DNA of 64,000 nucleotides from Yoonia sp. (GTDB lineage: Bacteria > Pseudomonadota > Alphaproteobacteria > Rhodobacterales > Rhodobacteraceae). The notes beneath the pieces were generated by a model, which was given only the letters and a program-made list of their open reading frames with translations, made no database searches and had not been told where the DNA came from. The stretch is taken from positions 1 through 64,000 of the forward strand of contig JAQXEG010000034.1 of assembly GCA_029250945.1 (NCBI GenBank), in the 5' to 3' direction. Below are positions 1 to 64,000 of the stretch, in pieces. Position numbers and translations under genes: made by a program. Positions within the stretch are counted from its first letter, which is position 1. The number at the start of each line of letters is the position of its first letter.

Positions 1-155
1 ATATTACGTATTTATTTTTAGAGTTCGACGGATCCCCAGTCCGCCATTTAACTTATATTGATTAATACGTCGCGGGTCGGTGGCTTGTTTAACCGCGCAT
101 GTGCCTTCGGCTACGACAGGCAGCTGTTGTTGCCGCCTGCCTTTGTGTTTTGTGA

Positions 156-428
156 TCAGGCGTGTTGCGGTGTGCGCAGAAGGGGGGCTAACCCACCTGC
201 ATTATGCAGCGCCTCTAGGTCGGTTTAGCCGCCGACGTGAAAATCCCCGATGAAGATTTGCGGCACGGTGCTGCGTCCGTTTGCCTTTTGGATCATCTCG
301 CGCCGTTTTGCGGGATCATCGCTGATTTCGTGGTTGGTAAACTTCACGCGTTTCGACGAAAGCAGCGCCTTGGCCGCCTTGCAAAACGGGCAGTAGTCTT
401 TGGTGTATATCGTGACGGTGGGTTGCAT
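156..428 (-). pseudogene. grxC: Glutaredoxin 3-like, in-frame TAA after residue 67
   Basis: Glutathione-dependent thiol-disulfide oxidoreductase of the cytoplasm. The ORF opens MQPTVTIYTKDYCPFCKAAK, carrying the dithiol CPFC active site, and keeps the TVPQIFI cis-proline loop and the GGxxVGG-like glutathione-binding end (FHVGG). A TAA at 225-227 stops it at 67 aa, but the same frame continues TDLEALHNAGGLAPLL to a TGA at 156-158. That is the usual C-terminal helix of GrxC, whose normal length is about 85 aa. The stop therefore replaces one residue (commonly Cys, Ser or Asn) and the 3' end is otherwise conserved, which suggests a recent change. The truncated product would lack the last helix. 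A base-calling error is the main alternative. Confidence 0.85.
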
Positions 429-458
429 TGTGTCATGCTCCTGAATGTTTGGGGAGGG

Positions 459-824
459 TTAGGCGGTGGCGGGTGTTTCTTCGGGGGCGTTCAGCCTGAC
501 GACGACCACGACGGTTGCGCCAAGCAACCAGTAATATGTGGCCTCTAGCCCGCTGAACCCGAATACGAACGGGGCGGCAAGAAAGGTAAGGCCAGCAAGC
601 AGATCAACCGCCAAGTGCACTTTGAACGGCAGCACGCGGAACAGCCCAAACTGGTGATCGGTCAGCAATGTGACGATCAACGGGCCAAAGCCGACAACGA
701 CTAACATCCGGAATGCCATCGGGTTTGTCGCCCCAAGGCCCAGCACGGTTGGCATGGCGATAAGCCCAAACGCCACTGGATAGTCGAGGTATGCGTGGAC
801 GGATTTTGTCGTGAATTTGAATAT
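459..824 (-). CDS. Small four-helix membrane protein (SPW-repeat-like), probable start codon is ATA
   Basis: About 121 aa if started at 824. Four hydrophobic stretches and the motif VHAYLDYPVA near the N-terminus recall small SPW-repeat-type membrane proteins; function is unknown. The ORF track starts at the GTG at 776, which lies inside the first conserved segment. Upstream in frame are 16 coding-like codons preceded by AAGGAG at ideal spacing, but the codon there is ATA, not ATG. Either initiation occurs poorly at ATA, or the start has been lost by an ATG-to-ATA change. The gene diverges from the TetR gene at 962 and is probably its target, because two operator-like palindromes lie between them. 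Confidence 0.6.
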   Translation of the reverse strand: MFKFTTKSVHAYLDYPVAFGLIAMPTVLGLGATNPMAFRMLVVVGFGPLIVTLLTDHQFGLFRVLPFKVHLAVDLLAGLTFLAAPFVFGFSGLEATYYWLLGATVVVVVRLNAPEETPATA

Positions 825-841
825 TTGAAGTCTCCTTTATT

Positions 842-853
842 GACCGTATGGTC
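842..853. promoter_or_regulatory. TetR operator-like palindrome, site 1
   Basis: GACCGTATGGTC has GACC/GGTC half-sites around a 4-bp spacer. It overlaps a TTGACC (840-845) that could be the -35 of a promoter reading toward the TetR gene. The half-sites match those of site 2, which supports one dimeric regulator binding both. Confidence 0.55.
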
Positions 854-910
854 TTTAATTGGGTATGCGTTATGCGTTCCGGTGTTGGTATGTCCTTACT
901 GCGGAATAGA

Positions 911-922
911 GACCGATTGGTC
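911..922. promoter_or_regulatory. TetR operator-like palindrome, site 2
   Basis: GACCGATTGGTC has the same GACC-N4-GGTC layout as site 1. On the minus strand it carries a TTGACC that could be the -35 of a promoter reading toward the membrane-protein gene. The centres of the two sites are about 69 bp apart, so overlapping divergent promoters would both be repressed. Confidence 0.55.
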
Positions 923-961
923 AATAATATGATAATCACAGATTTGTGAGGCGTATTTCAG

Positions 962-1564
962 ATGCAGCAACCCGGACGTCCGCGGGAATTTGATCCCGAC
1001 GAAGTGCAAGCCAAGATCATGCAGTTGTTTTGGGAAAACGGATATGAGGGCACTGGCCTGAGCGATATCATCACAGCGACCGGTCTGGGTAAGGCCAGTC
1101 TGTATAAGGCGTTTGGCAATAAGCAGGCGATGTATATCGGTGCGCTTGGGCATTATGAAAAGCTGATGGTTGATGCAGCGGTTGTCGTGCTGGGGTCTGA
1201 CAAATTGGACCCGCTTGCGCGGATTGATGCGTTCCTGTCGTCGCCCATCATCGCACTGCGCGACCACAACGACAAACGCGGCTGCTTTCTATGTAATGCC
1301 GCGGCAGATCGCGCATCGCTGGATGATGAAACGGGCGCAATGGTGCGGCGTGGCTATGAAAAGATGCGTGTGGCGACCCGGAAATCCTTAGCTCAGGCGT
1401 TTCCTGACCGATCCGCCGAGGTGGTCAGCGCGCAGGCCGAATTGGTCCTGACGATCTACGCAGGATTGCGCGTGATGGCGCGGTCCGGAACGTCTACGGC
1501 ACTGATGCAGTCCACCAAGGCAGAGGTCATACGGTCCCTCTCAGCCTTGGCAGGGCATTGTTGA
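962..1564 (+). CDS. TetR/AcrR family transcriptional regulator
   Basis: 200 aa, the usual family length. The N-terminal helix-turn-helix occupies about residues 8-55 (GRPREFDPDEVQAKIMQLFW, then TGLSDIITATGLGKASLYKA). The C-terminal ligand domain contains a conserved GCFLCNAA segment seen in YcdC/AcuR-like members, whose Cys residues could sense electrophiles. The ATG at 962 follows GAGG at good spacing. The gene diverges from the small membrane protein at 459-824 and is flanked upstream by two GACC-N4-GGTC palindromes, so autoregulation plus control of the divergent gene is likely. The inducer cannot be told. Confidence 0.9.
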   Translation: MQQPGRPREFDPDEVQAKIMQLFWENGYEGTGLSDIITATGLGKASLYKAFGNKQAMYIGALGHYEKLMVDAAVVVLGSDKLDPLARIDAFLSSPIIALRDHNDKRGCFLCNAAADRASLDDETGAMVRRGYEKMRVATRKSLAQAFPDRSAEVVSAQAELVLTIYAGLRVMARSGTSTALMQSTKAEVIRSLSALAGHC

Positions 1565-1606
1565 ACGCGGCACCCTGATATAGCTAAGTTGCAAAGGGGC
1601 AATAGC

Positions 1607-3808
1607 ATGACAGCACAGGTTCTAAGGTTCGAGATTGACGGCATGTCCTGCGCATCTTGCGTGGGACGGGTTGAGCGCCTGTTGGGTGAGGTGGATGGTG
1701 TTGTGTCCGCGCATGTGAACCTTGCGACAAAGACGGCGGATGTCGCTGTGTCAGGTGGCGGCGTGGCAGCGGATGGTTTGGCAACGCTCGCGACGCAGGC
1801 TGGCTATCCCGCCACACTGATGACCACCCCGACAGATCGGGCGGATAAGGCTGCCGCTGCAATCCGCAACATCCGCCGTAAATTCTGGATCGCGACCATC
1901 CTGACCATTCCCGTGACAGCGTTGGCGATGGGGGGACATATCTTTCCTGCCCTGCGCGACTTTGCCGACGGTGCAACTGGCTGGACAATTCAGTTCGTTC
2001 TGACAACGCTCGTGTTGCTCTGGCCGGGCGCAGATTTTTATCGCAAGGGGATTCCAGGCCTGTTCCGTGGGGCGCTCGATATGAACACGCTGGTTGCCAT
2101 CGGCACGTTTGCCGCGTGGCTGTTTTCCACGATCGCATTATTCATACCGCAGGTTCTGCCGCCCGCCGCTGTGGGCGTTTATTTTGAGGCCGCTGCCGTC
2201 ATCGTCACCCTGATCCTGCTGGGCCGCTACATGGAAGAACGCGCCAAGGGCCGGACAGGTGACGCGGTGCGCAAGCTGATCGGACTACGCCCCAAGACGG
2301 CGATTGTGATGCGTGACGGGCAAGATGTGTCGCTGCCGATTGGTCAGATCGTCGTTGGCGACCAGATCATCGTGAAACCGGGCGGTCAGTTTGCCGTCGA
2401 CGGTGTGGTGCAATCAGGCAGCTCCGCTGTGGATGAGGCGATGCTGACGGGTGAGCCGCTGCCAGTGGCCAAGGCAAAAGGCGCACAAGTGTCCGCTGGC
2501 ACAATCAACGGAAACGGGGCCTTGGTGATTGCAGCGACCCATGTGGGTGCTGATACTGCGCTCGCGCAGATCATCCAGATGGTACAGGACGCCCAAGGTG
2601 CGCGGCTGCCGATCCAGGACCTTGTGAACCGTGTCACAGGGCTGTTTGCGCCTGTGGTATTGTTGCTTGCGGTGCTGACTGTGTTGGTCTGGCTGGTGTT
2701 GGGCCCCGATCCGGCGCTGGGCCTCGCGCTTGTGGCGGGGGTGTCGGTTCTGATCGTGGCGTGCCCTTGCGCGATGGGGCTGGCGACGCCGATGTCCATC
2801 ATGGTCGGCACGGGGCGCGCAGCAGAGCAGGGGATTTTGTTTCGCGGTGGTGATGCGTTGCAAAATCTGCAAGCGGTTGATGCCATCGCATTCGATAAGA
2901 CCGGCACCCTGACCGAAGGCCGCCCGACGTTAACGGGGCTGCAAACCGCCGATGGATTTGATGCGGACACAGTCCTCACCCTTGCTGCCAGCCTAGAGGC
3001 GCAGTCAGAACACCCCATCGCACAGGCTGTTGTCATGGCGGCGGCGGATAAAGGCATAGACCCTCTCGCTGTATCCGACTTTGCAGCCGTCACGGGCATG
3101 GGGATCACGGGGCAGGTTGGCGGGCAATCGGTGCGGATTGGTGCGGAACGGTTTATGCCAGAGGGGGCCGCGCTGACGCTGGATGCGGCATTTGATGCAG
3201 GCGGTCGGTCGGTGTTCTACATTGCCATTGATGGCGTTCTTGCGGGCGCGCTCGCAGTAAGCGATCCGGTGCGAGCCGATGCTGCTGGTATGGTGTCAGC
3301 CTTGAAATCCATGGGGTTGCGCGTTGCACTGATCACTGGCGACACACAATCGGCGGCGGATGCGCTGGCCGAAAAGGTTGGGATCAATGATGTTGTTGCG
3401 GGCGTTCTACCTGCGGGGAAATCCGACGCGCTGGGTCGGTTGGCGGCGGGGGGCAAGGTTGCCTTTGTCGGGGACGGGATCAATGACGCGCCAGCGCTTG
3501 CCAAAGCTGACGTGGGGATCGCCATTGGCACGGGCACAGATGTGGCGATTGAGGCGGCGGATGTCGTGTTGATGGCGCATGACCTGATGGCGGTCACACG
3601 TGCCGTGCAAATCAGCCGCGCGACCCTGCGCAATATCAAACAAAACCTGTTTTGGGCGTTCGCCTATAACGCGGCGCTGATCCCTGTTGCCGCCGGTCTT
3701 TTACATCCGGTGTGGGGCGTTTTGCTGTCGCCGATGCTCGCCGCTGGTGCCATGGCGCTGTCGAGCGTTTTTGTCGTGACCAACGCGCTGCGCTTACGGC
3801 GGGCATGA
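1607..3808 (+). CDS. copA: Heavy-metal (copper) translocating P1B-type ATPase
   Basis: Inner-membrane copper-exporting ATPase, 733 aa. One N-terminal heavy-metal-associated domain carries GMSCASC. Next come four membrane helices, the actuator TGE loop (MLTGEPLPV), the CPC metal site in CPCAMGLATP, the phosphorylation site DKTGTLTEG, the SEHP motif and the hinge GDGINDAPALA. The CPC motif and HMA Cys pair point to Cu(I). I chose ATG 1607, which follows AAAGGGGC, rather than the TTG at 1589 used in the ORF track. No copper regulator or chaperone gene is adjacent. Only one metal-binding domain is present, where many homologues have two. Confidence 0.94.
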   Translation: MTAQVLRFEIDGMSCASCVGRVERLLGEVDGVVSAHVNLATKTADVAVSGGGVAADGLATLATQAGYPATLMTTPTDRADKAAAAIRNIRRKFWIATILTIPVTALAMGGHIFPALRDFADGATGWTIQFVLTTLVLLWPGADFYRKGIPGLFRGALDMNTLVAIGTFAAWLFSTIALFIPQVLPPAAVGVYFEAAAVIVTLILLGRYMEERAKGRTGDAVRKLIGLRPKTAIVMRDGQDVSLPIGQIVVGDQIIVKPGGQFAVDGVVQSGSSAVDEAMLTGEPLPVAKAKGAQVSAGTINGNGALVIAATHVGADTALAQIIQMVQDAQGARLPIQDLVNRVTGLFAPVVLLLAVLTVLVWLVLGPDPALGLALVAGVSVLIVACPCAMGLATPMSIMVGTGRAAEQGILFRGGDALQNLQAVDAIAFDKTGTLTEGRPTLTGLQTADGFDADTVLTLAASLEAQSEHPIAQAVVMAAADKGIDPLAVSDFAAVTGMGITGQVGGQSVRIGAERFMPEGAALTLDAAFDAGGRSVFYIAIDGVLAGALAVSDPVRADAAGMVSALKSMGLRVALITGDTQSAADALAEKVGINDVVAGVLPAGKSDALGRLAAGGKVAFVGDGINDAPALAKADVGIAIGTGTDVAIEAADVVLMAHDLMAVTRAVQISRATLRNIKQNLFWAFAYNAALIPVAAGLLHPVWGVLLSPMLAAGAMALSSVFVVTNALRLRRA

Positions 3809-3924
3809 ACCCGTTGATATTGAGCGACAAACCGCGTGATATCGCTTAACAACTGGCCGTTGTGCAGATTGATACCTATCTGTCAGGGTAACAAACGACC
3901 CTGCGCAACGAAGGTAGAGGATTT

Positions 3925-4530
3925 ATGATGAAACGACGTTCCTTTATGGCATTTGCCACCGCCGCGATTGTGGCTGGATCACCAGCAGCCGCGCAGCAGC
4001 TATCGCTGGAGCAAGTGTCGCAGTATTTGAACCAGCTTCAGACCGCGCAAGGCGGGTTCACCCAGATCAATGCGGATAGCACATTGTCGACTGGCCAGAT
4101 CTATATCAAACGTCCTGGCCGCATCCGGTTCGAATATAACGCGCCTGATAATTCGCTGGTGATGGCAGGCGGCGGGTCCGTCGCGATCTTTGATCCGCGG
4201 TCCAACAACGGGCCGGATCGTTATCCGCTGAACCAGACACCGCTAAAGATTATTCTGGAACGCAATGTCGATCTGGGGCGGGCGCGGATGGTCACGGGCC
4301 ACACGTCCGACGGGGCCACCACAACGATCACCGTCCAAGACCCCGACAACCCGCAATACGGCAACATCCAGATGGTATTCACCGGAAGTCCGGTTGAACT
4401 GCGCCAATGGATTGTCACCGATGATGTGGGCAGCCAGACAACTGTGATCCTGAACGACATGACCGCTGGCACGCGGATCAGCGATAATAAGTTCAGCATC
4501 GTCAGCGAGATCAACAAGCGCGAAAACTAA
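3925..4530 (+). CDS. lolA: Outer-membrane lipoprotein carrier protein LolA-like
   Basis: Periplasmic chaperone that moves lipoproteins from the LolCDE complex to the outer membrane. 201 aa with an N-terminal leader MMKRRSFMAFATAAIVAG ending near an AAAQQ cleavage site; the leader contains RRSF, so Tat rather than Sec export is possible. The mature part has the LolA pattern: a Q-rich start (QTAQGGFTQ), GQIYIKRPGRIRFEY, and a later RQWIVTDD strand. The start may be 3925 or 3928, both after GAGG. A strong bidirectional terminator follows, between this gene and the convergent lipoprotein gene. Confidence 0.85.
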   Translation: MMKRRSFMAFATAAIVAGSPAAAQQLSLEQVSQYLNQLQTAQGGFTQINADSTLSTGQIYIKRPGRIRFEYNAPDNSLVMAGGGSVAIFDPRSNNGPDRYPLNQTPLKIILERNVDLGRARMVTGHTSDGATTTITVQDPDNPQYGNIQMVFTGSPVELRQWIVTDDVGSQTTVILNDMTAGTRISDNKFSIVSEINKREN

Positions 4531-4544
4531 ACCGCGTAGAATTG

Positions 4545-4574
4545 AAAAAGGCGCCCGATTGAGGCGCCTTTTTT
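4545..4574. terminator. Bidirectional intrinsic terminator
   Basis: AAAAAGGCGCC, a 7-nt loop, then GGCGCCTTTTTT. The GC stem is flanked by A- and T-runs, so it can end both lolA (plus) and the convergent gene at 4579-5163 (minus). Confidence 0.85.
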
Positions 4575-4578
4575 GTGT

Positions 4579-5163
4579 CTAGATTTTGCGGCAACCGCGC
4601 AGCTGCGTGTCATACATGACGGCGCGTGCGTCGACTTCTCCTGCGATGCGGGCGAGCCAGCTTTTGCGTTTCCACGTGCCGCGCACAAAACCGGTGCGCC
4701 CGTCGTGATAGGCAAGGTATTGATCGCGGGTGTTGGACATGGAAATCCCGATTTCATCCTTGGTCTGATTCATATACCAGCCCATGAAATCGGAGGCGTC
4801 GCGGATATTGTCGCGCCGCGCGCCGCGGCCACCTTCACGCTGTTGGTATTCGCGCCATGTCGCATCTAGGGCTTGGGAATAGCCGAATGCGGATGACTGG
4901 CGGCCAACCGGGATCACGCCCAGCGCATATTGATGCGGGGTGCGGTTGTTGCCGATAAATTTGCTTTCTTGATAGATAATGGCCATTAGCACGGGAACAG
5001 GAACGCCCCATTTGCGTTCGGTCGCTTTGAAAGCACGTAAATATGCCGGGCGCTCGGATACGATTGAACAGGCGTTATCAAGGTTGCGCGGCGCCGAGAA
5101 ATTCTTGGACCCGCAGCTTCCTAAAGCCACTAAAAGTATCATCGCGCGAAAGATTTTGCTCAT
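4579..5163 (-). CDS. Lipoprotein with lytic transglycosylase (SLT)-like domain
   Basis: 194 aa. The signal peptide ends in a lipobox (VALGSCGS), so the protein is probably a lipoprotein. The rest resembles the goose-lysozyme/SLT fold: a candidate catalytic Glu in MAIIYQESKF, then SSAFGYSQALDATW and a late YLAYHDGRTGF motif. The likely role is cleavage of peptidoglycan glycan strands in the periplasm. It is convergent with lolA and ends at the shared terminator. Only 83 bp separate its start from the stop of the upstream minus-strand transporter gene, so the two could be co-transcribed. Confidence 0.8.
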   Translation of the reverse strand: MSKIFRAMILLVALGSCGSKNFSAPRNLDNACSIVSERPAYLRAFKATERKWGVPVPVLMAIIYQESKFIGNNRTPHQYALGVIPVGRQSSAFGYSQALDATWREYQQREGGRGARRDNIRDASDFMGWYMNQTKDEIGISMSNTRDQYLAYHDGRTGFVRGTWKRKSWLARIAGEVDARAVMYDTQLRGCRKI

Positions 5164-5246
5164 CTGCCTCTCGCTTATATTATTATTATGTTTTTTTGCA
5201 ATCTTAGCGGAAAACCCGTCCGCTGTGAACCGTTTTGCAGCGCAGA

Positions 5247-6128
5247 TTAGATCACAAACGCGAGGATGAGCGGTAAACTGATCACCGACAAAAGCGTGGA
5301 GGCAACGACAAGGCCCGCAACAGGCTGTGCCTCATGCCCGTATTTTTCGGCCAACAGGTAGGATGTGACGGCCACAGGTGTCGCGACTTGCATGATCAGA
5401 ACGGCGCTGGGCACAGGGGCAAGGCCAAATGCTTGTGCGGCAATCCAAGCGGACCCTGCGCAGATCACGATCTTTAGGGCCGACAGCCACACGGCCCGCC
5501 CTATATCGCGGGTTTCCAGCCGCGCGATGGCGACGCCAAGTGTGATCAACATCATGGGAATCGCCATTTGTCCGATCAGGTCCAGCGCGTTGGTCAGGAA
5601 GGCTGGTGTCTGCCATCCGCGCCACAAAAACAGCGCGCCGAGGAATGTTGCCGCAACGACAGGTTCGCGCACAACCCGCGTCAGCGACCCGCCGCCAGAC
5701 ACAATCCACACACCGATTGTGAACGATAAAATGGCCATCACAGCAAAAACGACGATGGCGTAGCTTAGCCCCGCCTCACCAAATGCGAACAACGCTAGCG
5801 GCAGGCCTAGGTTGCCGGTATTGCCAAAAACGAGGGGTGCCAAATAGGTTGAGATATCCAACCGCATCAATTTTGCGACGATGAAAAACCCTATCGTCAC
5901 AAGGGCATAAGCCGCAAAACTGGCAAGCGTGAGCGCGCCCAGCGCCTCTGGCGTCAGGTTGGCGTTCATCAGGACCACAAAGATCAGGCACGGCACGGAA
6001 AGTGTCATGGCCAGTCGGGTGACAAACTCAACCCGGTATTCAAAGCCCAGTTTGACCCAGCAAAACCCGACGGCGGCAAGAATGAAGGCAGGCGCGGTGA
6101 TGTTCAGGGCTGTTAGTGCAAGGTTCAC
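5247..6128 (-). CDS. AEC family transporter (auxin efflux carrier/malate permease type)
   Basis: 293 aa inner-membrane protein with about ten hydrophobic segments in the two five-helix halves of the AEC family. Characteristic features are the N-terminal PAFILAAVGFCWVKLG, the FGNTGNLGLPLALFAFG helix and a C-terminal QVATPVAVTSYLLAEKYG segment. Family members export organic anions or small acids; the substrate cannot be deduced. It diverges from hspQ. The ATG at 6128 is the first in frame and gives the expected N-terminus. Confidence 0.88.
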   Translation of the reverse strand: MNLALTALNITAPAFILAAVGFCWVKLGFEYRVEFVTRLAMTLSVPCLIFVVLMNANLTPEALGALTLASFAAYALVTIGFFIVAKLMRLDISTYLAPLVFGNTGNLGLPLALFAFGEAGLSYAIVVFAVMAILSFTIGVWIVSGGGSLTRVVREPVVAATFLGALFLWRGWQTPAFLTNALDLIGQMAIPMMLITLGVAIARLETRDIGRAVWLSALKIVICAGSAWIAAQAFGLAPVPSAVLIMQVATPVAVTSYLLAEKYGHEAQPVAGLVVASTLLSVISLPLILAFVI

Positions 6129-6211
6129 AGACTGTTTCCTTCAAATTTGGTCGCTTCCCATAGACAGCCCGCGGGCTAGGGGGATACAAGGCGCATAGGG
6201 GTAAAATACGT

Positions 6212-6538
6212 ATGTTCAAAAAACGCGCCAAATATCATCTGGGCCAAGTTGTTTGTCACCGCAAGCATCCTTTCCGGGGTGTGGTGTTTGATGTCGACGC
6301 GATGTTTTCCAATACGGATGCTTGGTATGAGGCAATCCCCGAGGATAGCCGTCCTGAAAAGGATCAGCCGTTTTACCACCTTCTTGCAGAGAATGACCAA
6401 AGCTATTACGTGGCTTACGTATCCGAGCAGAACCTTGTGGCCGACTATTCCGGCCAACCGGTTGAGCACCCTGATCTGGACGATTTGTTTGGTCCGTTCG
6501 AGGACGGCCAATATCCGTTGCAGGTGCAGCTGAACTGA
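6212..6538 (+). CDS. hspQ: Heat shock protein HspQ (YccV/hemimethylated-DNA-binding family)
   Basis: 108 aa, the usual length. It carries the family signatures KYHLGQVVCHRKHPFRGVVF, QPFYHLLAEN and YVAYVSEQNL. In enterobacteria HspQ is a heat-inducible specificity factor for Lon protease. It diverges from the AEC transporter, and a dispersed palindrome follows nine bases after the stop. No sigma-32 promoter was convincing. Confidence 0.93.
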   Translation: MFKKRAKYHLGQVVCHRKHPFRGVVFDVDAMFSNTDAWYEAIPEDSRPEKDQPFYHLLAENDQSYYVAYVSEQNLVADYSGQPVEHPDLDDLFGPFEDGQYPLQVQLN

Positions 6539-6546
6539 TCACCGTT

Positions 6547-6570
6547 GATGGGTTAAAACCCATCCTACGC
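6547..6570. repeat. Dispersed gene-end palindrome, copy 1
   Basis: Core GATGGGTTAAAACCCATC followed by CTACGC, eight bases after the hspQ stop. The full 24 bp is the exact reverse complement of the copy at 38103-38126, and related copies lie at 43269 and 51891. A transcribed copy would form an 8-bp hairpin with no T-run. Confidence 0.8.
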
Positions 6571-6594
6571 TGTCCCACTTTTGTACAGATGGGG

Positions 6595-8172
6595 TTAATA
6601 CCCCAAGGCGCAGCCGTCTTTGCGCGGGTCTGATCCACCAATCAGCACGCCATCATCGCTGATGCCAATCGCCTGCGCCCCACCGATCGGACCAGGTGGA
6701 ATATTGACGTTATGACCAAGGTCGCTGAGCTGCTGGCGCACATCCGCGCTATAGCCGGTTTCAATGCTCAGCTTGTCCCCATCGGCAAAGCACCGTGGCC
6801 CGTCGATAGCGGTCTGCACGTCCATGCCAAAATCGGTCATGTTTGTGATAAACCGCGCATGGCCGGTGGATTGATACGCCCCGCCCATGACACCAAACGG
6901 CATATAGGGCGCGCCGTCTTTCTTCAGCAGACCGGGGATGATCGTATGCATCGGGCGCTTGCCGCCGCCAGCCTCGTTCGGGTGGCCTGCTTCAAGCGTG
7001 AAGCCCGCGCCGCGGTTCTGGAACAGGACCCCGAATTTGTCGGACGCAATGCCAGAACCAAAGGAATGGAACACGGAATAGATCAGGGACACGCACATCC
7101 GGTCCTTATCCACGACGGTGATAAAGATGGTGTCCTTATGCACGGCCTCGGCGCCCGGTACGGATGCTGGCATCGCCTTGGTCGGGTCAATCAACGCGGC
7201 AAGCTTGGCGGCCGTTTCAGGGGTCGCCATATAACCGGCTTTGGTCGTGTGGTCAGGATCCGCGATAAAGCGGTTGCGCGCGTCATAGGCCAGCTTGGTC
7301 GCCTCGGCCTCAATATGTGCTCGCTCAGCGCCAAACGGGTCCATGCCCGCGATGTCAAAATGTTTGAGCATATTCAGGATCAGGATCGCGGTTGCACCTT
7401 GACCGTTTGGCGGGTGCTCCCACAGGTCGAGCCCGCCATAGCCGCCCGTAATCGGTGCGGTATATTCGCTTTCGCAGTTGGCGAAATCATCCAACGTTTG
7501 CACCCCGCCCATCGCGTTGAGCGATGCAACCATATCCTCGGCCACCTCGCCCTCATAGAACGCATCGCGCCCGTCCATGGCGATCCGGCGCAGGACCTCG
7601 GCCTGTTGTGGGGCGCGGAACATCTGGCCTGCGGTCGGGGCCTGACCGTTCAGCAGGAACCCGTCGCGCGCGACCCCTTGCAATGCATCCACGCTTTGCG
7701 CCCAGTCAAAGGCGACGCGGGGGGCGACAGGCACACCTGCTTGCGCATAATGGATCGCAGGGGCCAGCGATGCCTTGAGGCCCAGTTTGCCGAAATCACG
7801 CGACAGCTTGCAAAATGCGTCAATCGCGCCTGGCACGGTCACGGCCTCTGGCCCGCCAAGCGGCACAGTTGCCATTCCACGATCCCGCAAGGCTTGCGCG
7901 TTTAATGCAGCGGGCGCGCGACCTGATCCATTGAGCGCAACAACGCGGTCCTCTCCCGGAGGGGTCAGAAGGACAAAGCAGTCACCGCCAATCCCCGTCA
8001 TCTGCGGCTCACATATGCCGAGCAAAACAGCACCTGCGATCGCTGCATCCACGGCGTTGCCGCCAGCCTCAAGCATCTGGACCGCGACTTTTGCCGCCAA
8101 CGGATGTGACGTGGCGCACATGCCATTCGCTGCAAAAGTGGCCGATCGGCCCATTGTCATGAAATCGCGCAT
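6595..8172 (-). CDS. Gamma-glutamyltransferase family protein
   Basis: Ntn-hydrolase family enzyme, about 525 aa, near the usual length. It has the N-terminal GGNAVDAAIAGAVLLGICEP and TGIGGDCF motifs, the acceptor-site segment, and a C-terminal half starting near KDTIFITVVD, where the family cleaves autocatalytically to expose a nucleophilic Thr. The consensus GTTH is replaced by DTIF, as in distant members, so the substrate may not be glutathione. No obvious signal peptide is present, so it may be cytoplasmic. I prefer ATG 8172 over GTG 8175 because of the spacing from a GGGGG upstream. The 397-aa plus-strand ORF opposite it is a shadow. Confidence 0.88.
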   Translation of the reverse strand: MRDFMTMGRSATFAANGMCATSHPLAAKVAVQMLEAGGNAVDAAIAGAVLLGICEPQMTGIGGDCFVLLTPPGEDRVVALNGSGRAPAALNAQALRDRGMATVPLGGPEAVTVPGAIDAFCKLSRDFGKLGLKASLAPAIHYAQAGVPVAPRVAFDWAQSVDALQGVARDGFLLNGQAPTAGQMFRAPQQAEVLRRIAMDGRDAFYEGEVAEDMVASLNAMGGVQTLDDFANCESEYTAPITGGYGGLDLWEHPPNGQGATAILILNMLKHFDIAGMDPFGAERAHIEAEATKLAYDARNRFIADPDHTTKAGYMATPETAAKLAALIDPTKAMPASVPGAEAVHKDTIFITVVDKDRMCVSLIYSVFHSFGSGIASDKFGVLFQNRGAGFTLEAGHPNEAGGGKRPMHTIIPGLLKKDGAPYMPFGVMGGAYQSTGHARFITNMTDFGMDVQTAIDGPRCFADGDKLSIETGYSADVRQQLSDLGHNVNIPPGPIGGAQAIGISDDGVLIGGSDPRKDGCALGY

Positions 8173-8355
8173 CACTTGCCCCCGTTTTGTGTTGGCCAGA
8201 GCCTAGGCAAATAGACGCGAACCGCAATCTAATAATCATTCGGGGGGGATGCTCGACGCCGCGCAACTGGGTGGGGTAAAAATACGCGACGTCGGGATAA
8301 GCTATGCAGCTATGTCGTATCTTTGCCCTGCATCTATGGCGTGAATTAGATCGCG

Positions 8356-9549
8356 GTGGGGCAATTGTGGGGCAATGCCAATGTTGCAAATAGCGGCCCG
8401 ATACGTTCCAAGCATGGGGCAGCGACGAGCGGTGGATTTCAGGGCGTATTTTCTAATGTCACGGCCCCCATGCTCGGCGGCGTCGCGATCAATGGGGCGC
8501 TTGATGGGGCCGGCCACCCATCGGTGGATGAGGTGCTGATGGGCTGTGTGTTGCCCGCCGGACTAGGGCAGGCGCCGGCGCGACAGGCCGCTTTCGCAGG
8601 GGGGCTTGCGGATACCGTGCCCGCCACTACGCTCAATAAAATGTGCGGCTCTGGTATGAAGGCGGTCATGCTGGGCTTTGACCAAATCGCGCTTGGCAGT
8701 GCGCAGACCATTGTCGCAGGCGGCATGGAAAGCATGACGAACGCACCCTATCTGATGGCGAAACTCCGTGGTGGTGCGCGGATTGGCCACCAATCTGTGC
8801 AGGACAGCATGTTCCTTGATGGTTTAGAGGATGCCTATGACACTGGTCGGTTGATGTGCAGCTTCGCCGAAGACTGTGCCAAACCCTATCAGTTTACGCG
8901 CCAACAGCAGGATGGTTTTGCGCTGGCGTCCCTTAACGCGGCGCGACAGGCGCAATCTGATGGTGTCTTTGCTGCTGAAATTGCCCCCGTCACCGTGACG
9001 ACGCCCAAGGGAGCGGTGACCATCGACACCGATGAACAACCCGTGAATGCACGACCCGAAAAAATCCCTCATCTCAAACCGGCTTTTGCGCCTGATGGCA
9101 CGGTTACCGCGGTCAATGCGTCTAGTATTTCCGACGGTGCTGCCGCCGTGGTTTTGGCCCACGGTGCGACCGACCAACCTGTGCGGGCGCGGATCGTGGG
9201 GCACGTGTCCCATGCTAAAGCGCCCGCCCATTTTGCCACCGCGCCGATCCCAGCCGCGCAAGCCTTGTTACACAAAATCGGATGGTCCCTTCAGGATGTC
9301 GATCTGTGGGAGGTGAACGAGGCATTCGTCGTCATGCCGATGGCCTTTATGCATGACCTTGGTGTGCCGCGTGACCGCATGAATGCGAACGGCGGTGCCT
9401 GCGCGCTGGGCCACCCTATCGGCGCATCCGGTGCGCGGATCATTGTGACGCTCTCGCACGCCCTCGAACAACGCGACCTGAAACGCGGGGTCGCGGCGAT
9501 CTATATCGGGGGTGGTGAAGGCACAGCCATCGCGATAGAGCGACCCTAA
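8356..9549 (+). CDS. Thiolase (acetyl-CoA C-acyltransferase) family, second catalytic Cys replaced by Tyr
   Basis: Thiolase fold, up to 397 aa. Present are the nucleophilic Cys in LNKMCGSGMKAV, the NEAF motif (WEVNEAFVV) and the catalytic His in GACALGHPIGASGAR. The last signature normally reads CIGGG with the acid/base Cys, but here it is AIYIGGGEGTA with codon TAT, one G-to-A change from TGT. The N-terminus is also odd: the usual AAxRTPxGGFQG appears as IRSKHGAATSGGFQG, and an adjacent frame reads IAARYVPSMG, so an indel near 8400-8440 is possible. The start is uncertain because only GTG 8356 keeps the frame. The product is probably inactive or altered. Confidence 0.75.
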   Translation: MGQLWGNANVANSGPIRSKHGAATSGGFQGVFSNVTAPMLGGVAINGALDGAGHPSVDEVLMGCVLPAGLGQAPARQAAFAGGLADTVPATTLNKMCGSGMKAVMLGFDQIALGSAQTIVAGGMESMTNAPYLMAKLRGGARIGHQSVQDSMFLDGLEDAYDTGRLMCSFAEDCAKPYQFTRQQQDGFALASLNAARQAQSDGVFAAEIAPVTVTTPKGAVTIDTDEQPVNARPEKIPHLKPAFAPDGTVTAVNASSISDGAAAVVLAHGATDQPVRARIVGHVSHAKAPAHFATAPIPAAQALLHKIGWSLQDVDLWEVNEAFVVMPMAFMHDLGVPRDRMNANGGACALGHPIGASGARIIVTLSHALEQRDLKRGVAAIYIGGGEGTAIAIERP

Positions 9550-9560
9550 CCCTTCCTCTT

Positions 9561-9580
9561 GCACCAAATACCTCGGGGGA
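9561..9580 (+). repeat. Gene-end T-rich/ATAC motif, divergent copy
   Basis: CTTGCACCAAATACCTCGGG lies ten bases after the thiolase stop, in the same orientation. It resembles the CTCGCTTTTTCnAAATACTC motif found after other genes in this window, but the T-run is lost. Confidence 0.35.
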
Positions 9581-9621
9581 GGCCGCAGGCCGAGGGCAGC
9601 GCCCCAAAAACAGGACACGAC

Positions 9622-10077
9622 ATGAAAATTGACTATACTTCTACCGGATCCGTGATCCAGTCTTTGACTGCGGGTGAAACAGACGCGGTTGCGCTCATGG
9701 CCACGGTGGCGTGCGAATTGCACCACGCGGATGACCGTTTTGATTGGACAGGGTTTTACCGCGTAACCGCGCCAGAGCTGTTGAAAATCGGCCCTTATCA
9801 AGGTGGACACGGTTGCCTTGTCATTCCGTTTTCACGCGGGGTCTGCGGGGCTGCTGCGCGTAGCGGACAGGTGCAGCTGGTTGATGATGTCGACGCATTC
9901 CCCGGCCACATTGCCTGCGCCAGCAGCACGCGGTCAGAAATCGTGCTACCAGTTTGGGATGGGGCAGGCACCCTTTTGGGTGTGTTGGACATCGACAGCA
10001 ACCAGCCAAGCGCCTTTACCCAAAATGACGCCGATCAGCTGACAACGATATTGGGAACGGTGTTCGCACAAGTCTAA
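9622..10077 (+). CDS. msrC: Free L-methionine-(R)-sulfoxide reductase (GAF domain)
   Basis: Single-GAF-domain cytoplasmic enzyme of about 151 aa that reduces free Met-(R)-sulfoxide using thioredoxin-type electrons. The three conserved Cys are visible in order: GGHGCLVIPF, RGVCGAAA and GHIACASSTRSEIVLPV, the last being the catalytic-site signature of the fRMsr subfamily. FDWTGFYR near residue 40 is also typical. I start at ATG 9622; the track ORF from 9559 adds repeat-derived sequence. It stands alone upstream of the XRE-cupin regulator. Confidence 0.92.
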   Translation: MKIDYTSTGSVIQSLTAGETDAVALMATVACELHHADDRFDWTGFYRVTAPELLKIGPYQGGHGCLVIPFSRGVCGAAARSGQVQLVDDVDAFPGHIACASSTRSEIVLPVWDGAGTLLGVLDIDSNQPSAFTQNDADQLTTILGTVFAQV

Positions 10078-10122
10078 CGACGCGTGAAAAATTTCGTTGC
10101 TTTTTCATCTCGATGCGTCATT

Positions 10123-10147
10123 GTGAAATATGAGGGATAAATTTCAC
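10123..10147. promoter_or_regulatory. Inverted repeat GTGAAAT-N11-ATTTCAC, putative operator
   Basis: Perfect 7-bp arms flank an 11-bp spacer just ahead of the XRE-cupin coding region, and a related GTGAAAAATTTC lies at 10084-10095. The position suits autoregulation. It overlaps the ATG at 10130, which argues that translation starts downstream. Confidence 0.45.
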
Positions 10148-10156
10148 GGGATCACA

Positions 10157-10726
10157 ATGCGGCATGACATGCCATCAGAAGTACGAACGCTTGGTGCGGA
10201 TCTGCGGGCCTTGCGCAAGGCGCGGGGTTTGACGCTGGCCGCGTTGGCGGATGCGTTGGGCAAATCCGTGGGGTGGCTTAGCCAGGTGGAACGCGACATA
10301 TCGGAACCTGCGATTGATGATCTGCGGGCCTTTGCGTCCGTGTTGGATGTGTCCGTATCCAGCCTGTTTCGCGTCGCAGCAGCCCCCGGCGAAGAAGGGT
10401 TCATCGTGCGCAAACACGCCCGCCGCCCGATCGGATCGCGCGAGGCGGGCTTGGTCGAGGAATTGTTGTCCCCCGACCTGACCGATGATTTTGAGGTGGT
10501 GTATTCCACCTTCGCCGCAGGATCGGGCATGACGGTTGCCGTGCGCCGCCCCACGCAAGAGCTGGGGTATATCATGTCCGGCCAACTTGATCTGTGGATT
10601 GACGACGCGCTGTTTCACTTAAAGCCCGGCGATAGCTTTCGCATTCGTGGGCATGATTACCGCTGGGCAAACCCCCATGCGGAACCTTGTGTCGCGATCT
10701 GGGTGATCGCGCCGCCGGTGTATTAA
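10157..10726 (+). CDS. XRE family transcriptional regulator with C-terminal cupin sensor
   Basis: About 189 aa. The helix-turn-helix occupies roughly residues 10-65 (LRALRKARGLTLAALADALG, KSVGWLSQVERD). A cupin domain follows, with AGSGMTVAVRRPTQELGYIM and the LKPGDSFRIRGHDYRWANPH strand. Regulators of this type (PuuR/SutR-like) often control amine or amino-acid catabolism and bind a small effector in the cupin. It is first in a co-directional run with the GFA protein and the two DMGDH-like enzymes, so it likely controls them. Start options are 10130, 10157 and 10169; 10157 follows ACGGGATC and leaves the upstream inverted repeat untranslated. Confidence 0.85.
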   Translation: MRHDMPSEVRTLGADLRALRKARGLTLAALADALGKSVGWLSQVERDISEPAIDDLRAFASVLDVSVSSLFRVAAAPGEEGFIVRKHARRPIGSREAGLVEELLSPDLTDDFEVVYSTFAAGSGMTVAVRRPTQELGYIMSGQLDLWIDDALFHLKPGDSFRIRGHDYRWANPHAEPCVAIWVIAPPVY

Positions 10727-10737
10727 TGGGGACTGGG

Positions 10738-11121
10738 ATGATCAAAGGAAGCTGTTTGTGCGGCAAGGTGCGATATGCATTGCATGGCGACTTGCGCAAT
10801 TCTGTGGCCTGTCACTGTGTGCAGTGCCGCAAAACAAGCGGGCATTACGTGTCTGCGACCCAAGTCGGGCCAGAGCAATTAGAAATAATCTGTGACGCGA
10901 CGCTGACATGGTTCCAATCATCGCCCAAGGCCCGCCGCGGGTTTTGCAGTGCGTGTGGATCATCGCTGTTCTGGCAGCACGACGATGACAACGGTGCCAC
11001 ATCCGTCATGTCCGGCACGCTGGACGGCCCCACGGGCATCCAAACCGAAAAGCATATCTTTACCGCCGACAAAGGCGACTACTATCAAATCGACGGCGCT
11101 ACGCCGCAAAGGGAGCAATAA
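10738..11121 (+). CDS. GFA family zinc protein (glutathione-dependent formaldehyde-activating type)
   Basis: About 127 aa. It has the zinc-site cysteines of the GFA family in order: GSCLCGKVRY, ACHCVQCRKTSG and FCSACGSSLFW. Founding members were proposed to condense formaldehyde with glutathione, but most family members are uncharacterised. Its place directly before a demethylating flavoenzyme that can release formaldehyde fits a formaldehyde-handling role; this is inference. Its start overlaps or nearly abuts the regulator stop (ATG 10726 or 10738), and the next gene starts two bases after its stop, so the three are one operon. Confidence 0.85.
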   Translation: MIKGSCLCGKVRYALHGDLRNSVACHCVQCRKTSGHYVSATQVGPEQLEIICDATLTWFQSSPKARRGFCSACGSSLFWQHDDDNGATSVMSGTLDGPTGIQTEKHIFTADKGDYYQIDGATPQREQ

Positions 11122-11122
11122 T

Positions 11123-13579
11123 ATGAGCGATTTTCCAACAACGGCCCGCGTGGTCATCATCGGCGGCGGCGTTGTCGGCGTGTCCACCTTGTACCATCTG
11201 GCCAAAATGGGCTGGACCGATTGTGTGCTGCTGGAGAAGAACGAATTGACCGCGGGGTCCACATGGCACGCGGCTGGCAACTGCCCGAACTTTGCGCCCA
11301 ACTGGGCTGTCATGAACATGCAGCGCTATTCCTTGGAAATGTACCGCACACTTGCCGATGATGTGGGCTATCCGATGAACTATCACGTCACAGGTGCGCT
11401 GCGTCTGGGTCACACCAAAGAGCGTAAGCAGGAATTTCAGCGTGTCGCAGGTCAGGCGCAGGCCATGGGTCTGCCGCTGGAAATGATCGGCATCGACGAG
11501 GTTAAGAACTATAACCCGTTCATCGAAACCCATGATCTGTCTGCGGTTCTATGGGATCCCTATGATGGCGACATTGACCCCGCGCAGCTGACACAGGCGC
11601 TGGCCAAAGGTGCCCGTGATCTGGGCGCCAGGATTGAGCGTTTCTGCCCCGCCACTGGCGTCACGCAGAAAGAAAACGGCGAATGGATCGTACACACCGA
11701 TAAGGGTGACATCACATGTGAAAAGGTTGTGAATGCCGCGGGTTACTACGCCGCGCGCGTTGGCGAATGGTTCAAGCCATACGGTGGTCGTGATGTGCCG
11801 CTGACTGTTATGTCCCACCAGTATTTCCTGACCGAGGAAATTGACGAAATCAAAGCATGGACCGAAGAGAACGGTAAAAAGACACCGATGATCCGCGACG
11901 TGGATTCGTCATATTACCTGCGTCAGGACAAGAACGGCCTGAACCTCGGCCCTTATGAGCGGAACTGTAAGGCCCATTGGACCACGCCGCAGGATCCGAT
12001 GCCGCATGACTTTTCGTTCCAGTTGTATCCAGATGATTTGGATCGTTTGGAATGGTATATTGAGGATGCGATGGAGCGTGTGCCTGTGCTGGGCACCGGC
12101 GGCGTTGGTCGCAACATCAACGGCCCGATCCCATATGCGCCCGACGGTTTGCCGATGATCGGCCCAATGCCTGGTGTCACCAACGCGTTTGAGGCGCACA
12201 GCTTTACCTTTGGCATTGTGCAGGGCGGTGGCGCTGGCAAGGTCATGGCCGAATGGCTGATCGAAGGCGAGACCGAGATTGACATGTGGGCGGTCGACCC
12301 GCGCCGTTACACCGATTACGCCGATGCCGATTATTGCGAAGCAAAGGCGCTTGAAACCTACGGCCACGAATATGGCATGCACTTCCCGCATAAAATGTGG
12401 CCAGCGGGCCGGAATAAAAAGCTGTCGCCAAACCACGACGCATTGGTTGCATCGGGTGCACAGTTTGGGGCCTATAACGGCTGGGAGCGCGCCAACTGGT
12501 TTGCCCACGACGGCGAAGATACTTCGGTCGAATCCACAGAAACATGGGAACGCAAAGGTCCATGGGAAGCAGGCATCGCCCGCGAGGTGGAGGCCGCGAC
12601 AAACGGGGCAGCTGTTCTCGATATGCCGGGCTTCTCTCGGTACACGTTGTCGGGTGACGGGGCGGCCGAATGGCTGCGCGGCCAGATTTCAGGGGCCTTG
12701 CCAAAAGCGGGCCGCATGAACCTTGGCTATTTCTCTGACAGCCGTGGTCGGATCGTGACCGAGGTCACAGTGATCCGTTGGGGCGAGGATGATTTCTGGC
12801 TGATGACCGCCGCCGTGGCGCAATGGCATGACTTCGAATTCCTGCGTGATCGCCTTCCGGCTGACGGCAGCCTGACCATGACCGATATCACCGGCGACTG
12901 GTCCACTATGATCGTGTCGGGCGCAAAATCCCGCGATCTGCTGTCCGGCATCGCCGAGGCCGATTGGGACAAGGGCTGGCTGTCGATCCAAGACGGCATG
13001 ATCGCCGGCAAACCTGCAAAATTCTTCCGCATCAACTTTGGCGGTGAATTGGGTTGGGAGGTTCACACACCGTTTGCCGAAAGTGCGGCCGCTTATACGG
13101 CTGTGCGCGATGCAGGGGCCACGCCATTGGGCATGTTCGCGCTGAACACCATGCGGATCGAAAAAGGATACCGGACGTGGAAGGGCGATCTGTCCACTGA
13201 CTACTCCTTGCTCGAGGGGGGCTTGGAACGCTTCATTCGTTTTGAGAAACCACAGGATTTCCCGGGTAAGGCCGCCTTGCTGAATGAAAAACAGCAGGGG
13301 TCCAAGAAAGGGTTCGCAACCATGACCCTTGATAACGCGGGTCCTGCGGATGCGCCGTATATGTCCCCAATTTGGTTTAACGGCGAAGTGGTCGGCGAAA
13401 CCACATCAGGCGATTGGGGCCACCGGATTGGCAAGTCCGTGGCGCTGGGCATGATCCGGACTGACGCAAATGTCGTGGGCAACAAGGTCGAGATCGAAAT
13501 CTACGGCGAACGTTACACCGCAACCGTGCACGAAGACGCCCCGCTTTGGGACGCCGACAACGCGCGTATCCGGGCCTAA
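11123..13579 (+). CDS. FAD-dependent oxidoreductase/GcvT-fold enzyme, dimethylglycine or sarcosine dehydrogenase family (copy 1)
   Basis: 818 aa. The N-terminal DAO domain has VVIIGGGVVGVSTLYHLA for FAD, and STWHAAG holds the His that carries covalent FAD in DMGDH and sarcosine dehydrogenase. A linker follows, then a C-terminal aminomethyltransferase (GcvT) domain from about residue 440 that would bind tetrahydrofolate and take the one-carbon unit (GELGWEVHTP, RIEKGYRTW, GDWGHRIGKSVALGM). It oxidatively removes N-methyl groups from glycine-betaine-derived amines; which of dimethylglycine or sarcosine is used cannot be read from sequence. ATG 11123 follows AGGGAGC; the track ORF starts too early. 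Its neighbours form a betaine demethylation cluster. Confidence 0.88.
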   Translation: MSDFPTTARVVIIGGGVVGVSTLYHLAKMGWTDCVLLEKNELTAGSTWHAAGNCPNFAPNWAVMNMQRYSLEMYRTLADDVGYPMNYHVTGALRLGHTKERKQEFQRVAGQAQAMGLPLEMIGIDEVKNYNPFIETHDLSAVLWDPYDGDIDPAQLTQALAKGARDLGARIERFCPATGVTQKENGEWIVHTDKGDITCEKVVNAAGYYAARVGEWFKPYGGRDVPLTVMSHQYFLTEEIDEIKAWTEENGKKTPMIRDVDSSYYLRQDKNGLNLGPYERNCKAHWTTPQDPMPHDFSFQLYPDDLDRLEWYIEDAMERVPVLGTGGVGRNINGPIPYAPDGLPMIGPMPGVTNAFEAHSFTFGIVQGGGAGKVMAEWLIEGETEIDMWAVDPRRYTDYADADYCEAKALETYGHEYGMHFPHKMWPAGRNKKLSPNHDALVASGAQFGAYNGWERANWFAHDGEDTSVESTETWERKGPWEAGIAREVEAATNGAAVLDMPGFSRYTLSGDGAAEWLRGQISGALPKAGRMNLGYFSDSRGRIVTEVTVIRWGEDDFWLMTAAVAQWHDFEFLRDRLPADGSLTMTDITGDWSTMIVSGAKSRDLLSGIAEADWDKGWLSIQDGMIAGKPAKFFRINFGGELGWEVHTPFAESAAAYTAVRDAGATPLGMFALNTMRIEKGYRTWKGDLSTDYSLLEGGLERFIRFEKPQDFPGKAALLNEKQQGSKKGFATMTLDNAGPADAPYMSPIWFNGEVVGETTSGDWGHRIGKSVALGMIRTDANVVGNKVEIEIYGERYTATVHEDAPLWDADNARIRA

Positions 13580-13580
13580 T

Positions 13581-14585
13581 ATGTCGGGGGCGGTTTCCCA
13601 TAGGGCATCCGCCCCCGATTCCCGGATGGTGCATATTGCTGTCGCTGACGGCTTTGTGCTGACCGAAATGGCCGGTGTCGTGGATGTCCTGCGGTTGGCC
13701 AATCGTGTCAGCGGGCGGGACATATTTTGCTGGCAATATGTGTCCCATGACGGCGGGCTGGTCACCAGCAGCAGCGATGCTGTTGTGCGCACGGACCCGT
13801 TTCCCGCAGCCCCAGATGCGGATTATCTGTTTGTGCTTGGCAACGCTGATGCCGAACTTCCGGCGCTGGCATTGGGTGGCGTCCTGGGGCGCTATTCTGC
13901 ACGTCAATCGCGTGTGATCCTACTGGCCGAGGCCGCGACCCGCTATATTGCTGACCGTGGCGAAGGCGAGGCGAATTATACAACCCATTGGGAAAACCGT
14001 GCGGTTCTGCTGGAACGATTGGGCTTGTTCGAGACGGGTGCTGCCCTTGTGGCCGATGATGGCGTGGTGATGACCTGCGCGGGCATGGGGGCGACGGTGG
14101 ATGTGACACTGTCGATCGCCGCGCTGCATTTGTCATCGGCGGCAATGATGACGGTGGCTGACATTCTGCTGCACGAACGCATCCGCCATTTCAACACGCT
14201 GCAACCTTTTGCAGGGCGGGTGGCCCTTGCCACGGGCGACAGCGATCTCGACGTCTGCGTTAGCTTGATGCAGGCCAATATCGAGGAACCGCTGCCAATC
14301 GCCAAGATTGCCGCACAGGCCAAAGTGTCCAAACGGTCGCTGGAACGCAAATTTCACCGGACCATGCATACCACGCCCAATGGCTATTACCGCGAACTGC
14401 GGCTGTCACAGGCGAATAACCTGTTGCTCAACACGAACATGACAATTCAAGAGATTGGATTGGCGACTGGTTTTACCAGTGGATTTGCGCGGGTTTACCG
14501 GTCTGTGTTTGGCATGACGCCAAATGCTGCGCGGCAAAAACGTGCGGGACAACCGACGCGAAGCGCCAAGGATGGCGCAAATTAA
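13581..14585 (+). CDS. GlxA family transcriptional regulator (DJ-1/PfpI domain plus AraC HTH)
   Basis: About 334 aa. An N-terminal DJ-1/PfpI-like domain (VHIAVADGFVLTEMAGVVDV to about residue 190) is fused to an AraC-type double helix-turn-helix in the last 100 residues (PLPIAKIAAQAKVSKRSLER, then MTIQEIGLATGFTSGFARVY). Regulators of this architecture, such as GbdR and CdhR, control glycine betaine and carnitine catabolism, which fits its place between the two DMGDH-like genes. The start at 13581 is two bases after the upstream stop; ATG 13626 is an alternative. Confidence 0.87.
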   Translation: MSGAVSHRASAPDSRMVHIAVADGFVLTEMAGVVDVLRLANRVSGRDIFCWQYVSHDGGLVTSSSDAVVRTDPFPAAPDADYLFVLGNADAELPALALGGVLGRYSARQSRVILLAEAATRYIADRGEGEANYTTHWENRAVLLERLGLFETGAALVADDGVVMTCAGMGATVDVTLSIAALHLSSAAMMTVADILLHERIRHFNTLQPFAGRVALATGDSDLDVCVSLMQANIEEPLPIAKIAAQAKVSKRSLERKFHRTMHTTPNGYYRELRLSQANNLLLNTNMTIQEIGLATGFTSGFARVYRSVFGMTPNAARQKRAGQPTRSAKDGAN

Positions 14586-14640
14586 ATATCTCGGGTAGGG
14601 CGGTGCGGATAGAAATTTCGAAACACGATTGGAAGATGAC

Positions 14641-15507
14641 ATGATCACGATTCTTGATGGCGGCATGGGCCAGGAACTGATTGCACGCAGCGGCAAGGCC
14701 ACGGGGCTTTGGTCGACCCAAGCACTGTTGGATCAGCCCGAATTGGTGCGTGCTGTGCATGATGATTATTTCGCGGCAGGGGCGCAGGTTGCGACCACCG
14801 ATACCTATGCAATTCTGCCGGACCGTCTGGAACCGCACGATCTGTTGGATCGTTTGCCGGAACTGTCCACGCGGGCCTGTGAAATTGCGTGTGCGGCGCG
14901 GGATGCGCATGGTTCCGGCCTTGTTGTGGGGTCCATGGGGCCACAAGGGTTCTCTTATCAGCCCGACCTTGCCCCGCCAGCCGATCAAGCCGCTGAGGTA
15001 TATGCCGACATCGCACGGATCCACGCAAAGCACGTGGATGTGCATGTTTTGGAAACCATGGCGTCGGTTGATCAGGCCCGTGGTGGTCTGATGGGTGCCG
15101 GGGTCACGGGCAAACCTGTTTGGCTGGCGCTGTCGGTGGATGATGCAGATGGGACCAAGCTCCGCTCTGGCGAAGACCTTGTCGACGCGTTGCCGCTGAT
15201 TGCGGAATTCGCACCAGCGGCGGTTTTCATCAACTGTTCCCTGCCAGAGGCGGTGACACAAGGCTTGCCAGTATTAGCTGGGAACGGCGTGCCGATCGGG
15301 GCCTATGCGAACGGTTTTACAGGGATCACCGACAGTTTTGATCACGTGGGCGCCACGGTGGATGTGCTTAGCGCGCGCACCGATCTGGGTCCCGACCGCT
15401 ATGCCGAATTTGCCCAAGGTTGGGTAGATGCCGGTGCCACATTGATCGGCGGATGTTGTGAGGTGGGTCCGGCCCACATCGCCACACTTGCCGCCCGTTT
15501 TAAATAA
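14641..15507 (+). CDS. Homocysteine S-methyltransferase family (betaine-homocysteine methyltransferase-like)
   Basis: 288 aa, zinc-dependent. It transfers a methyl group to homocysteine to make methionine, with betaine as probable donor here. Seen: the N-terminal LDGGMGQELIARSG, the zinc ligand in VFINCSLPEAV and the C-terminal zinc pair in IGGCCEVGP. The genomic context (GlxA-type regulator before it, DMGDH-like enzymes on both sides) makes betaine the best guess over S-methylmethionine. ATG 14641 has GGAAG eight bases upstream; the track start at 14629 is too early. Its stop lies ten bases before the next start. Confidence 0.88.
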   Translation: MITILDGGMGQELIARSGKATGLWSTQALLDQPELVRAVHDDYFAAGAQVATTDTYAILPDRLEPHDLLDRLPELSTRACEIACAARDAHGSGLVVGSMGPQGFSYQPDLAPPADQAAEVYADIARIHAKHVDVHVLETMASVDQARGGLMGAGVTGKPVWLALSVDDADGTKLRSGEDLVDALPLIAEFAPAAVFINCSLPEAVTQGLPVLAGNGVPIGAYANGFTGITDSFDHVGATVDVLSARTDLGPDRYAEFAQGWVDAGATLIGGCCEVGPAHIATLAARFK

Positions 15508-15517
15508 GGAAATCCTC

Positions 15518-17962
15518 ATGGCTAATGTCCCCTCAAGCGCCCGCGTCGTCATCATCGGTGGTGGTGTGATCGGTTGTTCCGTCGCATATCACCTTGCCAA
15601 GCAAGGTTGGAAAGACGTCGTTTTGCTGGAACGCAAACAGCTAACATCGGGGACAACATGGCATGCGGCGGGTCTGATCGCGCAGCTACGTGCGACGGCG
15701 AACATGACCAAGCTCGCGAAATATTCGCAGGAACTCTATGGAAACCTAGAGGCGGAAACAGGTGTCGCCACAGGGTTCAAACGTGTGGGATCGATCACCG
15801 CCGCACTGACCGAAGAGCGTAAGGAAGAGATTTTCCGCCAAGCCGGCATGGCCCGCGCATTTGGCGTCGAGGTCGAGGAAATCAGCCCGACCGAAGTCAA
15901 AGAACGCTATGAGCATCTGAACATCGACGGTGTGACAGCGGGTGTTTACCTGCCGCTCGACGGTCAAGGTGATCCGGCGAATATTGCGTTGGCGTTGGCC
16001 AAGGGTGCGCGCCAGAACGGCGCGAAAGTGATCGAGCGCACGGCGGTTACCAAGATCAACCGCGATGGCCGCCGCGTCACATCCGTTGATTGGAACAACG
16101 GCGATGAAACAGGCACAATCACCTGTGACATGATCGTCAACTGTGGTGGCATGTGGGGCCACGAGGTCGGTAAAATGGCGGGCGTGAATGTGCCGCTGCA
16201 CGCATGTGAACACTTCTATATCGTGACCGAAGCGATCGAGGGGCTTAAGCAGCTACCCGTTCTGCGGGTGCCGGACGAATGCGCCTATTACAAAGAGGAC
16301 GCGGGCAAAATGTTGCTCGGGGCGTTTGAACCCAACGCAAAGCCTTGGGCGATGGATGGCATTCCCAAGGATTTTGAATTCGACCAATTGCCAGAGGATT
16401 TCGATCACTTTGAACCGATCCTAGAGGCGGCAGTGGACCGCATGCCGATGCTTGCCGAGGCGGGCATCCACACGTTCTTTAACGGACCTGAATCGTTCAC
16501 GCCCGATGATGCCTATCACCTTGGCCTTGCACCAGAGATGGACAACGTCTGGGTCGCAGCAGGGTTCAACTCCATCGGTATTCAGTCGGCAGGCGGGGCC
16601 GGTCAGGCGCTGGCGGCATGGATGGACACCGGTGAAAAACCGTTTGATCTGGGCGATGTGGATATTGGCCGGATGCAGCCGTTCCAAGGCAACAAACATT
16701 ACCTGTTTGAGCGTTCAAAGGAAACGCTTGGCCTGCTTTATGCCGACCACTTCCCATTCCGGCAAAAGGCTACAGCACGCGGTATCCGCCGCACACCATT
16801 CCATCAGCATTTGCTGAACAACGGCGCTGTCATGGGGGAACTGTCGGGCTGGGAACGCGCCAACTGGTTTGCGAATGAAGGCCAGACGCCTGAATACGAA
16901 TATTCGTGGAAGCGTCAAAACTTCTTTGGCAACGTCGCGGCAGAGCTCGAGGCTGTACGCACGAACGTCGGCATGTATGACATGTCGTCATTCGGCAAAA
17001 TCCGTGTCGAAGGACGCGATGCCGTGGTATTCATGAACTACATCGGTGGCGGACAATATGACGTGCCGGTGGGCAAGATCGTCTATACTCAATTCATGAA
17101 CAACAACGCAGGGATCGAGGCGGATGTAACCGTGACCCGTGTGTCCGAGACTGCGTTTTTGGTCGTGACACCAGCCGCAACGCGTCAGGCCGATCAGGTT
17201 TGGATGCAGCGCCATTTGGGCGATTTCAACGTCGTGATCACTGATGTGACAGCGGGCGAAGGTGTGCTGGCCGTCATGGGACCAAATGCGCGTAAGTTGC
17301 TGCAAGCCGTGTCGCCAAATGATTTTTCAAATGACGTGAACCCGTTTGGCACCGCCCAAGAGATTGAGTTGGGCATGGGCATGGCCCGTGTGCACCGCGT
17401 AACCTATGTGGGCGAGCTGGGTTGGGAAATCTATGTATCGTCCGACATGGCAGCCCATGCGTTCGAGACGCTGCATGCAGCAGGGCAAGACATGGGAATG
17501 AAGCTGTGCGGGATGCATATGATGGACGCTGGCCGGATTGAAAAAGGGTTCCGGCACTTTGGCCACGACATCACCGCTGAGGATCACATTTTGGAGGCAG
17601 GCCTTGGGTTTGCAGTGAAGACGGACAAGCCGGATTTCGTGGGCCGCGATGCTGTGTTGCGGAAGAAAGAGGCCGGTTTGGACATGCGTCTGGTGCAGTT
17701 CAAGCTGACTGATCCAGAGCCGCTGTTGTATCACAATGAACCTGTGATGCGGGACGGTGAGGTCGTCGGCTATCTGTCGTCTGGTGTCTATGGTCACCAT
17801 GTCGGTGCTGCGATGGGGATGGGCTATGTACCATGTAAGGGCGAAACGGTTGCCGAATTGCTCGCGTCCGATTTTGAGATCGACGTGATGGGCACAAAAG
17901 TGAAGGCCGAGGCGAGCCTGAAGTCGTTTTATGATCCCAAGTCAGAGCGCGTGAAGGCCTAA
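15518..17962 (+). CDS. FAD-dependent oxidoreductase/GcvT-fold enzyme, dimethylglycine or sarcosine dehydrogenase family (copy 2)
   Basis: 814 aa, a paralogue of the protein at 11123-13579. The FAD motif VVIIGGGVIGCSVAYHLAKQ is followed by TSGTTWHAAGL with the covalent-FAD His. The DAO domain runs to about residue 430, then GcvT and its C-terminal barrel follow (GELGWEIYVSSDM, GRIEKGFRHFGHDIT, FVGRDAVL). The methyl group would pass to tetrahydrofolate as methylene-THF. The two copies differ clearly in the segment after the FAD His (LIAQLRATANM versus NCPNFAPNWAV), which suggests different substrates in the sequence betaine to dimethylglycine to sarcosine to glycine. ATG 15518 follows AAGGAAATCCTC. 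Confidence 0.88.
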   Translation: MANVPSSARVVIIGGGVIGCSVAYHLAKQGWKDVVLLERKQLTSGTTWHAAGLIAQLRATANMTKLAKYSQELYGNLEAETGVATGFKRVGSITAALTEERKEEIFRQAGMARAFGVEVEEISPTEVKERYEHLNIDGVTAGVYLPLDGQGDPANIALALAKGARQNGAKVIERTAVTKINRDGRRVTSVDWNNGDETGTITCDMIVNCGGMWGHEVGKMAGVNVPLHACEHFYIVTEAIEGLKQLPVLRVPDECAYYKEDAGKMLLGAFEPNAKPWAMDGIPKDFEFDQLPEDFDHFEPILEAAVDRMPMLAEAGIHTFFNGPESFTPDDAYHLGLAPEMDNVWVAAGFNSIGIQSAGGAGQALAAWMDTGEKPFDLGDVDIGRMQPFQGNKHYLFERSKETLGLLYADHFPFRQKATARGIRRTPFHQHLLNNGAVMGELSGWERANWFANEGQTPEYEYSWKRQNFFGNVAAELEAVRTNVGMYDMSSFGKIRVEGRDAVVFMNYIGGGQYDVPVGKIVYTQFMNNNAGIEADVTVTRVSETAFLVVTPAATRQADQVWMQRHLGDFNVVITDVTAGEGVLAVMGPNARKLLQAVSPNDFSNDVNPFGTAQEIELGMGMARVHRVTYVGELGWEIYVSSDMAAHAFETLHAAGQDMGMKLCGMHMMDAGRIEKGFRHFGHDITAEDHILEAGLGFAVKTDKPDFVGRDAVLRKKEAGLDMRLVQFKLTDPEPLLYHNEPVMRDGEVVGYLSSGVYGHHVGAAMGMGYVPCKGETVAELLASDFEIDVMGTKVKAEASLKSFYDPKSERVKA

Positions 17963-17965
17963 CGG

Positions 17966-17994
17966 TTTCGACGCGGGCATTGCCCGCGTCGAAA
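17966..17994. terminator. Strong hairpin after the one-carbon cluster
   Basis: TTTCGACGCGGGCA, one base, then its perfect 14-bp complement. It lies four bases after the last DMGDH-like stop. There is no T-run, so it may act as a 3' stabiliser or a weak terminator. Confidence 0.6.
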
Positions 17995-18020
17995 GGCCGG
18001 GGCGCTGCCCCCGACCCCGT

Positions 18021-18043
18021 GAGTATTTTTGAAAAAGCGAGAC
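18021..18043 (-). repeat. Gene-end motif CTCGCTTTTTC-AAAATACTC, copy after ctpA
   Basis: On the minus strand CTCGCTTTTTCAAAAATACTC begins within ten bases of the ctpA stop. Same-orientation copies follow ffh, the ABC ATPase gene and the helicase gene. The T-run could aid transcription ending. Confidence 0.6.
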
Positions 18044-18048
18044 GGGAG

Positions 18049-19386
18049 TTAGTTCCCGTCTTGCGGACCCAATGCGTTTAAACCTTTGAGGATGTCGATG
18101 GCGTAGGCGAGTTGGTAGTCGTCTTCGCGCAGTTCTGCGGCGGCTTCGGCGCGCGCGCGGTCCTCTTCGATTTGACGAATTTCATCTTCTGTCAGGCTGT
18201 CATTGTCGAGTGACCCGCGCAGGTCCGCCTCTGAGCGGAAGCCGCGTTCTTCCTCTTCGCCATCCTCATCAGGGCGGGGGCGGGGTTGTTCGACGATGAT
18301 GTCGGGTAATATGCCAAGCGCCTGGATTGAGCGGCCAGACGGCGTGTAATACCGCGCTGTGGTCAAGCGCATCGCGCCTTCGCCTTGCAATGGAACGACC
18401 GTTTGGACGGAACCTTTGCCAAAGGATTTTGTACCTACAACGATTGCGCGACGGTGGTCTTGTAGCGCGCCAGCCACGATTTCAGAGGCCGAAGCAGAGC
18501 CGCCATTGATCAGCACCACAATGGGTTTACCCATCGCCAGATCACCCGCGGCTGCATTGTAGCGATCGCTGTCTTGCGGTTCGCGGCCACGGGTTGAGAC
18601 GATTTCGCCGGCTTCAAGGAAGGCGTCGGAGACATAGATCGCCTGATTGAGCAAACCGCCGGGGTTATTGCGCAGATCAAGGATGATACCGTCGACGTTG
18701 TCGAGGCCACCTGCCTCTGCGATCTGCTCCTCAAATCCGGATTTCAGATCGGGGAATGTTTGATCGCTGAATGTTGCAATCCGCAAGACGACGGCGTTGC
18801 CTTCGGTTCGGCTACGCACGGCTGTCAGTTTAATTGTGTCGCGGATGATCGAAACATCGAATGGCTCAATCTCGCCTTCGCGTACAACGGTGATCACGAT
18901 CTCGGACCCGACGGGGCCGCGCATCAATTCAACGGCCTCGTCCAGCGTCAGGCCAAGCACATTTTCGCCATCAACGGCTGAGATGAAATCACCTGCCAGA
19001 ATGCCCGCTGCATCCGCAGGGGTGCCATCCATGGGCGATACGACTTTTACCCAGCCTTCTTCTTGGGTGACTTCGATGCCAAGACCGCCAAATTCGCCGC
19101 GGGTTTGCACACGCATGTCGGCGGCGTCATCTGCAGACAAATAGCTGGAATGCGGGTCGAGCGATGTAAGCATACCGTTGATCGCCGCCTCGATCAGGTC
19201 CTTTTCCTGCACGTCTTCGACGTAGCCGGCGCGGATCCGTTCAAAGATGTCGCCGAACAGGTCAAGCTGTTCATAGACGCTGGCGCTATTGGCGGCCTCT
19301 TGCGCGATCAGGGGGGCGGCCACTTGCGTTGTTGCGACCAAACCAAGAAGGGTGCCGCCACCTGCGGCCAGCATAAGCTTTTTCAT
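18049..19386 (-). CDS. ctpA: Carboxy-terminal processing peptidase (S41 family)
   Basis: 445 aa periplasmic serine protease. Signal peptide at residues 1-28, PDZ domain at about 90-170 (GLGIEVTQEEGWVKVVSPMD, AGILAGDFISAVDG), then the S41 catalytic core with nucleophile Ser in GGSASASEIVAGAL and general-base Lys in GTKSFGKGSVQT. The acidic C-terminal tail is about 75 residues. Last gene of rsfS-rlmH-gpmI-envC-ctpA, 12 bases after envC; the envC-ctpA pairing links it to peptidoglycan hydrolase control. Confidence 0.93.
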   Translation of the reverse strand: MKKLMLAAGGGTLLGLVATTQVAAPLIAQEAANSASVYEQLDLFGDIFERIRAGYVEDVQEKDLIEAAINGMLTSLDPHSSYLSADDAADMRVQTRGEFGGLGIEVTQEEGWVKVVSPMDGTPADAAGILAGDFISAVDGENVLGLTLDEAVELMRGPVGSEIVITVVREGEIEPFDVSIIRDTIKLTAVRSRTEGNAVVLRIATFSDQTFPDLKSGFEEQIAEAGGLDNVDGIILDLRNNPGGLLNQAIYVSDAFLEAGEIVSTRGREPQDSDRYNAAAGDLAMGKPIVVLINGGSASASEIVAGALQDHRRAIVVGTKSFGKGSVQTVVPLQGEGAMRLTTARYYTPSGRSIQALGILPDIIVEQPRPRPDEDGEEEERGFRSEADLRGSLDNDSLTEDEIRQIEEDRARAEAAAELREDDYQLAYAIDILKGLNALGPQDGN

Positions 19387-19398
19387 CGTCGTCGTGTC

Positions 19399-20511
19399 CT
19401 ATCTGTCGTCCAAGGCGAACCAGTCGCTTGGGTTTACGGGACTCTGCCCGTCTCTGACCTCAAGATAAAGGGTCTGTGATGCCACACCACCGTTATCTGG
19501 CTCGCTTTGGGTCAAAATCGCGCGAGCGTTCGGCGTTTCCCCGCCCAAAAGGCCGATGGGGGACCCTTGCGGGATGACTTGCCCGACTTCGCCGAACACC
19601 TCGTCCATCCCTGCGATGACAAATAGCACGTCAACGGCGGGTTCAAGAATCGTGACGTTGCCATAGTCCAAAAGCGGGCCGCGAAACAGGATCGTGGCAG
19701 CGGCGGGTGTGGTGACAAGCGCACGAGGCCGAGCCGCGATAATGATGCCGGGGCGGCGGATGCCCGACGCATCGGGTTGCTCAAAACTGCGCAGGATCGT
19801 GCCTTGAACGGGTAATGTCAGCGCGCCCTTGTCCGCGGTGGCGTCAACGGGCGATGCGTCGTTAAGGCCATCTGATAGCCCCGTCGCAAATCCCGCAAGT
19901 GTTTCGGTGCTAGCGAGCAAAAGTGCAGTTTGCACGGCGTCCTCGGTGAACCGCTGCGGCAGGTCGGTGCGTTCTGAAATGGCGGTCGACAGGGCGGCGC
20001 GGGCGGATTGTGCGCCGTTCAAACCATCCTGTAGGGTGCTGACCGCGTTCTGCTGCAGGCTACGGAGAAGGGCGATTTCTTCAAGCTCGGACCTGATCGT
20101 ATTAACCTCAGCTTGGATCGCGGGGGCCACGTCGGCGACCATCATACCGGACCGCGCGGTGCCAGTTGGGCCAGAGGGATGTATTAACAGCAACGGGGTT
20201 GGGGCGCGTCCCATGGTCTGCAAAACGCCCAGCAGTTGCCCGATTTCGTCTGACTTTGCGGCCAATGCGGTTTCCAGCGTTGTTTGCCGGATCGCAGCAC
20301 GGCGCAATCCATCGCGCATGGCGATCAGCCCATCCTCATAGGCGCGTACGGTTTTGGTCAACGCCTCAACACGGTTGCGGGCGCTTGTCGCATCGGCTAA
20401 TTGGTTGCCCGCCTGTGCCAGCCGTTCGGCCGCCAGCGTTGTGGCCTCGCCTGCTGATTGGGCCTGTGCCACGCTAGACCACAGCAGCACAAAAAGGACA
20501 GCAAGACGCAT
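19399..20511 (-). CDS. envC: Murein hydrolase activator EnvC-like (degenerate M23/LytM)
   Basis: About 370 aa. Signal peptide at residues 1-18, a long Ala/Leu-rich coiled-coil region to about residue 210, and a C-terminal LytM fold from LTLPVQGTILRSFEQPD onward. The metal ligands HxxxD and HxH of active M23 peptidases are missing, as in EnvC proteins that activate amidases instead of cutting peptidoglycan. ATG 20511 overlaps the gpmI stop by one base (TGATG), indicating translational coupling. Confidence 0.85.
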   Translation of the reverse strand: MRLAVLFVLLWSSVAQAQSAGEATTLAAERLAQAGNQLADATSARNRVEALTKTVRAYEDGLIAMRDGLRRAAIRQTTLETALAAKSDEIGQLLGVLQTMGRAPTPLLLIHPSGPTGTARSGMMVADVAPAIQAEVNTIRSELEEIALLRSLQQNAVSTLQDGLNGAQSARAALSTAISERTDLPQRFTEDAVQTALLLASTETLAGFATGLSDGLNDASPVDATADKGALTLPVQGTILRSFEQPDASGIRRPGIIIAARPRALVTTPAAATILFRGPLLDYGNVTILEPAVDVLFVIAGMDEVFGEVGQVIPQGSPIGLLGGETPNARAILTQSEPDNGGVASQTLYLEVRDGQSPVNPSDWFALDDR

Positions 20512-22022
20512 CACTTGATCAGGCTCTGACCGGTCATTTCATCGGGCTTTTCCAGCCCCATCAGCGCAAGCAGTGTTGGTGCAAGATCGGCCAGACGTCC
20601 GTCCCGCAATGCCGCACCTTCTGGGCCGCCGACAAGGGTGACAGGCACGGGGTTCAGCGTGTGTGCCGTGTGTGGCCCGCCGGTTTCGGGGTCGATCATT
20701 ACCTCGCAATTGCCGTGATCCGCAGTCACGATCATGGTGCCGCCCGCGTCCTTCAGTGCAGCGAGGACTTTGCCCAATCCACGATCAACCGCTTCGCAGG
20801 CGGCGATTGCCGCATCGACATCGCCCGTGTGCCCGACCATGTCGGGGTTGGCATAGTTTGTGACGATCAGGTCATAGCCGTTGCCGATGGCCGTAACAAA
20901 CGCCTCGGTCACCTCGCCCGACGACATTTCCGGTTGCAGATCATAGGTCGCGACCTTGGGCGATTTGGGCATGAAGCGGTCTTCGCCGTCCTCGGGTACC
21001 TCGACCCCGCCATTAAGAAAGAATGTCACATGGGGGTATTTTTCAGTCTCGGCCAGACGGAACTGGCGCAACCCGTGTTTGGCGACCCAAGCCCCAAGCG
21101 TGTTCACGATGTTGCGTTTCGGGAACACGGTTTCATACCATGCCGCATGGGCGTCGGAATAGGTGACCATACCCAGCCGTGCTGCCAGATCGGGCATCTT
21201 GCGGGCAAACCCGTCAAAATCAGGATCGGCAATCGCGGCCAGAATTTCGCGGGCGCGATCCGATCGGAAATTGAGGCAGAACAGCCCGTCACCCGCAGCA
21301 ATCCCGCCGTAGCCATTGATCACCGTGGCGGGGATAAATTCATCCGTTTTATCCGCCGCATAGGCCGCATCAATAGCGGCCTGTGGGTCGGTGGCGCTGC
21401 CACCTTTGCCCGCGACCATCGCGTCATAGGCGGTCTGCACGCGTTCCCAGCGGTTATCTCGATCCATTGCGAAATAGCGGCCGATGACGGTCACAACCTT
21501 GCACGTGTCGGGCAGGGCGGTGGTCAGTTGACCCATGAACGCCTTGGCGCTTTTGGGTGCGACGTCACGGCCATCGGTGATTGCGTGGATCACGGACGGG
21601 ATGCCCGCGGCGTCCATTGCATTGGCAGCGGCGATAATGTGCTCTACGTGCCCATGCACACCGCCGTCGGATACAACCCCCATCAGATGCGCAGTGCCGC
21701 CGCTGGCCTTCATCTGATCGACAAAGACGACGATCGCATCGGCGCTGGGAAAGCTGCCGTCTTCGATGGACAGCTCAATCTGGCCAAGGTCCATCGCCAC
21801 AACACGTCCTGCGCCGATATTGGTATGGCCGACCTCTGAATTACCCATCTGCCCTTTGGGCAGGCCCGCGTCATTGCCGTGGGTCAATAGCTGGGCGTGC
21901 GGCCCTTGCATGATCGCGTCGAAATTGGGGGTGTGGGCCAAGGCAGGGGCATTGCCGGTGGTGTCGGGATTAATCCCCCAGCCATCAAGAATACACAAAA
22001 CTACGGGTTTAGGTGCGGTCAT
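20511..22022 (-). CDS. gpmI: 2,3-bisphosphoglycerate-independent phosphoglycerate mutase
   Basis: 503 aa cytoplasmic glycolytic enzyme of the alkaline phosphatase superfamily, needing Mn2+. The catalytic Ser is in GNSEVGHTNIGAGR; metal-binding segments include CILDGWG and VTADHGNCE. ATG 22022 gives the usual N-terminus; the track ORF adds 19 residues that overlap rlmH. It sits between rlmH and envC in one minus-strand operon. Confidence 0.96.
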   Translation of the reverse strand: MTAPKPVVLCILDGWGINPDTTGNAPALAHTPNFDAIMQGPHAQLLTHGNDAGLPKGQMGNSEVGHTNIGAGRVVAMDLGQIELSIEDGSFPSADAIVVFVDQMKASGGTAHLMGVVSDGGVHGHVEHIIAAANAMDAAGIPSVIHAITDGRDVAPKSAKAFMGQLTTALPDTCKVVTVIGRYFAMDRDNRWERVQTAYDAMVAGKGGSATDPQAAIDAAYAADKTDEFIPATVINGYGGIAAGDGLFCLNFRSDRAREILAAIADPDFDGFARKMPDLAARLGMVTYSDAHAAWYETVFPKRNIVNTLGAWVAKHGLRQFRLAETEKYPHVTFFLNGGVEVPEDGEDRFMPKSPKVATYDLQPEMSSGEVTEAFVTAIGNGYDLIVTNYANPDMVGHTGDVDAAIAACEAVDRGLGKVLAALKDAGGTMIVTADHGNCEVMIDPETGGPHTAHTLNPVPVTLVGGPEGAALRDGRLADLAPTLLALMGLEKPDEMTGQSLIK

Positions 22023-22050
22023 CGTCGGCTCCTGCAAAAGTGTTGGGCTG

Positions 22051-22521
22051 TCATACCCGATGATAGGGCGATCCGGCAAGAATGGACGCGGCGCGATACA
22101 GCTGTTCGGCCAGCATCACCCGCACGAGCATATGGGGCCAGACCATTTTGCCAAATGACATCGCGGCATCGGCACGATCGCGCAAGGCGGGGTCAATGCC
22201 ATCAGCGCCGCCAATTACGAACGTGACGTCTTGGCGGCCTTGGTCGCGCCAGCCAGCAAGCTGATCGGCAAATTGTGGGGATGATTGCACCTTGCCGCGT
22301 TCATCCATCACGCAGATCAGTGATCCACTCGGAATTGCGCGGTCAAGCAAGGCGGCCTCGGCGGTCATGCCGCCCCCCTTTTTATCCTCGACCTCGATCA
22401 ATTTGGCGGGACCAAGTGCGAGCGCGCGGCCCGTGCGATCAAAACGGGTAAGGTAGTCGTCGTAAAGATCACGCTCTGGCCCCTGACGCAGGCGGCCAAC
22501 AGCGCAGATATGGACGCGCAT
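22051..22521 (-). CDS. rlmH: 23S rRNA (pseudouridine-1915-N3)-methyltransferase
   Basis: 156 aa SPOUT methyltransferase, acting on the 70S ribosome. It has the signatures VHICAVGRLRQGPE, FVIGGADGI and the C-terminal MLVRVMLAEQLYRAASI-GSPYH knot that binds S-adenosylmethionine. It overlaps the rsfS stop by one base. The rsfS-rlmH pairing is widely conserved. Confidence 0.96.
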   Translation of the reverse strand: MRVHICAVGRLRQGPERDLYDDYLTRFDRTGRALALGPAKLIEVEDKKGGGMTAEAALLDRAIPSGSLICVMDERGKVQSSPQFADQLAGWRDQGRQDVTFVIGGADGIDPALRDRADAAMSFGKMVWPHMLVRVMLAEQLYRAASILAGSPYHRV

Positions 22522-22883
22522 CAGTCGGCAGTGGCGGGGCTAAGTCCGGGCTGCCACATCTTTTCGAGCTGGTAAAACTCGCGCACTTCGGGGCGGAACA
22601 GATGCACGATGACGTCGCCTGTGTCGATCAGAACCCAGTCGCCAGACGCGCGGCCTTCGATTTTCGAGAAGATGCCAAAGGTGGATTTAACCTCGTCCAC
22701 AATTTTCTCGGCCATAGAGGTGACCTGACGGGCCGATCGGCCAGAGCCGATAACCATGTGATCGCCGATCTCTGATTTGCCCTTCAGGCTGATCTGAACG
22801 ACGTCTTCTGCCTTGTTCTCTTCGAGGGATTTAAGAACAGCAGCCAGAATTGTTTCACTGGTTGCAGTTTTGCGATCGGTCAT
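22521..22883 (-). CDS. rsfS: Ribosome silencing factor RsfS
   Basis: 120 aa. It binds ribosomal protein L14 and blocks subunit joining in starvation. Family motifs are visible: KAEDVVQISLKGKSEIGDHM, SGRSARQVTSMAEKI, and WVLIDTGDVIVHLFRPEVREFY with the C-terminal YQLEKMW. It is the first gene of the operon here; nadD, its common upstream neighbour, is not next to it, and the upstream side is a decayed region. Confidence 0.95.
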   Translation of the reverse strand: MTDRKTATSETILAAVLKSLEENKAEDVVQISLKGKSEIGDHMVIGSGRSARQVTSMAEKIVDEVKSTFGIFSKIEGRASGDWVLIDTGDVIVHLFRPEVREFYQLEKMWQPGLSPATAD

Positions 22884-22981
22884 CGGGTGGTCCTTGGGCT
22901 GTAAAAGATGCCTATTGCGCTGGTTTTGCCCACCAACGCAAGGGTTGTTCTTAATTAGCGGTTGGATGCGCTAAATTCAAC

Positions 22982-23164
22982 TCACTCCCGACACGGGTGG
23001 GTTTCGCTGACAGAGCCGCCATTGATTTCAACCCTGTCGATGGCGTCCTGAACGGATGCGTTGCGGATCAGTGGCTTAAACGCCCCATCTGGTGTGAAGC
23101 GTACGGCCACGTTGAATGTGTCGTCGGGGTCGGGGCCATCACCAATGACGCAAAACCGAACCAC
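22982..23164 (-). pseudogene. 5'-truncated ORF fragment of unknown family
   Basis: 60 codons with a coding-like sequence (DPDDTFNVAVRFTPDGAF, then DRVEINGGSVSETHPC), but only a GTG without ribosome-binding site at the upstream end. Its upstream boundary coincides with the truncated 5' end of the plus-strand XRE fragment. The simplest reading is two divergent genes that lost their starts in one deletion. No function is assigned. Confidence 0.4.
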
Positions 23165-23340
23165 GACTGAAAAATGAGCCGGAGTTGGCGGCGGCTGTGG
23201 GTATTACAGAGCAAAACATCAGCCTGCTGAAATCCGGCAAGGTCAAAGGTATCCGGTTCGAGACACTGGCGAAAATTTGTGAGGTTCTGAAGTGTCAGCC
23301 TGGCGACCTCCTCGAGGCGCAGGCTCAGTCCAGCACGTAG
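23149..23340 (+). pseudogene. XRE family helix-turn-helix regulator, 5'-truncated fragment
   Basis: The frame from 23149 to TAG 23340 reads ELAAAVGITEQNISLLKSGK, then GIRFETLAKICEVLKCQPGD. This is the second half of the small 65-75-aa XRE proteins whose start is usually a conserved LD-x-x-LA-x-RK segment. That N-terminal part is absent and no ATG, GTG or ribosome-binding site precedes the homology. It overlaps the 3' end of the SOUL gene by 16 bases. It is too short for the ORF track and is almost certainly non-functional. Confidence 0.75.
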
Positions 23341-23954
23341 GCCACTTCGTTGCGGCGTTTCCATGGCAATGTCATGGGGCCGTCGTAGAAATAGTGGAAA
23401 GGTCCATCGCCTAAACGAAACCCTGCGTCTTGTGCGATGGACCGCAATTCTGCCGCTTTGGCATCCATATCAGCACTGCGCGCAAGACCCGAAAACCCCA
23501 GTACGATCTGGCGCTGTGGCGCAGTTTCGACAATGCGGATCGCGTCCGAATTTGGCACGGGCAGGGTGTCACGCGTGTAGGTACGCGGCATTGTGAACGA
23601 CACGGTCCACAACTCGCCATCACCGGATTGGGTCACTGGGCTGGTCATCGCGATTTTCTCGGACGGGCGCTGGGCCACGGGGGATGTCATGTCGATGGAC
23701 GCGGCCACAGTGTTCCCGCCAAAAATGAAACCGGCCAGTTCCTGAAACCCGCGCCCGCGTGCGCGGTCAGCTGATCCGCGCACGGTCACCTCTGCGATCA
23801 GGCTTGGGGTATAGGCACGGACTTCGGCCTCTCCGATGGTTTGCTCGACCACATAGGGCGGGGATTCGTAGCCCTTGTATCTGTCCTCTGCCACAGCGTC
23901 TGACCCGATAAGGCCAAGACCTGTCGCTATGGTTTTTGTGATCCGTGATGCCAT
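23325..23954 (-). CDS. SOUL family heme-binding protein
   Basis: 209 aa. It matches the SOUL/HBP fold: YESPPYVVEQTIGEAEVRAY near the start, the paired MTSPV segments (SIDMTSPVAQ, KIAMTSPVTQ), FTMPRTYTRDTLPVPN and a late FHYFYDGPMTLPWKRRNEV. Bacterial members bind heme weakly; their role is unknown. A short hydrophobic N-terminus ending in AVAED could be a signal peptide. It lies downstream of the mscS-like gene on the same strand. Confidence 0.87.
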   Translation of the reverse strand: MASRITKTIATGLGLIGSDAVAEDRYKGYESPPYVVEQTIGEAEVRAYTPSLIAEVTVRGSADRARGRGFQELAGFIFGGNTVAASIDMTSPVAQRPSEKIAMTSPVTQSGDGELWTVSFTMPRTYTRDTLPVPNSDAIRIVETAPQRQIVLGFSGLARSADMDAKAAELRSIAQDAGFRLGDGPFHYFYDGPMTLPWKRRNEVAYVLD

Positions 23955-23995
23955 GTCCGATCTCCCTTTCCCGATGAAATAGGGCAGGGGCGACC

Positions 23996-25336
23996 CTAGT
24001 CGAGCATTTTAACCTCGCGTTGCGGGAACGGAATGCTGATGCCATTTTCGGCAAACGTGTCCCACAGGGCCAGGTAGACGTTCCCGCGAATGTTGGTCAG
24101 GCCGCCCGTTGGATCGCTGATCCAGAACCGCAGGATGTAGTCGACCGAACTGTCGCCAAACCCCACGATATGACAGACAGTCGGGCGCGTGGTCAGCACG
24201 CGGTTCACGCTTTGCGCCGCAGCAATCGCCAGTTTGCGGACCTCGTGCGGGTTGTCGCCGTAGGCGGTGCCGAAATAAATATCGAGGCGGACAAAGTCGT
24301 TGGAATGGGACCAGTTGACCACTTGGCCTGTGATCAGATCCTCGTTCGGGATCAGGTATTCTTTGCCGTCGCGGGTGACCACGGACACGTAACGCGCACC
24401 AAGCGAATTGAACCAGCCAAACGTATCCCCGAGCGAGATTACGTCGCCGGGTTTGATGGATTTATCGAGCAGGATAATCACACCCGACACAAGGTTCGAC
24501 ACCACCTTTTGCAAACCAAAGCCAAGGCCGACACCAATCGCACCTGACAGCACCGCAAGACCGGTCAGATCAATCCCGACGACCCGCACCCCGATAAATA
24601 ACGCGGCACCATAGATGCCGATTTGCAGGGCCTTGACGATCAGCACCTGCATGGAGGGGCTGATATCCTCGTTGGCGCGGATACGGCTTGTGGTGGTCGT
24701 GGTGACAAACCGGGCCAGCGTGATAAGCGCTCCGATGATGATAAACGTCTGCACAATCAGCAGAGCGGACAGGCGGAATTCGCCGATACTGAACCCTGCG
24801 CCATCCAGCCATTGGGTCGCTATATCCAGCAGGCCAAGCACCCGCAGCGTCACATATGTCCACGCGGTATAGCGGACCATTTTACGCAAAAACGGGCTTT
24901 TGATCAGGCGGGTGACGAAAACAATTAGTAGCCACGCCAGCGCAAGTGTCGCGATGATCGACAGCAGATTGCTGCGCGATGGCCATGTGACCTCTCGCAT
25001 GATGCCGACGGCGATCCAGATGAGGATGACAAAGAAGATCGGGCGCAGACGTTGGTGGATCACCACCAGAATACGCATCCGCCATTTCGGCCAGTTGTCG
25101 CGCGCGGCCATCCAGCTTCTGATGCGGAGACCAAAGATGACCCGTAGCACATGGGCCACGGCAAACAGACCCACCGCAATCGCGATTTGATACAGATTCC
25201 ATGTGCGGAACATGGTGGTTAGGAAAACCCCGGCCTGTTCGATCAATGACTGGCCGACACCAACCAGCTATTCGATCTGCGCCTCTGGCAGGATCGTGTC
25301 GCTTAGCGGTTCGATCTGTTCGTCGTGTTGCGCCGT
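23996..25336 (-). pseudogene. Mechanosensitive channel of the MscS family with in-frame TAG near the 5' end
   Basis: The open part (416 codons from a TTG at 25246) has four N-terminal membrane helices, the pore helix region GAIGVGLGFGLQKVVSNLVSGV and the MscS beta domain (IKPGDVISLGDTFGWFNSLG, KEYLIPNEDLI). Upstream in the same frame, after a TAG at 25268-25270, another 21 coding-like codons read DEQIEPLSDTILPEAQIE. These are preceded by an AAAAGGG and an ACG where an ATG would be expected (25334-25336). The gene thus seems to carry a CAG-to-TAG type nonsense codon and possibly a lost start. Weak restart at TTG 25246 could still give a near-complete channel. Confidence 0.7.
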
Positions 25337-25436
25337 GCCTGCCCTTTTCTGTCGGCTTCAATCTTGCACGGGGGAGGGGGACTCTGATCAAGCAATCCCC
25401 TTGTGATATCGGGGTTTGATCTATATCTGATTCCGC

Positions 25437-25523
25437 ATGAAACAAGTTTTTGACATGGATGACCGCGCCCGCCTGCCTTGGCGGTTCTACGGCGCGACCT
25501 GCACGATCCTCGCACGGGGCTGA
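25437..25523 (+). CDS. Possible 28-aa ORF ahead of leuC
   Basis: An ATG ORF reading [20 protein letters not shown] and ending TILARG. It lies about 65 bases before leuC. It holds only two Leu codons and no clear terminator/antiterminator pair follows, so a leucine attenuator leader is not supported. It could be a small protein or chance. The rest of 25337-25588 shows nothing else I can name. Confidence 0.25.
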
Positions 25524-25588
25524 CGCCACGCGTCCGTTCATCATGTCCACCACCCTACATCGCAATTGAAAGAAAAGGAGGGTCAGTA

Positions 25589-26995
25589 ATGTCCCCCAAA
25601 ACACTCTATGATAAAATCTGGGATGCCCACGTCGCCCATGAGGCCGACGATGGCACCTGCCTGCTGTATATAGACCGCCATCTGGTCCACGAGGTAACAT
25701 CCCCGCAAGCATTCGAAGGTCTGCGTATGTCTGGTCGCACTGTGCGCGCACCGGAAAAGACGATCGCGGTGCCGGATCACAACGTTCCCACCACGCTGGA
25801 TCGCGCCAACGCATCCACAATGACCGAAGATAGCCGTATTCAGGTTGAGGCGTTGGATAGAAATGCCAAGGAATTTGGTCTGCACTATTACCCTGTGTCT
25901 GACGTTCGTCAGGGCGTTGTGCATATCGTCGGTCCTGAACAGGGTTGGACATTGCCCGGCATGACCGTGGTTTGCGGCGACAGCCACACGGCGACGCACG
26001 GTGCATTCGGCTCGCTTGCCCACGGTATCGGCACGTCCGAGGTAGAACACGTTCTGGCGACGCAAACGCTGATCCAGAAGAAATCCAAGAACATGAAGGT
26101 TGAGATCACAGGCGAACTTGCCCCTGGTGTGACGGCCAAGGATATCACGATGGCCGTGATCGGCCAGACCGGCACCGCTGGTGGTACTGGTTACGTCATC
26201 GAATACTGTGGTTCCGCGATTGAAAGCTTGTCCATGGAAGGGCGCATGACCGTCTGCAACATGGCCATTGAGGGCGGCGCACGCGCTGGCCTGATCGCCC
26301 CTGACCAGACAACATATGACTACTGCATGGGCCGCCCGCACGCACCAAAGGGTGCGGAGTGGGAAGCCGCGCTGACCTATTGGAAGACACTGTTCACCGA
26401 TGAGGGCGCGCATTTCGACAAGGTCCTGACTATCCGCGGTGAAGATATTGCACCGCTGGTGACTTGGGGCACTTCGCCTGAGGACGTGCTGCCAATCACC
26501 GATGTTGTGCCAAACCCGTCCTCGTTCGAGGGTGGTAAGGTTGGTGCTGCTGAACGGTCTATCGAATATATGGGTCTGACAGCGGGTCAAAAGCTGGCTG
26601 ACATCGAGATCGACACGGTGTTTATCGGGTCCTGCACCAACGGCCGGATCGAAGATTTCCGCGCTGCTGCTGCGATCCTGAAGGGCAAAAAGATCAAGGA
26701 CGGGATGCGTGCGATGGTCGTGCCAGGGTCCGGTCTGGTCCGCGCGCAAGCCGAGGAAGAGGGCATCGCCCAAATCTTCAAGGATGCCGGTTTCGAATGG
26801 CGCCTTGCGGGTTGTTCCATGTGTCTGGCTATGAACCCCGACCAGCTAAAGCCGGGTGAGCGTTGTGCCGCGACATCCAACCGTAACTTTGAGGGCCGTC
26901 AGGGGCGGGGCGGACGCACCCATCTGATGTCACCTGCGATGGCGGCTGCTGCTGCGATCACGGGCCGGCTGACCGACGTGCGGGACCTGATGTAA
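25589..26995 (+). CDS. leuC: 3-isopropylmalate dehydratase large subunit
   Basis: 468 aa. Forms the [4Fe-4S] isopropylmalate isomerase with LeuD in leucine synthesis. Seen: the substrate-loop [14 protein letters not shown], the cluster ligands in [13 protein letters not shown] and [12 protein letters not shown], and the [24 protein letters not shown] end. ATG 25589 has a near-perfect AAGGAGGG ribosome-binding site; the track start at 25478 is too early. Its TAA overlaps the next start (TAATG), so the three small genes before leuD belong to the same operon. Confidence 0.97.
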
Positions 26996-27480
26996 TGACG
27001 ATGCGGTGGCGTGGATTTCTGGGGATGTTGGGGGCTGCGGTTGCGTCGCCTGCAATCCCTATGGCCGCGCCTTCGGCGGGGTTTTCGCGGGCAAGCTATG
27101 GTCTGGCCATGGCGCACGCCCGCAAATACCCGCTGGTCAGCGTGCGTGGGTTGGTCAACCGTCTGGGGCTATCCGCGCCAGAGGCAAAGGCCATCATCAC
27201 GCGCATGTCGTCGGACGGTGTGTTGGGGGGCATCGCGCCCACACGTCCCGGTACGATCTTTGCCTCGAGCAAGGTCTATACCGGCAACATGGTCAAAACA
27301 GCATCAACTGCCGCCAAGGCCAAACAGGTGACGGCGACGCAGCCCAAGCCTGTCGTCAAGGATATCCGCATCCCGCAGATCAAGCCGACTAAAAGGTTGG
27401 CTTATGATGTAAACCTATCCGTGATGATGGCGCATCTGCGCGATCTTTGCGCGGCGCGGAACATCGGGGTGGTTGCATGA
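26995..27480 (+). CDS. Tandem paralogue 1 of 3: leader plus winged-helix-like domain, unknown family
   Basis: 161 aa, function unknown. The N-terminus MRWRGFLGMLGAAVASPAIP resembles a Tat-type leader but has R-W-R in place of twin Arg. The core ASYGLAMAHARKYPLVSVRG and LVNRLGLSAPEAKAIITRMS reads like a MarR-type winged helix (one helix turn helix then an SSDGVLG wing). A Lys/Pro-rich linker and a conserved tail VMMAHLRDLCAARN follow. It overlaps the leuC stop by one base and the next gene by four (ATGA). Paralogues 2 and 3 share the layout, so this is a tandem family. An ATG at 27001 is an alternative start. Confidence 0.75.
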   Translation: MTMRWRGFLGMLGAAVASPAIPMAAPSAGFSRASYGLAMAHARKYPLVSVRGLVNRLGLSAPEAKAIITRMSSDGVLGGIAPTRPGTIFASSKVYTGNMVKTASTAAKAKQVTATQPKPVVKDIRIPQIKPTKRLAYDVNLSVMMAHLRDLCAARNIGVVA

Positions 27481-27941
27481 AACGGCGTAGCTTCCTTGGA
27501 CTTTTTAGTGCTGCGGTTGTTGCACCGGCCTTGCCGGTCGCGGCCCCTGCTGCGGTGACCTATAGCCGATCGTCATACGGACTGGCCGTGCTGCATGAGC
27601 GGACCCGTCCGCATGTGTCAGCACGCGGGTTGGCGCATTGTCTGAAACTGCCCAAATCGCAAGCAAGCACGATGATGGCGGAAATGACGCGCAACAACCT
27701 GATCACACCGATCAAGAGGGCTGTTGATGGGTCCATGCGGGCCACAAGCAATATCTTGATCAGCGATCCGTGGGGGCTGCAGAAAGCTGCGGCTGCCCGC
27801 AAAGTTGCCAGCGATAATGCCAAGCGTGAGGTCAAATCAGACCCTGCGCGGACACGCGGGAATATCGACCTGATGCTGGCCCATTTGCACGATCTGTGCG
27901 TGGGCCAAGGCATGACGCTAAGCCCGCGGTGCTTTGCATGA
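27477..27941 (+). CDS. Tandem paralogue 2 of 3: Tat-like leader plus winged-helix-like domain, unknown family
   Basis: 154 aa. The leader MKRRSFLGLFSAAVVAPALP has twin Arg, a hydrophobic stretch and a likely AxA cleavage site (VAAPAA), which predicts Tat export. The core YSRSSYGLAVLHERTRPHVS, ARGLAHCLKLPKSQASTMMA and NNLITP aligns with paralogues 1 and 3. The tail LMLAHLHDLCVGQGMTLSP ends with a Cys near the terminus (PRCFA). The start overlaps the previous stop by four bases (ATGA). I do not recognise the family; a DNA-binding-like fold on an exported protein is the odd point. Confidence 0.78.
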   Translation: MKRRSFLGLFSAAVVAPALPVAAPAAVTYSRSSYGLAVLHERTRPHVSARGLAHCLKLPKSQASTMMAEMTRNNLITPIKRAVDGSMRATSNILISDPWGLQKAAAARKVASDNAKREVKSDPARTRGNIDLMLAHLHDLCVGQGMTLSPRCFA

Positions 27942-27955
27942 CAAAGGGGACGACC

Positions 27956-28414
27956 ATGAAACGACGCAATTTCCTTGGGTTGATCGGGGCGGCTTTTGCA
28001 GCCCCGTTGATGCCATTGCCACAGATGGGTCAGGCAGCGGGTGCGGCCTATAGCCGGTCGGCGATGCAATGGGCGATCATGCACGCACAAGCACGCGTAT
28101 CATTCAGTGTTTGGGGGTTGGCCAAAACACTGGGCCTGTCCATGCCGCAGGCCGAGGCGCTGATGGGCGACATGGCCAAACGCGGGATCGTCGGGCCATT
28201 GCAGGGCACAACGCACGGCGGGCGCTGGGCCAGCAGCAAGATCATGCAAAAGGAAATGCTTGGCGCGGTTGAGGCCGCGAAACGCCGCCACACGTCATCA
28301 CATCAGACACAGTACAAAACATATGCCGAACCCGATCTGGGCCGGCTGATTGCACATTTGCGCGGGCTTTGCGTTGCTCAGGGCATGACCCTTAGCCCCG
28401 CCTGCGCGGCATAA
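27956..28414 (+). CDS. Tandem paralogue 3 of 3: Tat-like leader plus winged-helix-like domain, unknown family
   Basis: 152 aa. Leader [20 protein letters not shown] with cleavage possible near GQAAGAA. Core [40 protein letters not shown] and KRGIVGPL; tail [23 protein letters not shown] 27956 follows AAAGGGGAC; a TGACA-type overlapping ATG at 27938 would add six residues. It is 19 bases before leuD. The C-terminal HLxxLC-x-x-QGMTLSP-x-C pattern is almost identical to paralogue 2, so copies 2 and 3 are closer to each other than to copy 1. Confidence 0.78.
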
Positions 28415-28433
28415 ATTCAAAAGGACGAACACA

Positions 28434-29039
28434 ATGGAAAAATTCACTACACTTAGCGGGATCGCGGCGCCAATGCCTTTGGTCAATATCGACACCGATA
28501 TGATCATCCCCAAGCAGTTTTTGAAAACGATCAAGCGCTCTGGTCTGGGCGTGAACCTGTTTGACGAGATGCGCTATAATCTGGACGGGTCCGAGATTTC
28601 TGATTTTGTGCTGAACCAGCCTGCTTACCGCGAAGCGTCTGTTTTGGTCGCTGGCGATAACTTTGGCTGCGGATCATCACGCGAACACGCCCCATGGGCG
28701 ATTGCGGATTTCGGTATCCGCTGCGTGGTATCCACCAGCTTTGCGGACATCTTTTACAATAACTGTTTCAAGAACGGCATCCTGCCGATTGTCCTGCCTG
28801 AGGATCAGCGCGACGCCTTGATGAAGGACGCCGAAAAGGGAGCGAACGCCCGGATTGAGGTCGACCTCGAGGCGCAGACAATCACCAGCTCTGATGGTGA
28901 GACATTCAGCTTTGAACTGGACGCGTTCAAAAAACATTGCCTGCTGAACGGTCTCGACGACATTGGCCTGACCATGGAAAAGGCCGCCGCGATTGACACG
29001 TTCGAGGCCGAAGTGTCCACCAGCCGCCCTTGGGTCTAA
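28434..29039 (+). CDS. leuD: 3-isopropylmalate dehydratase small subunit
   Basis: 201 aa, the swivel-domain partner of LeuC. Typical motifs are [16 protein letters not shown], the [16 protein letters not shown] loop, and [26 protein letters not shown] precedes the ATG. It is separated from leuC by 1.4 kb filled by three small paralogous genes, an unusual arrangement for two subunits of one enzyme. Confidence 0.97.
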
Positions 29040-29040
29040 A

Positions 29041-29383
29041 TACGATTGGGGGCGTGAGCGGCCAATTGTGCGCGCCCCAAAATCACCTTGTTGATTAAGA
29101 AAGCCCTGACCAGACTTGGGCCTTACCTATTGGTTACTCACAACATTTTGCGGCACCCCACAGCATAGTCTTTCGGATGTTCGCATATGGTTGCAATCTC
29201 GCACTACCATCGCCGCAAAAGCGCCCCAGTTTTTTCGTCAAGTAAACCAATGACTTGAACGATGATCTGAAAGTGGGCAGAACTATGGCAAGATTGAGGC
29301 AACCCGACGCACAAGCACGGGATCAAGACGGGACAGGTTCGCGGCATCGTATCGCAACCGACCGCAAGATGGGTGGACAAGCA
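29041..29383. other. Non-coding gap after leuD
   Basis: No supported gene in about 340 bases. A GC-rich inverted repeat (GGGGCG ... CGCGCCCC, about 29048-29078) just after leuD may be a weak terminator; it lacks a T-run. The 29255 ORF start used in the track appears non-coding until about 29384. Confidence 0.5.
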
Positions 29384-29680
29384 GTGTTTACACGACTGCC
29401 AGTTGTGACGCGCTTGAACCGTGACAGCCAAATTAACCTTATCTTAGGATTTCTGCTGCCCTTCTTGGTGCCGGCGTTATTGAAAATCATCGCGCTGACG
29501 ATTGCGCTGTTTTCGCTAAGTGATCCGCATAGGTTGATTTGGGCCGTATCCGCATGGGCATTCCTTCCTGCAAGTCTGTTGATGCGCGGCGGCGCGTTGA
29601 ACCGCGTGGCGTAGATGATTTACGTCAAACGCAAGCGGGCCTATGCCAAGGCGGCTGCAGATGGGCTGTTGCCAGTCTAA
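29384..29680 (+). pseudogene. Small membrane protein with in-frame TAG before its last 21 codons
   Basis: From GTG 29384 the frame reads MFTRLPVVTRLNRDSQINL, then two hydrophobic helices to LMRGGALNRVA, where a TAG lies at 29612-29614. The very next codons in frame are MIYVKRKRAYAKAAADGLLP up to a TAA at 29680. That tail is basic, amphipathic and of coding character. I infer one protein of about 97 aa split by a GAG- or CAG-to-TAG type change. Alternatively the short second ORF is a separate small gene. Function unknown. Confidence 0.5.
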
Positions 29681-30722
29681 TTGCCTATTTCGGATCGGCG
29701 GTCGACGCAGAGAAATTTGGCATCGCGACCTACGCTGCCCCGCTTAGCCGGGATGGTCCGGGCCTTCTTCTGCGGAATATTTTGCGTGGTGAGGACCCGC
29801 AGATCACAGCCGTGCAAGGCATCATCGGGGCGGTAGATCCCGATGTGATTGTCCTGACCGATTTTGACTATGACCTCGACGGTATGGCGTTGGCTGCATT
29901 TGTGGAACTGACCGGATACCCGTTTCAATTCGCCGCGCTCCCAAATGCGGGAATGCCGACCGGCCTGGACATTGATGGCAACAAACGACTAGGCGAGGCC
30001 CGCGATGCCCAAGGGTATGGGCGGTTCAGTGGGGATGGCGGCATGGCCATCTTGTCAAAAATGCGGATTCAGACCGACGCGGTCGTGGATCTGTCAGCGA
30101 CGCTCTGGCGCGATGTCGATGGTGCGATCCTGCCATCGGTGGATGGTACGCCATTCCCAAGCGAAGCGGCGCAAGCGGTCCAGCGCATATCCTCCGCTAG
30201 TCATTGGATACTACCCATCGTGCCACAAGACACGCCGCCTTTTTCCCTGCTCGCATGGTCCGCGACGCCGCCTGTTTTCGATGGGCTGGAGGATCGCAAC
30301 GGCTTGCGCAAGCGTGATGAGCTGCGGATGTGGGCAAACCTGTTGGACACTGATCCCCCGTCGTCATTTGTGATCGCGGGGAATGCGAACCTTGATCCGG
30401 TTGATGGGGGCGGTTTGCGCGATGCGATGGCTACGTTCCTTGCGCGCGACGACGTGATCGATCCGTAGCCCAAAAGCACAGGGGGACGACTGCCGCTGAC
30501 CTCGACCACAGGGGGAATCCGGTGCTTGATACCGCCGACTGGCCCGATGACCGCCGCCCCGGCAATTTGCGGGTAAGTTATGTGCTGCCAAGCCGTGACT
30601 GGACGGTTATTGATGCTGGCGTCTATTGGCCAGCACCCGATAGTGCGGCTGCGGCCATTATGGGACCTGACGGATTGGCAGCGGGGCCGCATCGCCTCGT
30701 CTGGGTTGATATCGTCCGATAG
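29662..30722 (+). pseudogene. Endonuclease/exonuclease/phosphatase family protein, disrupted by TAG and a one-base deletion
   Basis: Secreted EEP-fold hydrolase-like protein. The frame starts without a clear initiation codon in a signal-peptide-like stretch (ASLIAYFGSAVDA). It contains GIATYAAPLSRDGPGLLLRN, VIVLTDFDYDLD, GYGRFSGDGGMAILS and FVIAGNANLDPVDG. A TAG at 30466-30468 interrupts it, and four codons later a run of five G (30481-30485) shifts the frame. With six G the frame continues TTAADLDHRGNPVLDTADWP and NLRVSYVLPSRDW to the TAG at 30722, the normal C-terminus of the family. Two independent lesions argue for a genuine pseudogene. Confidence 0.8.
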
Positions 30723-30795
30723 GGGCGTGCATCTTGATCCTGACGCGCCAAAAGGCTAGGGCGGTGGCAACAGTTTTCAGCCAAGGATAAGCCCC

Positions 30796-31902
30796 ATGTC
30801 GAACCCATCCCTTTTGATTCTTGCCGGTGACGGCATTGGCCCCGAAGTCATGGATCAAGTGAAACGCGTCATCGATTGGTTCGGTGAAAAGCGTGACATG
30901 GCATTTGATGTGTCCGAGGATCTGGTCGGTGGTGCCGCCTATGACAAACACGGCGTGCCGCTGCACGATGACACTATGGCCAAGGCGCAAGAGGTGGACG
31001 CCGTTCTGCTTGGTGCCGTTGGTGGGCCCGCCTATGACGACCTTGACTTTTCGGTCAAACCTGAACGCGGTCTGTTGCGTCTGCGCAAGGAAATGGACCT
31101 GTTTGCCAACCTGCGTCCCGCCCAGTGTTTCGATGCATTGGCCGACTTTTCATCCTTGAAAAAGGATATCGTTGCGGGCCTCGACATTATGATCGTGCGC
31201 GAACTGACGTCAGGCGTTTATTTTGGTGAGCCACGCGGCATCCATGTTGAGAACAACGAACGCGTGGGCGTGAACACACAGCGCTATACCGAAAGTGAAA
31301 TTGCCCGCGCTGCCCGTGCCGCATTCGACCTTGCCCGCAAGCGCGGCAACAAGGTGTGTTCGATGGAAAAAGCCAACGTTATGGAATCCGGTATTCTGTG
31401 GCGCGATGTGGTCAACGAAATCCATCAGGCGGAATACAGCGACGTTGAACTGTCCCATATGTATGCCGACAATGGTGCGATGCAGCTGGTGCGTGCACCC
31501 AAGCAGTTTGATGTGATCCTGACCGACAATCTGTTTGGAGATATCCTGTCGGATTGTGCGGCGATGCTGACAGGCTCGCTTGGCATGCTGCCATCCGCGT
31601 CGCTTGGCGCACCGATGGCAAATGGCCGGCCTAAGGCGATGTACGAACCTGTCCACGGCTCTGCGCCGGACATTTCTGGTCAGGGCAAGGCGAACCCGAT
31701 CGCATGTATTTTGTCGTTCGCGATGGCACTCCGCTATTCGTTTGATCAAGGCGCAGAGGCCACGCGCCTTGAATCCGCGATTGAAAAGGTGTTGGCTGAT
31801 GGCGCGCGCACTGGTGATTTGATGGGCCCGGACGGTGGCACACCAATGTCGACAACTCAAATGGGCGACGTGATCCTGTCCGCATTGGACGCATCGTTGT
31901 GA
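30796..31902 (+). CDS. leuB: 3-isopropylmalate dehydrogenase
   Basis: 368 aa NAD-dependent, Mg2+-requiring enzyme, third step of leucine synthesis. Signatures: [24 protein letters not shown], the substrate-binding [14 protein letters not shown] and the [20 protein letters not shown] motif, followed by [18 protein letters not shown]. Its TGA overlaps the GTG start of the next gene (GTGA). It is separated from leuD by two disrupted genes. Confidence 0.97.
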
Positions 31903-32539
31903 AAAATAAAATCGCCATAGGTGCTGGGGTCGTCCTGCTTGGCGGCCTCGGCGCCCCTGGCGGTTGCGAAATTGTTGCGGTGGCCGCGTTGAACATGGTC
32001 CCCACGACAACCTTTACTGTCCAGAATGAGCTGTTGTTCATGGGGGGGGATATTAATTCAAAAACAGATGATCAGTTTGAAGCGGTCGTTGCTGCCAATC
32101 CGCAGATCACCACGATTGTGGAATGTGTGGTGCCGGAATCGCTTGACGACGACACGATGATCCTGTTGTCGTACCGTGTGCGCGAACTAAGTTTGAATAC
32201 GCATCTGACGTCGACCAGTGACATCGCATCAGGTGGTGTTGATTTTTTTTGGCTGGTGTCGAACGCACAATGGCCGAGGGCGTGCAGGTCGGCGTGCACT
32301 CATGGTCTGATGGCATAAGGGATGCCGCGGATTATCGGCGCGACGCCCCCGAACACGCCGCGAATGCGACCTATATCCGCGATATGCTTGGGGATGATGC
32401 GTTTTACTGGTTCACGATTTATGCGGCACCTGCCAACGATTTTTACCAGATGACGCCTGCTGAAATTGTGCAATACGGGATGTTAACGGCACCTGTACAA
32501 CCTGCCGGAACTGGACCGGTCTGTCCCGAAACGCAGTAG
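31899..32539 (+). pseudogene. ClpP-like secreted protein, frameshifted in a run of eight T
   Basis: Two frames together give a protein of about 213 aa. The first reads a hydrophobic leader, LLFMGGDINSKTDDQFEAVV and TSTSDIASGGVDFF. The second, from 32249, reads LAGVERTMAEGVQVGVHSWS, then YWFTIYAAPANDFYQMTPAE and IVQYGM. The ASGG and IGVHSWSDG segments are typical of a ClpP-fold family of periplasmic proteins with a putative Ser nucleophile. The break falls in T8 at 32243-32250; nine T would restore GVDFFLAGVE. Slippage during transcription could produce some full-length protein. Coupled to leuB by a GTGA overlap. Confidence 0.75.
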
Positions 32540-32548
32540 GATAAATTG

Positions 32549-33523
32549 ATGACTGGAAACACACGTGGCGTCATTTTTGCCTTGATGGCCTTTGCCATTT
32601 TTTCAACGCATGACATCGCGATCAAGATTTTGGGTGGCGTGTATTCCCCGATCCAAATCGTGTTCTTTTCGGTTTTGTTATCGTTTCCGCTGGCAACCGT
32701 AATGCTAATGCGCGACAGCACGTCGGGCACCTTGATCCCGCGGCATCCGTGGTGGCTGGCGTTGCGGACGGTCGCAGCGGTTGTCACAGGGGTCTCCGCG
32801 TTTTACGCGTTCTCAGTTCTGCCGCTGGCGCAGGTCTATGCCATCATCTTCGCCTCGCCATTGATCATTACAGTGTTGGCGATCCCTGTGTTGGGTGAAA
32901 CCGTGCGTTTGCGGCGCTGGGCAGCGGTCATTGTGGGATTGGTCGGTGTGATGGTTGTGTTGCGACCCGGTGGCACGACGTTGGGTTTGGGGCATTTGGC
33001 CGCTTTGATGGCGGCTGTTGGCGGTGCTGTTGCCTCGATCGTTGTGCGCAAAATTGGCGAAGATGAGCGGCCCGTTGTGATGCTGCTGTATCCGATGGTG
33101 ACAAACTTTGTTGTCATGGCATGTCTGTTGCCGCTGGTTTATGTGCCAATGCCAATCGAGCATCTGGGCCTTTTGGGGGTCGTTGCCGTTTTTGCCTGGA
33201 CCGCGAGCCGGATGATCATCACGGCCTATCAGTCGGGCGAGGCGGCGATTATTGCGCCCATGCAATATAGCCAGATCATCTGGGCCAGCATCTATGGTCT
33301 GTTGTTTTTTGATGAAACGATTGATTTGCAAACGGGAATTGGCGCTGGGATCATCATTGCGTCTGGGCTGTATATTGTCCTGCGCGAAAGCCGTGGCGGC
33401 GGATCGGACAATACGCCTGTGTTGCGGACACGGTCACGGGGTGAAACGGGGACGACGCCGCGGATCAGTTTGTTCATGCGGGCGGCGGGTGCGATCCCGC
33501 CGCGCCAGCGCAAGAAACCCTAA
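32549..33523 (+). CDS. DMT family (EamA) transporter
   Basis: 324 aa, ten hydrophobic helices as two EamA repeats. Motifs: FALMAFAIFSTHDIAIKILG in helix 1 and AFYAFSVLPLAQVYAIIFAS. The second repeat has GEAAIIAPMQYSQIIWASIY and ends with a basic, Arg-rich cytoplasmic tail of about 40 residues. The substrate is unknown. ATG 32549 is preferred over TTG 32546. Convergent with the gltS-like gene, overlapping its stop by four bases. Confidence 0.9.
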   Translation: MTGNTRGVIFALMAFAIFSTHDIAIKILGGVYSPIQIVFFSVLLSFPLATVMLMRDSTSGTLIPRHPWWLALRTVAAVVTGVSAFYAFSVLPLAQVYAIIFASPLIITVLAIPVLGETVRLRRWAAVIVGLVGVMVVLRPGGTTLGLGHLAALMAAVGGAVASIVVRKIGEDERPVVMLLYPMVTNFVVMACLLPLVYVPMPIEHLGLLGVVAVFAWTASRMIITAYQSGEAAIIAPMQYSQIIWASIYGLLFFDETIDLQTGIGAGIIIASGLYIVLRESRGGGSDNTPVLRTRSRGETGTTPRISLFMRAAGAIPPRQRKKP

Positions 33524-35133
33524 AGCGGCACAGCGGCAAAGCTTTCGGCCTTGGCGCGGTTCCAACGGCTGCGATACCCGAAATCACCGCCATCATCGTC
33601 CAGCAAAAACCCTTCTGGAAGATAGGGGTTGGCCTCTTGGCCCTCGGTCATCTGGCCATCACTTTTGCGGGTCATAAAGTGGTAGGGCAGGAAATCGCGT
33701 GGGTCGTGCAGCCCAGCAGCCCCCGCCATTTCACCTAGTGCCTTAAGCGTATTGGCGTGAAAACGCGCAACCCGTTTGCTTTTGTCGCCAACATCCAACG
33801 CCTTTTGCCGTTCCGGATCTTGGGTCGCGACGCCGACAGGGCAGTGGTTAGTGTGGCAAGCCTGTGCCTGAATGCAACCGATCGAGAACATGTAGCCTCG
33901 CGCCGAATTGCACCAGTCCGCGCCAAGCGACATGGCGTGTGCGATATCAAATGCGCTCACCAATTTGCCTGCCGCACCAATGCGAACCTGATCGCGCAGG
34001 CCAGCACCGCGCAAGGTGTTGTGCACAAATGAAAGCCCTTCAACCATGGGCATGCCCACGTGGTTGGCAAATTCTAGTGGCGCGGCACCTGTGCCGCCTT
34101 CGGTCCCATCTACAACGATGAAATCGGGCACGATACCCGTTTTGATCATGGCCTTCACCATGCACATAAATTCACGCCGGTGGCCGATGCACAGCTTGAA
34201 GCCTACGGGTTTGCCGCTTGACAAATCCCGCAGCTGGCCAAGGAATTCACAAAACTCAATTGGATTGGAAAACGCGGAATGCGCAGCAGGTGAGATACAG
34301 TCCTCTCCCATCGGTACATCGCGTGCTTCTGCGATTTCGGGTGTGATTTTTGCTGCCGGAAGCATGCCACCGTGACCGGGTTTCGCCCCTTGGGATAGTT
34401 TCACTTCGATCATTTTGACCTGATCAGACGCGGCCAGTTTTTCAAATTTCGGGGCGGAAAATGTGCCGTCGTCATTGCGGCATCCGAAATAGCCGGACCC
34501 AACCTCATAGATCAGGTCGCCGCCGCCCTCACGGTGGTAGCGGCTGATGCCGCCTTCGCCTGTGTCATGGGCAAAGCCACCAATTTTTGCGCCGCGGTTC
34601 AGTGCCGAAATTGCGTTGGCTGAAAGAGAGCCGAACGACATGGCCGAGATGTTATATAGCGACGCCTCGTAGGGCTGTTTGCATTGTGGCCCGCCAATGG
34701 TGACCCGAAAATCAAAATCGTCGAAATGCACTGGCATGACAGAGTGAGTGAGCCAGCCATAGCCCGCCTCATACACGTCCTCTTGTGTGCCGAACGGGCG
34801 CTTATCCTCGACCCCTTTTGCGCGTTGATACACGAGCGATCGGTGTTCGCGGCTAAAGGGCTGTTCTTCTTTATCGCCCTCAATCAGGTATTGTCGAATT
34901 TCGGGGCGGATTTTCTCAAACAAGAAACGGATATGTCCGATAAGCGGGTAGTTTTTCGTCACGGCGTGTTGGTTCTGGCGCACATCATGCACACCCAGCG
35001 CGGTCAGCGCGCCAAAGATAATAAACAGCACGAACAGCCAATTGAACCAAATGCTGCCGATCAGGCAAAAGATGGTCAAAGCGATAACAGTGGTAAACAC
35101 GCTATAGCGTTCGGCGGTCAGCAATTTCAGCAC
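33520..35133 (-). CDS. FMN-binding glutamate synthase family protein, membrane-anchored
   Basis: 537 aa. Two N-terminal membrane helices (residues about 10-50) are followed by a domain like the central FMN barrel of glutamate synthase: YNISAMSFGSLSANAISALN, AHDTGEGGISRYHREGGGDL, VDGTEGGTGAAPLEF. The iron-sulfur ligands are in IGCIQAQACHTNHCPVG. Stand-alone members lack the glutaminase and cyclisation domains, and their reaction is uncertain. Transcribed toward the DMT gene; the helical anchor is unusual compared with GltB and is common in this subfamily. Confidence 0.88.
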   Translation of the reverse strand: MLKLLTAERYSVFTTVIALTIFCLIGSIWFNWLFVLFIIFGALTALGVHDVRQNQHAVTKNYPLIGHIRFLFEKIRPEIRQYLIEGDKEEQPFSREHRSLVYQRAKGVEDKRPFGTQEDVYEAGYGWLTHSVMPVHFDDFDFRVTIGGPQCKQPYEASLYNISAMSFGSLSANAISALNRGAKIGGFAHDTGEGGISRYHREGGGDLIYEVGSGYFGCRNDDGTFSAPKFEKLAASDQVKMIEVKLSQGAKPGHGGMLPAAKITPEIAEARDVPMGEDCISPAAHSAFSNPIEFCEFLGQLRDLSSGKPVGFKLCIGHRREFMCMVKAMIKTGIVPDFIVVDGTEGGTGAAPLEFANHVGMPMVEGLSFVHNTLRGAGLRDQVRIGAAGKLVSAFDIAHAMSLGADWCNSARGYMFSIGCIQAQACHTNHCPVGVATQDPERQKALDVGDKSKRVARFHANTLKALGEMAGAAGLHDPRDFLPYHFMTRKSDGQMTEGQEANPYLPEGFLLDDDGGDFGYRSRWNRAKAESFAAVPL

Positions 35134-35241
35134 GGGGGTGATCCTACCTGATGATGGTTAATGCCTACATTTTAGGCAGCGCGTGGGCACTGTCAAAGGC
35201 ACAATCACCCGAATGGTATGACGATCAGGTAAATGTGACCT

Positions 35242-36051
35242 TTAAAAGTCCGGCGTGACGCCCGGAAGGTTCAGCGCACGGATCAGTTCACGCAATTCCT
35301 GCCGTGCCGCCACGTTCGAGATATTGAGCCCCTTAACTCCCAAATCCCGCAGGTCTAGCAGGGTCAGGCCGCGTGGGAACAGCTCTCTGAAAATGACGCG
35401 TTCGTTGAAGCCGGGCGAGGTGCGAAAGCCAATACGCTTTGATAGTTTGTCGATGACGCGCTCCATCTTTTCCTTATTGACCATGGCCTGCGCACCCATG
35501 CGGTTGCGCACGACGATCCAGTCAATCGGGGATAGGCCAGCCTGCGACCGCAGTTGACGCGCATTCCAGACCATTTCGGAATAGACCGACGGACCGGTAA
35601 TATCCTCGCCGTCGCTGTCCACATGGGCCAGCAGATCAAAATCGACAAAGCTGTCATTTAGGGGTGTAATCAGCGTATCGGCAAGGCTATGTGCCACCTG
35701 GCTAAGGCGTGTGTGCGAACCGGGGCAATCGATGAGGATAAAATCGCTTTCGGGTTCCAGCCCTGCGACCGCCATCGACAAGCGATGATCATAAACATTC
35801 ACACCAGGTTCCAGCGTTGCCTGATCCACATCTGGCAGATCGTGATAATCGGGCATTGGCAGATCAAGCCCCTTTTGGGTCAGAAATGTCTGGCGGTTCT
35901 TAATATAACGCCCCAGCGTTTTCTGGCGCAAATCCAGATCAAGGCAAACGACCTTATGCCCCATGCGCGACATTGCTGTCGCCACATGCATGGACACGGT
36001 TGATTTGCCCGCGCCTCCTTTTTCATTCCCTACGACGATAATATGCGCCAT
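35242..36051 (-). CDS. mipZ: ParA-like division-plane positioning ATPase MipZ
   Basis: 269 aa. In Caulobacter MipZ forms polar gradients from ParB-parS and inhibits FtsZ, placing the division site. The deviant Walker A KGGAGKST, the CLDLDLRQKTLGRYIKNR loop specific to MipZ, Walker B FILIDCPGSH and the conserved FRELFPRGLTLLDL segment are visible. ATG 36051 gives the standard start. No parAB genes are nearby. A single gene with its own promoter is likely. Confidence 0.95.
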   Translation of the reverse strand: MAHIIVVGNEKGGAGKSTVSMHVATAMSRMGHKVVCLDLDLRQKTLGRYIKNRQTFLTQKGLDLPMPDYHDLPDVDQATLEPGVNVYDHRLSMAVAGLEPESDFILIDCPGSHTRLSQVAHSLADTLITPLNDSFVDFDLLAHVDSDGEDITGPSVYSEMVWNARQLRSQAGLSPIDWIVVRNRMGAQAMVNKEKMERVIDKLSKRIGFRTSPGFNERVIFRELFPRGLTLLDLRDLGVKGLNISNVAARQELRELIRALNLPGVTPDF

Positions 36052-36371
36052 TGGTCCGTCCCTTTTTAACCCTTGTCGTCTCTATATGGGGCGCGTCGCA
36101 TAAGGGGAAGCATTCGCCGCAAGGCGCTTGCATTTTATCGGCTTGGGTTGACAGACAGGCCACAAACGCCCATGTGCTGCCCATCGACCGCATCCTGCCG
36201 CGTGAGCAGCGCCTGCCATATCGGGCATGCAACACGGTCGTCACATAGGTTCCCACAATCACGCAGGGGGTCCAGCACCATCCAGGTGCGACCACTGTAA
36301 CCCTTTGCCCGTCACCGATTGACGGGTTGAACCGATATGTGCGGGCGCGATTGTCCGCCAAGAAAGATAAC
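36052..36371. other. Intergenic region between mipZ and the helicase
   Basis: A 320-base divergent gap that should hold both promoters. A 65-aa plus-strand ORF (36051-36248, ending RILPREQRLPYRACNTVVT) has a coding-like tail but no usable start and no family I recognise, so I do not call it as a gene. Confidence 0.4.
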
Positions 36372-37682
36372 ATGGATTTTGATATGCTGGGCCTTGCGCC
36401 CCGTCTTGTTGCGAAACTGAAAGAACAAGGCATCACCGACCCGACCCCGATCCAGACCCAAGCGATCCCGCATGCCATGAATGGCCGCGACGTGATGGGG
36501 CTGGCCCAAACGGGCACGGGCAAAACAGCGGCCTTTGGCCTGCCAATGATCGATGCGCTGATGAAGGCGGGTGTCAAACCCAACGCCAAAACGGCCCGTG
36601 GCCTGATCCTCGCGCCCACGCGCGAGCTGGCCAAACAGATCGCTGACAACCTGACCAACTATACCGAAGGCAGCCACCTAAAGGTCGCATTGGTCGTCGG
36701 CGGAGCAGGGATTGTGGGCCAGACGAAACGTCTGGAACGCGGCGTTGACCTGCTCGTGGCCACACCGGGCCGTCTGATCGACCTGATTGATCGCCGTGCG
36801 GTGCGCTTGGACGAAACAATCTATCTGGTACTGGATGAAGCGGACCAGATGCTCGACATGGGCTTTATCCACGCGTTGCGCCGGATCGCGCCATTGTTGG
36901 CGACCCCGCGTCAGACGATGATGTTCTCGGCCACAATGCCAAAGCTGATGTCGGAACTGGCAGATGCCTACCTCGACAACCCGATGCGGGTGCAGGTGAA
37001 CCCACCGGGCCAAGCGGCCAAGAAAATTCGCCAGTCTGTGCACTTTGTGGCCCAAGCCGCGAAAAACGACCTGCTGGTCGAGCTGCTGGACGAGCACCGC
37101 GATGATCTGGCCCTTGTCTTTGGCCGGACTAAGCACGGCTGCGAAAAGCTTTATAAATTCCTCGAGAAAAAGGGCTTTGCCGCTGCGTCCATTCACGGCA
37201 ATAAATCCCAAGGACAGCGTGACCGCGCGATTGCATCGTTCAAGGCGGGCAAGGTCCGCGTATTGGTTGCCACGGACGTCGCCGCGCGCGGGATCGACAT
37301 TCCGGGCGTGCGCCATGTCTATAACTATGACCTGCCGAACGTCGCCGAAAACTATGTCCACCGGATCGGGCGCACCGCGCGCGCGGGTGCTGACGGCGAG
37401 GCGATCGCCTTTTGCGCACCGGACGAAATTGTCGACCTGAAAGATATCGAAAAGGCGATGAAAGAACCTATTCCGGTCGCATCTGGCACCGAATGGGACA
37501 TCAAACCCGGTCAGAAAAAACGCCCCAACGGTGGCGGCGGTGGTGGCGGTCGTGGGCGCGGTGGTCCGCGTGGTGGCGCTGGTGGTGGGCGTCCTGCCGG
37601 TGGCAATCCGGGTGGCGGCAAGCCTGGTGGAAACCGTCGGCGCAAGCCCGGCGGCGGTGGGCGTAGCCGCAACGCAAGCTAA
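36372..37682 (+). CDS. rhlE: DEAD-box RNA helicase, RhlE-like
   Basis: 436 aa. All core motifs are present: the Q motif (PTPIQTQAIP), AQTGTGKT, PTRELA, TPGRLID, DEAD in LVLDEADQML, SAT, and HRIGRTARAG. The C-terminal 70 residues are a Gly/Arg/Pro-rich RGG-type tail for RNA binding. RhlE helicases act in ribosome assembly and RNA turnover, often in the cold. Start at ATG 36372 (MDFDMLGL), not the earlier track codon. A gene-end motif follows about 48 bases after the stop. Confidence 0.94.
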   Translation: MDFDMLGLAPRLVAKLKEQGITDPTPIQTQAIPHAMNGRDVMGLAQTGTGKTAAFGLPMIDALMKAGVKPNAKTARGLILAPTRELAKQIADNLTNYTEGSHLKVALVVGGAGIVGQTKRLERGVDLLVATPGRLIDLIDRRAVRLDETIYLVLDEADQMLDMGFIHALRRIAPLLATPRQTMMFSATMPKLMSELADAYLDNPMRVQVNPPGQAAKKIRQSVHFVAQAAKNDLLVELLDEHRDDLALVFGRTKHGCEKLYKFLEKKGFAAASIHGNKSQGQRDRAIASFKAGKVRVLVATDVAARGIDIPGVRHVYNYDLPNVAENYVHRIGRTARAGADGEAIAFCAPDEIVDLKDIEKAMKEPIPVASGTEWDIKPGQKKRPNGGGGGGGRGRGGPRGGAGGGRPAGGNPGGGKPGGNRRRKPGGGGRSRNAS

Positions 37683-37729
37683 GAATTATGAACGCGGGTG
37701 TCACATGGCGCCTGCGTTCTACATTCCCG

Positions 37730-37751
37730 CTTCGCTTTTTCCCAAATACTC
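37730..37751 (+). repeat. Gene-end motif, copy after the helicase
   Basis: CTTCGCTTTTTCCCAAATAC lies 3' of the helicase gene in the same orientation, a member of the family seen after ctpA, ffh and the ABC ATPase. Confidence 0.55.
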
Positions 37752-37775
37752 AAAAACCGTCCAGCGACCCAAGCG

Positions 37776-38090
37776 CTAGCCGTACTTACGAAACGCCTCC
37801 ATCTCAATCGCAAGCTTGGTCTGCAGCTCGGCGATTTGATGCATTTTGGCCTTACGCTCATCGTCACCCGCGAGCGTCTTCAACACGTCCTGCGCCGCAA
37901 TGATCTGACGTCGCAGAACAATGACGGGCGATGTGGCATCAGCCTCTTTCATCAAACGAAGAAGCACTGCTTCTTCGGGGTTCTCTGGATGCACAAGCGG
38001 TTTACCCGCACTCGGTAAATCATCGAGCTCCCCCCTCTGTTGCGCGCGCTGCACAATCTGGTCGATCAAGCTTTCAAGAGAATGTGCCAT
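37776..38090 (-). CDS. DUF1992 (DnaJ-homologue-subfamily-C-28-like) protein
   Basis: 104 aa from ATG 38090 (MAHSLESLIDQIVQRAQQRG). The pattern GELDDLPSAGKPLVHPEN is the hallmark of the DUF1992 family, whose function is unknown despite the DnaJC28 name. The remainder is helical (VLRRQIIAAQDVL). Convergent with the helicase and downstream of the ester cyclase-like gene on the same strand, with a dispersed palindrome between. Confidence 0.88.
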   Translation of the reverse strand: MAHSLESLIDQIVQRAQQRGELDDLPSAGKPLVHPENPEEAVLLRLMKEADATSPVIVLRRQIIAAQDVLKTLAGDDERKAKMHQIAELQTKLAIEMEAFRKYG

Positions 38091-38102
38091 TGATGCGCTC
38101 CT

Positions 38103-38126
38103 GCGTAGGATGGGTTTTAACCCATC
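38103..38126. repeat. Dispersed gene-end palindrome, copy 2
   Basis: GATGGGTTTTAACCCATC-type core (read GGATGGGTTTTAACCCATC on plus) preceded by GCGTA. It is exactly the reverse complement of the 24 bp at 6547-6570. The stop codon and last two codons of the ester cyclase-like gene lie inside it, so the repeat supplies that gene's end. Confidence 0.8.
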
Positions 38127-39070
38127 GCCAATAATATCTGTTTCCACACGGCGATTTCGTCGAACAGGGTCACGTCACGGCGAATGCCGTATGGGCCAAA
38201 TTCGACATGGCTGACGCCCATCACATGCACCTTTGCACTTGTCGGGCTCCCAAAGCGCCCCCAGCCATCGTGTGCCCCTGTGAGGGACCAGCGTATCGCG
38301 CTGCGTGGCGGCATCAGCGCATCTTCGCGCCCAATCTGGTGATCAATTTTGAACGTCGCGTTGGGAAAGGCACTGCGCAACCCGACCCAGAATGTATCCA
38401 CCGCGTCCCAACTATGCCCTTCTGTGCCGCCGGGACTAGAGAGGTGGCATGCGCGATCATAGGCATCTGGGATCACAGCGAAATCGGCACCCATGATGCG
38501 GGTCAGGACCTCTGCGTGCTTGATCCCCCATGCATTGTCATTACCACGCCCGTCATAAGGGCCGACGACGTCTGTATCAGGCGTCAGTGGCATCGTTGTA
38601 TCACCCTGCGCAATCATCGCCTCAGCCGTAGCCTTGGCCGACCCACCCAGCTGATTGGCAATCGCGGCATTGTCGCGGATCAGCCATTCGTCCCATACGC
38701 GGTTGTCCTTACAAAATGTATCGGCAATCGTACGGAACGTCAGCTTGGCACCCGTTGCGGGGCCAAATGCACCGCCGTGATGGGTCGCGGTTGAAATGAT
38801 GCGGTGCGACGACAGAAATCCGGCGTCTTCATCCCCGCTGTAAATGACATCCTCACCAAACAGCTGTCTGTCGGGAAACTCGGTCAGGGTGGCCATTGTG
38901 TTGGCCTTGCCCGCGCCATTGCCACGGCTGATCCCCGCAGGGGTGCGCACCAACAGATCATCACCGTAATGCCATTTGAGCGCAGCAATATCGCGACCTT
39001 CCCAGATCATCGCGGTGCATTTCAGGATATAATCTGGCAGGTCGGTAAACTGTGGGTTAAAGCCTTTCAC
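38117..39070 (-). CDS. SnoaL/ester cyclase-like (NTF2 fold) protein
   Basis: 317 aa, twice the size of a single NTF2-like domain. Each half has a SnoaL-type pattern: first IWEGRDIAALKWHYGDDLLV with EFPDRQLFGEDVIYSGDEDA, then EVLTRIMGADFAVIPDAYDR with THE segment DTFWVGLRSAFPNATFKIDH. Known members isomerise or cyclise polyketides, but many are of unknown role. No biosynthetic neighbours are present. Its TAA is formed by a copy of the dispersed palindrome. Confidence 0.7.
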   Translation of the reverse strand: MKGFNPQFTDLPDYILKCTAMIWEGRDIAALKWHYGDDLLVRTPAGISRGNGAGKANTMATLTEFPDRQLFGEDVIYSGDEDAGFLSSHRIISTATHHGGAFGPATGAKLTFRTIADTFCKDNRVWDEWLIRDNAAIANQLGGSAKATAEAMIAQGDTTMPLTPDTDVVGPYDGRGNDNAWGIKHAEVLTRIMGADFAVIPDAYDRACHLSSPGGTEGHSWDAVDTFWVGLRSAFPNATFKIDHQIGREDALMPPRSAIRWSLTGAHDGWGRFGSPTSAKVHVMGVSHVEFGPYGIRRDVTLFDEIAVWKQILLAMG

Positions 39071-39203
39071 GATGATGGCCTTTCATGAGGAGGTATCAAA
39101 ACACGGATAGTGTCGAACCCATTGCGCCAAACTGCAAGACAGATCGCGGGGCTTTTGACCATTTTCATTGCGCACAATCCCATGCATTGATCGCGTTAAA
39201 CGC

Positions 39204-39233
39204 AAAACGCCGCCCCAATTTGGGACGGCGTTT
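39204..39233. terminator. Terminator downstream of rpmE
   Basis: AAACGCCGCCCCA / TGGGACGGCGTTT, a 12-13 bp stem with one mismatch flanked by A and T runs, 24 bases beyond the rpmE stop on the minus strand. Confidence 0.8.
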
Positions 39234-39256
39234 CGATAAATACCAGTGTGGTTGGC

Positions 39257-39478
39257 TTAGAAGCCCAGACCAGCGTATTTGTTCTTAAACTTGGAAACAC
39301 GACCGCCAGCATCCATCAGACGCGTGCCGCCACCAGTCCATGCTGGGTGCACGGATGGATCAATATCCAACGACATTGTGTCGCCTTCTTTGCCCCAAGT
39401 GGATTTCATCTGCACTTCTGTACCATCTGTCATTTTGACAGTGATGAAGTGGTAATCTGGGTGAATATCTTTTTTCAT
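39257..39478 (-). CDS. rpmE: 50S ribosomal protein L31
   Basis: 73 aa. Starts [20 protein letters not shown] and keeps [20 protein letters not shown] and the C-terminal [11 protein letters not shown]. The CxxC zinc motif of zinc-type L31 is absent, so it is the zinc-independent form. It follows rplS by eleven bases on the same strand. Confidence 0.96.
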
Positions 39479-39489
39479 GACAGGACCCC

Positions 39490-39864
39490 TTACGCCTTTG
39501 GCGCTTTGTAGTTGGTGACTTCTGCGATACGCGCGGACTTACCACGGCGCTCACGGAGATAGTACAGCTTCGCACGACGGACACGGCCGCGGCGTACAAC
39601 TGTGATGCTGTCGATGTTGGTGGAGTGCAGCGGGAATACGCGCTCAACGCCTTCACCAAAGGAAATCTTACGCACTGTGAACGAACCGGCGATGCCTTTG
39701 CCGTTCTTACGTGCGATGCAGACGCCTTCGTAGTTCTGTACACGGCTACGTGTGCCTTCGGTTACTTTGTAACCAACACGGATGGTGTCACCCGCTTTGA
39801 AATCCGGGACTTCGCTTCCCAGAGCCGCAACTTGTGCGGCGTCGATTTTTGCGATCAAATTCAT
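39490..39864 (-). CDS. rplS: 50S ribosomal protein L19
   Basis: 124 aa. It contains [37 protein letters not shown] and [21 protein letters not shown]19 sits at the subunit interface. ATG 39864 follows AGGAGCC; the track ORF starts eight codons early. A leader of several hundred bases precedes it, so it likely has its own promoter apart from trmD. Confidence 0.97.
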
Positions 39865-40220
39865 CTGATGGCTCCTAATATATTGCACGGGTTATCCCGT
39901 AACGTGGTTTGTGTGACCTCAGAGCTTTGCGTCGTTACCGGGTCCGCGTCGCGCCCGCCAAAGTTGTCGTCATCGTTTGTTCATTGTGGCTGTCCGGCCT
40001 GCCCGGTGCGGTTACTCCCAACGAAGGGCCCAGCAATATCCGGCGGTTCCATAAACCAACGCCCCGAATCCCAAAGGGACGCGAGATCAGCATCGTATAG
40101 GCCTAACCACACGCGCAAGCAAGTGATCAAGCGCAAATCAGATAGGGGTTTGATTGTTGGATTTCATTTATTTAGTTAGGCTAACGAACAAATTGGAATA
40201 CAGCGATGATTTCAGCAAAA
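39865..40220. other. rplS leader/intergenic region
   Basis: About 355 bases upstream of rplS with no supported gene. It may hold an r-protein leader RNA. Small ORFs on either strand here (52-63 aa) have no recognisable features. Confidence 0.4.
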
Positions 40221-40414
40221 CTAGCCTGTGCTATTCACCTTCACGCGCAGCGGTTCAAGCCCGACCTCACGCTGGCGGCGCATCACCGCCCGCAAGACAG
40301 CGCCGACAAAAACGGCCAGCTCGGTCCATGTGAATAAGGTTAGGGCATCCATGTCCCCCACATGCGTGATCGCCTGCGCCACCCACGTCACCGCAAAGCA
40401 CGCCCCAGATACAT
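40221..40414 (-). pseudogene. Small membrane protein with one-base deletion in a G run
   Basis: Starting from ATG 40414 (MYLG) with AGGGTGGCAGTG upstream, four G are found where five would give MYLGACFAVTWVAQAITHVG, then DALTLFTWTELAVFVGAVLR and AVMRRQREVGLEPLRVKVN to the TAG at 40221. The restored product is a 64-aa protein with one or two membrane helices and a basic tail. Neither frame alone gives it, so the ORF track misses it. It lies just downstream of trmD on the same strand. Function unknown. Confidence 0.6.
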
Positions 40415-40489
40415 CACTGCCACCCTCTCGCCGCCTGAAATCCAGACGGTATCATACACGAGGACCGGTGAAATTTCGGTGAACTGATC

Positions 40490-41290
40490 CTAGTCGTCGC
40501 CCTCGTACGCATCCCACAGGTCGGGACGGCGCGATTTTGTGATCTGTTTGGACATGTCCTTGCGCCATTGTGCGATCTTGCCATGGTCGCCAGACTGCAA
40601 AACAGCGGGGATATCGTGGCCCTGCCATGACGCGGGTTTGGTGTATTGCGGATGCTCCAGCAGCCCGTCTGAGAATGACTCCTCTACCGCCGATTCTGCA
40701 TTGCCCAGCACACCGGGCAGCAGCCGCACGGTTGCATCAATCAGCGCCTGCGCGGCCAGTTCACCACCCGTCATGACGAAATCGCCAAGCGATACCTCTT
40801 GGATGCCAAAGTGTTCGAGCACGCGTTCATCCACGCCCTCAAACCGGCCACAAAGCAGGGTGACACCATTGGTGTTTTCGGCCAGCCCACGCATCATCGC
40901 TTGGTCCATCCGCTTGCCGCGTGGGGACAGGTACAGGATCGGCATCACGCCCTTCGCACTGGCACGGGCATCCGTAATCGCAGCCTCTAGCACATCAGCG
41001 CGTAGCACCATGCCAGCGCCGCCACCTGCGGGCGTATCATCCACATTGCGGTGCTTGCCCAGCCCATAGTCGCGCAGATCATAGGTTCGCAGCTGCCAAC
41101 GCCCGTCTTTCAGCGCCTTACCCATCAGGCTTTCGCCCAGCACACCGGGAAACGCCTGCGGGAACAGCGTGATGATTTGCGCGGTCCATGCCCCCGCCAA
41201 ATCAGGCGTATCGGTCATAAGCTCGCGTGGTTTGAACGTCGGACGGATCGCTTTGCGACCAGCGGATTTGTTGTTGGGTGTGTCTGTCAT
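40490..41290 (-). CDS. trmD: tRNA (guanine-37-N1)-methyltransferase
   Basis: 266 aa SPOUT enzyme that methylates G37 of tRNAs and prevents frameshifting. Signatures: WTAQIITLFPQAFPGVLG, DDTPAGGGAGMVLR, LCGRFEGVDERVLEH and SLGDFVMTGGELAAQ. The N-terminus is longer than usual, with MTDTP appearing at residue 1 and again at residue 25 (41218), so the start could be either. A sulfotransferase-like gene separates it from rimM. Confidence 0.95.
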   Translation of the reverse strand: MTDTPNNKSAGRKAIRPTFKPRELMTDTPDLAGAWTAQIITLFPQAFPGVLGESLMGKALKDGRWQLRTYDLRDYGLGKHRNVDDTPAGGGAGMVLRADVLEAAITDARASAKGVMPILYLSPRGKRMDQAMMRGLAENTNGVTLLCGRFEGVDERVLEHFGIQEVSLGDFVMTGGELAAQALIDATVRLLPGVLGNAESAVEESFSDGLLEHPQYTKPASWQGHDIPAVLQSGDHGKIAQWRKDMSKQITKSRRPDLWDAYEGDD

Positions 41291-41323
41291 GGATTTGGGG
41301 TTATCGGCTTTGGCGCGGGGCGT

Positions 41324-42130
41324 CTATGTTTTTGGTTTCCATCGCCCCAACGTTGCGGCATCGGCCAAGGCCTTTTTCTGTTCGGCCACAGCACGATCGG
41401 GCAGGGTGGACCGGTTCAGCGTCAGGAATTGTTCCCAAAGCGCATCTGACGGTCCCTCGTTTTCCTTTCCAACGGGGGTCAATGTGGCGCGCACATCGGC
41501 AGGCACATTCATCTGATCCACAAGGGCGGTGCCGGGGCCAAGCGGGTGGGATAACGCATCTTGCATCGGCATGAACATGACCGGCAGCGGGGTCATCACC
41601 TCGGCCACTTCTGCGATGATCCGGTCAAGGTCTGCGGCACTTTGATAGGTCGCGGCGAAGGCTTTGAAGTCCAGCGTAAGCCGGTGCGCACGTAGCTGAT
41701 GACGATAGGCGCTATACAACCAGTCATGCGGATTGCGGGTTGTGAATAGCAACTTCACTTGGGCGTTCGGGAAACGCTCGGCCAGATAGCCCGCGATATA
41801 GGTCAGCAGGGTCGGCGCCGCGCCATAGTCCTCTACCCCCGGCTCGCCGGGTAGTTGCCCTGCAAGCCCCTCGCAAGAGATCATCAGATCCCGATCATCG
41901 CGCACGGGAAATTCGGTGAATACGTCGTCCAGCAAACCTACCATGTCCATCAGATCAAGCGGATTGTTGGTGCGCGAAAATAGACTGGCCAGTCGCACCA
42001 CGGGTTTCATGTGCCGAAACATGCGCAGGTCGAAATAAGGCTCCAGCACCTCGCGATTGATCCACAGGAAATGCTGCATAGAGCTGGTGCCGGTTTTGTG
42101 GAAACCCGGATGCAAGAGTATCTGTCGCAT
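41324..42130 (-). CDS. Sulfotransferase-like P-loop protein
   Basis: About 268 aa. The N-terminal LLHPGFHKTGTSSMQHFL is a PAPS-binding 5'-PSB loop typical of bacterial sulfotransferases, and VKLLFTTRNPHDWLYSAYRH matches the 3'-PB region with its Arg and Ser. The acceptor is unknown; targets in this family include glycans, lipids and proteins. It is inserted between rimM and trmD, normally adjacent, with the same orientation and short gaps. ATG 42130 is preferred over 42157. Confidence 0.78.
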   Translation of the reverse strand: MRQILLHPGFHKTGTSSMQHFLWINREVLEPYFDLRMFRHMKPVVRLASLFSRTNNPLDLMDMVGLLDDVFTEFPVRDDRDLMISCEGLAGQLPGEPGVEDYGAAPTLLTYIAGYLAERFPNAQVKLLFTTRNPHDWLYSAYRHQLRAHRLTLDFKAFAATYQSAADLDRIIAEVAEVMTPLPVMFMPMQDALSHPLGPGTALVDQMNVPADVRATLTPVGKENEGPSDALWEQFLTLNRSTLPDRAVAEQKKALADAATLGRWKPKT

Positions 42131-42236
42131 ATCTTGAAAACACCCCTGATCAAACACACTATGCCCAGTGAATATCGGTGTTGCCCGTTTCTCGCCAGAG
42201 GTTTGTGTTATTTGGCCAAAAACCTGTGGCTGGGGG

Positions 42237-42737
42237 CTAGCGGGATTCCGGCGGGTTCACGATGATCCGTCCAGCGGCCAAATCGACCGTGGGCACGATG
42301 TTATGGGTGAATGACAACAGCATGGTATCGGATTGACCCGTCAGCTGGATTTCCAGCACATCGCCCGCACCGTGGTTTTCAACGGACTTTACCGTGCCAA
42401 GCGTGGCGTTGCCGGTGTCCAGCACCGTCAGGCCGACAAGATCGCTATAGTAAAATTCATCATCGGGCAGGTTCGGCAGCTGGTCGCGCGGCGCATAAAG
42501 CGCGACACCGCGCAAACCGTCTGCATCTTCTTTGGTATCAATGCCTTGGACGCGGGCGGTAAAACCGCCTTTGACCTGACCTGTGATCACCAGCATGGGG
42601 AATGTGGCGCCATCCTCGGTCGATAGCGGGGCATAGTCACCGATCGCCAGCGGGTCGGCGCAAAATGATTTCAGGCGCACCTCTCCGTGGATGCCAAAGG
42701 CACCGCCAAGGGTGCCAACAATGATACGGTCAGACAT
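42237..42737 (-). CDS. rimM: 16S rRNA processing protein RimM
   Basis: 166 aa ribosome-maturation factor for the 30S head, binding S19. Contains IIVGTLGGAFGIHGEVRLKS, then YAPRDQLPNLPDDEFYYSDL (the PRC-barrel joint) and VLEIQLTGQSDTMLLSFTHN with a final RIIVNPPE. ATG 42737 gives MSDRIIVG; the track adds six codons. Between rpsP and the sulfotransferase-like gene. Confidence 0.95.
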   Translation of the reverse strand: MSDRIIVGTLGGAFGIHGEVRLKSFCADPLAIGDYAPLSTEDGATFPMLVITGQVKGGFTARVQGIDTKEDADGLRGVALYAPRDQLPNLPDDEFYYSDLVGLTVLDTGNATLGTVKSVENHGAGDVLEIQLTGQSDTMLLSFTHNIVPTVDLAAGRIIVNPPESR

Positions 42738-42827
42738 GTGATTGCTCCTTGGCAAAGGGCCGTGCGGCGCTTTGCGAAACAGCGGGGGGGCATGCGGGCC
42801 AGTGTTCCGGCCCGCATGATAAATCGC

Positions 42828-43241
42828 TTACTCAGCAGCAGCTTCTTCTGCTGGTGCTTCCTCGGCAGGTGCCTCGGCTGGCGCGTTTGCAGCTTCTTCA
42901 GCTGCAGCTTTTTTAGCGGCCTTTTCTTCAGCGCGTGCTTGTGCAGCTTTGCCAGGTGTACCCTTTTTCAGGTTTGCACGATCTTTCTTTGGGATCACGC
43001 CAGCAGCTTCGAGCATACGCGATACGCGGTCTGTTGGCTGTGCGCCTTTGGACATCCAGTACTGGACGCGCTCCATGTTCATTTTTACGCGGTCTTCGCT
43101 GTCTTTTGGCAGCATTGGTGCGTATGTGCCCAGCTTTTCGATAAAGCGACCATCGCGTGGCATACGGCTGTCGGCCGCAACGATTGCGTAGTGTGGACGT
43201 TTTTTAGAGCCACCGCGGGCAAGACGAATTTTCATAGCCAT
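42828..43241 (-). CDS. rpsP: 30S ribosomal protein S16
   Basis: 137 aa. The first 80 residues are canonical ([20 protein letters not shown], then [11 protein letters not shown]). A C-terminal tail of about 45 residues is almost only Ala, Glu, Lys and Pro, an extension common in alphaproteobacterial S16. First of the rpsP-rimM-trmD block on the minus strand. Confidence 0.97.
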
Positions 43242-43268
43242 GAGATTTGTTTCCTTTGTTCTCTTCGA

Positions 43269-43288
43269 AGGATGCGTTTTAACGCATC
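43269..43288. repeat. Dispersed gene-end palindrome, variant copy
   Basis: AGGATGCGTTTTAACGCATC has the same layout as the GATGGGTTAAAACCCATC element, with paired GGG-to-GCG and CCC-to-CGC changes that keep the stem. Its end overlaps the stop codon of the chorismate mutase gene. Confidence 0.6.
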
Positions 43289-43583
43289 ATGATTGATGTT
43301 GTTTGTGGTGTTGGATGACTTCCTGAATGATGAAGTTCAGGAATTTCTTGGCAAAAACAGGATCCAGATCGGCCTGATTTGCAAGGGCGGTCAACCGTGT
43401 GATCTGGTCCGCTTCGCGGGATGGATCAGACGGCGGAAGGTCGTGTTCGGCTTTCAGTACGCCGACGGCTTGGGTGTGCTTGAACCGTTCACCCAGCGTG
43501 TAAACAAGGATCGCATCCAGCCGGTCAATGCTGTTGCGGTGGCCTGCCAAAACTTCGGCGGCGCGTGTTGTGTCATCGGTCAT
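43287..43583 (-). CDS. Chorismate mutase, AroQ type
   Basis: 98 aa all-helical mutase that makes prephenate. AroQ features: LAGHRNSIDRLDAILVYTLG with the key Arg, ERFKHTQAVGVLKAEHDLPP with Lys, and a late KKFLNFIIQEVIQHHKQH. Its ATG overlaps the stop of the GNAT gene by four bases, so it is translationally coupled to acetyltransferases between ffh and rpsP. Confidence 0.92.
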   Translation of the reverse strand: MTDDTTRAAEVLAGHRNSIDRLDAILVYTLGERFKHTQAVGVLKAEHDLPPSDPSREADQITRLTALANQADLDPVFAKKFLNFIIQEVIQHHKQHQS

Positions 43584-44095
43584 AGATGAACCCCCTTTGG
43601 CACAGGATGGCGATAGACAAGCGTGGTTGGCGTGGGGCCAGTGGCGGCCACATCCAGTTTCGCGCCCAGCTTTTCAGCCAGCCGGATGGATCGCGCATTA
43701 TCATGGGCGATATAGCTGACAGCGGTGCGCCACCCCAGCACATCATAGGCGTGTTTGACGGCGGCATCCGCGGCCTCGGTCGCGACGCCTGTCCCTTCGA
43801 TCTTGGGGTCGAACATCATCCAGCCGATTTCGGTTTCCGGCCAGTCAGGTGGCGTCCACGGCCCGACAAGGCCGACGCAATCGTTGTCGCCGCGCAGGGT
43901 GACAGCCCACATGCCGTAGCCGAAGATCTGCCAATGGCCCAACTCGGACGCGAAGGCCCGCCATGTTTTGCCCAGATCGTTGTTGCTGTCGAATGCACCA
44001 GCGCGGTCCGACATCATAAAGTCGTGGAACGCCATCCAGTCGCCCGGTTCAGGCGCGCGCATCACAAGGCGCGGGGTTTGCAGCGTCATATTCAT
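43580..44095 (-). CDS. GNAT acetyltransferase, RimJ/RimL type
   Basis: 171 aa. The sequence follows the RimJ/RimL pattern: TPRLVMRAPEPGDWMAFHDF, DCVGLVGPWTPPDWPETEIG and acetyl-CoA loop FDPKIEGTGVATEAADAAVK, then AVSYIAHDNARSIRLAEKLG. The substrate is unknown. It overlaps the upstream paralogue stop by four bases and the chorismate mutase start by four. Confidence 0.87.
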   Translation of the reverse strand: MNMTLQTPRLVMRAPEPGDWMAFHDFMMSDRAGAFDSNNDLGKTWRAFASELGHWQIFGYGMWAVTLRGDNDCVGLVGPWTPPDWPETEIGWMMFDPKIEGTGVATEAADAAVKHAYDVLGWRTAVSYIAHDNARSIRLAEKLGAKLDVAATGPTPTTLVYRHPVPKGVHL

Positions 44096-44634
44096 GCGGC
44101 CACCTGCGCGATTGCGTCGGGGTGGTTGTGGGGCAGGTGACGGTAGATCGTGGCGTTTTCGCCGCCGTGGTCATAGTCACGCTCGGCCACAGCGCCCAGC
44201 CGTTTGGCCAGCGCAATAGAGCGTGTGTTCGTCTTGGCGATGATCGACACAAGTGGCCCAAGGTTCAGCACCTGTCCGGCCCACTGGCGCACAGCAACGC
44301 CCGCCTCATAGGCGTACCCATGGCCTTCGCCGTTATCGAACATATGATAGGCCAGCTCAGGTTCTGACCAGCCAACGTGATTGAGGATACCGGACCGCCC
44401 AACAGGTGTGTCCGTAGCGCGGTCCACCACCATGAAAAAGCCGTAGCCGCGCATCTGCCAATAGCCGATGTCGCTGATGAATGCGCCCCATGCTTTGTCT
44501 GAGGTGCCGTTGTTACCCAAGCCGTCCATGCGTTTGGAATTGACGATGAAATCGGTGAAGGGCGCCAGATCGGATGCGATTGGGCCGCGTAATGTCAGGC
44601 GTTTGGTTCCCGATGTCGGCGCGTTGGTCAGCAT
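44092..44634 (-). CDS. GNAT acetyltransferase, RimJ/RimL type
   Basis: 180 aa, a paralogue of the next gene. TKRLTLRGPIASDLAPFTDF, then WMAYHM-like EPELAYHMFDNGEGHGYAYE and SIIAKTNTRSIALAKRLGAV. The Gln/Arg-x-x-Gly acetyl-CoA loop is less standard (GEGHGYAYEA). Overlaps its neighbour by ATGA, suggesting tandem duplication and co-expression. Confidence 0.86.
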   Translation of the reverse strand: MLTNAPTSGTKRLTLRGPIASDLAPFTDFIVNSKRMDGLGNNGTSDKAWGAFISDIGYWQMRGYGFFMVVDRATDTPVGRSGILNHVGWSEPELAYHMFDNGEGHGYAYEAGVAVRQWAGQVLNLGPLVSIIAKTNTRSIALAKRLGAVAERDYDHGGENATIYRHLPHNHPDAIAQVAA

Positions 44635-44704
44635 GGCGTGACCCCACGGGCATGCTGACGCATGACGCGATTTTCGGGGCCTTGCGGCCCGTTGCCTTCG
44701 GCAA

Positions 44705-44726
44705 GAGTATTTGGAAAAAAGCGAGG
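44705..44726 (-). repeat. Gene-end motif, copy after ffh
   Basis: On the minus strand CTCGCTTTTTTCCAAATACT begins a few bases after the ffh stop, as after ctpA and the ABC ATPase gene. Confidence 0.6.
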
Positions 44727-44728
44727 CA

Positions 44729-46225
44729 CTATTTCTTTTTCCCGAAACCCGACAGACCTGGTGGCAGGCCCATGCCGCCGCCTAGACCGGGCATGCCAGC
44801 GGGCATTTTGCCTTGCAGGGCTTTGGCGGCTTCTTGCATGGCGGCGGGATCGTTCATGTCGGGCATGGCACCGCCTTTGCCCATCATTTGCTTCATGGCT
44901 TGTTTGAGCATGCCGCCTTTGCCCATTTTGCCCATCTTTTTCATCATGTCGGCCATTTGACGGTGCTGTTTGACCAGCTTGTTTAGCTCGGACACCTCAA
45001 GACCTGCGCCAGCCGCGATGCGTTTCTTGCGCGATGCTGCAAGCAGATCCGGATTGGCGCGCTCTTTTTTTGTCATGGAGTTAATGAGCGCAATTTGGCG
45101 TTTGAGGATGCTGTCATCCATGCCCGCCGCGTCCATCTGTTTTTGCATTTTTCCCATGCCAGGCATCATGCCCATCATCCCTTCCATGCCGCCCATTTTC
45201 ATCATCTGTTCGAGCTGCATTTTGAGATCGTTCATGTTGAAGCGGCCCTTTTGGAAGCGCTTCATCATCCGCTCGGCCTGTTCGGCCTCGATGGTTTCTT
45301 GGGCTTTCTCAACAAGGGCTACAATGTCGCCCATGCCAAGGATGCGGCCTGCGATGCGATCTGGTTCGAACGTTTCAATCGCGTCCATTTTTTCGCCCAG
45401 ACCGACGAAGCGGATAGGCTTGCCAGTGATCGCGCGCATGGACAGGGCCGCACCACCGCGGCCGTCGCCGTCCATCCGTGTCAGGACAACGCCGGAGACG
45501 CCGATCTTATCGTCGAATTCTTGGGCGACGTTCACTGCGTCCTGACCTGTCAGGCCGTCAACAACCAGCAGCGTTTCGCGCGGGTTGGCGACATCGCGCA
45601 CCTCGGCCGCTTGTGCGATTAGTTCGGCGTCGATGTGCAGACGGCCTGCGGTATCAAGCATATAGACGTCGTAACCGCCGAGCGATGCTTGGGTTTTGGC
45701 GCGTTTGGCGATTTGCACAGGGCTTTCACCAGCGACGATTGGCAGGGTATCCACACCGATCTGGTTGCCCAAAATCGCCAGCTGTTCCATCGCGGCAGGG
45801 CGGTTGGTGTCAAGCGAGGCCATTAGCACGCGCTTGCCTTCGCGGTCTTTCAAACGCTTGGCGAGTTTTGCGGTTGTGGTAGTTTTACCGGACCCTTGCA
45901 GGCCGACCATCAGGATCGGCGCGGGCGGGTTGTCGATTTTCAGCGCACCGGGGTCGGCGTCACCTGTCAGCACGTGTTTTAGCTCATCATGCACGATCTT
46001 GACGACCTGCTGGCCGGGTTGGATCGATTTGGTGACGGCCTGACCGGTCGCTTTCTTCTCGACCGCCTTGATGAAATCACGGGCAACGGGCAGGGAAACA
46101 TCCGCCTCGAGCAAGGCCACGCGGACCTCGCGCAATGCGGTTTTGACGTCATCCTCGGACAGCGCACCTTGCTTGGTGAGTTTGTCAAAGACGCCGCCGA
46201 GGCGTTCGGATAGGTTCTCAAACAT
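44729..46225 (-). CDS. ffh: Signal recognition particle GTPase Ffh
   Basis: 498 aa. N domain at residues 1-90, G domain with GLQGSGKTTTTAKLAKRL, TNRPAAMEQL, DTAGRLHIDAEL and TRMDGDGRGG, then a Met-rich M domain from about residue 300 (MMKMGGMEGMMGMMPGMGKM) that binds signal peptides and 4.5S RNA. It targets nascent membrane proteins to FtsY. A promoter-like TATATGAT lies about 35 bases before the ATG on the minus strand. Confidence 0.98.
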   Translation of the reverse strand: MFENLSERLGGVFDKLTKQGALSEDDVKTALREVRVALLEADVSLPVARDFIKAVEKKATGQAVTKSIQPGQQVVKIVHDELKHVLTGDADPGALKIDNPPAPILMVGLQGSGKTTTTAKLAKRLKDREGKRVLMASLDTNRPAAMEQLAILGNQIGVDTLPIVAGESPVQIAKRAKTQASLGGYDVYMLDTAGRLHIDAELIAQAAEVRDVANPRETLLVVDGLTGQDAVNVAQEFDDKIGVSGVVLTRMDGDGRGGAALSMRAITGKPIRFVGLGEKMDAIETFEPDRIAGRILGMGDIVALVEKAQETIEAEQAERMMKRFQKGRFNMNDLKMQLEQMMKMGGMEGMMGMMPGMGKMQKQMDAAGMDDSILKRQIALINSMTKKERANPDLLAASRKKRIAAGAGLEVSELNKLVKQHRQMADMMKKMGKMGKGGMLKQAMKQMMGKGGAMPDMNDPAAMQEAAKALQGKMPAGMPGLGGGMGLPPGLSGFGKKK

Positions 46226-46403
46226 CGGCTATAAGCCCCTTGGTCGTTTCGGTTGCCCCCCATCATATAGGAACGAACCGCATAAAGCAGTAGCGCCCCC
46301 GTGGGCGCGACGCGCTGACGGAGGGCGATCCCTATCGAATAGGGACCGGAAAGCTGATGCTATCCGGAAGTTGACTGTGTTTATCCTTGGGGGGCGTGCA
46401 GAG

Positions 46404-46946
46404 TCAAGCCTCTGCCGCTTTGGTGTTGTTAGACAAGATAACGGTGACGTCTGTGATCCCGATAAAGCCCAGCACCGTTTTCAGGTGGGGCGTGGCGAAA
46501 TCAACAGAGGCGCCAATTGGCACACCGCCAGAGGCTGCGACGATTGTGGCGCGCTTGCCGTCCAACAGGCCAACCGGACTGTCAGATGTATAGGCGAATG
46601 TTTCCTTGGGGCGACAAATGAGGTCGATCCATGCCTTAAGCGCTGCGGGCAGGCCAAAGTTATACATCGGCATGTCGATAATGATGTGATCGGCGGCCAA
46701 CACCTCGGCCACAAGGGTATTTGAGAATGTGAGGGTTTCATTCTCTGCCGCGCTGCGGTCAGCTGCTGGAACAAGGCGGGCGGCGTTCCATGCGGCGGTG
46801 ACTTGCGGCAGTGGTGTCAGCGCAAGATCGCGTGTGGTTACCGATCCGGTGATATCAGCAAGAAGGGTTGCAGATTTCTGGCGCGACTGGCTTGCGGTGG
46901 CGTCAGCGGGCGAGGTTGCGATGTATAATGTGTGTGACATGGTCAT
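46404..46946 (-). CDS. azoR: FMN-dependent NADH-azoreductase/quinone reductase-like
   Basis: About 180 aa flavodoxin-like oxidoreductase. Matches include MPMYNFGLPAALKAWIDLIC (FMN loop) and VAASGGVPIGASVDFATPH; the N-terminal phosphate loop IATSPADATASQSRQK is variant. It reduces quinones or azo compounds with NADH. It diverges from a LysR gene 100 bases away, an arrangement in which the LysR usually regulates it. Start may be 46946 or 46940. Confidence 0.85.
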   Translation of the reverse strand: MTMSHTLYIATSPADATASQSRQKSATLLADITGSVTTRDLALTPLPQVTAAWNAARLVPAADRSAAENETLTFSNTLVAEVLAADHIIIDMPMYNFGLPAALKAWIDLICRPKETFAYTSDSPVGLLDGKRATIVAASGGVPIGASVDFATPHLKTVLGFIGITDVTVILSNNTKAAEA

Positions 46947-47047
46947 GCGGCTTTCTATTGTGTGCCTGCTGCACATGTCTATGCTTCTGGCGAACACAAT
47001 CGCACAATCCGCAGGGTATCTGTGGATATTTGCACAGGATCGGCACG

Positions 47048-47920
47048 ATGGACAATTGGGATGAAATTCGTACCGCGTATCAGGTGGCCCGCGCTGGCAC
47101 CGTTAGCGGTGCGGCAGAGGCGCTTGGCGTGCACCATGCAACCGTGATCCGTCATATCGACGCGATTGAGGAACGGTTGGGCGTTAAACTGTTTCAGCGG
47201 CATCCGCGGGGATATACCGCGACCGAGGCAGGGATGGACCTGCTCCAAGTGGCCCAAGCGACCGATGATCAGTTCACGCAGCTTGCCGGTCGGATCAAGG
47301 GGCAGGGCGCGGGTGTGTCTGGTGATCTGGTTGTGACGTCGCTGGGCGCGATGTCGTCGTTCCTGACGCCTGCGCTGGTTAGCTTTCAGGATGCAAACCC
47401 TGATATCCGCGTACGGTTTCTGACGGGTGAGCGGCTGTTCCGCCTTGAATATGGCGAGGCCCATGTTGCCATCCGCGCCGGCACCATGCCCAACCAGCCT
47501 GACAATGTGGTGCAGCCGTTTGTGGATATGCAGGTGCGGCTCGTCGCGTCTGACAGCTACATCGCGCGGCATGGCATGCCAAAAGACGAAAGCGAATTTG
47601 CGCAACATTGGTTTGTGTCCCACGACAGCGCCGATAGCCGTGCACCGTTCCATCAATGGCTGCGCTCGGTCGTGGATGAGGATCGGATTTTGTTCCGCGC
47701 AACTGACAATCGCAACCTGATTGACGCGGTGAAGGCGGGTGCAGGCATCGGCTTTGTCTCGGATTTCAACATGGCTATGCAGGACACGCTGCACGAGGTG
47801 ATCCCGTCCCGTCCTGAATGGTCCGCATCCATCTGGCTGGTCACCCATGTTGATTTGCACCGCACCGCCAAGGTGGAAGCGTTCCTTACCCACCTTAAGG
47901 CGATGGTCCACGATACATGA
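47048..47920 (+). CDS. LysR family transcriptional regulator
   Basis: 290 aa. The N-terminal winged helix-turn-helix (TAYQVARAGTVSGAAEALGV, HHATVIRHIDAIEERLGVKL) is followed by the periplasmic-binding-like effector domain (SGDLVVTSLGAMSSFLTPAL to the end). ATG 47048 follows AGGATC; the track ORF begins 60 codons early. It diverges from azoR and overlaps the downstream DMT transporter by ATGA, so it may control both. Confidence 0.93.
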   Translation: MDNWDEIRTAYQVARAGTVSGAAEALGVHHATVIRHIDAIEERLGVKLFQRHPRGYTATEAGMDLLQVAQATDDQFTQLAGRIKGQGAGVSGDLVVTSLGAMSSFLTPALVSFQDANPDIRVRFLTGERLFRLEYGEAHVAIRAGTMPNQPDNVVQPFVDMQVRLVASDSYIARHGMPKDESEFAQHWFVSHDSADSRAPFHQWLRSVVDEDRILFRATDNRNLIDAVKAGAGIGFVSDFNMAMQDTLHEVIPSRPEWSASIWLVTHVDLHRTAKVEAFLTHLKAMVHDT

Positions 47921-48795
47921 CCGTTGATACGCGGGCAGGGCATATTGCGATGCTGCTGTTTTCGGTCCTTGTGGCTGGGGCGTTTGCGCTGGGGGCGCTG
48001 GCCGCGAATGACATCTCCCCGTTTGCGTATAACGCTGTGCGGTTCTGGATCGCCGCTGTGATCATTGGCTGCGTCGTCGCATTGCGGGGCGGGGTGCCGC
48101 GTGCGGCATATGACGCGCCATGGCGCTACTTTGTCCTAGCGGGTGTCTTTACCATCTACTTCGTGCTGATGCTCGAAGGGCTGAAAACCGCGCCCTCTGT
48201 GAGTGCTGCTGCGCTATTCACGCTGACGCCCTTGCTGACGGCGATGTTTGGCTGGATCTTGTTGCGCCAAGGGGTGACCGCACGTATCGCACTTGCGCTG
48301 ACCGTTGGGGCGTTTGGGGCGATTTGGGTGATCTTTCGGGCGGACCTACAGGCGATCCTGCAATTCGACGTAGGCCAGGGAGAGGCGATTTATTTCATCG
48401 GCTGCATCAGTCACGCGATCTACACCCCGCTCGTCCGTCTTCTTAATCGCGGCGAAAGCGCACTTGTATTTACTTTTGGTACACTCACAGCGGGTGCGGT
48501 GATCCTGACGGCTTTCGGGTTGCCTGCCATTATCGCGACGCCGTGGATGGCGCTGTCGGGCACAGTCTGGGTGGCAATCATCTACACTGCTATTTTCGCC
48601 AGTGCAGCGACATTTACATTGCTGCAATTCGCCAGTTTGCGCCTGCCATCGTCCAAGGTGATGGCCTACACTTACTTAACGCCCGCATGGGTCATCGTGT
48701 GGGATATGGCGCTGGGCGGTGTCGCGCCGCCGGTGGCCGTCGGGCTGGGGGTTGCGGTCACATGCATCGCGCTTTTGCTGTTGTTGCGCGACTAG
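47917..48795 (+). CDS. DMT family (EamA) transporter
   Basis: 292 aa, ten hydrophobic helices in two EamA repeats: ANDISPFAYNAVRFWIAAVI in helix 2 and LKTAPSVSAAALFTLTPLLT in helix 4; the second repeat ends SSKVMAYTYLTPAWVIVWDM. Substrate unknown. Translationally coupled to the LysR gene by a four-base overlap. Convergent with the ArsR gene, the stops overlapping by four bases. Confidence 0.92.
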   Translation: MTVDTRAGHIAMLLFSVLVAGAFALGALAANDISPFAYNAVRFWIAAVIIGCVVALRGGVPRAAYDAPWRYFVLAGVFTIYFVLMLEGLKTAPSVSAAALFTLTPLLTAMFGWILLRQGVTARIALALTVGAFGAIWVIFRADLQAILQFDVGQGEAIYFIGCISHAIYTPLVRLLNRGESALVFTFGTLTAGAVILTAFGLPAIIATPWMALSGTVWVAIIYTAIFASAATFTLLQFASLRLPSSKVMAYTYLTPAWVIVWDMALGGVAPPVAVGLGVAVTCIALLLLLRD

Positions 48796-49115
48796 GGGGA
48801 TAGTTCCTGATTAAGGAACGCCTCGAACGCATCTAGATCAATGGCGTCCATCTGGCCAAAGCCCTTCATCCACACGGAGCCCGCCCGCAACGCATCAGGT
48901 TCCAGCTTGCACCATTTCACGCGGCCCCGTTTTTCTTGAGTGATCAGACCGGCGGCGGTCAGCACGCCAAGGTGCTTTGAAATCGCGGCCAATGACATTT
49001 CAAACGGTTCGGCCACGTCTGTCACGGCCATATCATCCTCTAGCAACATTGCCAGAATTGCGCGCCGCGTGGGGTCCGCCAATGCGGCAAAGGTCATGTC
49101 GAGTTGATCAGCCAT
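48792..49115 (-). CDS. ArsR family transcriptional regulator
   Basis: 107 aa winged helix. ADPTRRAILAMLLEDDMAVT, then FEMSLAAISKHLGVLTAAGL and an Arg-Trp-Cys wing (GRVKWCKLEPDAL). Metal-binding CxC motifs of ArsR/SmtB sensors are absent; this type usually controls SRPBCC or transporter genes and none is adjacent. ATG 49115 gives the normal N-terminus. A perfect 16-bp palindrome upstream is its likely operator. Confidence 0.9.
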   Translation of the reverse strand: MADQLDMTFAALADPTRRAILAMLLEDDMAVTDVAEPFEMSLAAISKHLGVLTAAGLITQEKRGRVKWCKLEPDALRAGSVWMKGFGQMDAIDLDAFEAFLNQELSP

Positions 49116-49146
49116 GCCTGCCTTGTCGCGGCCTGCCGGTAAAACG

Positions 49147-49162
49147 TCAACCAATTGGTTGA
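49147..49162. promoter_or_regulatory. ArsR operator-like palindrome
   Basis: TCAACCAATTGGTTGA is a perfect 16-bp palindrome 31 bases before the ArsR start. The AACCAATTGGTT form matches operators common for this ArsR type, so it is likely autoregulatory. It also lies upstream of atpI. Confidence 0.65.
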
Positions 49163-49207
49163 ATATCCCGAATGGTCTGGGCGCCGCATTCGGGGCGCAA
49201 CGTTCCC

Positions 49208-49228
49208 CTCGCTTTTTCCAAAATACTC
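49208..49228 (+). repeat. Gene-end motif copy without a preceding gene
   Basis: CTCGCTTTTTCCAAAATACT on the plus strand in the ArsR-atpI gap. Other copies follow a stop codon within about 50 bases, but no plus-strand gene ends near here, which hints that a gene was lost upstream. Confidence 0.5.
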
Positions 49229-49324
49229 AGAGAAAACAGATGCCTACGGCGCGGCTCGGTCCGCTTGACTCTGAGCCGTGTGCATCCTAAACCCTGCGCA
49301 ACTCCTTTGAGAGGTTGAAAACCG

Positions 49325-49675
49325 ATGTCTGACCCGCATTTGGCCGATGATCGCAAGGCACGCCTTCAGGCGCTTGATGCGAAACTGGCCGCAAAACGGG
49401 CCCCGGCTGAGGTGAAAGACCACGCAGAGGAACACTATAGTCAGGCACAGCTTGCTTGGCGCATGGTGATAGAGCTTGTAGCCGGTCTTGGGATCGGTTT
49501 TGGCATCGGATACGGTTTGGACAGCCTTTTTGGGACCATGCCGATTTTCTTGGTGCTGTTTATTTTCTTTGGCCTCGCGGCTGGTGTGAACACCATGATG
49601 CGGTCGGCCAAAGAAGTGCAGAGAAAACAGTTGGCAGTAGCCAGCAAAGACGAGGATGACCCACGTGGCAACTGA
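49325..49675 (+). CDS. atpI: ATP synthase protein I (AtpI/AtpZ)
   Basis: 116 aa. A charged N-terminus ([20 protein letters not shown]) precedes two membrane helices with the conserved [20 protein letters not shown]. The protein assists F0 assembly and c-ring formation. First gene of the F0 operon; its stop overlaps the atpB start. Confidence 0.93.
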
Positions 49676-50417
49676 CGCAAAATCCGAAGGCGGTCTTGTA
49701 TTTCACCCGCTTGACCAGTTTATCGTCAAACCTTTGTTCGGTGACGGCCCAATCAGCTGGTACACACCAACAAACGTGACATTGTGGATGGGGATCGCCG
49801 TTCTGGTGATCGCATTGATCTTTGTTGTCGGGTCCCGCGGTCGCGCTATCGTGCCATCACGCCTCCAATCCATCGGTGAGCTGATCTATGGCTTCATCTA
49901 CAAGATGGTCGAAGACGTTACTGGCAAGGACGGCATCAAGTACTTCCCTTATATCATGACACTGTTCGTGTTCATCTTGTTCGCGAACTATCTGGCACTT
50001 CTGCCGATGTCATATTCCCCCACATCCATGATCGCCGTGACCGCGATCCTTGGTTTTGGTGTCTTTATCTGCGTCACCATCCTCGGCTTTGTGCTGCACG
50101 GGTCCAAGTTCTTGGGTCTGTTCTGGATGTCCGACGCGCCAGCAATCCTGCGCCCCATCATTGCGGTGATCGAAGTGATTTCTTACTTCGTGCGCCCCGT
50201 GTCCCACTCCATTCGTTTGGCGGGCAACGTGATGGCTGGCCACGCTGTTATCAAAGTTTTCGCAGGCTTTGCGGCCCTCACGCTGGTGTCCCCTGTGGCC
50301 ATCGCTGGCATCGTCGCGATCTACGGTCTTGAGGTCCTTGTGGCCGGGATCCAAGCCTACGTATTCACCATTCTGACCTGTGTGTACCTCAAGGATGCTT
50401 TGCACCCTGCGCACTAA
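49665..50417 (+). CDS. atpB: F0F1 ATP synthase subunit a
   Basis: About 250 aa, inner-membrane proton channel. The essential Arg is in [16 protein letters not shown], and [15 protein letters not shown] ends the protein. I prefer GTG 49665 ([10 protein letters not shown]) because GAGG lies nine bases upstream; ATG 49656 is too close to it. Overlaps the end of atpI. Confidence 0.95.
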
Positions 50418-50463
50418 GTCACGATACCCTACTACTCAAATTCCATCGTAAGGAGATAAAATC

Positions 50464-50688
50464 ATGGAAGGCGAACTCGCACACATCGGCGCTGGTCTGG
50501 CGGCAATCGGTTCTGGCGCAGCTGCTATCGGTGTTGGTACCGTTGCAGGTAACTACCTCGCAGGCGCACTGCGCAACCCATCCGCTGCTGCATCGCAGAC
50601 AGCAACACTGTTCATCGGCTTGGCATTCGCCGAAGCACTGGGGATCTTCGCTTTCCTCGTCTCGCTTCTGCTGATGTTCGCTGTTTAA
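50464..50688 (+). CDS. atpE: F0F1 ATP synthase subunit c
   Basis: 74 aa, two helices with the polar loop RNPSAAASQ. The Gly-rich helix 1 ([19 protein letters not shown]) and the proton-carrying Glu in helix 2 ([13 protein letters not shown]) are present. AAGGAG precedes the ATG. Forms the rotor ring. Confidence 0.98.
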
Positions 50689-50771
50689 GAACAAACATCG
50701 AAGATCCTTACGTCTGGAGGGGCGCTTAACGGCGCCCCTCCAGTAACTTACCAAGGTGATCGGGGGCCATA

Positions 50772-51320
50772 ATGGCAACGCAAACTACTGAAACAGCCGC
50801 TGGTGCTTGCGTCGATGCAGGGGGTTCTGCCCTCGGTATGCCGCAGCTTTGCGCGGACTGGATGGGCAATCAGGTCGCTTGGCTTGTTGTCTCACTGATC
50901 GTGATCTACCTGCTGCTCAGCCGCGTGGCGCTGCCCCGTATTGGTGCAGTTCTGGCCGAACGGTCCGGCACGATCACAAACGACATTGCCGCAGCTGAAG
51001 AGTTGAAGCAAAAAGCCGTGGAAGCCGAAGCAGCCTATGAAAAGGCGCTTGCTGACGCCCGCGTACAGGCCGCTGCAATTGTCGCAGACGCCAAAGCAGA
51101 AATTCAGGCTGATCTGGATGTCGAGCTTGCAAAAGCAGACGCCCAAATCGCCGCCAAAGTATCCGAGAGCGAAAAGGCAATTGCCGAAATTCGTGACGGT
51201 GCTGTGAAGTCGGTAACAGATGTTGCTAAGGATACGGCCAAGGAATTGGTTAAGGCCGTGGGTGGCAATGCTGATGCCAAAACTATTAACGCAGCGATTG
51301 CTGCACGTATGAAAGGGTGA
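50772..51320 (+). CDS. atpF': F0F1 ATP synthase subunit b'
   Basis: 182 aa. An N-terminal segment with Cys (MPQLCADW) precedes one membrane helix ([20 protein letters not shown]), then a long charged, Ala-rich coiled coil. Paired b and b' stalks are typical of photosynthetic and related alphaproteobacteria. Atypical N-terminal residues for an F1 stalk, but position and layout are clear. Overlaps or abuts atpF. Confidence 0.93.
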
Positions 51321-51325
51321 AGGCC

Positions 51326-51886
51326 ATGAAAAAGCTTATGATCGCTGCCCTTCTGTCCGCTGCTGCATCCCCCGCATTTGCGGCAGGTGACGTGTTCTTT
51401 TCACTGAAAAACACAGACTTTGTCGTTCTGATTGCGTTCCTGATCTTTGTTGGGGTCCTGCTGTATTTTAAAGTACCTGCCAAAGTCGGCGAAATGCTGG
51501 ACGGTCGTTCCAACGCGATCAAGGCCGAACTCGACGAGGCGAAAGCCCTGCGCGAAGAGGCACAAGCGTTGCTGGCGTCCTATGAGCGCAAGCAAAAGGA
51601 CGTGCAGGCGCAAGCGGACCGGATCGTTGCATCTGCTAAGGAAGAGGCGGCCAATGCGGCCACCGCTGCCAAGGACGATATCGCAGCGTCCATCACACGC
51701 CGTCTTGCTGCTGCTGAAGAGCAGATCGCAAGCGCGGAAGCCGGTGCTGTAAAGGCAGTGAAAGATCAGGCAGTAACAGTTGCCATCGGTGCCGCACAGG
51801 ACGTGATCGCCAAGCAGATGGACGCTAAAACGTCCAATGCTTTGATTGATGACGCGATTGCTACGGTTGAGGCCAAGTTGCACTAA
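51326..51886 (+). CDS. atpF: F0F1 ATP synthase subunit b
   Basis: 186 aa. A signal-peptide-like N-terminus (MKKLMIAALLSAAASPAFAA) precedes the helix FVVLIAFLIFVGVLLYFKVP and a long coiled coil (DEAKALREEAQALLASYERK). ATG 51326 follows GTGAAGGCC; the GTG at 51317 is less likely. Last gene of the operon; atpHAGDC is elsewhere, as usual in these bacteria. A dispersed palindrome and a terminator follow. Confidence 0.95.
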   Translation: MKKLMIAALLSAAASPAFAAGDVFFSLKNTDFVVLIAFLIFVGVLLYFKVPAKVGEMLDGRSNAIKAELDEAKALREEAQALLASYERKQKDVQAQADRIVASAKEEAANAATAAKDDIAASITRRLAAAEEQIASAEAGAVKAVKDQAVTVAIGAAQDVIAKQMDAKTSNALIDDAIATVEAKLH

Positions 51887-51890
51887 AGAT

Positions 51891-51913
51891 TTATGGGTTA
51901 AACCCATCCTACC
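51891..51913. repeat. Dispersed gene-end palindrome, copy 3
   Basis: ATGGGTTAAACCCATCCTAC, a slightly shorter version of the copy at 6547, four bases after the atpF stop. Confidence 0.7.
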
Positions 51914-51916
51914 TAG

Positions 51917-51945
51917 ACGCCCATCGCAACAGCGGTGGGCGTTTT
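51917..51945 (+). terminator. Intrinsic terminator of the F0 operon
   Basis: ACGCCCATCGC, loop AACA, GCGGTGGGCGT then TTT. The 11-bp stem has one T-G wobble and is followed by a short T-run, between atpF and the convergent GntR gene. Confidence 0.75.
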
Positions 51946-51948
51946 GCG

Positions 51949-52734
51949 TTACGGGCGCTGATTTTCGTGATCAAGCCGCTTTTGCGCGAACCCTTCGTTG
52001 CGATCCGCCTTTTGCTGGTCAGCAAGGGCACCTTCGACAAAGGTCAAATGAGCCTCCACCGCGGCGCGGGCTGCTGCCGGATCGCGCGCTTGTATGGCCG
52101 TATTGATGGCGCGGTGTTGATCCAAAAGTGTATCGCGTGTCGTGCGCTGTTTGAACATCACGGTCCGGTTGTAGAACACGCCTTCGCGTAGCAGATCATA
52201 CATCGACCGCATCATATGCAGCATGACAATGTTATGGCTAGCCTCGATGATCGCGAGGTGGAAATCCGCGTCTAGCCGCGCCTCGTCCCCCGCATCGCGT
52301 TTGCCTTGGGCCGCCTCCATCTTCTCAAAGATGGCGTTGATCACCTTTAGGTCCGTATCCGTGCCAAGGTGGGCGGCGCGTTCTGCGGCGAGCCCCTCCA
52401 TATCGCGGCGAAAGCTGATGTAGTCGAACACGGCCTCTGAATGGGTCGCGAAAAGCGTGACAAGTGCTGGTGCAAATGCGCTGCCCAACACATCCGCCAC
52501 AAAGACGCCTGCACCTGCTTTGCTAATTAATAATCCGCGGTCTTGCAGATCTGCGAGGGCCTCACGCAGGGAAGGGCGGGAAACCCCCAGCCGTTCGCTA
52601 AGCTCCCGCTCCGATGGCAACCGCTCTGCGGGACGTAGGATGCCACGAAGGATCAGTCCCTCAATCTGGCGGACAACACCGAGTGACAGTTTTTCTTGTT
52701 GGACGGGTTCAAATGGCATCGGGGCAACCTGCAT
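51949..52734 (-). CDS. GntR family regulator with FCD domain (FadR/PdhR type)
   Basis: 261 aa. Winged helix at about residues 10-75 (QIEGLILRGILRPAERLPSE, LGVSRPSLREALADLQDRGL). The FCD ligand domain follows, with metal-binding Asp/His in RLDADFHLAIIEASHN and LLDQHRAINTAIQ. Family effectors are organic acids such as lactate, glycolate or pyruvate. No metabolic gene is next to it. The start may be 52719 (MPFEPVQQEK). A palindrome 5' of the gene suggests autoregulation. Confidence 0.9.
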   Translation of the reverse strand: MQVAPMPFEPVQQEKLSLGVVRQIEGLILRGILRPAERLPSERELSERLGVSRPSLREALADLQDRGLLISKAGAGVFVADVLGSAFAPALVTLFATHSEAVFDYISFRRDMEGLAAERAAHLGTDTDLKVINAIFEKMEAAQGKRDAGDEARLDADFHLAIIEASHNIVMLHMMRSMYDLLREGVFYNRTVMFKQRTTRDTLLDQHRAINTAIQARDPAAARAAVEAHLTFVEGALADQQKADRNEGFAQKRLDHENQRP

Positions 52735-52743
52735 GATCGAAAT

Positions 52744-52762
52744 TGGTCAGATAGTATGACCA
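52744..52762. promoter_or_regulatory. GntR operator-like palindrome
   Basis: TGGTCA-N7-TGACCA just upstream of the GntR start. The TGGTC/GACCA half-sites resemble PdhR/FadR-type operators. A position nine bases before the start codon suits repression. Confidence 0.5.
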
Positions 52763-52782
52763 CACCCTGCGCCCCGCAACGA

Positions 52783-52811
52783 AAAAGGGGCCATCGATTG
52801 GCAGCCCCTTT
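52783..52811 (-). terminator. Terminator of the OmpA-like gene
   Basis: On the minus strand AAAGGGGC, a 12-base loop, GCCCCTTT then TT. It lies 20 bases after the stop of the lipoprotein gene at 52831. Confidence 0.7.
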
Positions 52812-52830
52812 CGCAGATTTGATACGACGC

Positions 52831-53484
52831 TTAGTTCGGCGTGATGATGATCTCAACGCGGCGGTTTTGCTGACGACCTTGCGCTGTCTGATTGGACGCT
52901 ACGGCGACATCCTCACCACGGCCAATTGACCGCAACCGCTGGGGCGCGACACCGGCATTGATCAGTACGGAGGTGACCGCCTGCGCACGGCGCTGTGACA
53001 GATCAAGGTTGAACGCGGCATCACCAACGCTGTCGGTGTGGCCCAAGACATTCACGGTTGTATTGGGATAGCGGTTGATTGAACTGGCGAGTGTGAACAG
53101 ATCAGCTTGTGACGCGCCGGATACGCTGGTAGAATTGGTATCAAACAGAATGTCCTGCGGCAGTGTCACGACAAGGTTGCTGCCGTTGTTCACAATGCCG
53201 ACGTTGCCGCCCATCTGTACGCGTAATTCCTCTTCTTGGCGATCTAGCGCGTTGCCGATACCAGCCCCAATCAGGCCACCAAGCACAGCACCACGGGCCG
53301 CATTTTCGCGCCGTTCTTTGGACGAGTCAGCAGTCACAATGCCGGCCAGCACACCAAGGCCAGCGCCGATTGCGGCACCGTTGCGCGCCTTGAAATTGTC
53401 ATTTGGACCACCTTGGTTAGCACAGGCTGTGACCAAGACCAGCGCGCTGGTTGCGATCATTGTCGGGAATTTCATCATAGTCAT
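52831..53484 (-). CDS. OmpA family lipoprotein with glycine-zipper domain
   Basis: About 217 aa. Signal peptide with lipobox (LVLVTACAN), then a Gly/Ala-rich zipper (GAAIGAGLGVLAGIVTADSS, AVLGGLIGAGIGNALD) and a C-terminal OmpA peptidoglycan-binding domain (VNVLGHTDSVGDAAFNLDLS, RRAQAVTSVLINAGV, RRVEI). It probably anchors the outer membrane to peptidoglycan (YiaD-like). Start may be any of three close ATGs at 53484, 53478 or 53475; 53499 and 53550 are less likely. Confidence 0.88.
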   Translation of the reverse strand: MTMMKFPTMIATSALVLVTACANQGGPNDNFKARNGAAIGAGLGVLAGIVTADSSKERRENAARGAVLGGLIGAGIGNALDRQEEELRVQMGGNVGIVNNGSNLVVTLPQDILFDTNSTSVSGASQADLFTLASSINRYPNTTVNVLGHTDSVGDAAFNLDLSQRRAQAVTSVLINAGVAPQRLRSIGRGEDVAVASNQTAQGRQQNRRVEIIITPN

Positions 53485-53600
53485 TGTCTTCGTATCCATT
53501 GAAATGGGCGCGCAAATACTGCGCTTGGGATGGGGCAAGATATGACCCAAGCCGCATTGCTATCCAATAACGATGCGCATTTGCGCAAAAATGCGCTGAT

Positions 53601-54440
53601 TTACGCCGCCCCGTCGACCCGCGCCGATTCCCACGCGAGCAAGGCCCGTTTCACAGGCAGCCCCCAGTGATAACCGCCCAAGGCCCCCGATTTGCGCAAT
53701 GCGCGGTGGCACGGGATAAGCAAGCTAACCGGATTGCGCCCGACGGCTGTTCCTACGGCGCGGACTGCCTTGGGTCTGCCGATGGATTGGGCGATCTCGG
53801 AATAGGTGGTGACGTGGCCCGACGGGATGCGCAGCAATGCCTCCCACACCTGAAGCTGGAACGGGGCGCCGATCATGTGCAGAGCAGTGTCACCGGACAG
53901 GCCGAGTGCCGCGTGCGTCCAGGCCGCGATTGCGTCTGGCTTTTCGACATATGTGGCGCGTGGCCAACGGGCGGTCAGATCTGCAATCGCAATGCCAGGG
54001 CCAAATTCGGCAGAGAACGCCAACCCGCATAGCCCGCGATCTGTTCCCATCGAGAGGGCGGGGCCAAAGGCGCTGTCGAACCACCCGTAGTATATCGTTA
54101 ATCCTTCCCCCTGTTTGGCAAATTCGCCGGGGCTCATGGCCTCCCACCGGATGAACATGTCATGCAGGCGGCCTGTGCCTGACAGGCCAATTTCGCCAGC
54201 GGTTTCCAAGGTTGTGAACCGGTCTCGCAACAAGGTTTTCGCGTGGTCCAAGGTCAGATATTGCTGATAGCGTTTGGGTGAAATGCCCACCCATTGCGTA
54301 AACAACCGCTGAAAATGCGCGGGGCTCATGTTCATATGCGCGGCGATGTCATCCAATGCGACGGGGTGTTGCGTCGCCCCATCGATGTAATCGATGGCCC
54401 GACGCATGACGTCAAAATGATATGTGTTTTGCTGTTCCAT
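53601..54440 (-). CDS. AraC-type regulator fused to O6-methylguanine-DNA methyltransferase (Ada-like)
   Basis: 279 aa. The N-terminal AraC helix-turn-helix (PVALDDIAAHMNMSPAHFQR, TLDHAKTLLRDRFTTLETAG) is joined to a C-terminal methyltransferase with the acceptor Cys in LIPCHRALRKSG and VWEALLRIPSGHVTTYSEIA. The zinc N-domain that repairs phosphotriesters in E. coli Ada is absent, so the protein cannot sense by that route. It repairs alkylated guanine irreversibly. Divergent from nth. Confidence 0.9.
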   Translation of the reverse strand: MEQQNTYHFDVMRRAIDYIDGATQHPVALDDIAAHMNMSPAHFQRLFTQWVGISPKRYQQYLTLDHAKTLLRDRFTTLETAGEIGLSGTGRLHDMFIRWEAMSPGEFAKQGEGLTIYYGWFDSAFGPALSMGTDRGLCGLAFSAEFGPGIAIADLTARWPRATYVEKPDAIAAWTHAALGLSGDTALHMIGAPFQLQVWEALLRIPSGHVTTYSEIAQSIGRPKAVRAVGTAVGRNPVSLLIPCHRALRKSGALGGYHWGLPVKRALLAWESARVDGAA

Positions 54441-54502
54441 GCGCCCAACTTAGGCCAAACGCCCCGTTGTCGGCGACCCGAAAATTGCGCATAGTCGCTG
54501 GC

Positions 54503-55147
54503 ATGGCAAAACAACTTGATTATCATACGATCCGCGAAATTTTTGACCGCTTCCACACGGCAGAGGCTGAACCCAAGGGTGAGCTGGAACACGTGAACGT
54601 TTATACGCTTTGCGTGGCTGTGGCGCTGTCAGCACAAGCGACCGACGCCGGTGTGAACAAGGCGACGCGTGGCCTGTTCGCTGTCGCGGACACACCGCAA
54701 AAGATGCTCGATCTTGGCCTTGATGGTGTCACCGAACACATAAAGACCATTGGCCTTTTTCGTCAAAAGGCGAAGAACGTGATGAAGATGTCCCAGATAT
54801 TGGTCGATGAATTCGACGGCGTTGTGCCCAATTCACGCGCTGCATTGCAATCGCTGCCGGGGGTCGGGCGCAAGACGGCGAATGTCGTGCTGAACATGTG
54901 GTGGGGCCAGCCCGCGCAGGCTGTCGACACCCATATTTTCCGCGTCGGTAACCGGTCAGGCATCGCCGTGGGCAAGGATGTTGACGCGGTTGAACGTGCA
55001 GTCGAAGACCACATTCCCGCAGACTATCAATTGCACGCGCACCACTGGTTAATCCTGCATGGGCGGTATATCTGCGTCGCCAGAAAACCCAAATGCGCGG
55101 CCTGTTTGATCCGCGATCTCTGCATGTATGAGGACAAGAATTTATGA
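54503..55147 (+). CDS. nth: Endonuclease III
   Basis: 214 aa DNA glycosylase/AP lyase for oxidised pyrimidines. The helix-hairpin-helix LPGVGRKTANVVLNMWWGQP holds the catalytic Lys, and AVDTHIFRVGNRSG the Asp. The [4Fe-4S] site is C-x6-C-x2-C-x5-C in CVARKPKCAACLIRDLC. ATG 54503 gives the normal N-terminus. It overlaps the next gene by ATGA and is divergent from the Ada-like gene, so two repair genes sit back to back. Confidence 0.95.
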   Translation: MAKQLDYHTIREIFDRFHTAEAEPKGELEHVNVYTLCVAVALSAQATDAGVNKATRGLFAVADTPQKMLDLGLDGVTEHIKTIGLFRQKAKNVMKMSQILVDEFDGVVPNSRAALQSLPGVGRKTANVVLNMWWGQPAQAVDTHIFRVGNRSGIAVGKDVDAVERAVEDHIPADYQLHAHHWLILHGRYICVARKPKCAACLIRDLCMYEDKNL

Positions 55148-56133
55148 GCGGCTTTGACGTCATCGGAATTGGAAATGCAATCGTGGACGTTATCGCCCCC
55201 GCTGAGGATACGTTCCTCGATCACATGGGGATCGAAAAGGGCATTATGCAATTGATCGAAAAAGATCGGGCAGAGGTGCTATACTCTGCGATGACCGAAC
55301 GGACAGAAACACCCGGCGGGTCTGTGGCGAACAGTATCGCTGGGATCGGTGGTTTGGGTCTGTCGACTGCGTTCATCGGTAAGGTAAAGGATGACGCACT
55401 TGGCCGGTTCTATGCCAAGGGGATGGAGGACGCTGGCACATCATTTCCCAATGCCCCAATCGCGGACGCGGCCTCAGCCACGGCGCGGTCAATGATTTTT
55501 GTCTCGCCAGATGGTGAACGGTCGATGAACACCTACCTTGGGGCGGGCGCGGACTTATCGTCCGCAGATGTGCCGGATGTGTTTGCGGGTGGCGGCATTC
55601 TGTTCCTTGAGGGATATTTGTTCGACAAAGACGAGGGTAAGACCGCGTTTTCCGAAGCGGCAGCCAAGATGCACGCAGCCGGTGGGCGTGCGGCCATTAC
55701 CATCTCCGACCCGTTTTGCGCCGAACGCCACCGCGAAGATTTCAAACGGCTAATTGCAGACGAAATGGATATCGCGATCGGGAATGCAGACGAGTGGATG
55801 ACGCTTTATCAGACGGATGATCTGGATGCGGCATTGGCCCAAGCTGCAGCGGTTTGTGATATCGTTGCGTGTACGCGATCAGGCGATCCGGTCTGGGCGT
55901 ATGAAAAAGGTGCTAAGATCGAGGCACCTGTCACCCCTGTTGTGCCGGTTGATGCGACGGGTGCGGGCGACCAATTCGCGGCAGGGTTCCTTTATGGGCT
56001 GGCGGCGGGGCGTGATTTGGAAACGTCTGCAAAAATTGGTGTTCTGATGGCGTCAGAGGTGATTGGTCATATCGGGCCGCGGCCCAAGGCCGATATCGCA
56101 CAATTGATCGGATCTGCCGGCCTTAGCGAGTAA
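55144..56133 (+). CDS. PfkB family carbohydrate/nucleoside kinase (adenosine kinase-like)
   Basis: 329 aa. The N-terminal FDVIGIGNAIVDVIAPAEDT and GGSVANSIAGIGGLGLSTAF give the sugar site; the C-terminal VVPVDATGAGDQFAAGFLYG carries the catalytic Asp and anion hole. Adenosine-kinase-like members share EGYLF and GERSMNTYLGA segments. The exact substrate is uncertain. Translationally coupled to nth. Confidence 0.9.
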   Translation: MSGFDVIGIGNAIVDVIAPAEDTFLDHMGIEKGIMQLIEKDRAEVLYSAMTERTETPGGSVANSIAGIGGLGLSTAFIGKVKDDALGRFYAKGMEDAGTSFPNAPIADAASATARSMIFVSPDGERSMNTYLGAGADLSSADVPDVFAGGGILFLEGYLFDKDEGKTAFSEAAAKMHAAGGRAAITISDPFCAERHREDFKRLIADEMDIAIGNADEWMTLYQTDDLDAALAQAAAVCDIVACTRSGDPVWAYEKGAKIEAPVTPVVPVDATGAGDQFAAGFLYGLAAGRDLETSAKIGVLMASEVIGHIGPRPKADIAQLIGSAGLSE

Positions 56134-56179
56134 GCGAACGGCGGCCGCTGATCAGACATCGGATGAAACGCTGGCGCAA

Positions 56180-56371
56180 TTGTTGCCGACAATCCGCTAC
56201 GATGTTCTGTTTGAAAGCGACCGCATCCGGGATGCGGGTTTCGAAAACTACACCCGCATTTCAGAAAGCAATTCACCGCAGGAAAATTCAGAACCTGTTG
56301 CATGTTGCCTGTCGGTTGACGATGATACCGCGTGGCAAATTTCCGAAACTCCTTATTTATTCGTAGATTAA
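56180..56371 (+). pseudogene. Coding-like ORF without a normal start, unknown family
   Basis: From a TTG at 56180 the frame gives 63 aa (TIRYDVLFESDRIRDAGFEN, then EPVACCLSVDDDTAWQISET, ending PYLFVD). The same frame is open upstream into the kinase 3' end (TSDETLAQ), with no ATG or ribosome-binding site. The composition and the acidic, aromatic pattern look like real protein. It may be the remnant of a gene whose 5' end was lost. No family is recognised. Confidence 0.35.
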
Positions 56372-56380
56372 AGGCTGACC

Positions 56381-56740
56381 ATGACATTCGATTACGATGA
56401 CCAGAATATCTTTGCCAAGATTTTGCGTGGCGAAATCCCTAACAATACGGTGTTTGAAAACGATCACGCGCTTGCGTTTCGTGACATCAATCCGCAAGCG
56501 GCGGTGCATATCCTTGTGATCCCCAAAGGTGCCTATGTCAGCATTGATGACTTTGCGGCGAATGCCTCTGCCGCGGAACAGGCAGGGTTCTTTGCCGCTG
56601 TTGCAACCGTTTGTGCGTCGGGTGTGGATGAAGGTTTCCGCGCGATTGCCAATACGCGCACCCATGGCGTGCAAGAGGTGCCGCATTTTCATATGCACAT
56701 CGTCGGTGGTGAACAGTTGGGCCGCATGTTGCCCGCGTAG
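56381..56740 (+). CDS. HIT family nucleotide hydrolase
   Basis: 119 aa. The catalytic histidine triad HFHMHIVGG is present with the N-terminal FAKILRGEIPNNTVFENDHA and the late EVPHFHMH. Such proteins hydrolyse AMP-linked substrates. It lies ten bases after the preceding ORF. A gene-end motif of the opposite strand follows. Confidence 0.94.
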   Translation: MTFDYDDQNIFAKILRGEIPNNTVFENDHALAFRDINPQAAVHILVIPKGAYVSIDDFAANASAAEQAGFFAAVATVCASGVDEGFRAIANTRTHGVQEVPHFHMHIVGGEQLGRMLPA

Positions 56741-56757
56741 CTGTTTCGCCTGACGGC

Positions 56758-56780
56758 GAGATTATTTTGAAAAAAGCGAG
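56758..56780 (-). repeat. Gene-end motif, copy after the ABC ATPase gene
   Basis: On the minus strand CCTCGCTTTTTTCAAAATAA lies seven bases after the ABC ATPase stop, the same position as after ctpA and ffh. Confidence 0.55.
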
Positions 56781-56786
56781 GCGGGG

Positions 56787-57713
56787 TTAATTTTCCGTTA
56801 ACGCGAGGAAGACGTCTTCGAGGTCGGATTGTTCGGTTGTGATGTCTTTGATCTCGATCTGCGCGTTGCGGACGATATCGAGGACGGCATCGGCAGTCGT
56901 CTGGCCTGCTTGGTAGGTCAGGGCGAGCTTGCTGTTGTCGCGTTTTTGTCCGGTGATGCCAGTGGGAAGATCAGGCAGGGCGCTGTCGCGGGCCGGTGTG
57001 ATGACCAGCGTTTTGTGATCAATTCGACCCAGCAGATTTGTGGTGCTGTCGCGCACGATCAGCTTGCCATGGTTAATGATGCCGATGTCGTCGCAGATGG
57101 CCTCTGCCTCTTCCAGATAATGTGTGGTCAGGATGATTGTGACGCCTTGCGCATTCAGGTCAAGCACGTTGTCCCACAGCATGTTGCGCAGGGATATGTC
57201 GACGCCAGCGGTGGGTTCATCCAGCACAAGGATTTGTGGTGAATGGACCAGTGCCTTGCCCAGTAGCAACCTGCGCCGCATCCCGCCGGAAAGTGATCGC
57301 GCGTAGGCGTTCGCCTTATCCGACAGCCCGATCAGTTCAAGGATTTCTGCGGTTTTGCGCATGTGTTTTGGCACACCATACAGCCCGGCCTGCACGTCAA
57401 GCGAGCCTGCGGGGGTGAAGAACGGATCAAGGTGTGGTTCTTGGGGCATGATCCCGATGGCGGCGCGGGATTGGCGTGGGTTGGTGTCTTGGTCAAAGCC
57501 CCATATTTTCACCGATCCTGCTGATTTGGTCACAAGCCCCGCAAGGATATTGATCAGCGTTGATTTGCCCGCCCCATTTGGACCAAGCAGCCCAAAGACA
57601 GCGCCTCGTGGGATGTTCAGGTCAATGCCCTGCAGCGCGGTTTTCGCATCTGACTTGCCAGTGGCGGCATACGTCTTTTGCAGGCCCTGAATTTCGATGG
57701 CGTTGGATGTCAT
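56787..57713 (-). CDS. ABC transporter ATP-binding protein (ABC-2 exporter type)
   Basis: 308 aa. Walker [13 protein letters not shown], signature [20 protein letters not shown], Walker [13 protein letters not shown] and a switch His in [10 protein letters not shown]. The extra C-terminal domain and the RRxLxxG signature match ABC-2-type exporters such as YadG. Its permease partner is not in view downstream within the window. Divergent from the zinc protein gene. Confidence 0.92.
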
Positions 57714-57795
57714 GTGCGGCTTTCCCCCGGACGGCTATCTATGTAAAAGACATCTAAGGCGGGCGTGGGCCCGCGGCAACCAGACAGGACCGGAT

Positions 57796-57975
57796 ATGAC
57801 CAGACCCGCACCCGAAACCAAGATCGTAAATGACTACCGCGTGGCCTGTGATGGCGGCGAAGGGGCGCTAGGCCATCCGCGCGTTTGGCTGCAAATCCCG
57901 GGTGAACACGGCTGGGTCGAATGCCCCTATTGCGATGCCAAACTGGTGCACAAAGATTTCGAGGGCAAGGTATGA
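57796..57975 (+). CDS. Zinc-finger protein, NDUFS6-like (zf-CHCC)
   Basis: 59 aa. The zinc ligands are in [16 protein letters not shown] and [12 protein letters not shown] (C-x9-H-x-x-C-x2-C). It resembles the C-terminal part of complex I accessory subunit NDUFS6, which is kept as a small separate protein in alphaproteobacteria. The ATG overlaps nothing upstream; its stop overlaps rpiB by four bases (ATGA). Confidence 0.9.
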
Positions 57976-58403
57976 CCCGCGTTGTTATCTCGTCCGATCA
58001 CGCGGACATTCCACTACGTCAAGCGATTGTCGCCCATGTAGAGGCCGCGGGTCACACCGTGACTGACATTGGCCCTGCGACAGACGCCAGCACCGATTAC
58101 CCCAAGCATGGTCAGGCTGCCGCACAGATGATTGCGGATGGTGATGCCGATCTGGGGATCATCATTTGCGGCACGGGGCAGGGCATTATGATGGCCGCTA
58201 ATAAGGTTGCCGGTATCCGCTGCGGCGTTTGCTCTGATACATTTTCCGCCCGCATGATCCGCGCACATAACAACGCGCAGATGCTGTCGATGGGCGCGCG
58301 GGTGATCGGCAAGGGCCTTGCGCTGGAGATTGTCGATGCGTTTTTGTTGACGGAGTTTGAGGGCGGACGCCACGCCACCCGCGTCGACATGATCGAAGGT
58401 TAA
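57972..58403 (+). CDS. rpiB: Ribose-5-phosphate isomerase B
   Basis: 143 aa. RpiB/LacAB family signatures: [20 protein letters not shown], the catalytic Cys loop [16 protein letters not shown], and [20 protein letters not shown] with phosphate-binding Arg. It interconverts ribose 5-phosphate and ribulose 5-phosphate. ATG 57972 is chosen over the track start at 57921. Coupled to the zinc protein gene. Confidence 0.95.
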
Positions 58404-58424
58404 CGCCACATAGGGGGCCATCAG

Positions 58425-61232
58425 ATGACACAGCAATTCGGCAAAGGGTGCCACTTGCACCTGATTGATGGCTCTGCCTATATTTTCCGCGCCTATCACG
58501 CGCTGCCGCCGTTAACGCGCAAATCTGATGGGTTGCCTGTCGGTGCTGTCAGTGGTTTTGTGAACATGCTGCAACGGTATATCGAGGGGAACTCTGGCCC
58601 CGATGCGGCGACCCATGTGGCAGTGATTTTCGACAAGGGCAGCCATACATTCCGCAACGATATGTATGACCAATACAAGGCGAACCGCGACGCCATGCCA
58701 GAGGATCTGCGCCCGCAGATGCCCCTGACCCGCGAGGCAACCCGCGCGTTCAACATCGCATGCGAAGAGATTGAAGGGTTTGAGGCTGATGACATCATCG
58801 CCACCCTTGCCCATCAGGCGCGGGATGCCGGTGGCCGTGTCACGATTCTGTCGTCCGATAAGGATCTTATGCAGCTGGTCGGTGGTGGCGTTGAAATGCT
58901 TGATCCGATGAAGAACAAGCGCATTGATAGCGACGGCGTGGTCGAGAAATTTGGCGTGGGTCCCAACCGTGTGGTCGACGTGCAGGCGCTTGCTGGTGAT
59001 AGTGTCGACAACGTGCCGGGGGCACCGGGGATCGGGATCAAGACGGCGGCGTTGTTGATCAATGAATATGGTGATCTGGAACAGTTGCTGGACCGCGCGG
59101 GTGAGATCAAGCAGCCCAAGCGCCGCCAGACCTTGATCGACAACCGCGCCCAGATCGAGCTGTCCAAGCGCCTTGTGCAGTTGGATTGTGAGATGGCGCT
59201 GCCGTTTGATCTTGATAGCCTTGAAATCAAGGATGCGGTGCCTGATGACCTGCTGGCATTTTTGGCCAAGATGGAGTTCCGCACTGTCACAAAACGCATT
59301 GCTGATCGTCTGGGCGCAGAGGCGCCTGTGATCGAAGATGCAGCCCCTGCGCCAGACGCGGTCGAAGTGGCCCCGTTTGACGCGGAAAAATACGAAAAGG
59401 TGGGCGATGCTAACGCGTTGCAGGTCTGGATCGACCGGATTTATGCGCGTGGCTATGTGGCTGTAGATACCGAAACCACGGCGTTGAATGAAATGCGCGC
59501 TGAACTAGTCGGTATATCGTTGTGCGTCGAGGCGGGGCAGGCTTGCTACATTCCGCTGACGCATAAGGCCGCGGCGCAGGATGATCTATTTGGCTCCGAC
59601 GCACGGGCCGAGGGGCAGATGGATTTTGATGCCTGTCTGGCGATGCTCAAACCCGTTTTGCAGGATGAGACAATTCTGAAAATCGGTCAGAATATGAAAT
59701 ACGACGCCAAGATTTTTGCGCGTGTTGGCATTGCCGTCGCCCCGATCGATGACACGATGCTGATGTCATACGCGATGAACGCAGGTGTGCATAATCACGG
59801 GATGGATACGCTGTCGGAACGGTATCTGGGCCACACGCCGATCCCGATCAAGCCGCTGTTAGGCGCGGGCAAATCCGCGGTTACATTCGACCGTGTGCCG
59901 ATAGATGATGCGGTGAAATATGCCGCTGAGGATGCGGATATTACCCTGCGCCTGTGGCAACAGTTCAAACCCGCGCTGCACACTAAAAAGGTGACGACAG
60001 TGTATGAGACGTTAGAGCGTCCGTTGGTGCCAGTGCTGGCGCAGATGGAAATGCACGGCATCAAGGTGGACCGCGATACCCTAAGCCGGATGTCCAACGG
60101 CTTTGCCCAGAAAATGGCAGGGTTCGAGGACGAGATTTACGAGAAAGCAGGGCGGTCGTTCAACGTCGCATCCCCCAAGCAGTTGGGCGAAATTCTGTTT
60201 GATGAACTGAAGCTGGAAATGCCCGGTGGCAAACCGCCGTCCAAGGGCAAAACCGGTGCCTATTCCACGGGTGTCGACGTGCTAGAGGATCTGGCAACGC
60301 TGCATGATTTGCCGCGTCTGATCCTTGACTGGCGGCAGTTGTCCAAGCTGAAATCGACTTATACCGATGCGTTGCAGGATCATATCAACGCCGAGACGGG
60401 CCGCGTGCATACGTCGTATTCCATTGCTGGCGCGAACACGGGCAGGCTCGCGTCAACCGATCCGAATTTGCAGAACATTCCGGTGCGGTCCGAGGAAGGG
60501 CGCAACATCCGCCGCGCCTTTATCGCGGACGAGGGAAAGGTGCTGGTCAGTCTTGACTACAGCCAGATTGAGCTGCGAATTTTGGCCCACGTTGCAGGTA
60601 TTGATGCGCTGAAACAGGCGTTCTGCGACGGGATCGACATTCACGCACAAACGGCATCGGAAATGTTTGACGTGCCGTTGGAAGAGATGACGCCAGATAT
60701 CCGGTCACAGGCAAAGGCCATCAACTTTGGCGTGATCTACGGGATTTCGGGGTTTGGGCTGGCGCGGAATTTGCGCATTCCTCGGGCCGAGGCGCAGGGT
60801 TTTATCGACCGCTATTTTGAGCGTTTCCCCGGCATCCGCACCTATATGGATGACACGGTGAAATTCGCCAAAGATCATAACTATGTGCAAACGCTATTCG
60901 GGCGGCGCATCAACACGCCAGAGATTAACGCCAAGGGGCCGCAAGCGGGCTTTGCCAAACGCGCCGCGATCAATGCGCCGATCCAAGGGACCGCTGCGGA
61001 TGTGATCCGCCGCGCGATGGTGCGGATGCCGGATGCGATTGCGGATATTCCGGCCAAGATGCTGTTGCAGGTCCATGACGAACTGATCTTTGAGGTTGAT
61101 GCCGATGCCGCCGATGATCTGATCATGGCTGCCCGCGATGTGATGGAAAACGCGTCCGATCCGGCGGTAAAGCTGGATGTGAAGCTGGCCGTTGACGCCG
61201 GTCGCGGCGATAGCTGGGCAGAAGCGCACTAA
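58425..61232 (+). CDS. polA: DNA polymerase I
   Basis: 935 aa. N-terminal 5' nuclease (LIDGSAYIFRAYHALPPLTR, EGFEADDIIATLAHQARDAG) to about residue 290; proofreading domain with Exo I VAVDTETTALNEM, Exo II KIGQNMKYDAKIFA and Exo III YAAEDADITLRL, so 3'-5' exonuclease is likely active; then the polymerase with the SLDYSQIELRILAHVAG, RSQAKAINFGVIYGISGFGL and LLQVHDELIFEV motifs. It fills Okazaki gaps and repairs DNA. Length is normal for the group. Confidence 0.98.
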   Translation: MTQQFGKGCHLHLIDGSAYIFRAYHALPPLTRKSDGLPVGAVSGFVNMLQRYIEGNSGPDAATHVAVIFDKGSHTFRNDMYDQYKANRDAMPEDLRPQMPLTREATRAFNIACEEIEGFEADDIIATLAHQARDAGGRVTILSSDKDLMQLVGGGVEMLDPMKNKRIDSDGVVEKFGVGPNRVVDVQALAGDSVDNVPGAPGIGIKTAALLINEYGDLEQLLDRAGEIKQPKRRQTLIDNRAQIELSKRLVQLDCEMALPFDLDSLEIKDAVPDDLLAFLAKMEFRTVTKRIADRLGAEAPVIEDAAPAPDAVEVAPFDAEKYEKVGDANALQVWIDRIYARGYVAVDTETTALNEMRAELVGISLCVEAGQACYIPLTHKAAAQDDLFGSDARAEGQMDFDACLAMLKPVLQDETILKIGQNMKYDAKIFARVGIAVAPIDDTMLMSYAMNAGVHNHGMDTLSERYLGHTPIPIKPLLGAGKSAVTFDRVPIDDAVKYAAEDADITLRLWQQFKPALHTKKVTTVYETLERPLVPVLAQMEMHGIKVDRDTLSRMSNGFAQKMAGFEDEIYEKAGRSFNVASPKQLGEILFDELKLEMPGGKPPSKGKTGAYSTGVDVLEDLATLHDLPRLILDWRQLSKLKSTYTDALQDHINAETGRVHTSYSIAGANTGRLASTDPNLQNIPVRSEEGRNIRRAFIADEGKVLVSLDYSQIELRILAHVAGIDALKQAFCDGIDIHAQTASEMFDVPLEEMTPDIRSQAKAINFGVIYGISGFGLARNLRIPRAEAQGFIDRYFERFPGIRTYMDDTVKFAKDHNYVQTLFGRRINTPEINAKGPQAGFAKRAAINAPIQGTAADVIRRAMVRMPDAIADIPAKMLLQVHDELIFEVDADAADDLIMAARDVMENASDPAVKLDVKLAVDAGRGDSWAEAH

Positions 61233-61268
61233 GGAAGACGTGAGCGAGGCGTGAAATTCTTCCCCCAG

Positions 61269-61292
61269 ATAGGCCAATCAACGTTGGCCTAT
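61269..61292. other. Hairpin between polA and the aquaporin gene
   Basis: ATAGGCCAA, six bases, TTGGCCTAT is a perfect 9-bp stem. No T-run follows. It may end polA transcription or stabilise its 3' end. Confidence 0.45.
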
Positions 61293-61327
61293 GTGCTGTT
61301 ACGTAAAAATAACGGGAGGATAGAACG

Positions 61328-62011
61328 TTGAACAAATAAATCGCAGAATTCATTGGGACCTTTACATTGGTCCTATTCGGGTGTGGTGCGGCTGTAATCG
61401 CAGGCGCTGACATTGAGCTAACGGGCATTAGCTTTGCCTTTGGTCTGGCGCTGATTGGCATGGCCTATAGTATCGGCGCGGTTTCGGGTTGCCACATCAA
61501 TCCCGCCGTTTCTTTGGGTATGGTTGCCGCAGGCCGCATGACCCTGCCAGAAGCCATACAATACATCATTGCCCAAGTTGCAGGCGCTGTCGTTGCCGCA
61601 TTGGTGCTGATGATCATCGCGAGCGGGAAGGCTGATTATTCGGTTGCGACAAATGGGCTTGGCCAAAACGGCTGGGGAGCCGGTTATCTGGGCGAATATT
61701 TCATGGGTGCAGCATTCATGTTCGAGGTTGTGGCAACCTTCCTCTTCATGGTCGTAATTTTGGGTGCCACAAGCGCATCTGCGCCCGCAGGCTTTGCTGG
61801 TCTGGCCATTGGCCTGGCGTTGGTGGTGATCCACTTGGTTGGTATCAATGTCACGGGTGTTTCAGTGAATCCCGCACGGTCCGTTGGTCCAGCGCTGTTT
61901 GTCGGTGGAACTGCGTTGGCACAACTGTGGCTATTCATCGTGGCCCCGATTATCGGCGCGGCACTTGCCGGTTTGTTGTTCAAATCTGGTATGGTCGACG
62001 CGGACGTGTAA
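61328..62011 (+). pseudogene. aqpZ: Aquaporin Z-like, in-frame TAA at codon 4
   Basis: Water channel of the MIP family, 227 codons from TTG 61328, which has GGAGG eight bases upstream. The frame reads M-N-K-stop-I-A-E-F-I-G-T-F-T-L, where homologues read M-x-K-K-L-x-A-E. The TAA lies at 61337-61339. The rest is intact: six helices and both NPA boxes (GCHINPAVSLGMV, GVSVNPARSVGPAL). Re-initiation at TTG 61367 would lose part of helix 1. It is either a recent null allele or a sequence error at one base. Confidence 0.8.
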
Positions 62012-62029
62012 GGGCTTTGGCCACACAAG

Positions 62030-62060
62030 AAGGGCCACCTGTTTGCGCAGGTGGCCCTTT
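62030..62060. terminator. Bidirectional terminator
   Basis: AAGGGCCACCTG, a 6-base loop, CAGGTGGCCCTT then TGTGTTT. A 12-bp stem between the convergent aquaporin and Hsp20 genes. Confidence 0.85.
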
Positions 62061-62066
62061 GTGTTT

Positions 62067-62534
62067 CTAGTTGATCTTGTCTGCTTCAATCACTTGCGGG
62101 TCAGGTGCTGATTGCGAAGTAATCTTGATCTGGCGGGGCTTCAGCGCCTCTGGCACTTCGCGCACCAGATCAATATGCAGCATGCCGTTTTCATGGGCCG
62201 CGCCGGTCACCTTTACATGGTCGGCAAGATGGAAGCGCCGTTCAAACGCACGGGTGGCGATGCCACGGTGCAGGAACGTTTTGGTGTTTTCATCCTCGGC
62301 CTTGCGGGCAGTGACGTGTAGGTTCTGTTCCTTGACCTCAATCGCGAGGTCATTTTCGCCAAAACCGGCGACCGCAATCGAGATGCGCCATGCATCATCG
62401 TCGGTCTTTTCGATGTTGTATGGGGGGTAGCTGGTGTTGCTGGTGTCATTGGCCAGCGCGCGATCCATAAGATCGGCAATCTGATCAAAGCCGACGGTTG
62501 CACGGTAAAGTGGTGTCAAATCAAGCGTACGCAT
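62067..62534 (-). CDS. Small heat shock protein (Hsp20/IbpA)
   Basis: 155 aa. Alpha-crystallin domain at about residues 35-135 (YNIEKTDDDAWRISIAVAGF, VKEQNLHVTARK, FHLADHVKVTGAAHENGMLH) with a C-terminal KPRQIKI (I-x-I). It holds unfolded proteins for refolding. The N-terminus MRTLDLTPLYRATVGFDQI is the IbpA-type opening. Terminator-separated from the convergent aquaporin. Confidence 0.93.
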   Translation of the reverse strand: MRTLDLTPLYRATVGFDQIADLMDRALANDTSNTSYPPYNIEKTDDDAWRISIAVAGFGENDLAIEVKEQNLHVTARKAEDENTKTFLHRGIATRAFERRFHLADHVKVTGAAHENGMLHIDLVREVPEALKPRQIKITSQSAPDPQVIEADKIN

Positions 62535-62682
62535 AGGTCATCCTTTATCAAGCGATAACAATTGTTTGGCCTTCCGGAATTGGACAGGCCGGTGTGGAAT
62601 GGACCCTGATATCAGGCGCCCATGACACTCAGTTGGGGATGGTGATTGCGCGTTTCAAGGGGTGGATGATAGCCCGCAATCG

Positions 62683-63477
62683 TTAGGGTTTGACGAATTT
62701 TGCGCCGCCGTCACTGCGCTGGCCGTTTGTGATGATGGTACGTGCGCCACCGGTGCTTTGGCTGTCGAAAAGGTTGCGCAATGTGGCCAAAGGCGCCTCA
62801 AGCGCGGTTCCGATGGACACCTGCGTTCCGTCAAGCATTGCCATTGCCGATACGACCGAGACGATTTCAACCTGCCCATTGGACAGCTGAAAAACGGGTG
62901 CACCCGACGATCCGAATGCGACGTTACAGCTCATGACAAGGATGCCGTCCTGTTTACTGATCACATTGCACACCTCTTGCAAGCTGGGCGCATTGGCACG
63001 GTCGGCGCCATAGGACACGACGCCGATCTGGTCCCCGTTTTGCGGATGGCTTGCGATTGGATAAGGGGTGATCCGACCGTTTCGGATGGGCTGGTCAAGC
63101 TCCAGAATTGCGATGTCGTTCATAACCTTGGAGGTATCCGTGCTTGGTCCCAGATGCACATAGTCTGGGTACGGCAAGAGGCGGCTGATGCCGCGTGATG
63201 CGGCGGCACGTCCATCGCGCACGCCTGCCTCGAACGCGAACCGGTCGGGCGACAGTTGCACGCCGTCGCGGTCAAACAGGCAGTGGGCCGCGGTCAAGAT
63301 CAGGCGCGGTTCAATGAGGGCCGCGGTGCAGAACCCCTTGCCGATAATATCCAGCCGCCCGACACCTTCCCAACCCTTACTGGCGTCGCGGGTTTGCAGC
63401 GCCACAAGACCGGAATCTTGAGCCATAGCTGGCAGTGCCAAGCAAAGCGATATGATCAGTGGCAAGAGCCGCATCAA
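62683..63477 (-). CDS. Trypsin-like serine protease, secreted
   Basis: 264 aa. Signal peptide at residues 1-19 (LPAMAQ). The catalytic triad is complete: His in LTAAHCLFDR, Asp in NDIAILELDQ, Ser in FGSSGAPVFQL. It most resembles V8/glutamyl-endopeptidase-like S1 proteases, without a PDZ domain. The two Cys pairs (CTAAL...HC and EVC...SC) may form disulfides. No regulator or inhibitor gene is nearby. Confidence 0.88.
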   Translation of the reverse strand: MMRLLPLIISLCLALPAMAQDSGLVALQTRDASKGWEGVGRLDIIGKGFCTAALIEPRLILTAAHCLFDRDGVQLSPDRFAFEAGVRDGRAAASRGISRLLPYPDYVHLGPSTDTSKVMNDIAILELDQPIRNGRITPYPIASHPQNGDQIGVVSYGADRANAPSLQEVCNVISKQDGILVMSCNVAFGSSGAPVFQLSNGQVEIVSVVSAMAMLDGTQVSIGTALEAPLATLRNLFDSQSTGGARTIITNGQRSDGGAKFVKP

Positions 63478-63534
63478 GGAACCTCTGGGTCGGATGCGGC
63501 CCGTTTAGCGGCCGCTTAGGGCCACATTAAGGCA

Positions 63535-64000
63535 TTAACGCAGGATTGGAACAGGTGGTGTTTGTCCGGCTTTTCCGTCCAATCCAGCGGGGCGCGGTCC
63601 GCCCGTGGCCCAATCCAGAAGCTCAACGGTGTGTACAATCGGCGTGTCCGTCCCTGACCCGATTTGCATCATGCAACCGATGTTGCCTGCGGCGATAATA
63701 TCGGGTTGCAGCGCCTCTAACGTCTGTACCTTGCGATCCTTAAGCTGGGCGGAAATCTCGGGCTGCATCAGGTTATAGGTGCCAGCGGACCCACAGCATA
63801 GATGGCTGTCGGCAGGTTCCAAAACTGTGAACCCCACCTTTTTCAAGAGCGTTTTCGGGTGCGTTTTAATTTGCTGGCCGTGTTGCAACGAACAGGCGGC
63901 GTGATACGCGACCTTGGTGTTCTGGTCGGCTTGCGTGGGCAGATCGAGCTTCATTAGCGCCTCGGACACATCCATCGCAATCGCTGACACGCGGGCGGCA
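63535..64000 (-). CDS. glcF: Glycolate oxidase iron-sulfur subunit, C-terminal part (runs off the window)
   Basis: Only the last 155 codons are in view; the frame is open to base 64000. The second CCG domain is seen: YHAACSLQHGQQIKTHPKTL, HLCCGSAGTYNLMQPEISAQ and IAAGNIGCMMQIG, which bind an iron-sulfur centre. GlcF works with GlcD and GlcE to oxidise glycolate to glyoxylate. The N-terminal ferredoxin domain would lie beyond the edge. Confidence 0.85.
   Translation of the reverse strand, partial: AARVSAIAMDVSEALMKLDLPTQADQNTKVAYHAACSLQHGQQIKTHPKTLLKKVGFTVLEPADSHLCCGSAGTYNLMQPEISAQLKDRKVQTLEALQPDIIAAGNIGCMMQIGSGTDTPIVHTVELLDWATGGPRPAGLDGKAGQTPPVPILR

Follow-up and report, generated by a model that had tools for sequence, protein, structure and literature searches.

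Three small proteins with Tat-like leaders and winged-helix cores encoded between leuC and leuD in a Yoonia genome

The window analyzed here, the whole 64,000-nucleotide stretch of Yoonia sp. DNA, carries three small open reading frames between leuC and leuD, the genes for the two subunits of isopropylmalate isomerase. An initial annotation had pointed to an odd pairing in their products, an export leader in front of a DNA-binding-like fold, and we found that the pairing is real and is conserved as a trait of a whole family. The locus therefore raises two questions: in which compartment do these proteins act, and does their place in the leucine operon say anything about what they do there?

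Three genes of an unrecognized family

As the initial annotation had it, the three ORFs (161, 154 and 152 aa) lie in tandem between leuC and leuD, all on the same strand. The features of the locus are as follows.

25589..26995, + strand: leuC, large subunit of isopropylmalate isomerase (ORF; tblastn against relatives mostly 85-95% identical)
26995..27480, + strand: copy 1, type alpha, 161 aa (orthologues in G036, G032, G372 and G415)
26995..27075, + strand: copy 1 leader, twin Arg broken (R-W-R-G-F-L; family alignment)
27088..27276, + strand: copy 1 winged-helix core (29-member alignment A3; profile match to FtsK gamma)
27477..27941, + strand: copy 2, type beta, 154 aa (ORF, homology, dN/dS)
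27477..27554, + strand: copy 2 Tat-type leader MKRRSFLGLFSAAVVAPALPVAAPAA (profile and motif comparison across the family)
27567..27749, + strand: copy 2 winged helix, with helix 1, strand, helix 2, helix 3 and wing (AlphaFold2; Foldseek)
27882..27938, + strand: copy 2 C-terminal tail HLHDLCVGQGMTLSPRCFA, with Cys pair (alignment; Cys co-occurrence p=0.01)
27956..28414, + strand: copy 3, type gamma, 152 aa, with wing motif (ORF, homology, dN/dS)
27956..28039, + strand: copy 3 Tat-type leader, 28 residues (profile and motif comparison across the family)
28055..28237, + strand: copy 3 winged-helix core (AlphaFold2 helices; Foldseek)
28355..28411, + strand: copy 3 tail, 19 residues (alignment)
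28434..29039, + strand: leuD, small subunit of isopropylmalate isomerase (ATG at 28434; own Shine-Dalgarno-like AAAAGGA)

The leuC stop codon TAA, at 26995, overlaps the start of copy 1 by 1 nt in the junction TAATG, and copies 1 and 2 overlap by 4 nt (ATGA). Copy 3 starts 14 nt past copy 2, with no overlap and with the Shine-Dalgarno-like AAAGGGGA in between, so that the proposed coupling by short overlaps holds for two of the three junctions. The distance from copy 3 to leuD is 19 nt.

The proposed paralogy of the three copies was borne out by their mutual matches: a whole-genome search that started from copy 3 recovered both copy 2 (38%, E=2.9e-24) and copy 1 (39%, E=1.6e-14). Types alpha, beta and gamma each have separate orthologues in other genomes, and the order of the genes varies: the window has alpha-beta-gamma, G032 and G372 have beta-alpha-gamma, G036 has alpha-gamma, and G020 carries no type but gamma. 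Where dS was not saturated, dN/dS (Nei-Gojobori) between orthologues of the same type was 0.13-0.41 (0.29-0.41 for copy 1, 0.24-0.26 for copy 2, and 0.13 for copy 3 versus G036), which indicates purifying selection; the wing motif is strongly conserved within type gamma. On these comparative grounds, purifying selection together with homologues in at least 12 genera confirmed the three ORFs as real genes, beyond chance.

No Pfam or NCBIfam model reached its cut-off on any of the three copies, in keeping with the initial view of an unrecognized family, and single copies compared with Pfam, NCBIfam and PDB sequences gave sub-threshold matches only, mostly to wHTH. Nor did we find a description of the family in the literature searched, a scope that lay mostly outside subscription journals. 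We built two family profiles, A1 from 12 members of the leuC-leuD gap and A3 from 29 diverse members; the searches included the leader, so that leaderless members could escape. Relatives were found in Rhodobacteraceae only, and across 190 genomes of the class there was no relative at E<=1e-9 outside the window's own genome. Because some genome searches scored 9-33 candidates per genome, family-level absences are uncertain and member counts are to be read as "at least".

Members outside the gap occur as single genes or as tandem runs, of which G181 has one with five copies, and mostly have acidic tails; a distant paralogue of this kind lies in the window's own genome (G000:C11:22193-22657). From our reading of the sequences, their neighbours are presumably rpsO/pnp, a ribosomal-protein operon, argG, hisG, rnhB, msrA and others, and no neighbour gene common to them was found. 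Copy 3 had no relative in phage or plasmid records, copies 2 and 3 had none in viral contigs, and we saw no link of the family to transposases, recombinases or phages. These negative searches bear on one way to read the family, as selfish or neutral passengers that multiply in the gaps of conserved operons and do nothing for the host. Patchy presence, tandem runs of 1-5 copies, remnants and scattered sites beside housekeeping genes are what such passengers would leave behind. We nevertheless consider this quite unlikely, given the maintenance of three types across genera under the constraint measured above, the conserved gamma wing motif, and the missing links to mobile elements.

The winged-helix core and its relatives

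We modelled copies 2 and 3 with AlphaFold2 from alignments of seven sequences. For copy 2, modelled with the leader removed, structure prediction gave a full winged helix (helix, short strand, helix, helix, wing), with a pLDDT of ~76-88 over most of the core, 66 at the end of the wing and 64.9 overall. For copy 3, modelled with its leader, it gave three helices only, at a pLDDT of ~72-82, with the wing not resolved and a mean of 58.5. A Foldseek search with the copy 2 model returned MarR proteins (OhrR and others) and eS25 with a probability of 1.0 and a best E of 8e-4.

The core had initially been likened to MarR, a description that stands for the fold but not for the sequence, in which the nearest profile is the gamma domain of FtsK. 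The family profile matched FtsK gamma (PDB 2j5o/2ve8) at E=1.2e-4, and hhalign of the family against FtsK gamma gave a probability of 95.9 (P=5.7e-9). The corresponding Pfam model, PF09397, was weakly matched by 9 of 29 members; copy 3, searched on its own, scored 15.1 bits, below the Pfam cut-off of 30.6. Matches to the MarR models PF01047 and PF12802 were sub-threshold (best E 0.0046-0.022; for copy 2 versus PF12802, E=0.013 and 16 bits, below the curated cut-off of 27), and eS25 (PF03297) matched the whole chain with a profile E of 0.0015. When the profile was run on 121 genomes, 115 had a match at E<=0.001; the non-member matches listed were mostly one ORF of ~900-1,200 aa per genome, aligned at profile positions ~34-86, and the 12 large-ORF matches that we read were all FtsK C-termini. 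By sequence profile, the core is thus nearest to FtsK gamma in Pfam, the PDB profiles and the host genomes. The likeness may reflect descent from FtsK gamma, or FtsK gamma may merely be the closest winged helix; we do not claim descent.

A core of this kind could suggest that the proteins mimic FtsK gamma and modulate chromosome processing by FtsK and XerCD. E. coli FtsK reads KOPS through N1296, R1300 and E1303 (PMC2533119), and the FtsK peptide RQFRIGYNR bears the surface that contacts XerD (PMC5052618). The family columns at the three KOPS positions hold mostly A/P/T/D, A/G and G/A/N, respectively; none of 26 members has a basic residue at the position equivalent to R1300, and the nine-residue XerD contact peptide is not conserved in the family. 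We rejected FtsK/XerD mimicry because these contact residues are missing, and it appears extremely improbable also in that an export leader would take the proteins away from the chromosome.

The contact face of helix 3 has few basic and many acidic residues (at positions 64 and 67, 4 basic and 21 acidic of 58 cells), which makes classical DNA reading by this helix unlikely. The core as a whole is basic, with a net charge of 0 to +7 in 28 of 29 members. Judged by sequence, the core may bind nucleic acid non-specifically or bind protein.

Leader, tail and compartment

The Tat-like leader of the initial annotation was found throughout the family. An RRx[FL] motif lies within the first 14 residues of 50 of 51 members, including copies 2 and 3, and the sole exception is copy 1 of the window, in which the R-W-R noted at the outset was confirmed: it reads W-R-G-F-L, having lost the first Arg of the pair, where its nearest orthologue (G036) has R-R-N-F-L. 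The Pfam model TAT_signal (PF10518) matched 12 of 29 members and TIGR01409 3 of 29 (E up to 0.1), and none of the three window copies matched the Tat signal models at E=1 or better. The leader profile aligned at E=0.011 with the Tat peptide of CueO (PDB 9e04), and TatC is encoded in the host genome. We consider Tat-dependent export the most likely course for the trio; without its twin Arg, copy 1 may be the one of the three that is not exported.

The tail was as first described. At the end of the alpha, beta and gamma proteins of the gap, HLxxLC is followed ~10 residues on by (L)SPxC or variants; the tail of copy 1 is shortened and has lost the second Cys. Of 25 gap members, 14 have both tail Cys, 6 have neither and 5 have a single one (Fisher p=0.01, uncorrected for relatedness). 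Cysteines that are kept or lost together fit an oxidising compartment, and a tail disulfide formed there would be a reasonable conjecture.

The last gap member runs on in frame into leuD, with no stop codon ahead of it, in four genomes (Sulfitobacter MAG L106, Planktotalea arctica L121, G452 and G526). The leuD ATG is kept in each, with AGGAG, AAGGA or similar upstream, and two separate products or one fusion are possible. A LeuD fusion, if made, would equip a cytosolic enzyme with a Tat leader and so be a natural test of leader function.

The main rival to export holds that these are cytosolic MarR-like regulators of the leu operon or of branched-chain genes, with a leader that is uncleaved and non-functional. 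The MarR-type fold found by Foldseek, the basic core, co-transcription with leuCD (judged by position), the broken twin Arg of copy 1 and the run-on into LeuD can all be read in this way. A non-functional leader would hardly keep RRx[FL] in all members but one while the remainder diverges, the helix 3 face has few basic residues, close relatives keep leuCD without these genes, and the wider family is unlinked to leu genes. We therefore regard cytosolic regulation as unlikely.

A different role for the leader is suggested by CutF of Rhodobacter capsulatus, which relies on a Sec signal, on a Cu motif and a Pro-rich stall motif, and on a stem-loop in its mRNA (PMC9973294). By analogy, co-translational export of the gap proteins would sense a signal from outside and set the translation of leuD. 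Beyond this precedent, the short spacing, the overlapping starts and C-termini conserved near the stop codon would be in line with such a device. The junction in the window, however, folds worse than shuffled sequences (z=+1.36) and has no stem-loop over the leuD ribosome site; the junctions of five genomes had no consistent structure, and there was no Rfam match. The tails are variable and are lost in several members, and Tat export is normally post-translational. A CutF-like device is thus very unlikely.

The leuC-leuD gap as a gene slot

We surveyed the leuC-leuD gap in the host genus, in which 56 of 57 genomes were readable. The gap was 2 or 5 bp in 30 genomes, a spacer of 86-89 bp, apparently with a hairpin, in 5, and occupied by an unrelated small lipoprotein-like ORF in 6; another 5 had other ORFs or none. 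Intact family members were present in 8 gaps and truncated remnants in 2 (G026, 179 bp, and G370, 165 bp), leaving 46 of 56 genomes with leuCD and neither. G358 and G025, with LeuD 90% identical, nonetheless have a clean 2-bp junction and no trio. Among 76 named Rhodobacteraceae gaps, 40 were <=150 bp and 36 were >250 bp, and the family was present in only 4. The other long gaps hold what we take, by reading, to be DUF308/HdeD-type, glycosyltransferase, methyltransferase, DUF429, patatin-like, MFS and other genes. Contents this varied mark the junction as a permissive gene slot, and position between leuC and leuD is therefore a poor guide to functional linkage in Rhodobacteraceae.

It might still be argued that the proteins are partners of LeuCD, acting for instance as chaperones for its [4Fe-4S] cluster or for the assembly of its subunits, since their clade keeps nearly exclusively to this gap in at least 12 genera. 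Against such a partnership stand the genomes of the genus that do without, among them those with a 90% identical LeuD, the export leader, the scattered paralogues, and the many unrelated genes that the gap takes; we judge it most improbable. The link to LeuCD or to branched-chain control that had been proposed from the location is likewise unsupported, as the gap is permissive and patchily filled and the family is scattered.

The history of the gap proteins may account for their position in another way. In a tree of 51 family members, 33 of them from the gap, all gap members fell on one side, joined by two out-of-gap members (o_L089 and o_L091a), and the label "gap" changed twice, versus a mean of 15 when shuffled. 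Types alpha, beta and gamma formed a supported 27-row group (98/100) of gap members only, from many genera, which suggests tandem duplication inside the gap, ahead of either the parting of these genera or the spread of the cassette. Gap members were confirmed between leuC and leuD in at least 12 genera, counted by group code (G000, G092, G132, G142, G157, G184, G195, G206/G513, G415, G452, G487 and G526). From the tree, the branch most likely captured the gap about once, the three types most simply arose by tandem duplication there, and the clade with the window trio appears nearly exclusively in it. The idea of a family located in the leu operon thus survives for this clade but not for the wider family, whose members lie beside unrelated housekeeping genes; homologues are scattered away from leuCD at the level of the family and not of the clade. 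In the leuCD tree, G372 and G020, of the same genus, fell with other genera, and G032 fell with the cassette-free G358 and G025. The gap proteins of G372, G020 and G032, unlike their leuCD, grouped together, with some branches weak, which suggests that gap contents are exchanged by recombination in the flanks.

Taken together, these data favor a reading that we consider about evenly poised between right and wrong: the trio would be Tat-exported binding proteins, not enzymes, for which leuCD is an inherited host site. They would belong to a small-protein family restricted to Rhodobacteraceae, as its branch that settled in the leuCD gap and duplicated there in tandem. Proteins of this family have a Tat-type leader followed by a basic winged helix with FtsK gamma as its relative, and their tails vary. 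Translated alongside LeuCD and folded in the cytosol, the trio would then be exported through Tat and would act in the periplasm or on the outer face of the inner membrane. The family, its leader motif, its fold, the selection on it and the history of its location are observations; export, place and binding are inferred. The branch would be inherited, lost and probably exchanged together with leuCD, and co-transcription would supply expression and imply no role in leucine synthesis. The missing twin Arg of copy 1, the run-on into LeuD in four genomes, and the basic core, which equally fits cytosolic DNA binding, count against Tat export. A more specific proposal, which we offer tentatively and would sooner expect to be wrong, is that a chromosome-reading fold has moved to the envelope, taken a new partner there (perhaps nucleic acid outside the cell, or a protein of the envelope) and expanded in a permissive operon slot. 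If the leader works, a nucleic-acid-binding fold would be exported folded via Tat. We found no family with such an exported fold in the literature searched, and its existence would widen the range of both winged-helix roles and Tat cargo.

Several known systems share parts of this architecture. With FtsK gamma (PF09397; PDB 2j5o, 2ve8 and 2j5p), the family has in common a winged helix of ~55 residues, the helix spacing and a GVV turn past helix 3; it differs in being a stand-alone small ORF with a Tat-type leader and not the C-terminal domain of a translocase, and in having neither conserved KOPS residues nor the XerD peptide. MarR regulators (PF01047, PF12802) have the same winged-helix fold, whereas the recognition helix of the family is without the usual basic residues and an export leader is present. 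The core is also common to eS25, an archaeal and eukaryotic ribosomal protein, a resemblance of fold only. With TAT_signal substrates (PF10518, TIGR01409), the family shares the N-terminal RRxFL and an uncharged, Ala-rich stretch. Known Tat substrates are mostly enzymes or cofactor carriers, whereas the family is a small winged helix in which no cofactor site was seen. Like CutF, finally, these are small proteins, predicted here to be exported, that are encoded just upstream of an operon gene; the leader is of the Tat and not the Sec type, and no stem-loop like that of CutF was seen.

Open frames joining gap members to leuD

At four loci, the family member encoded between leuC and leuD ran into leuD in a single open frame, without a stop codon before LeuD:

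L106 (Sulfitobacter MAG), 5599-6603: gap member plus LeuD
L121 (Planktotalea arctica), 5629-6603: gap member plus LeuD
L293 (genome G452), 3384-4412: gap member plus LeuD
L295 (genome G526), 2521-3564: gap member plus LeuD

The run-on product is a potential Tat-leader/winged-helix/LeuD fusion, and the run-on loci retained leuD's own start and a Shine-Dalgarno-like site.

Other sequences around leuD

We also observed a lipoprotein-like ORF in the leuC-leuD gap of genome G023 (L203); its N-terminal 12 residues matched the first residues of LeuD, and from its sequence it looks as if the leuD start was duplicated by insertion. A leuC-leuD spacer of 86-89 bp was conserved in five species of the genus (G006, G017, G002, G009 and G019), and within it we noted an apparent GC-rich hairpin, GCGGCGCGCTCATCA...TGATGAGCAGCCCGAAAGGA. 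On the other side of leuD, we noted this ORF in the window:

Window 29539-30468: endonuclease/exonuclease/phosphatase-like ORF between leuD and leuB

Its relatives, about 42-61% identical, were found downstream of leuD in most examined genomes.

Family members away from the leu genes

L094 (G181, contig C12), about 3093-5634, minus strand: five tandem family members
L096 (G207, contig C29), 3577-4197: family member flanked by rplP and rplN (as read from sequence), within an operon of ribosomal-protein genes
L024 (window's own genome, G000, contig C11), 22193-22657: distant paralogue, RRSFL leader intact, remote from leu genes

The tandem five are flanked by apparent TldD-type and DprA/TopA genes. 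Behind one of these five members, an additional domain, possibly an acetyltransferase, lies in the same reading frame.
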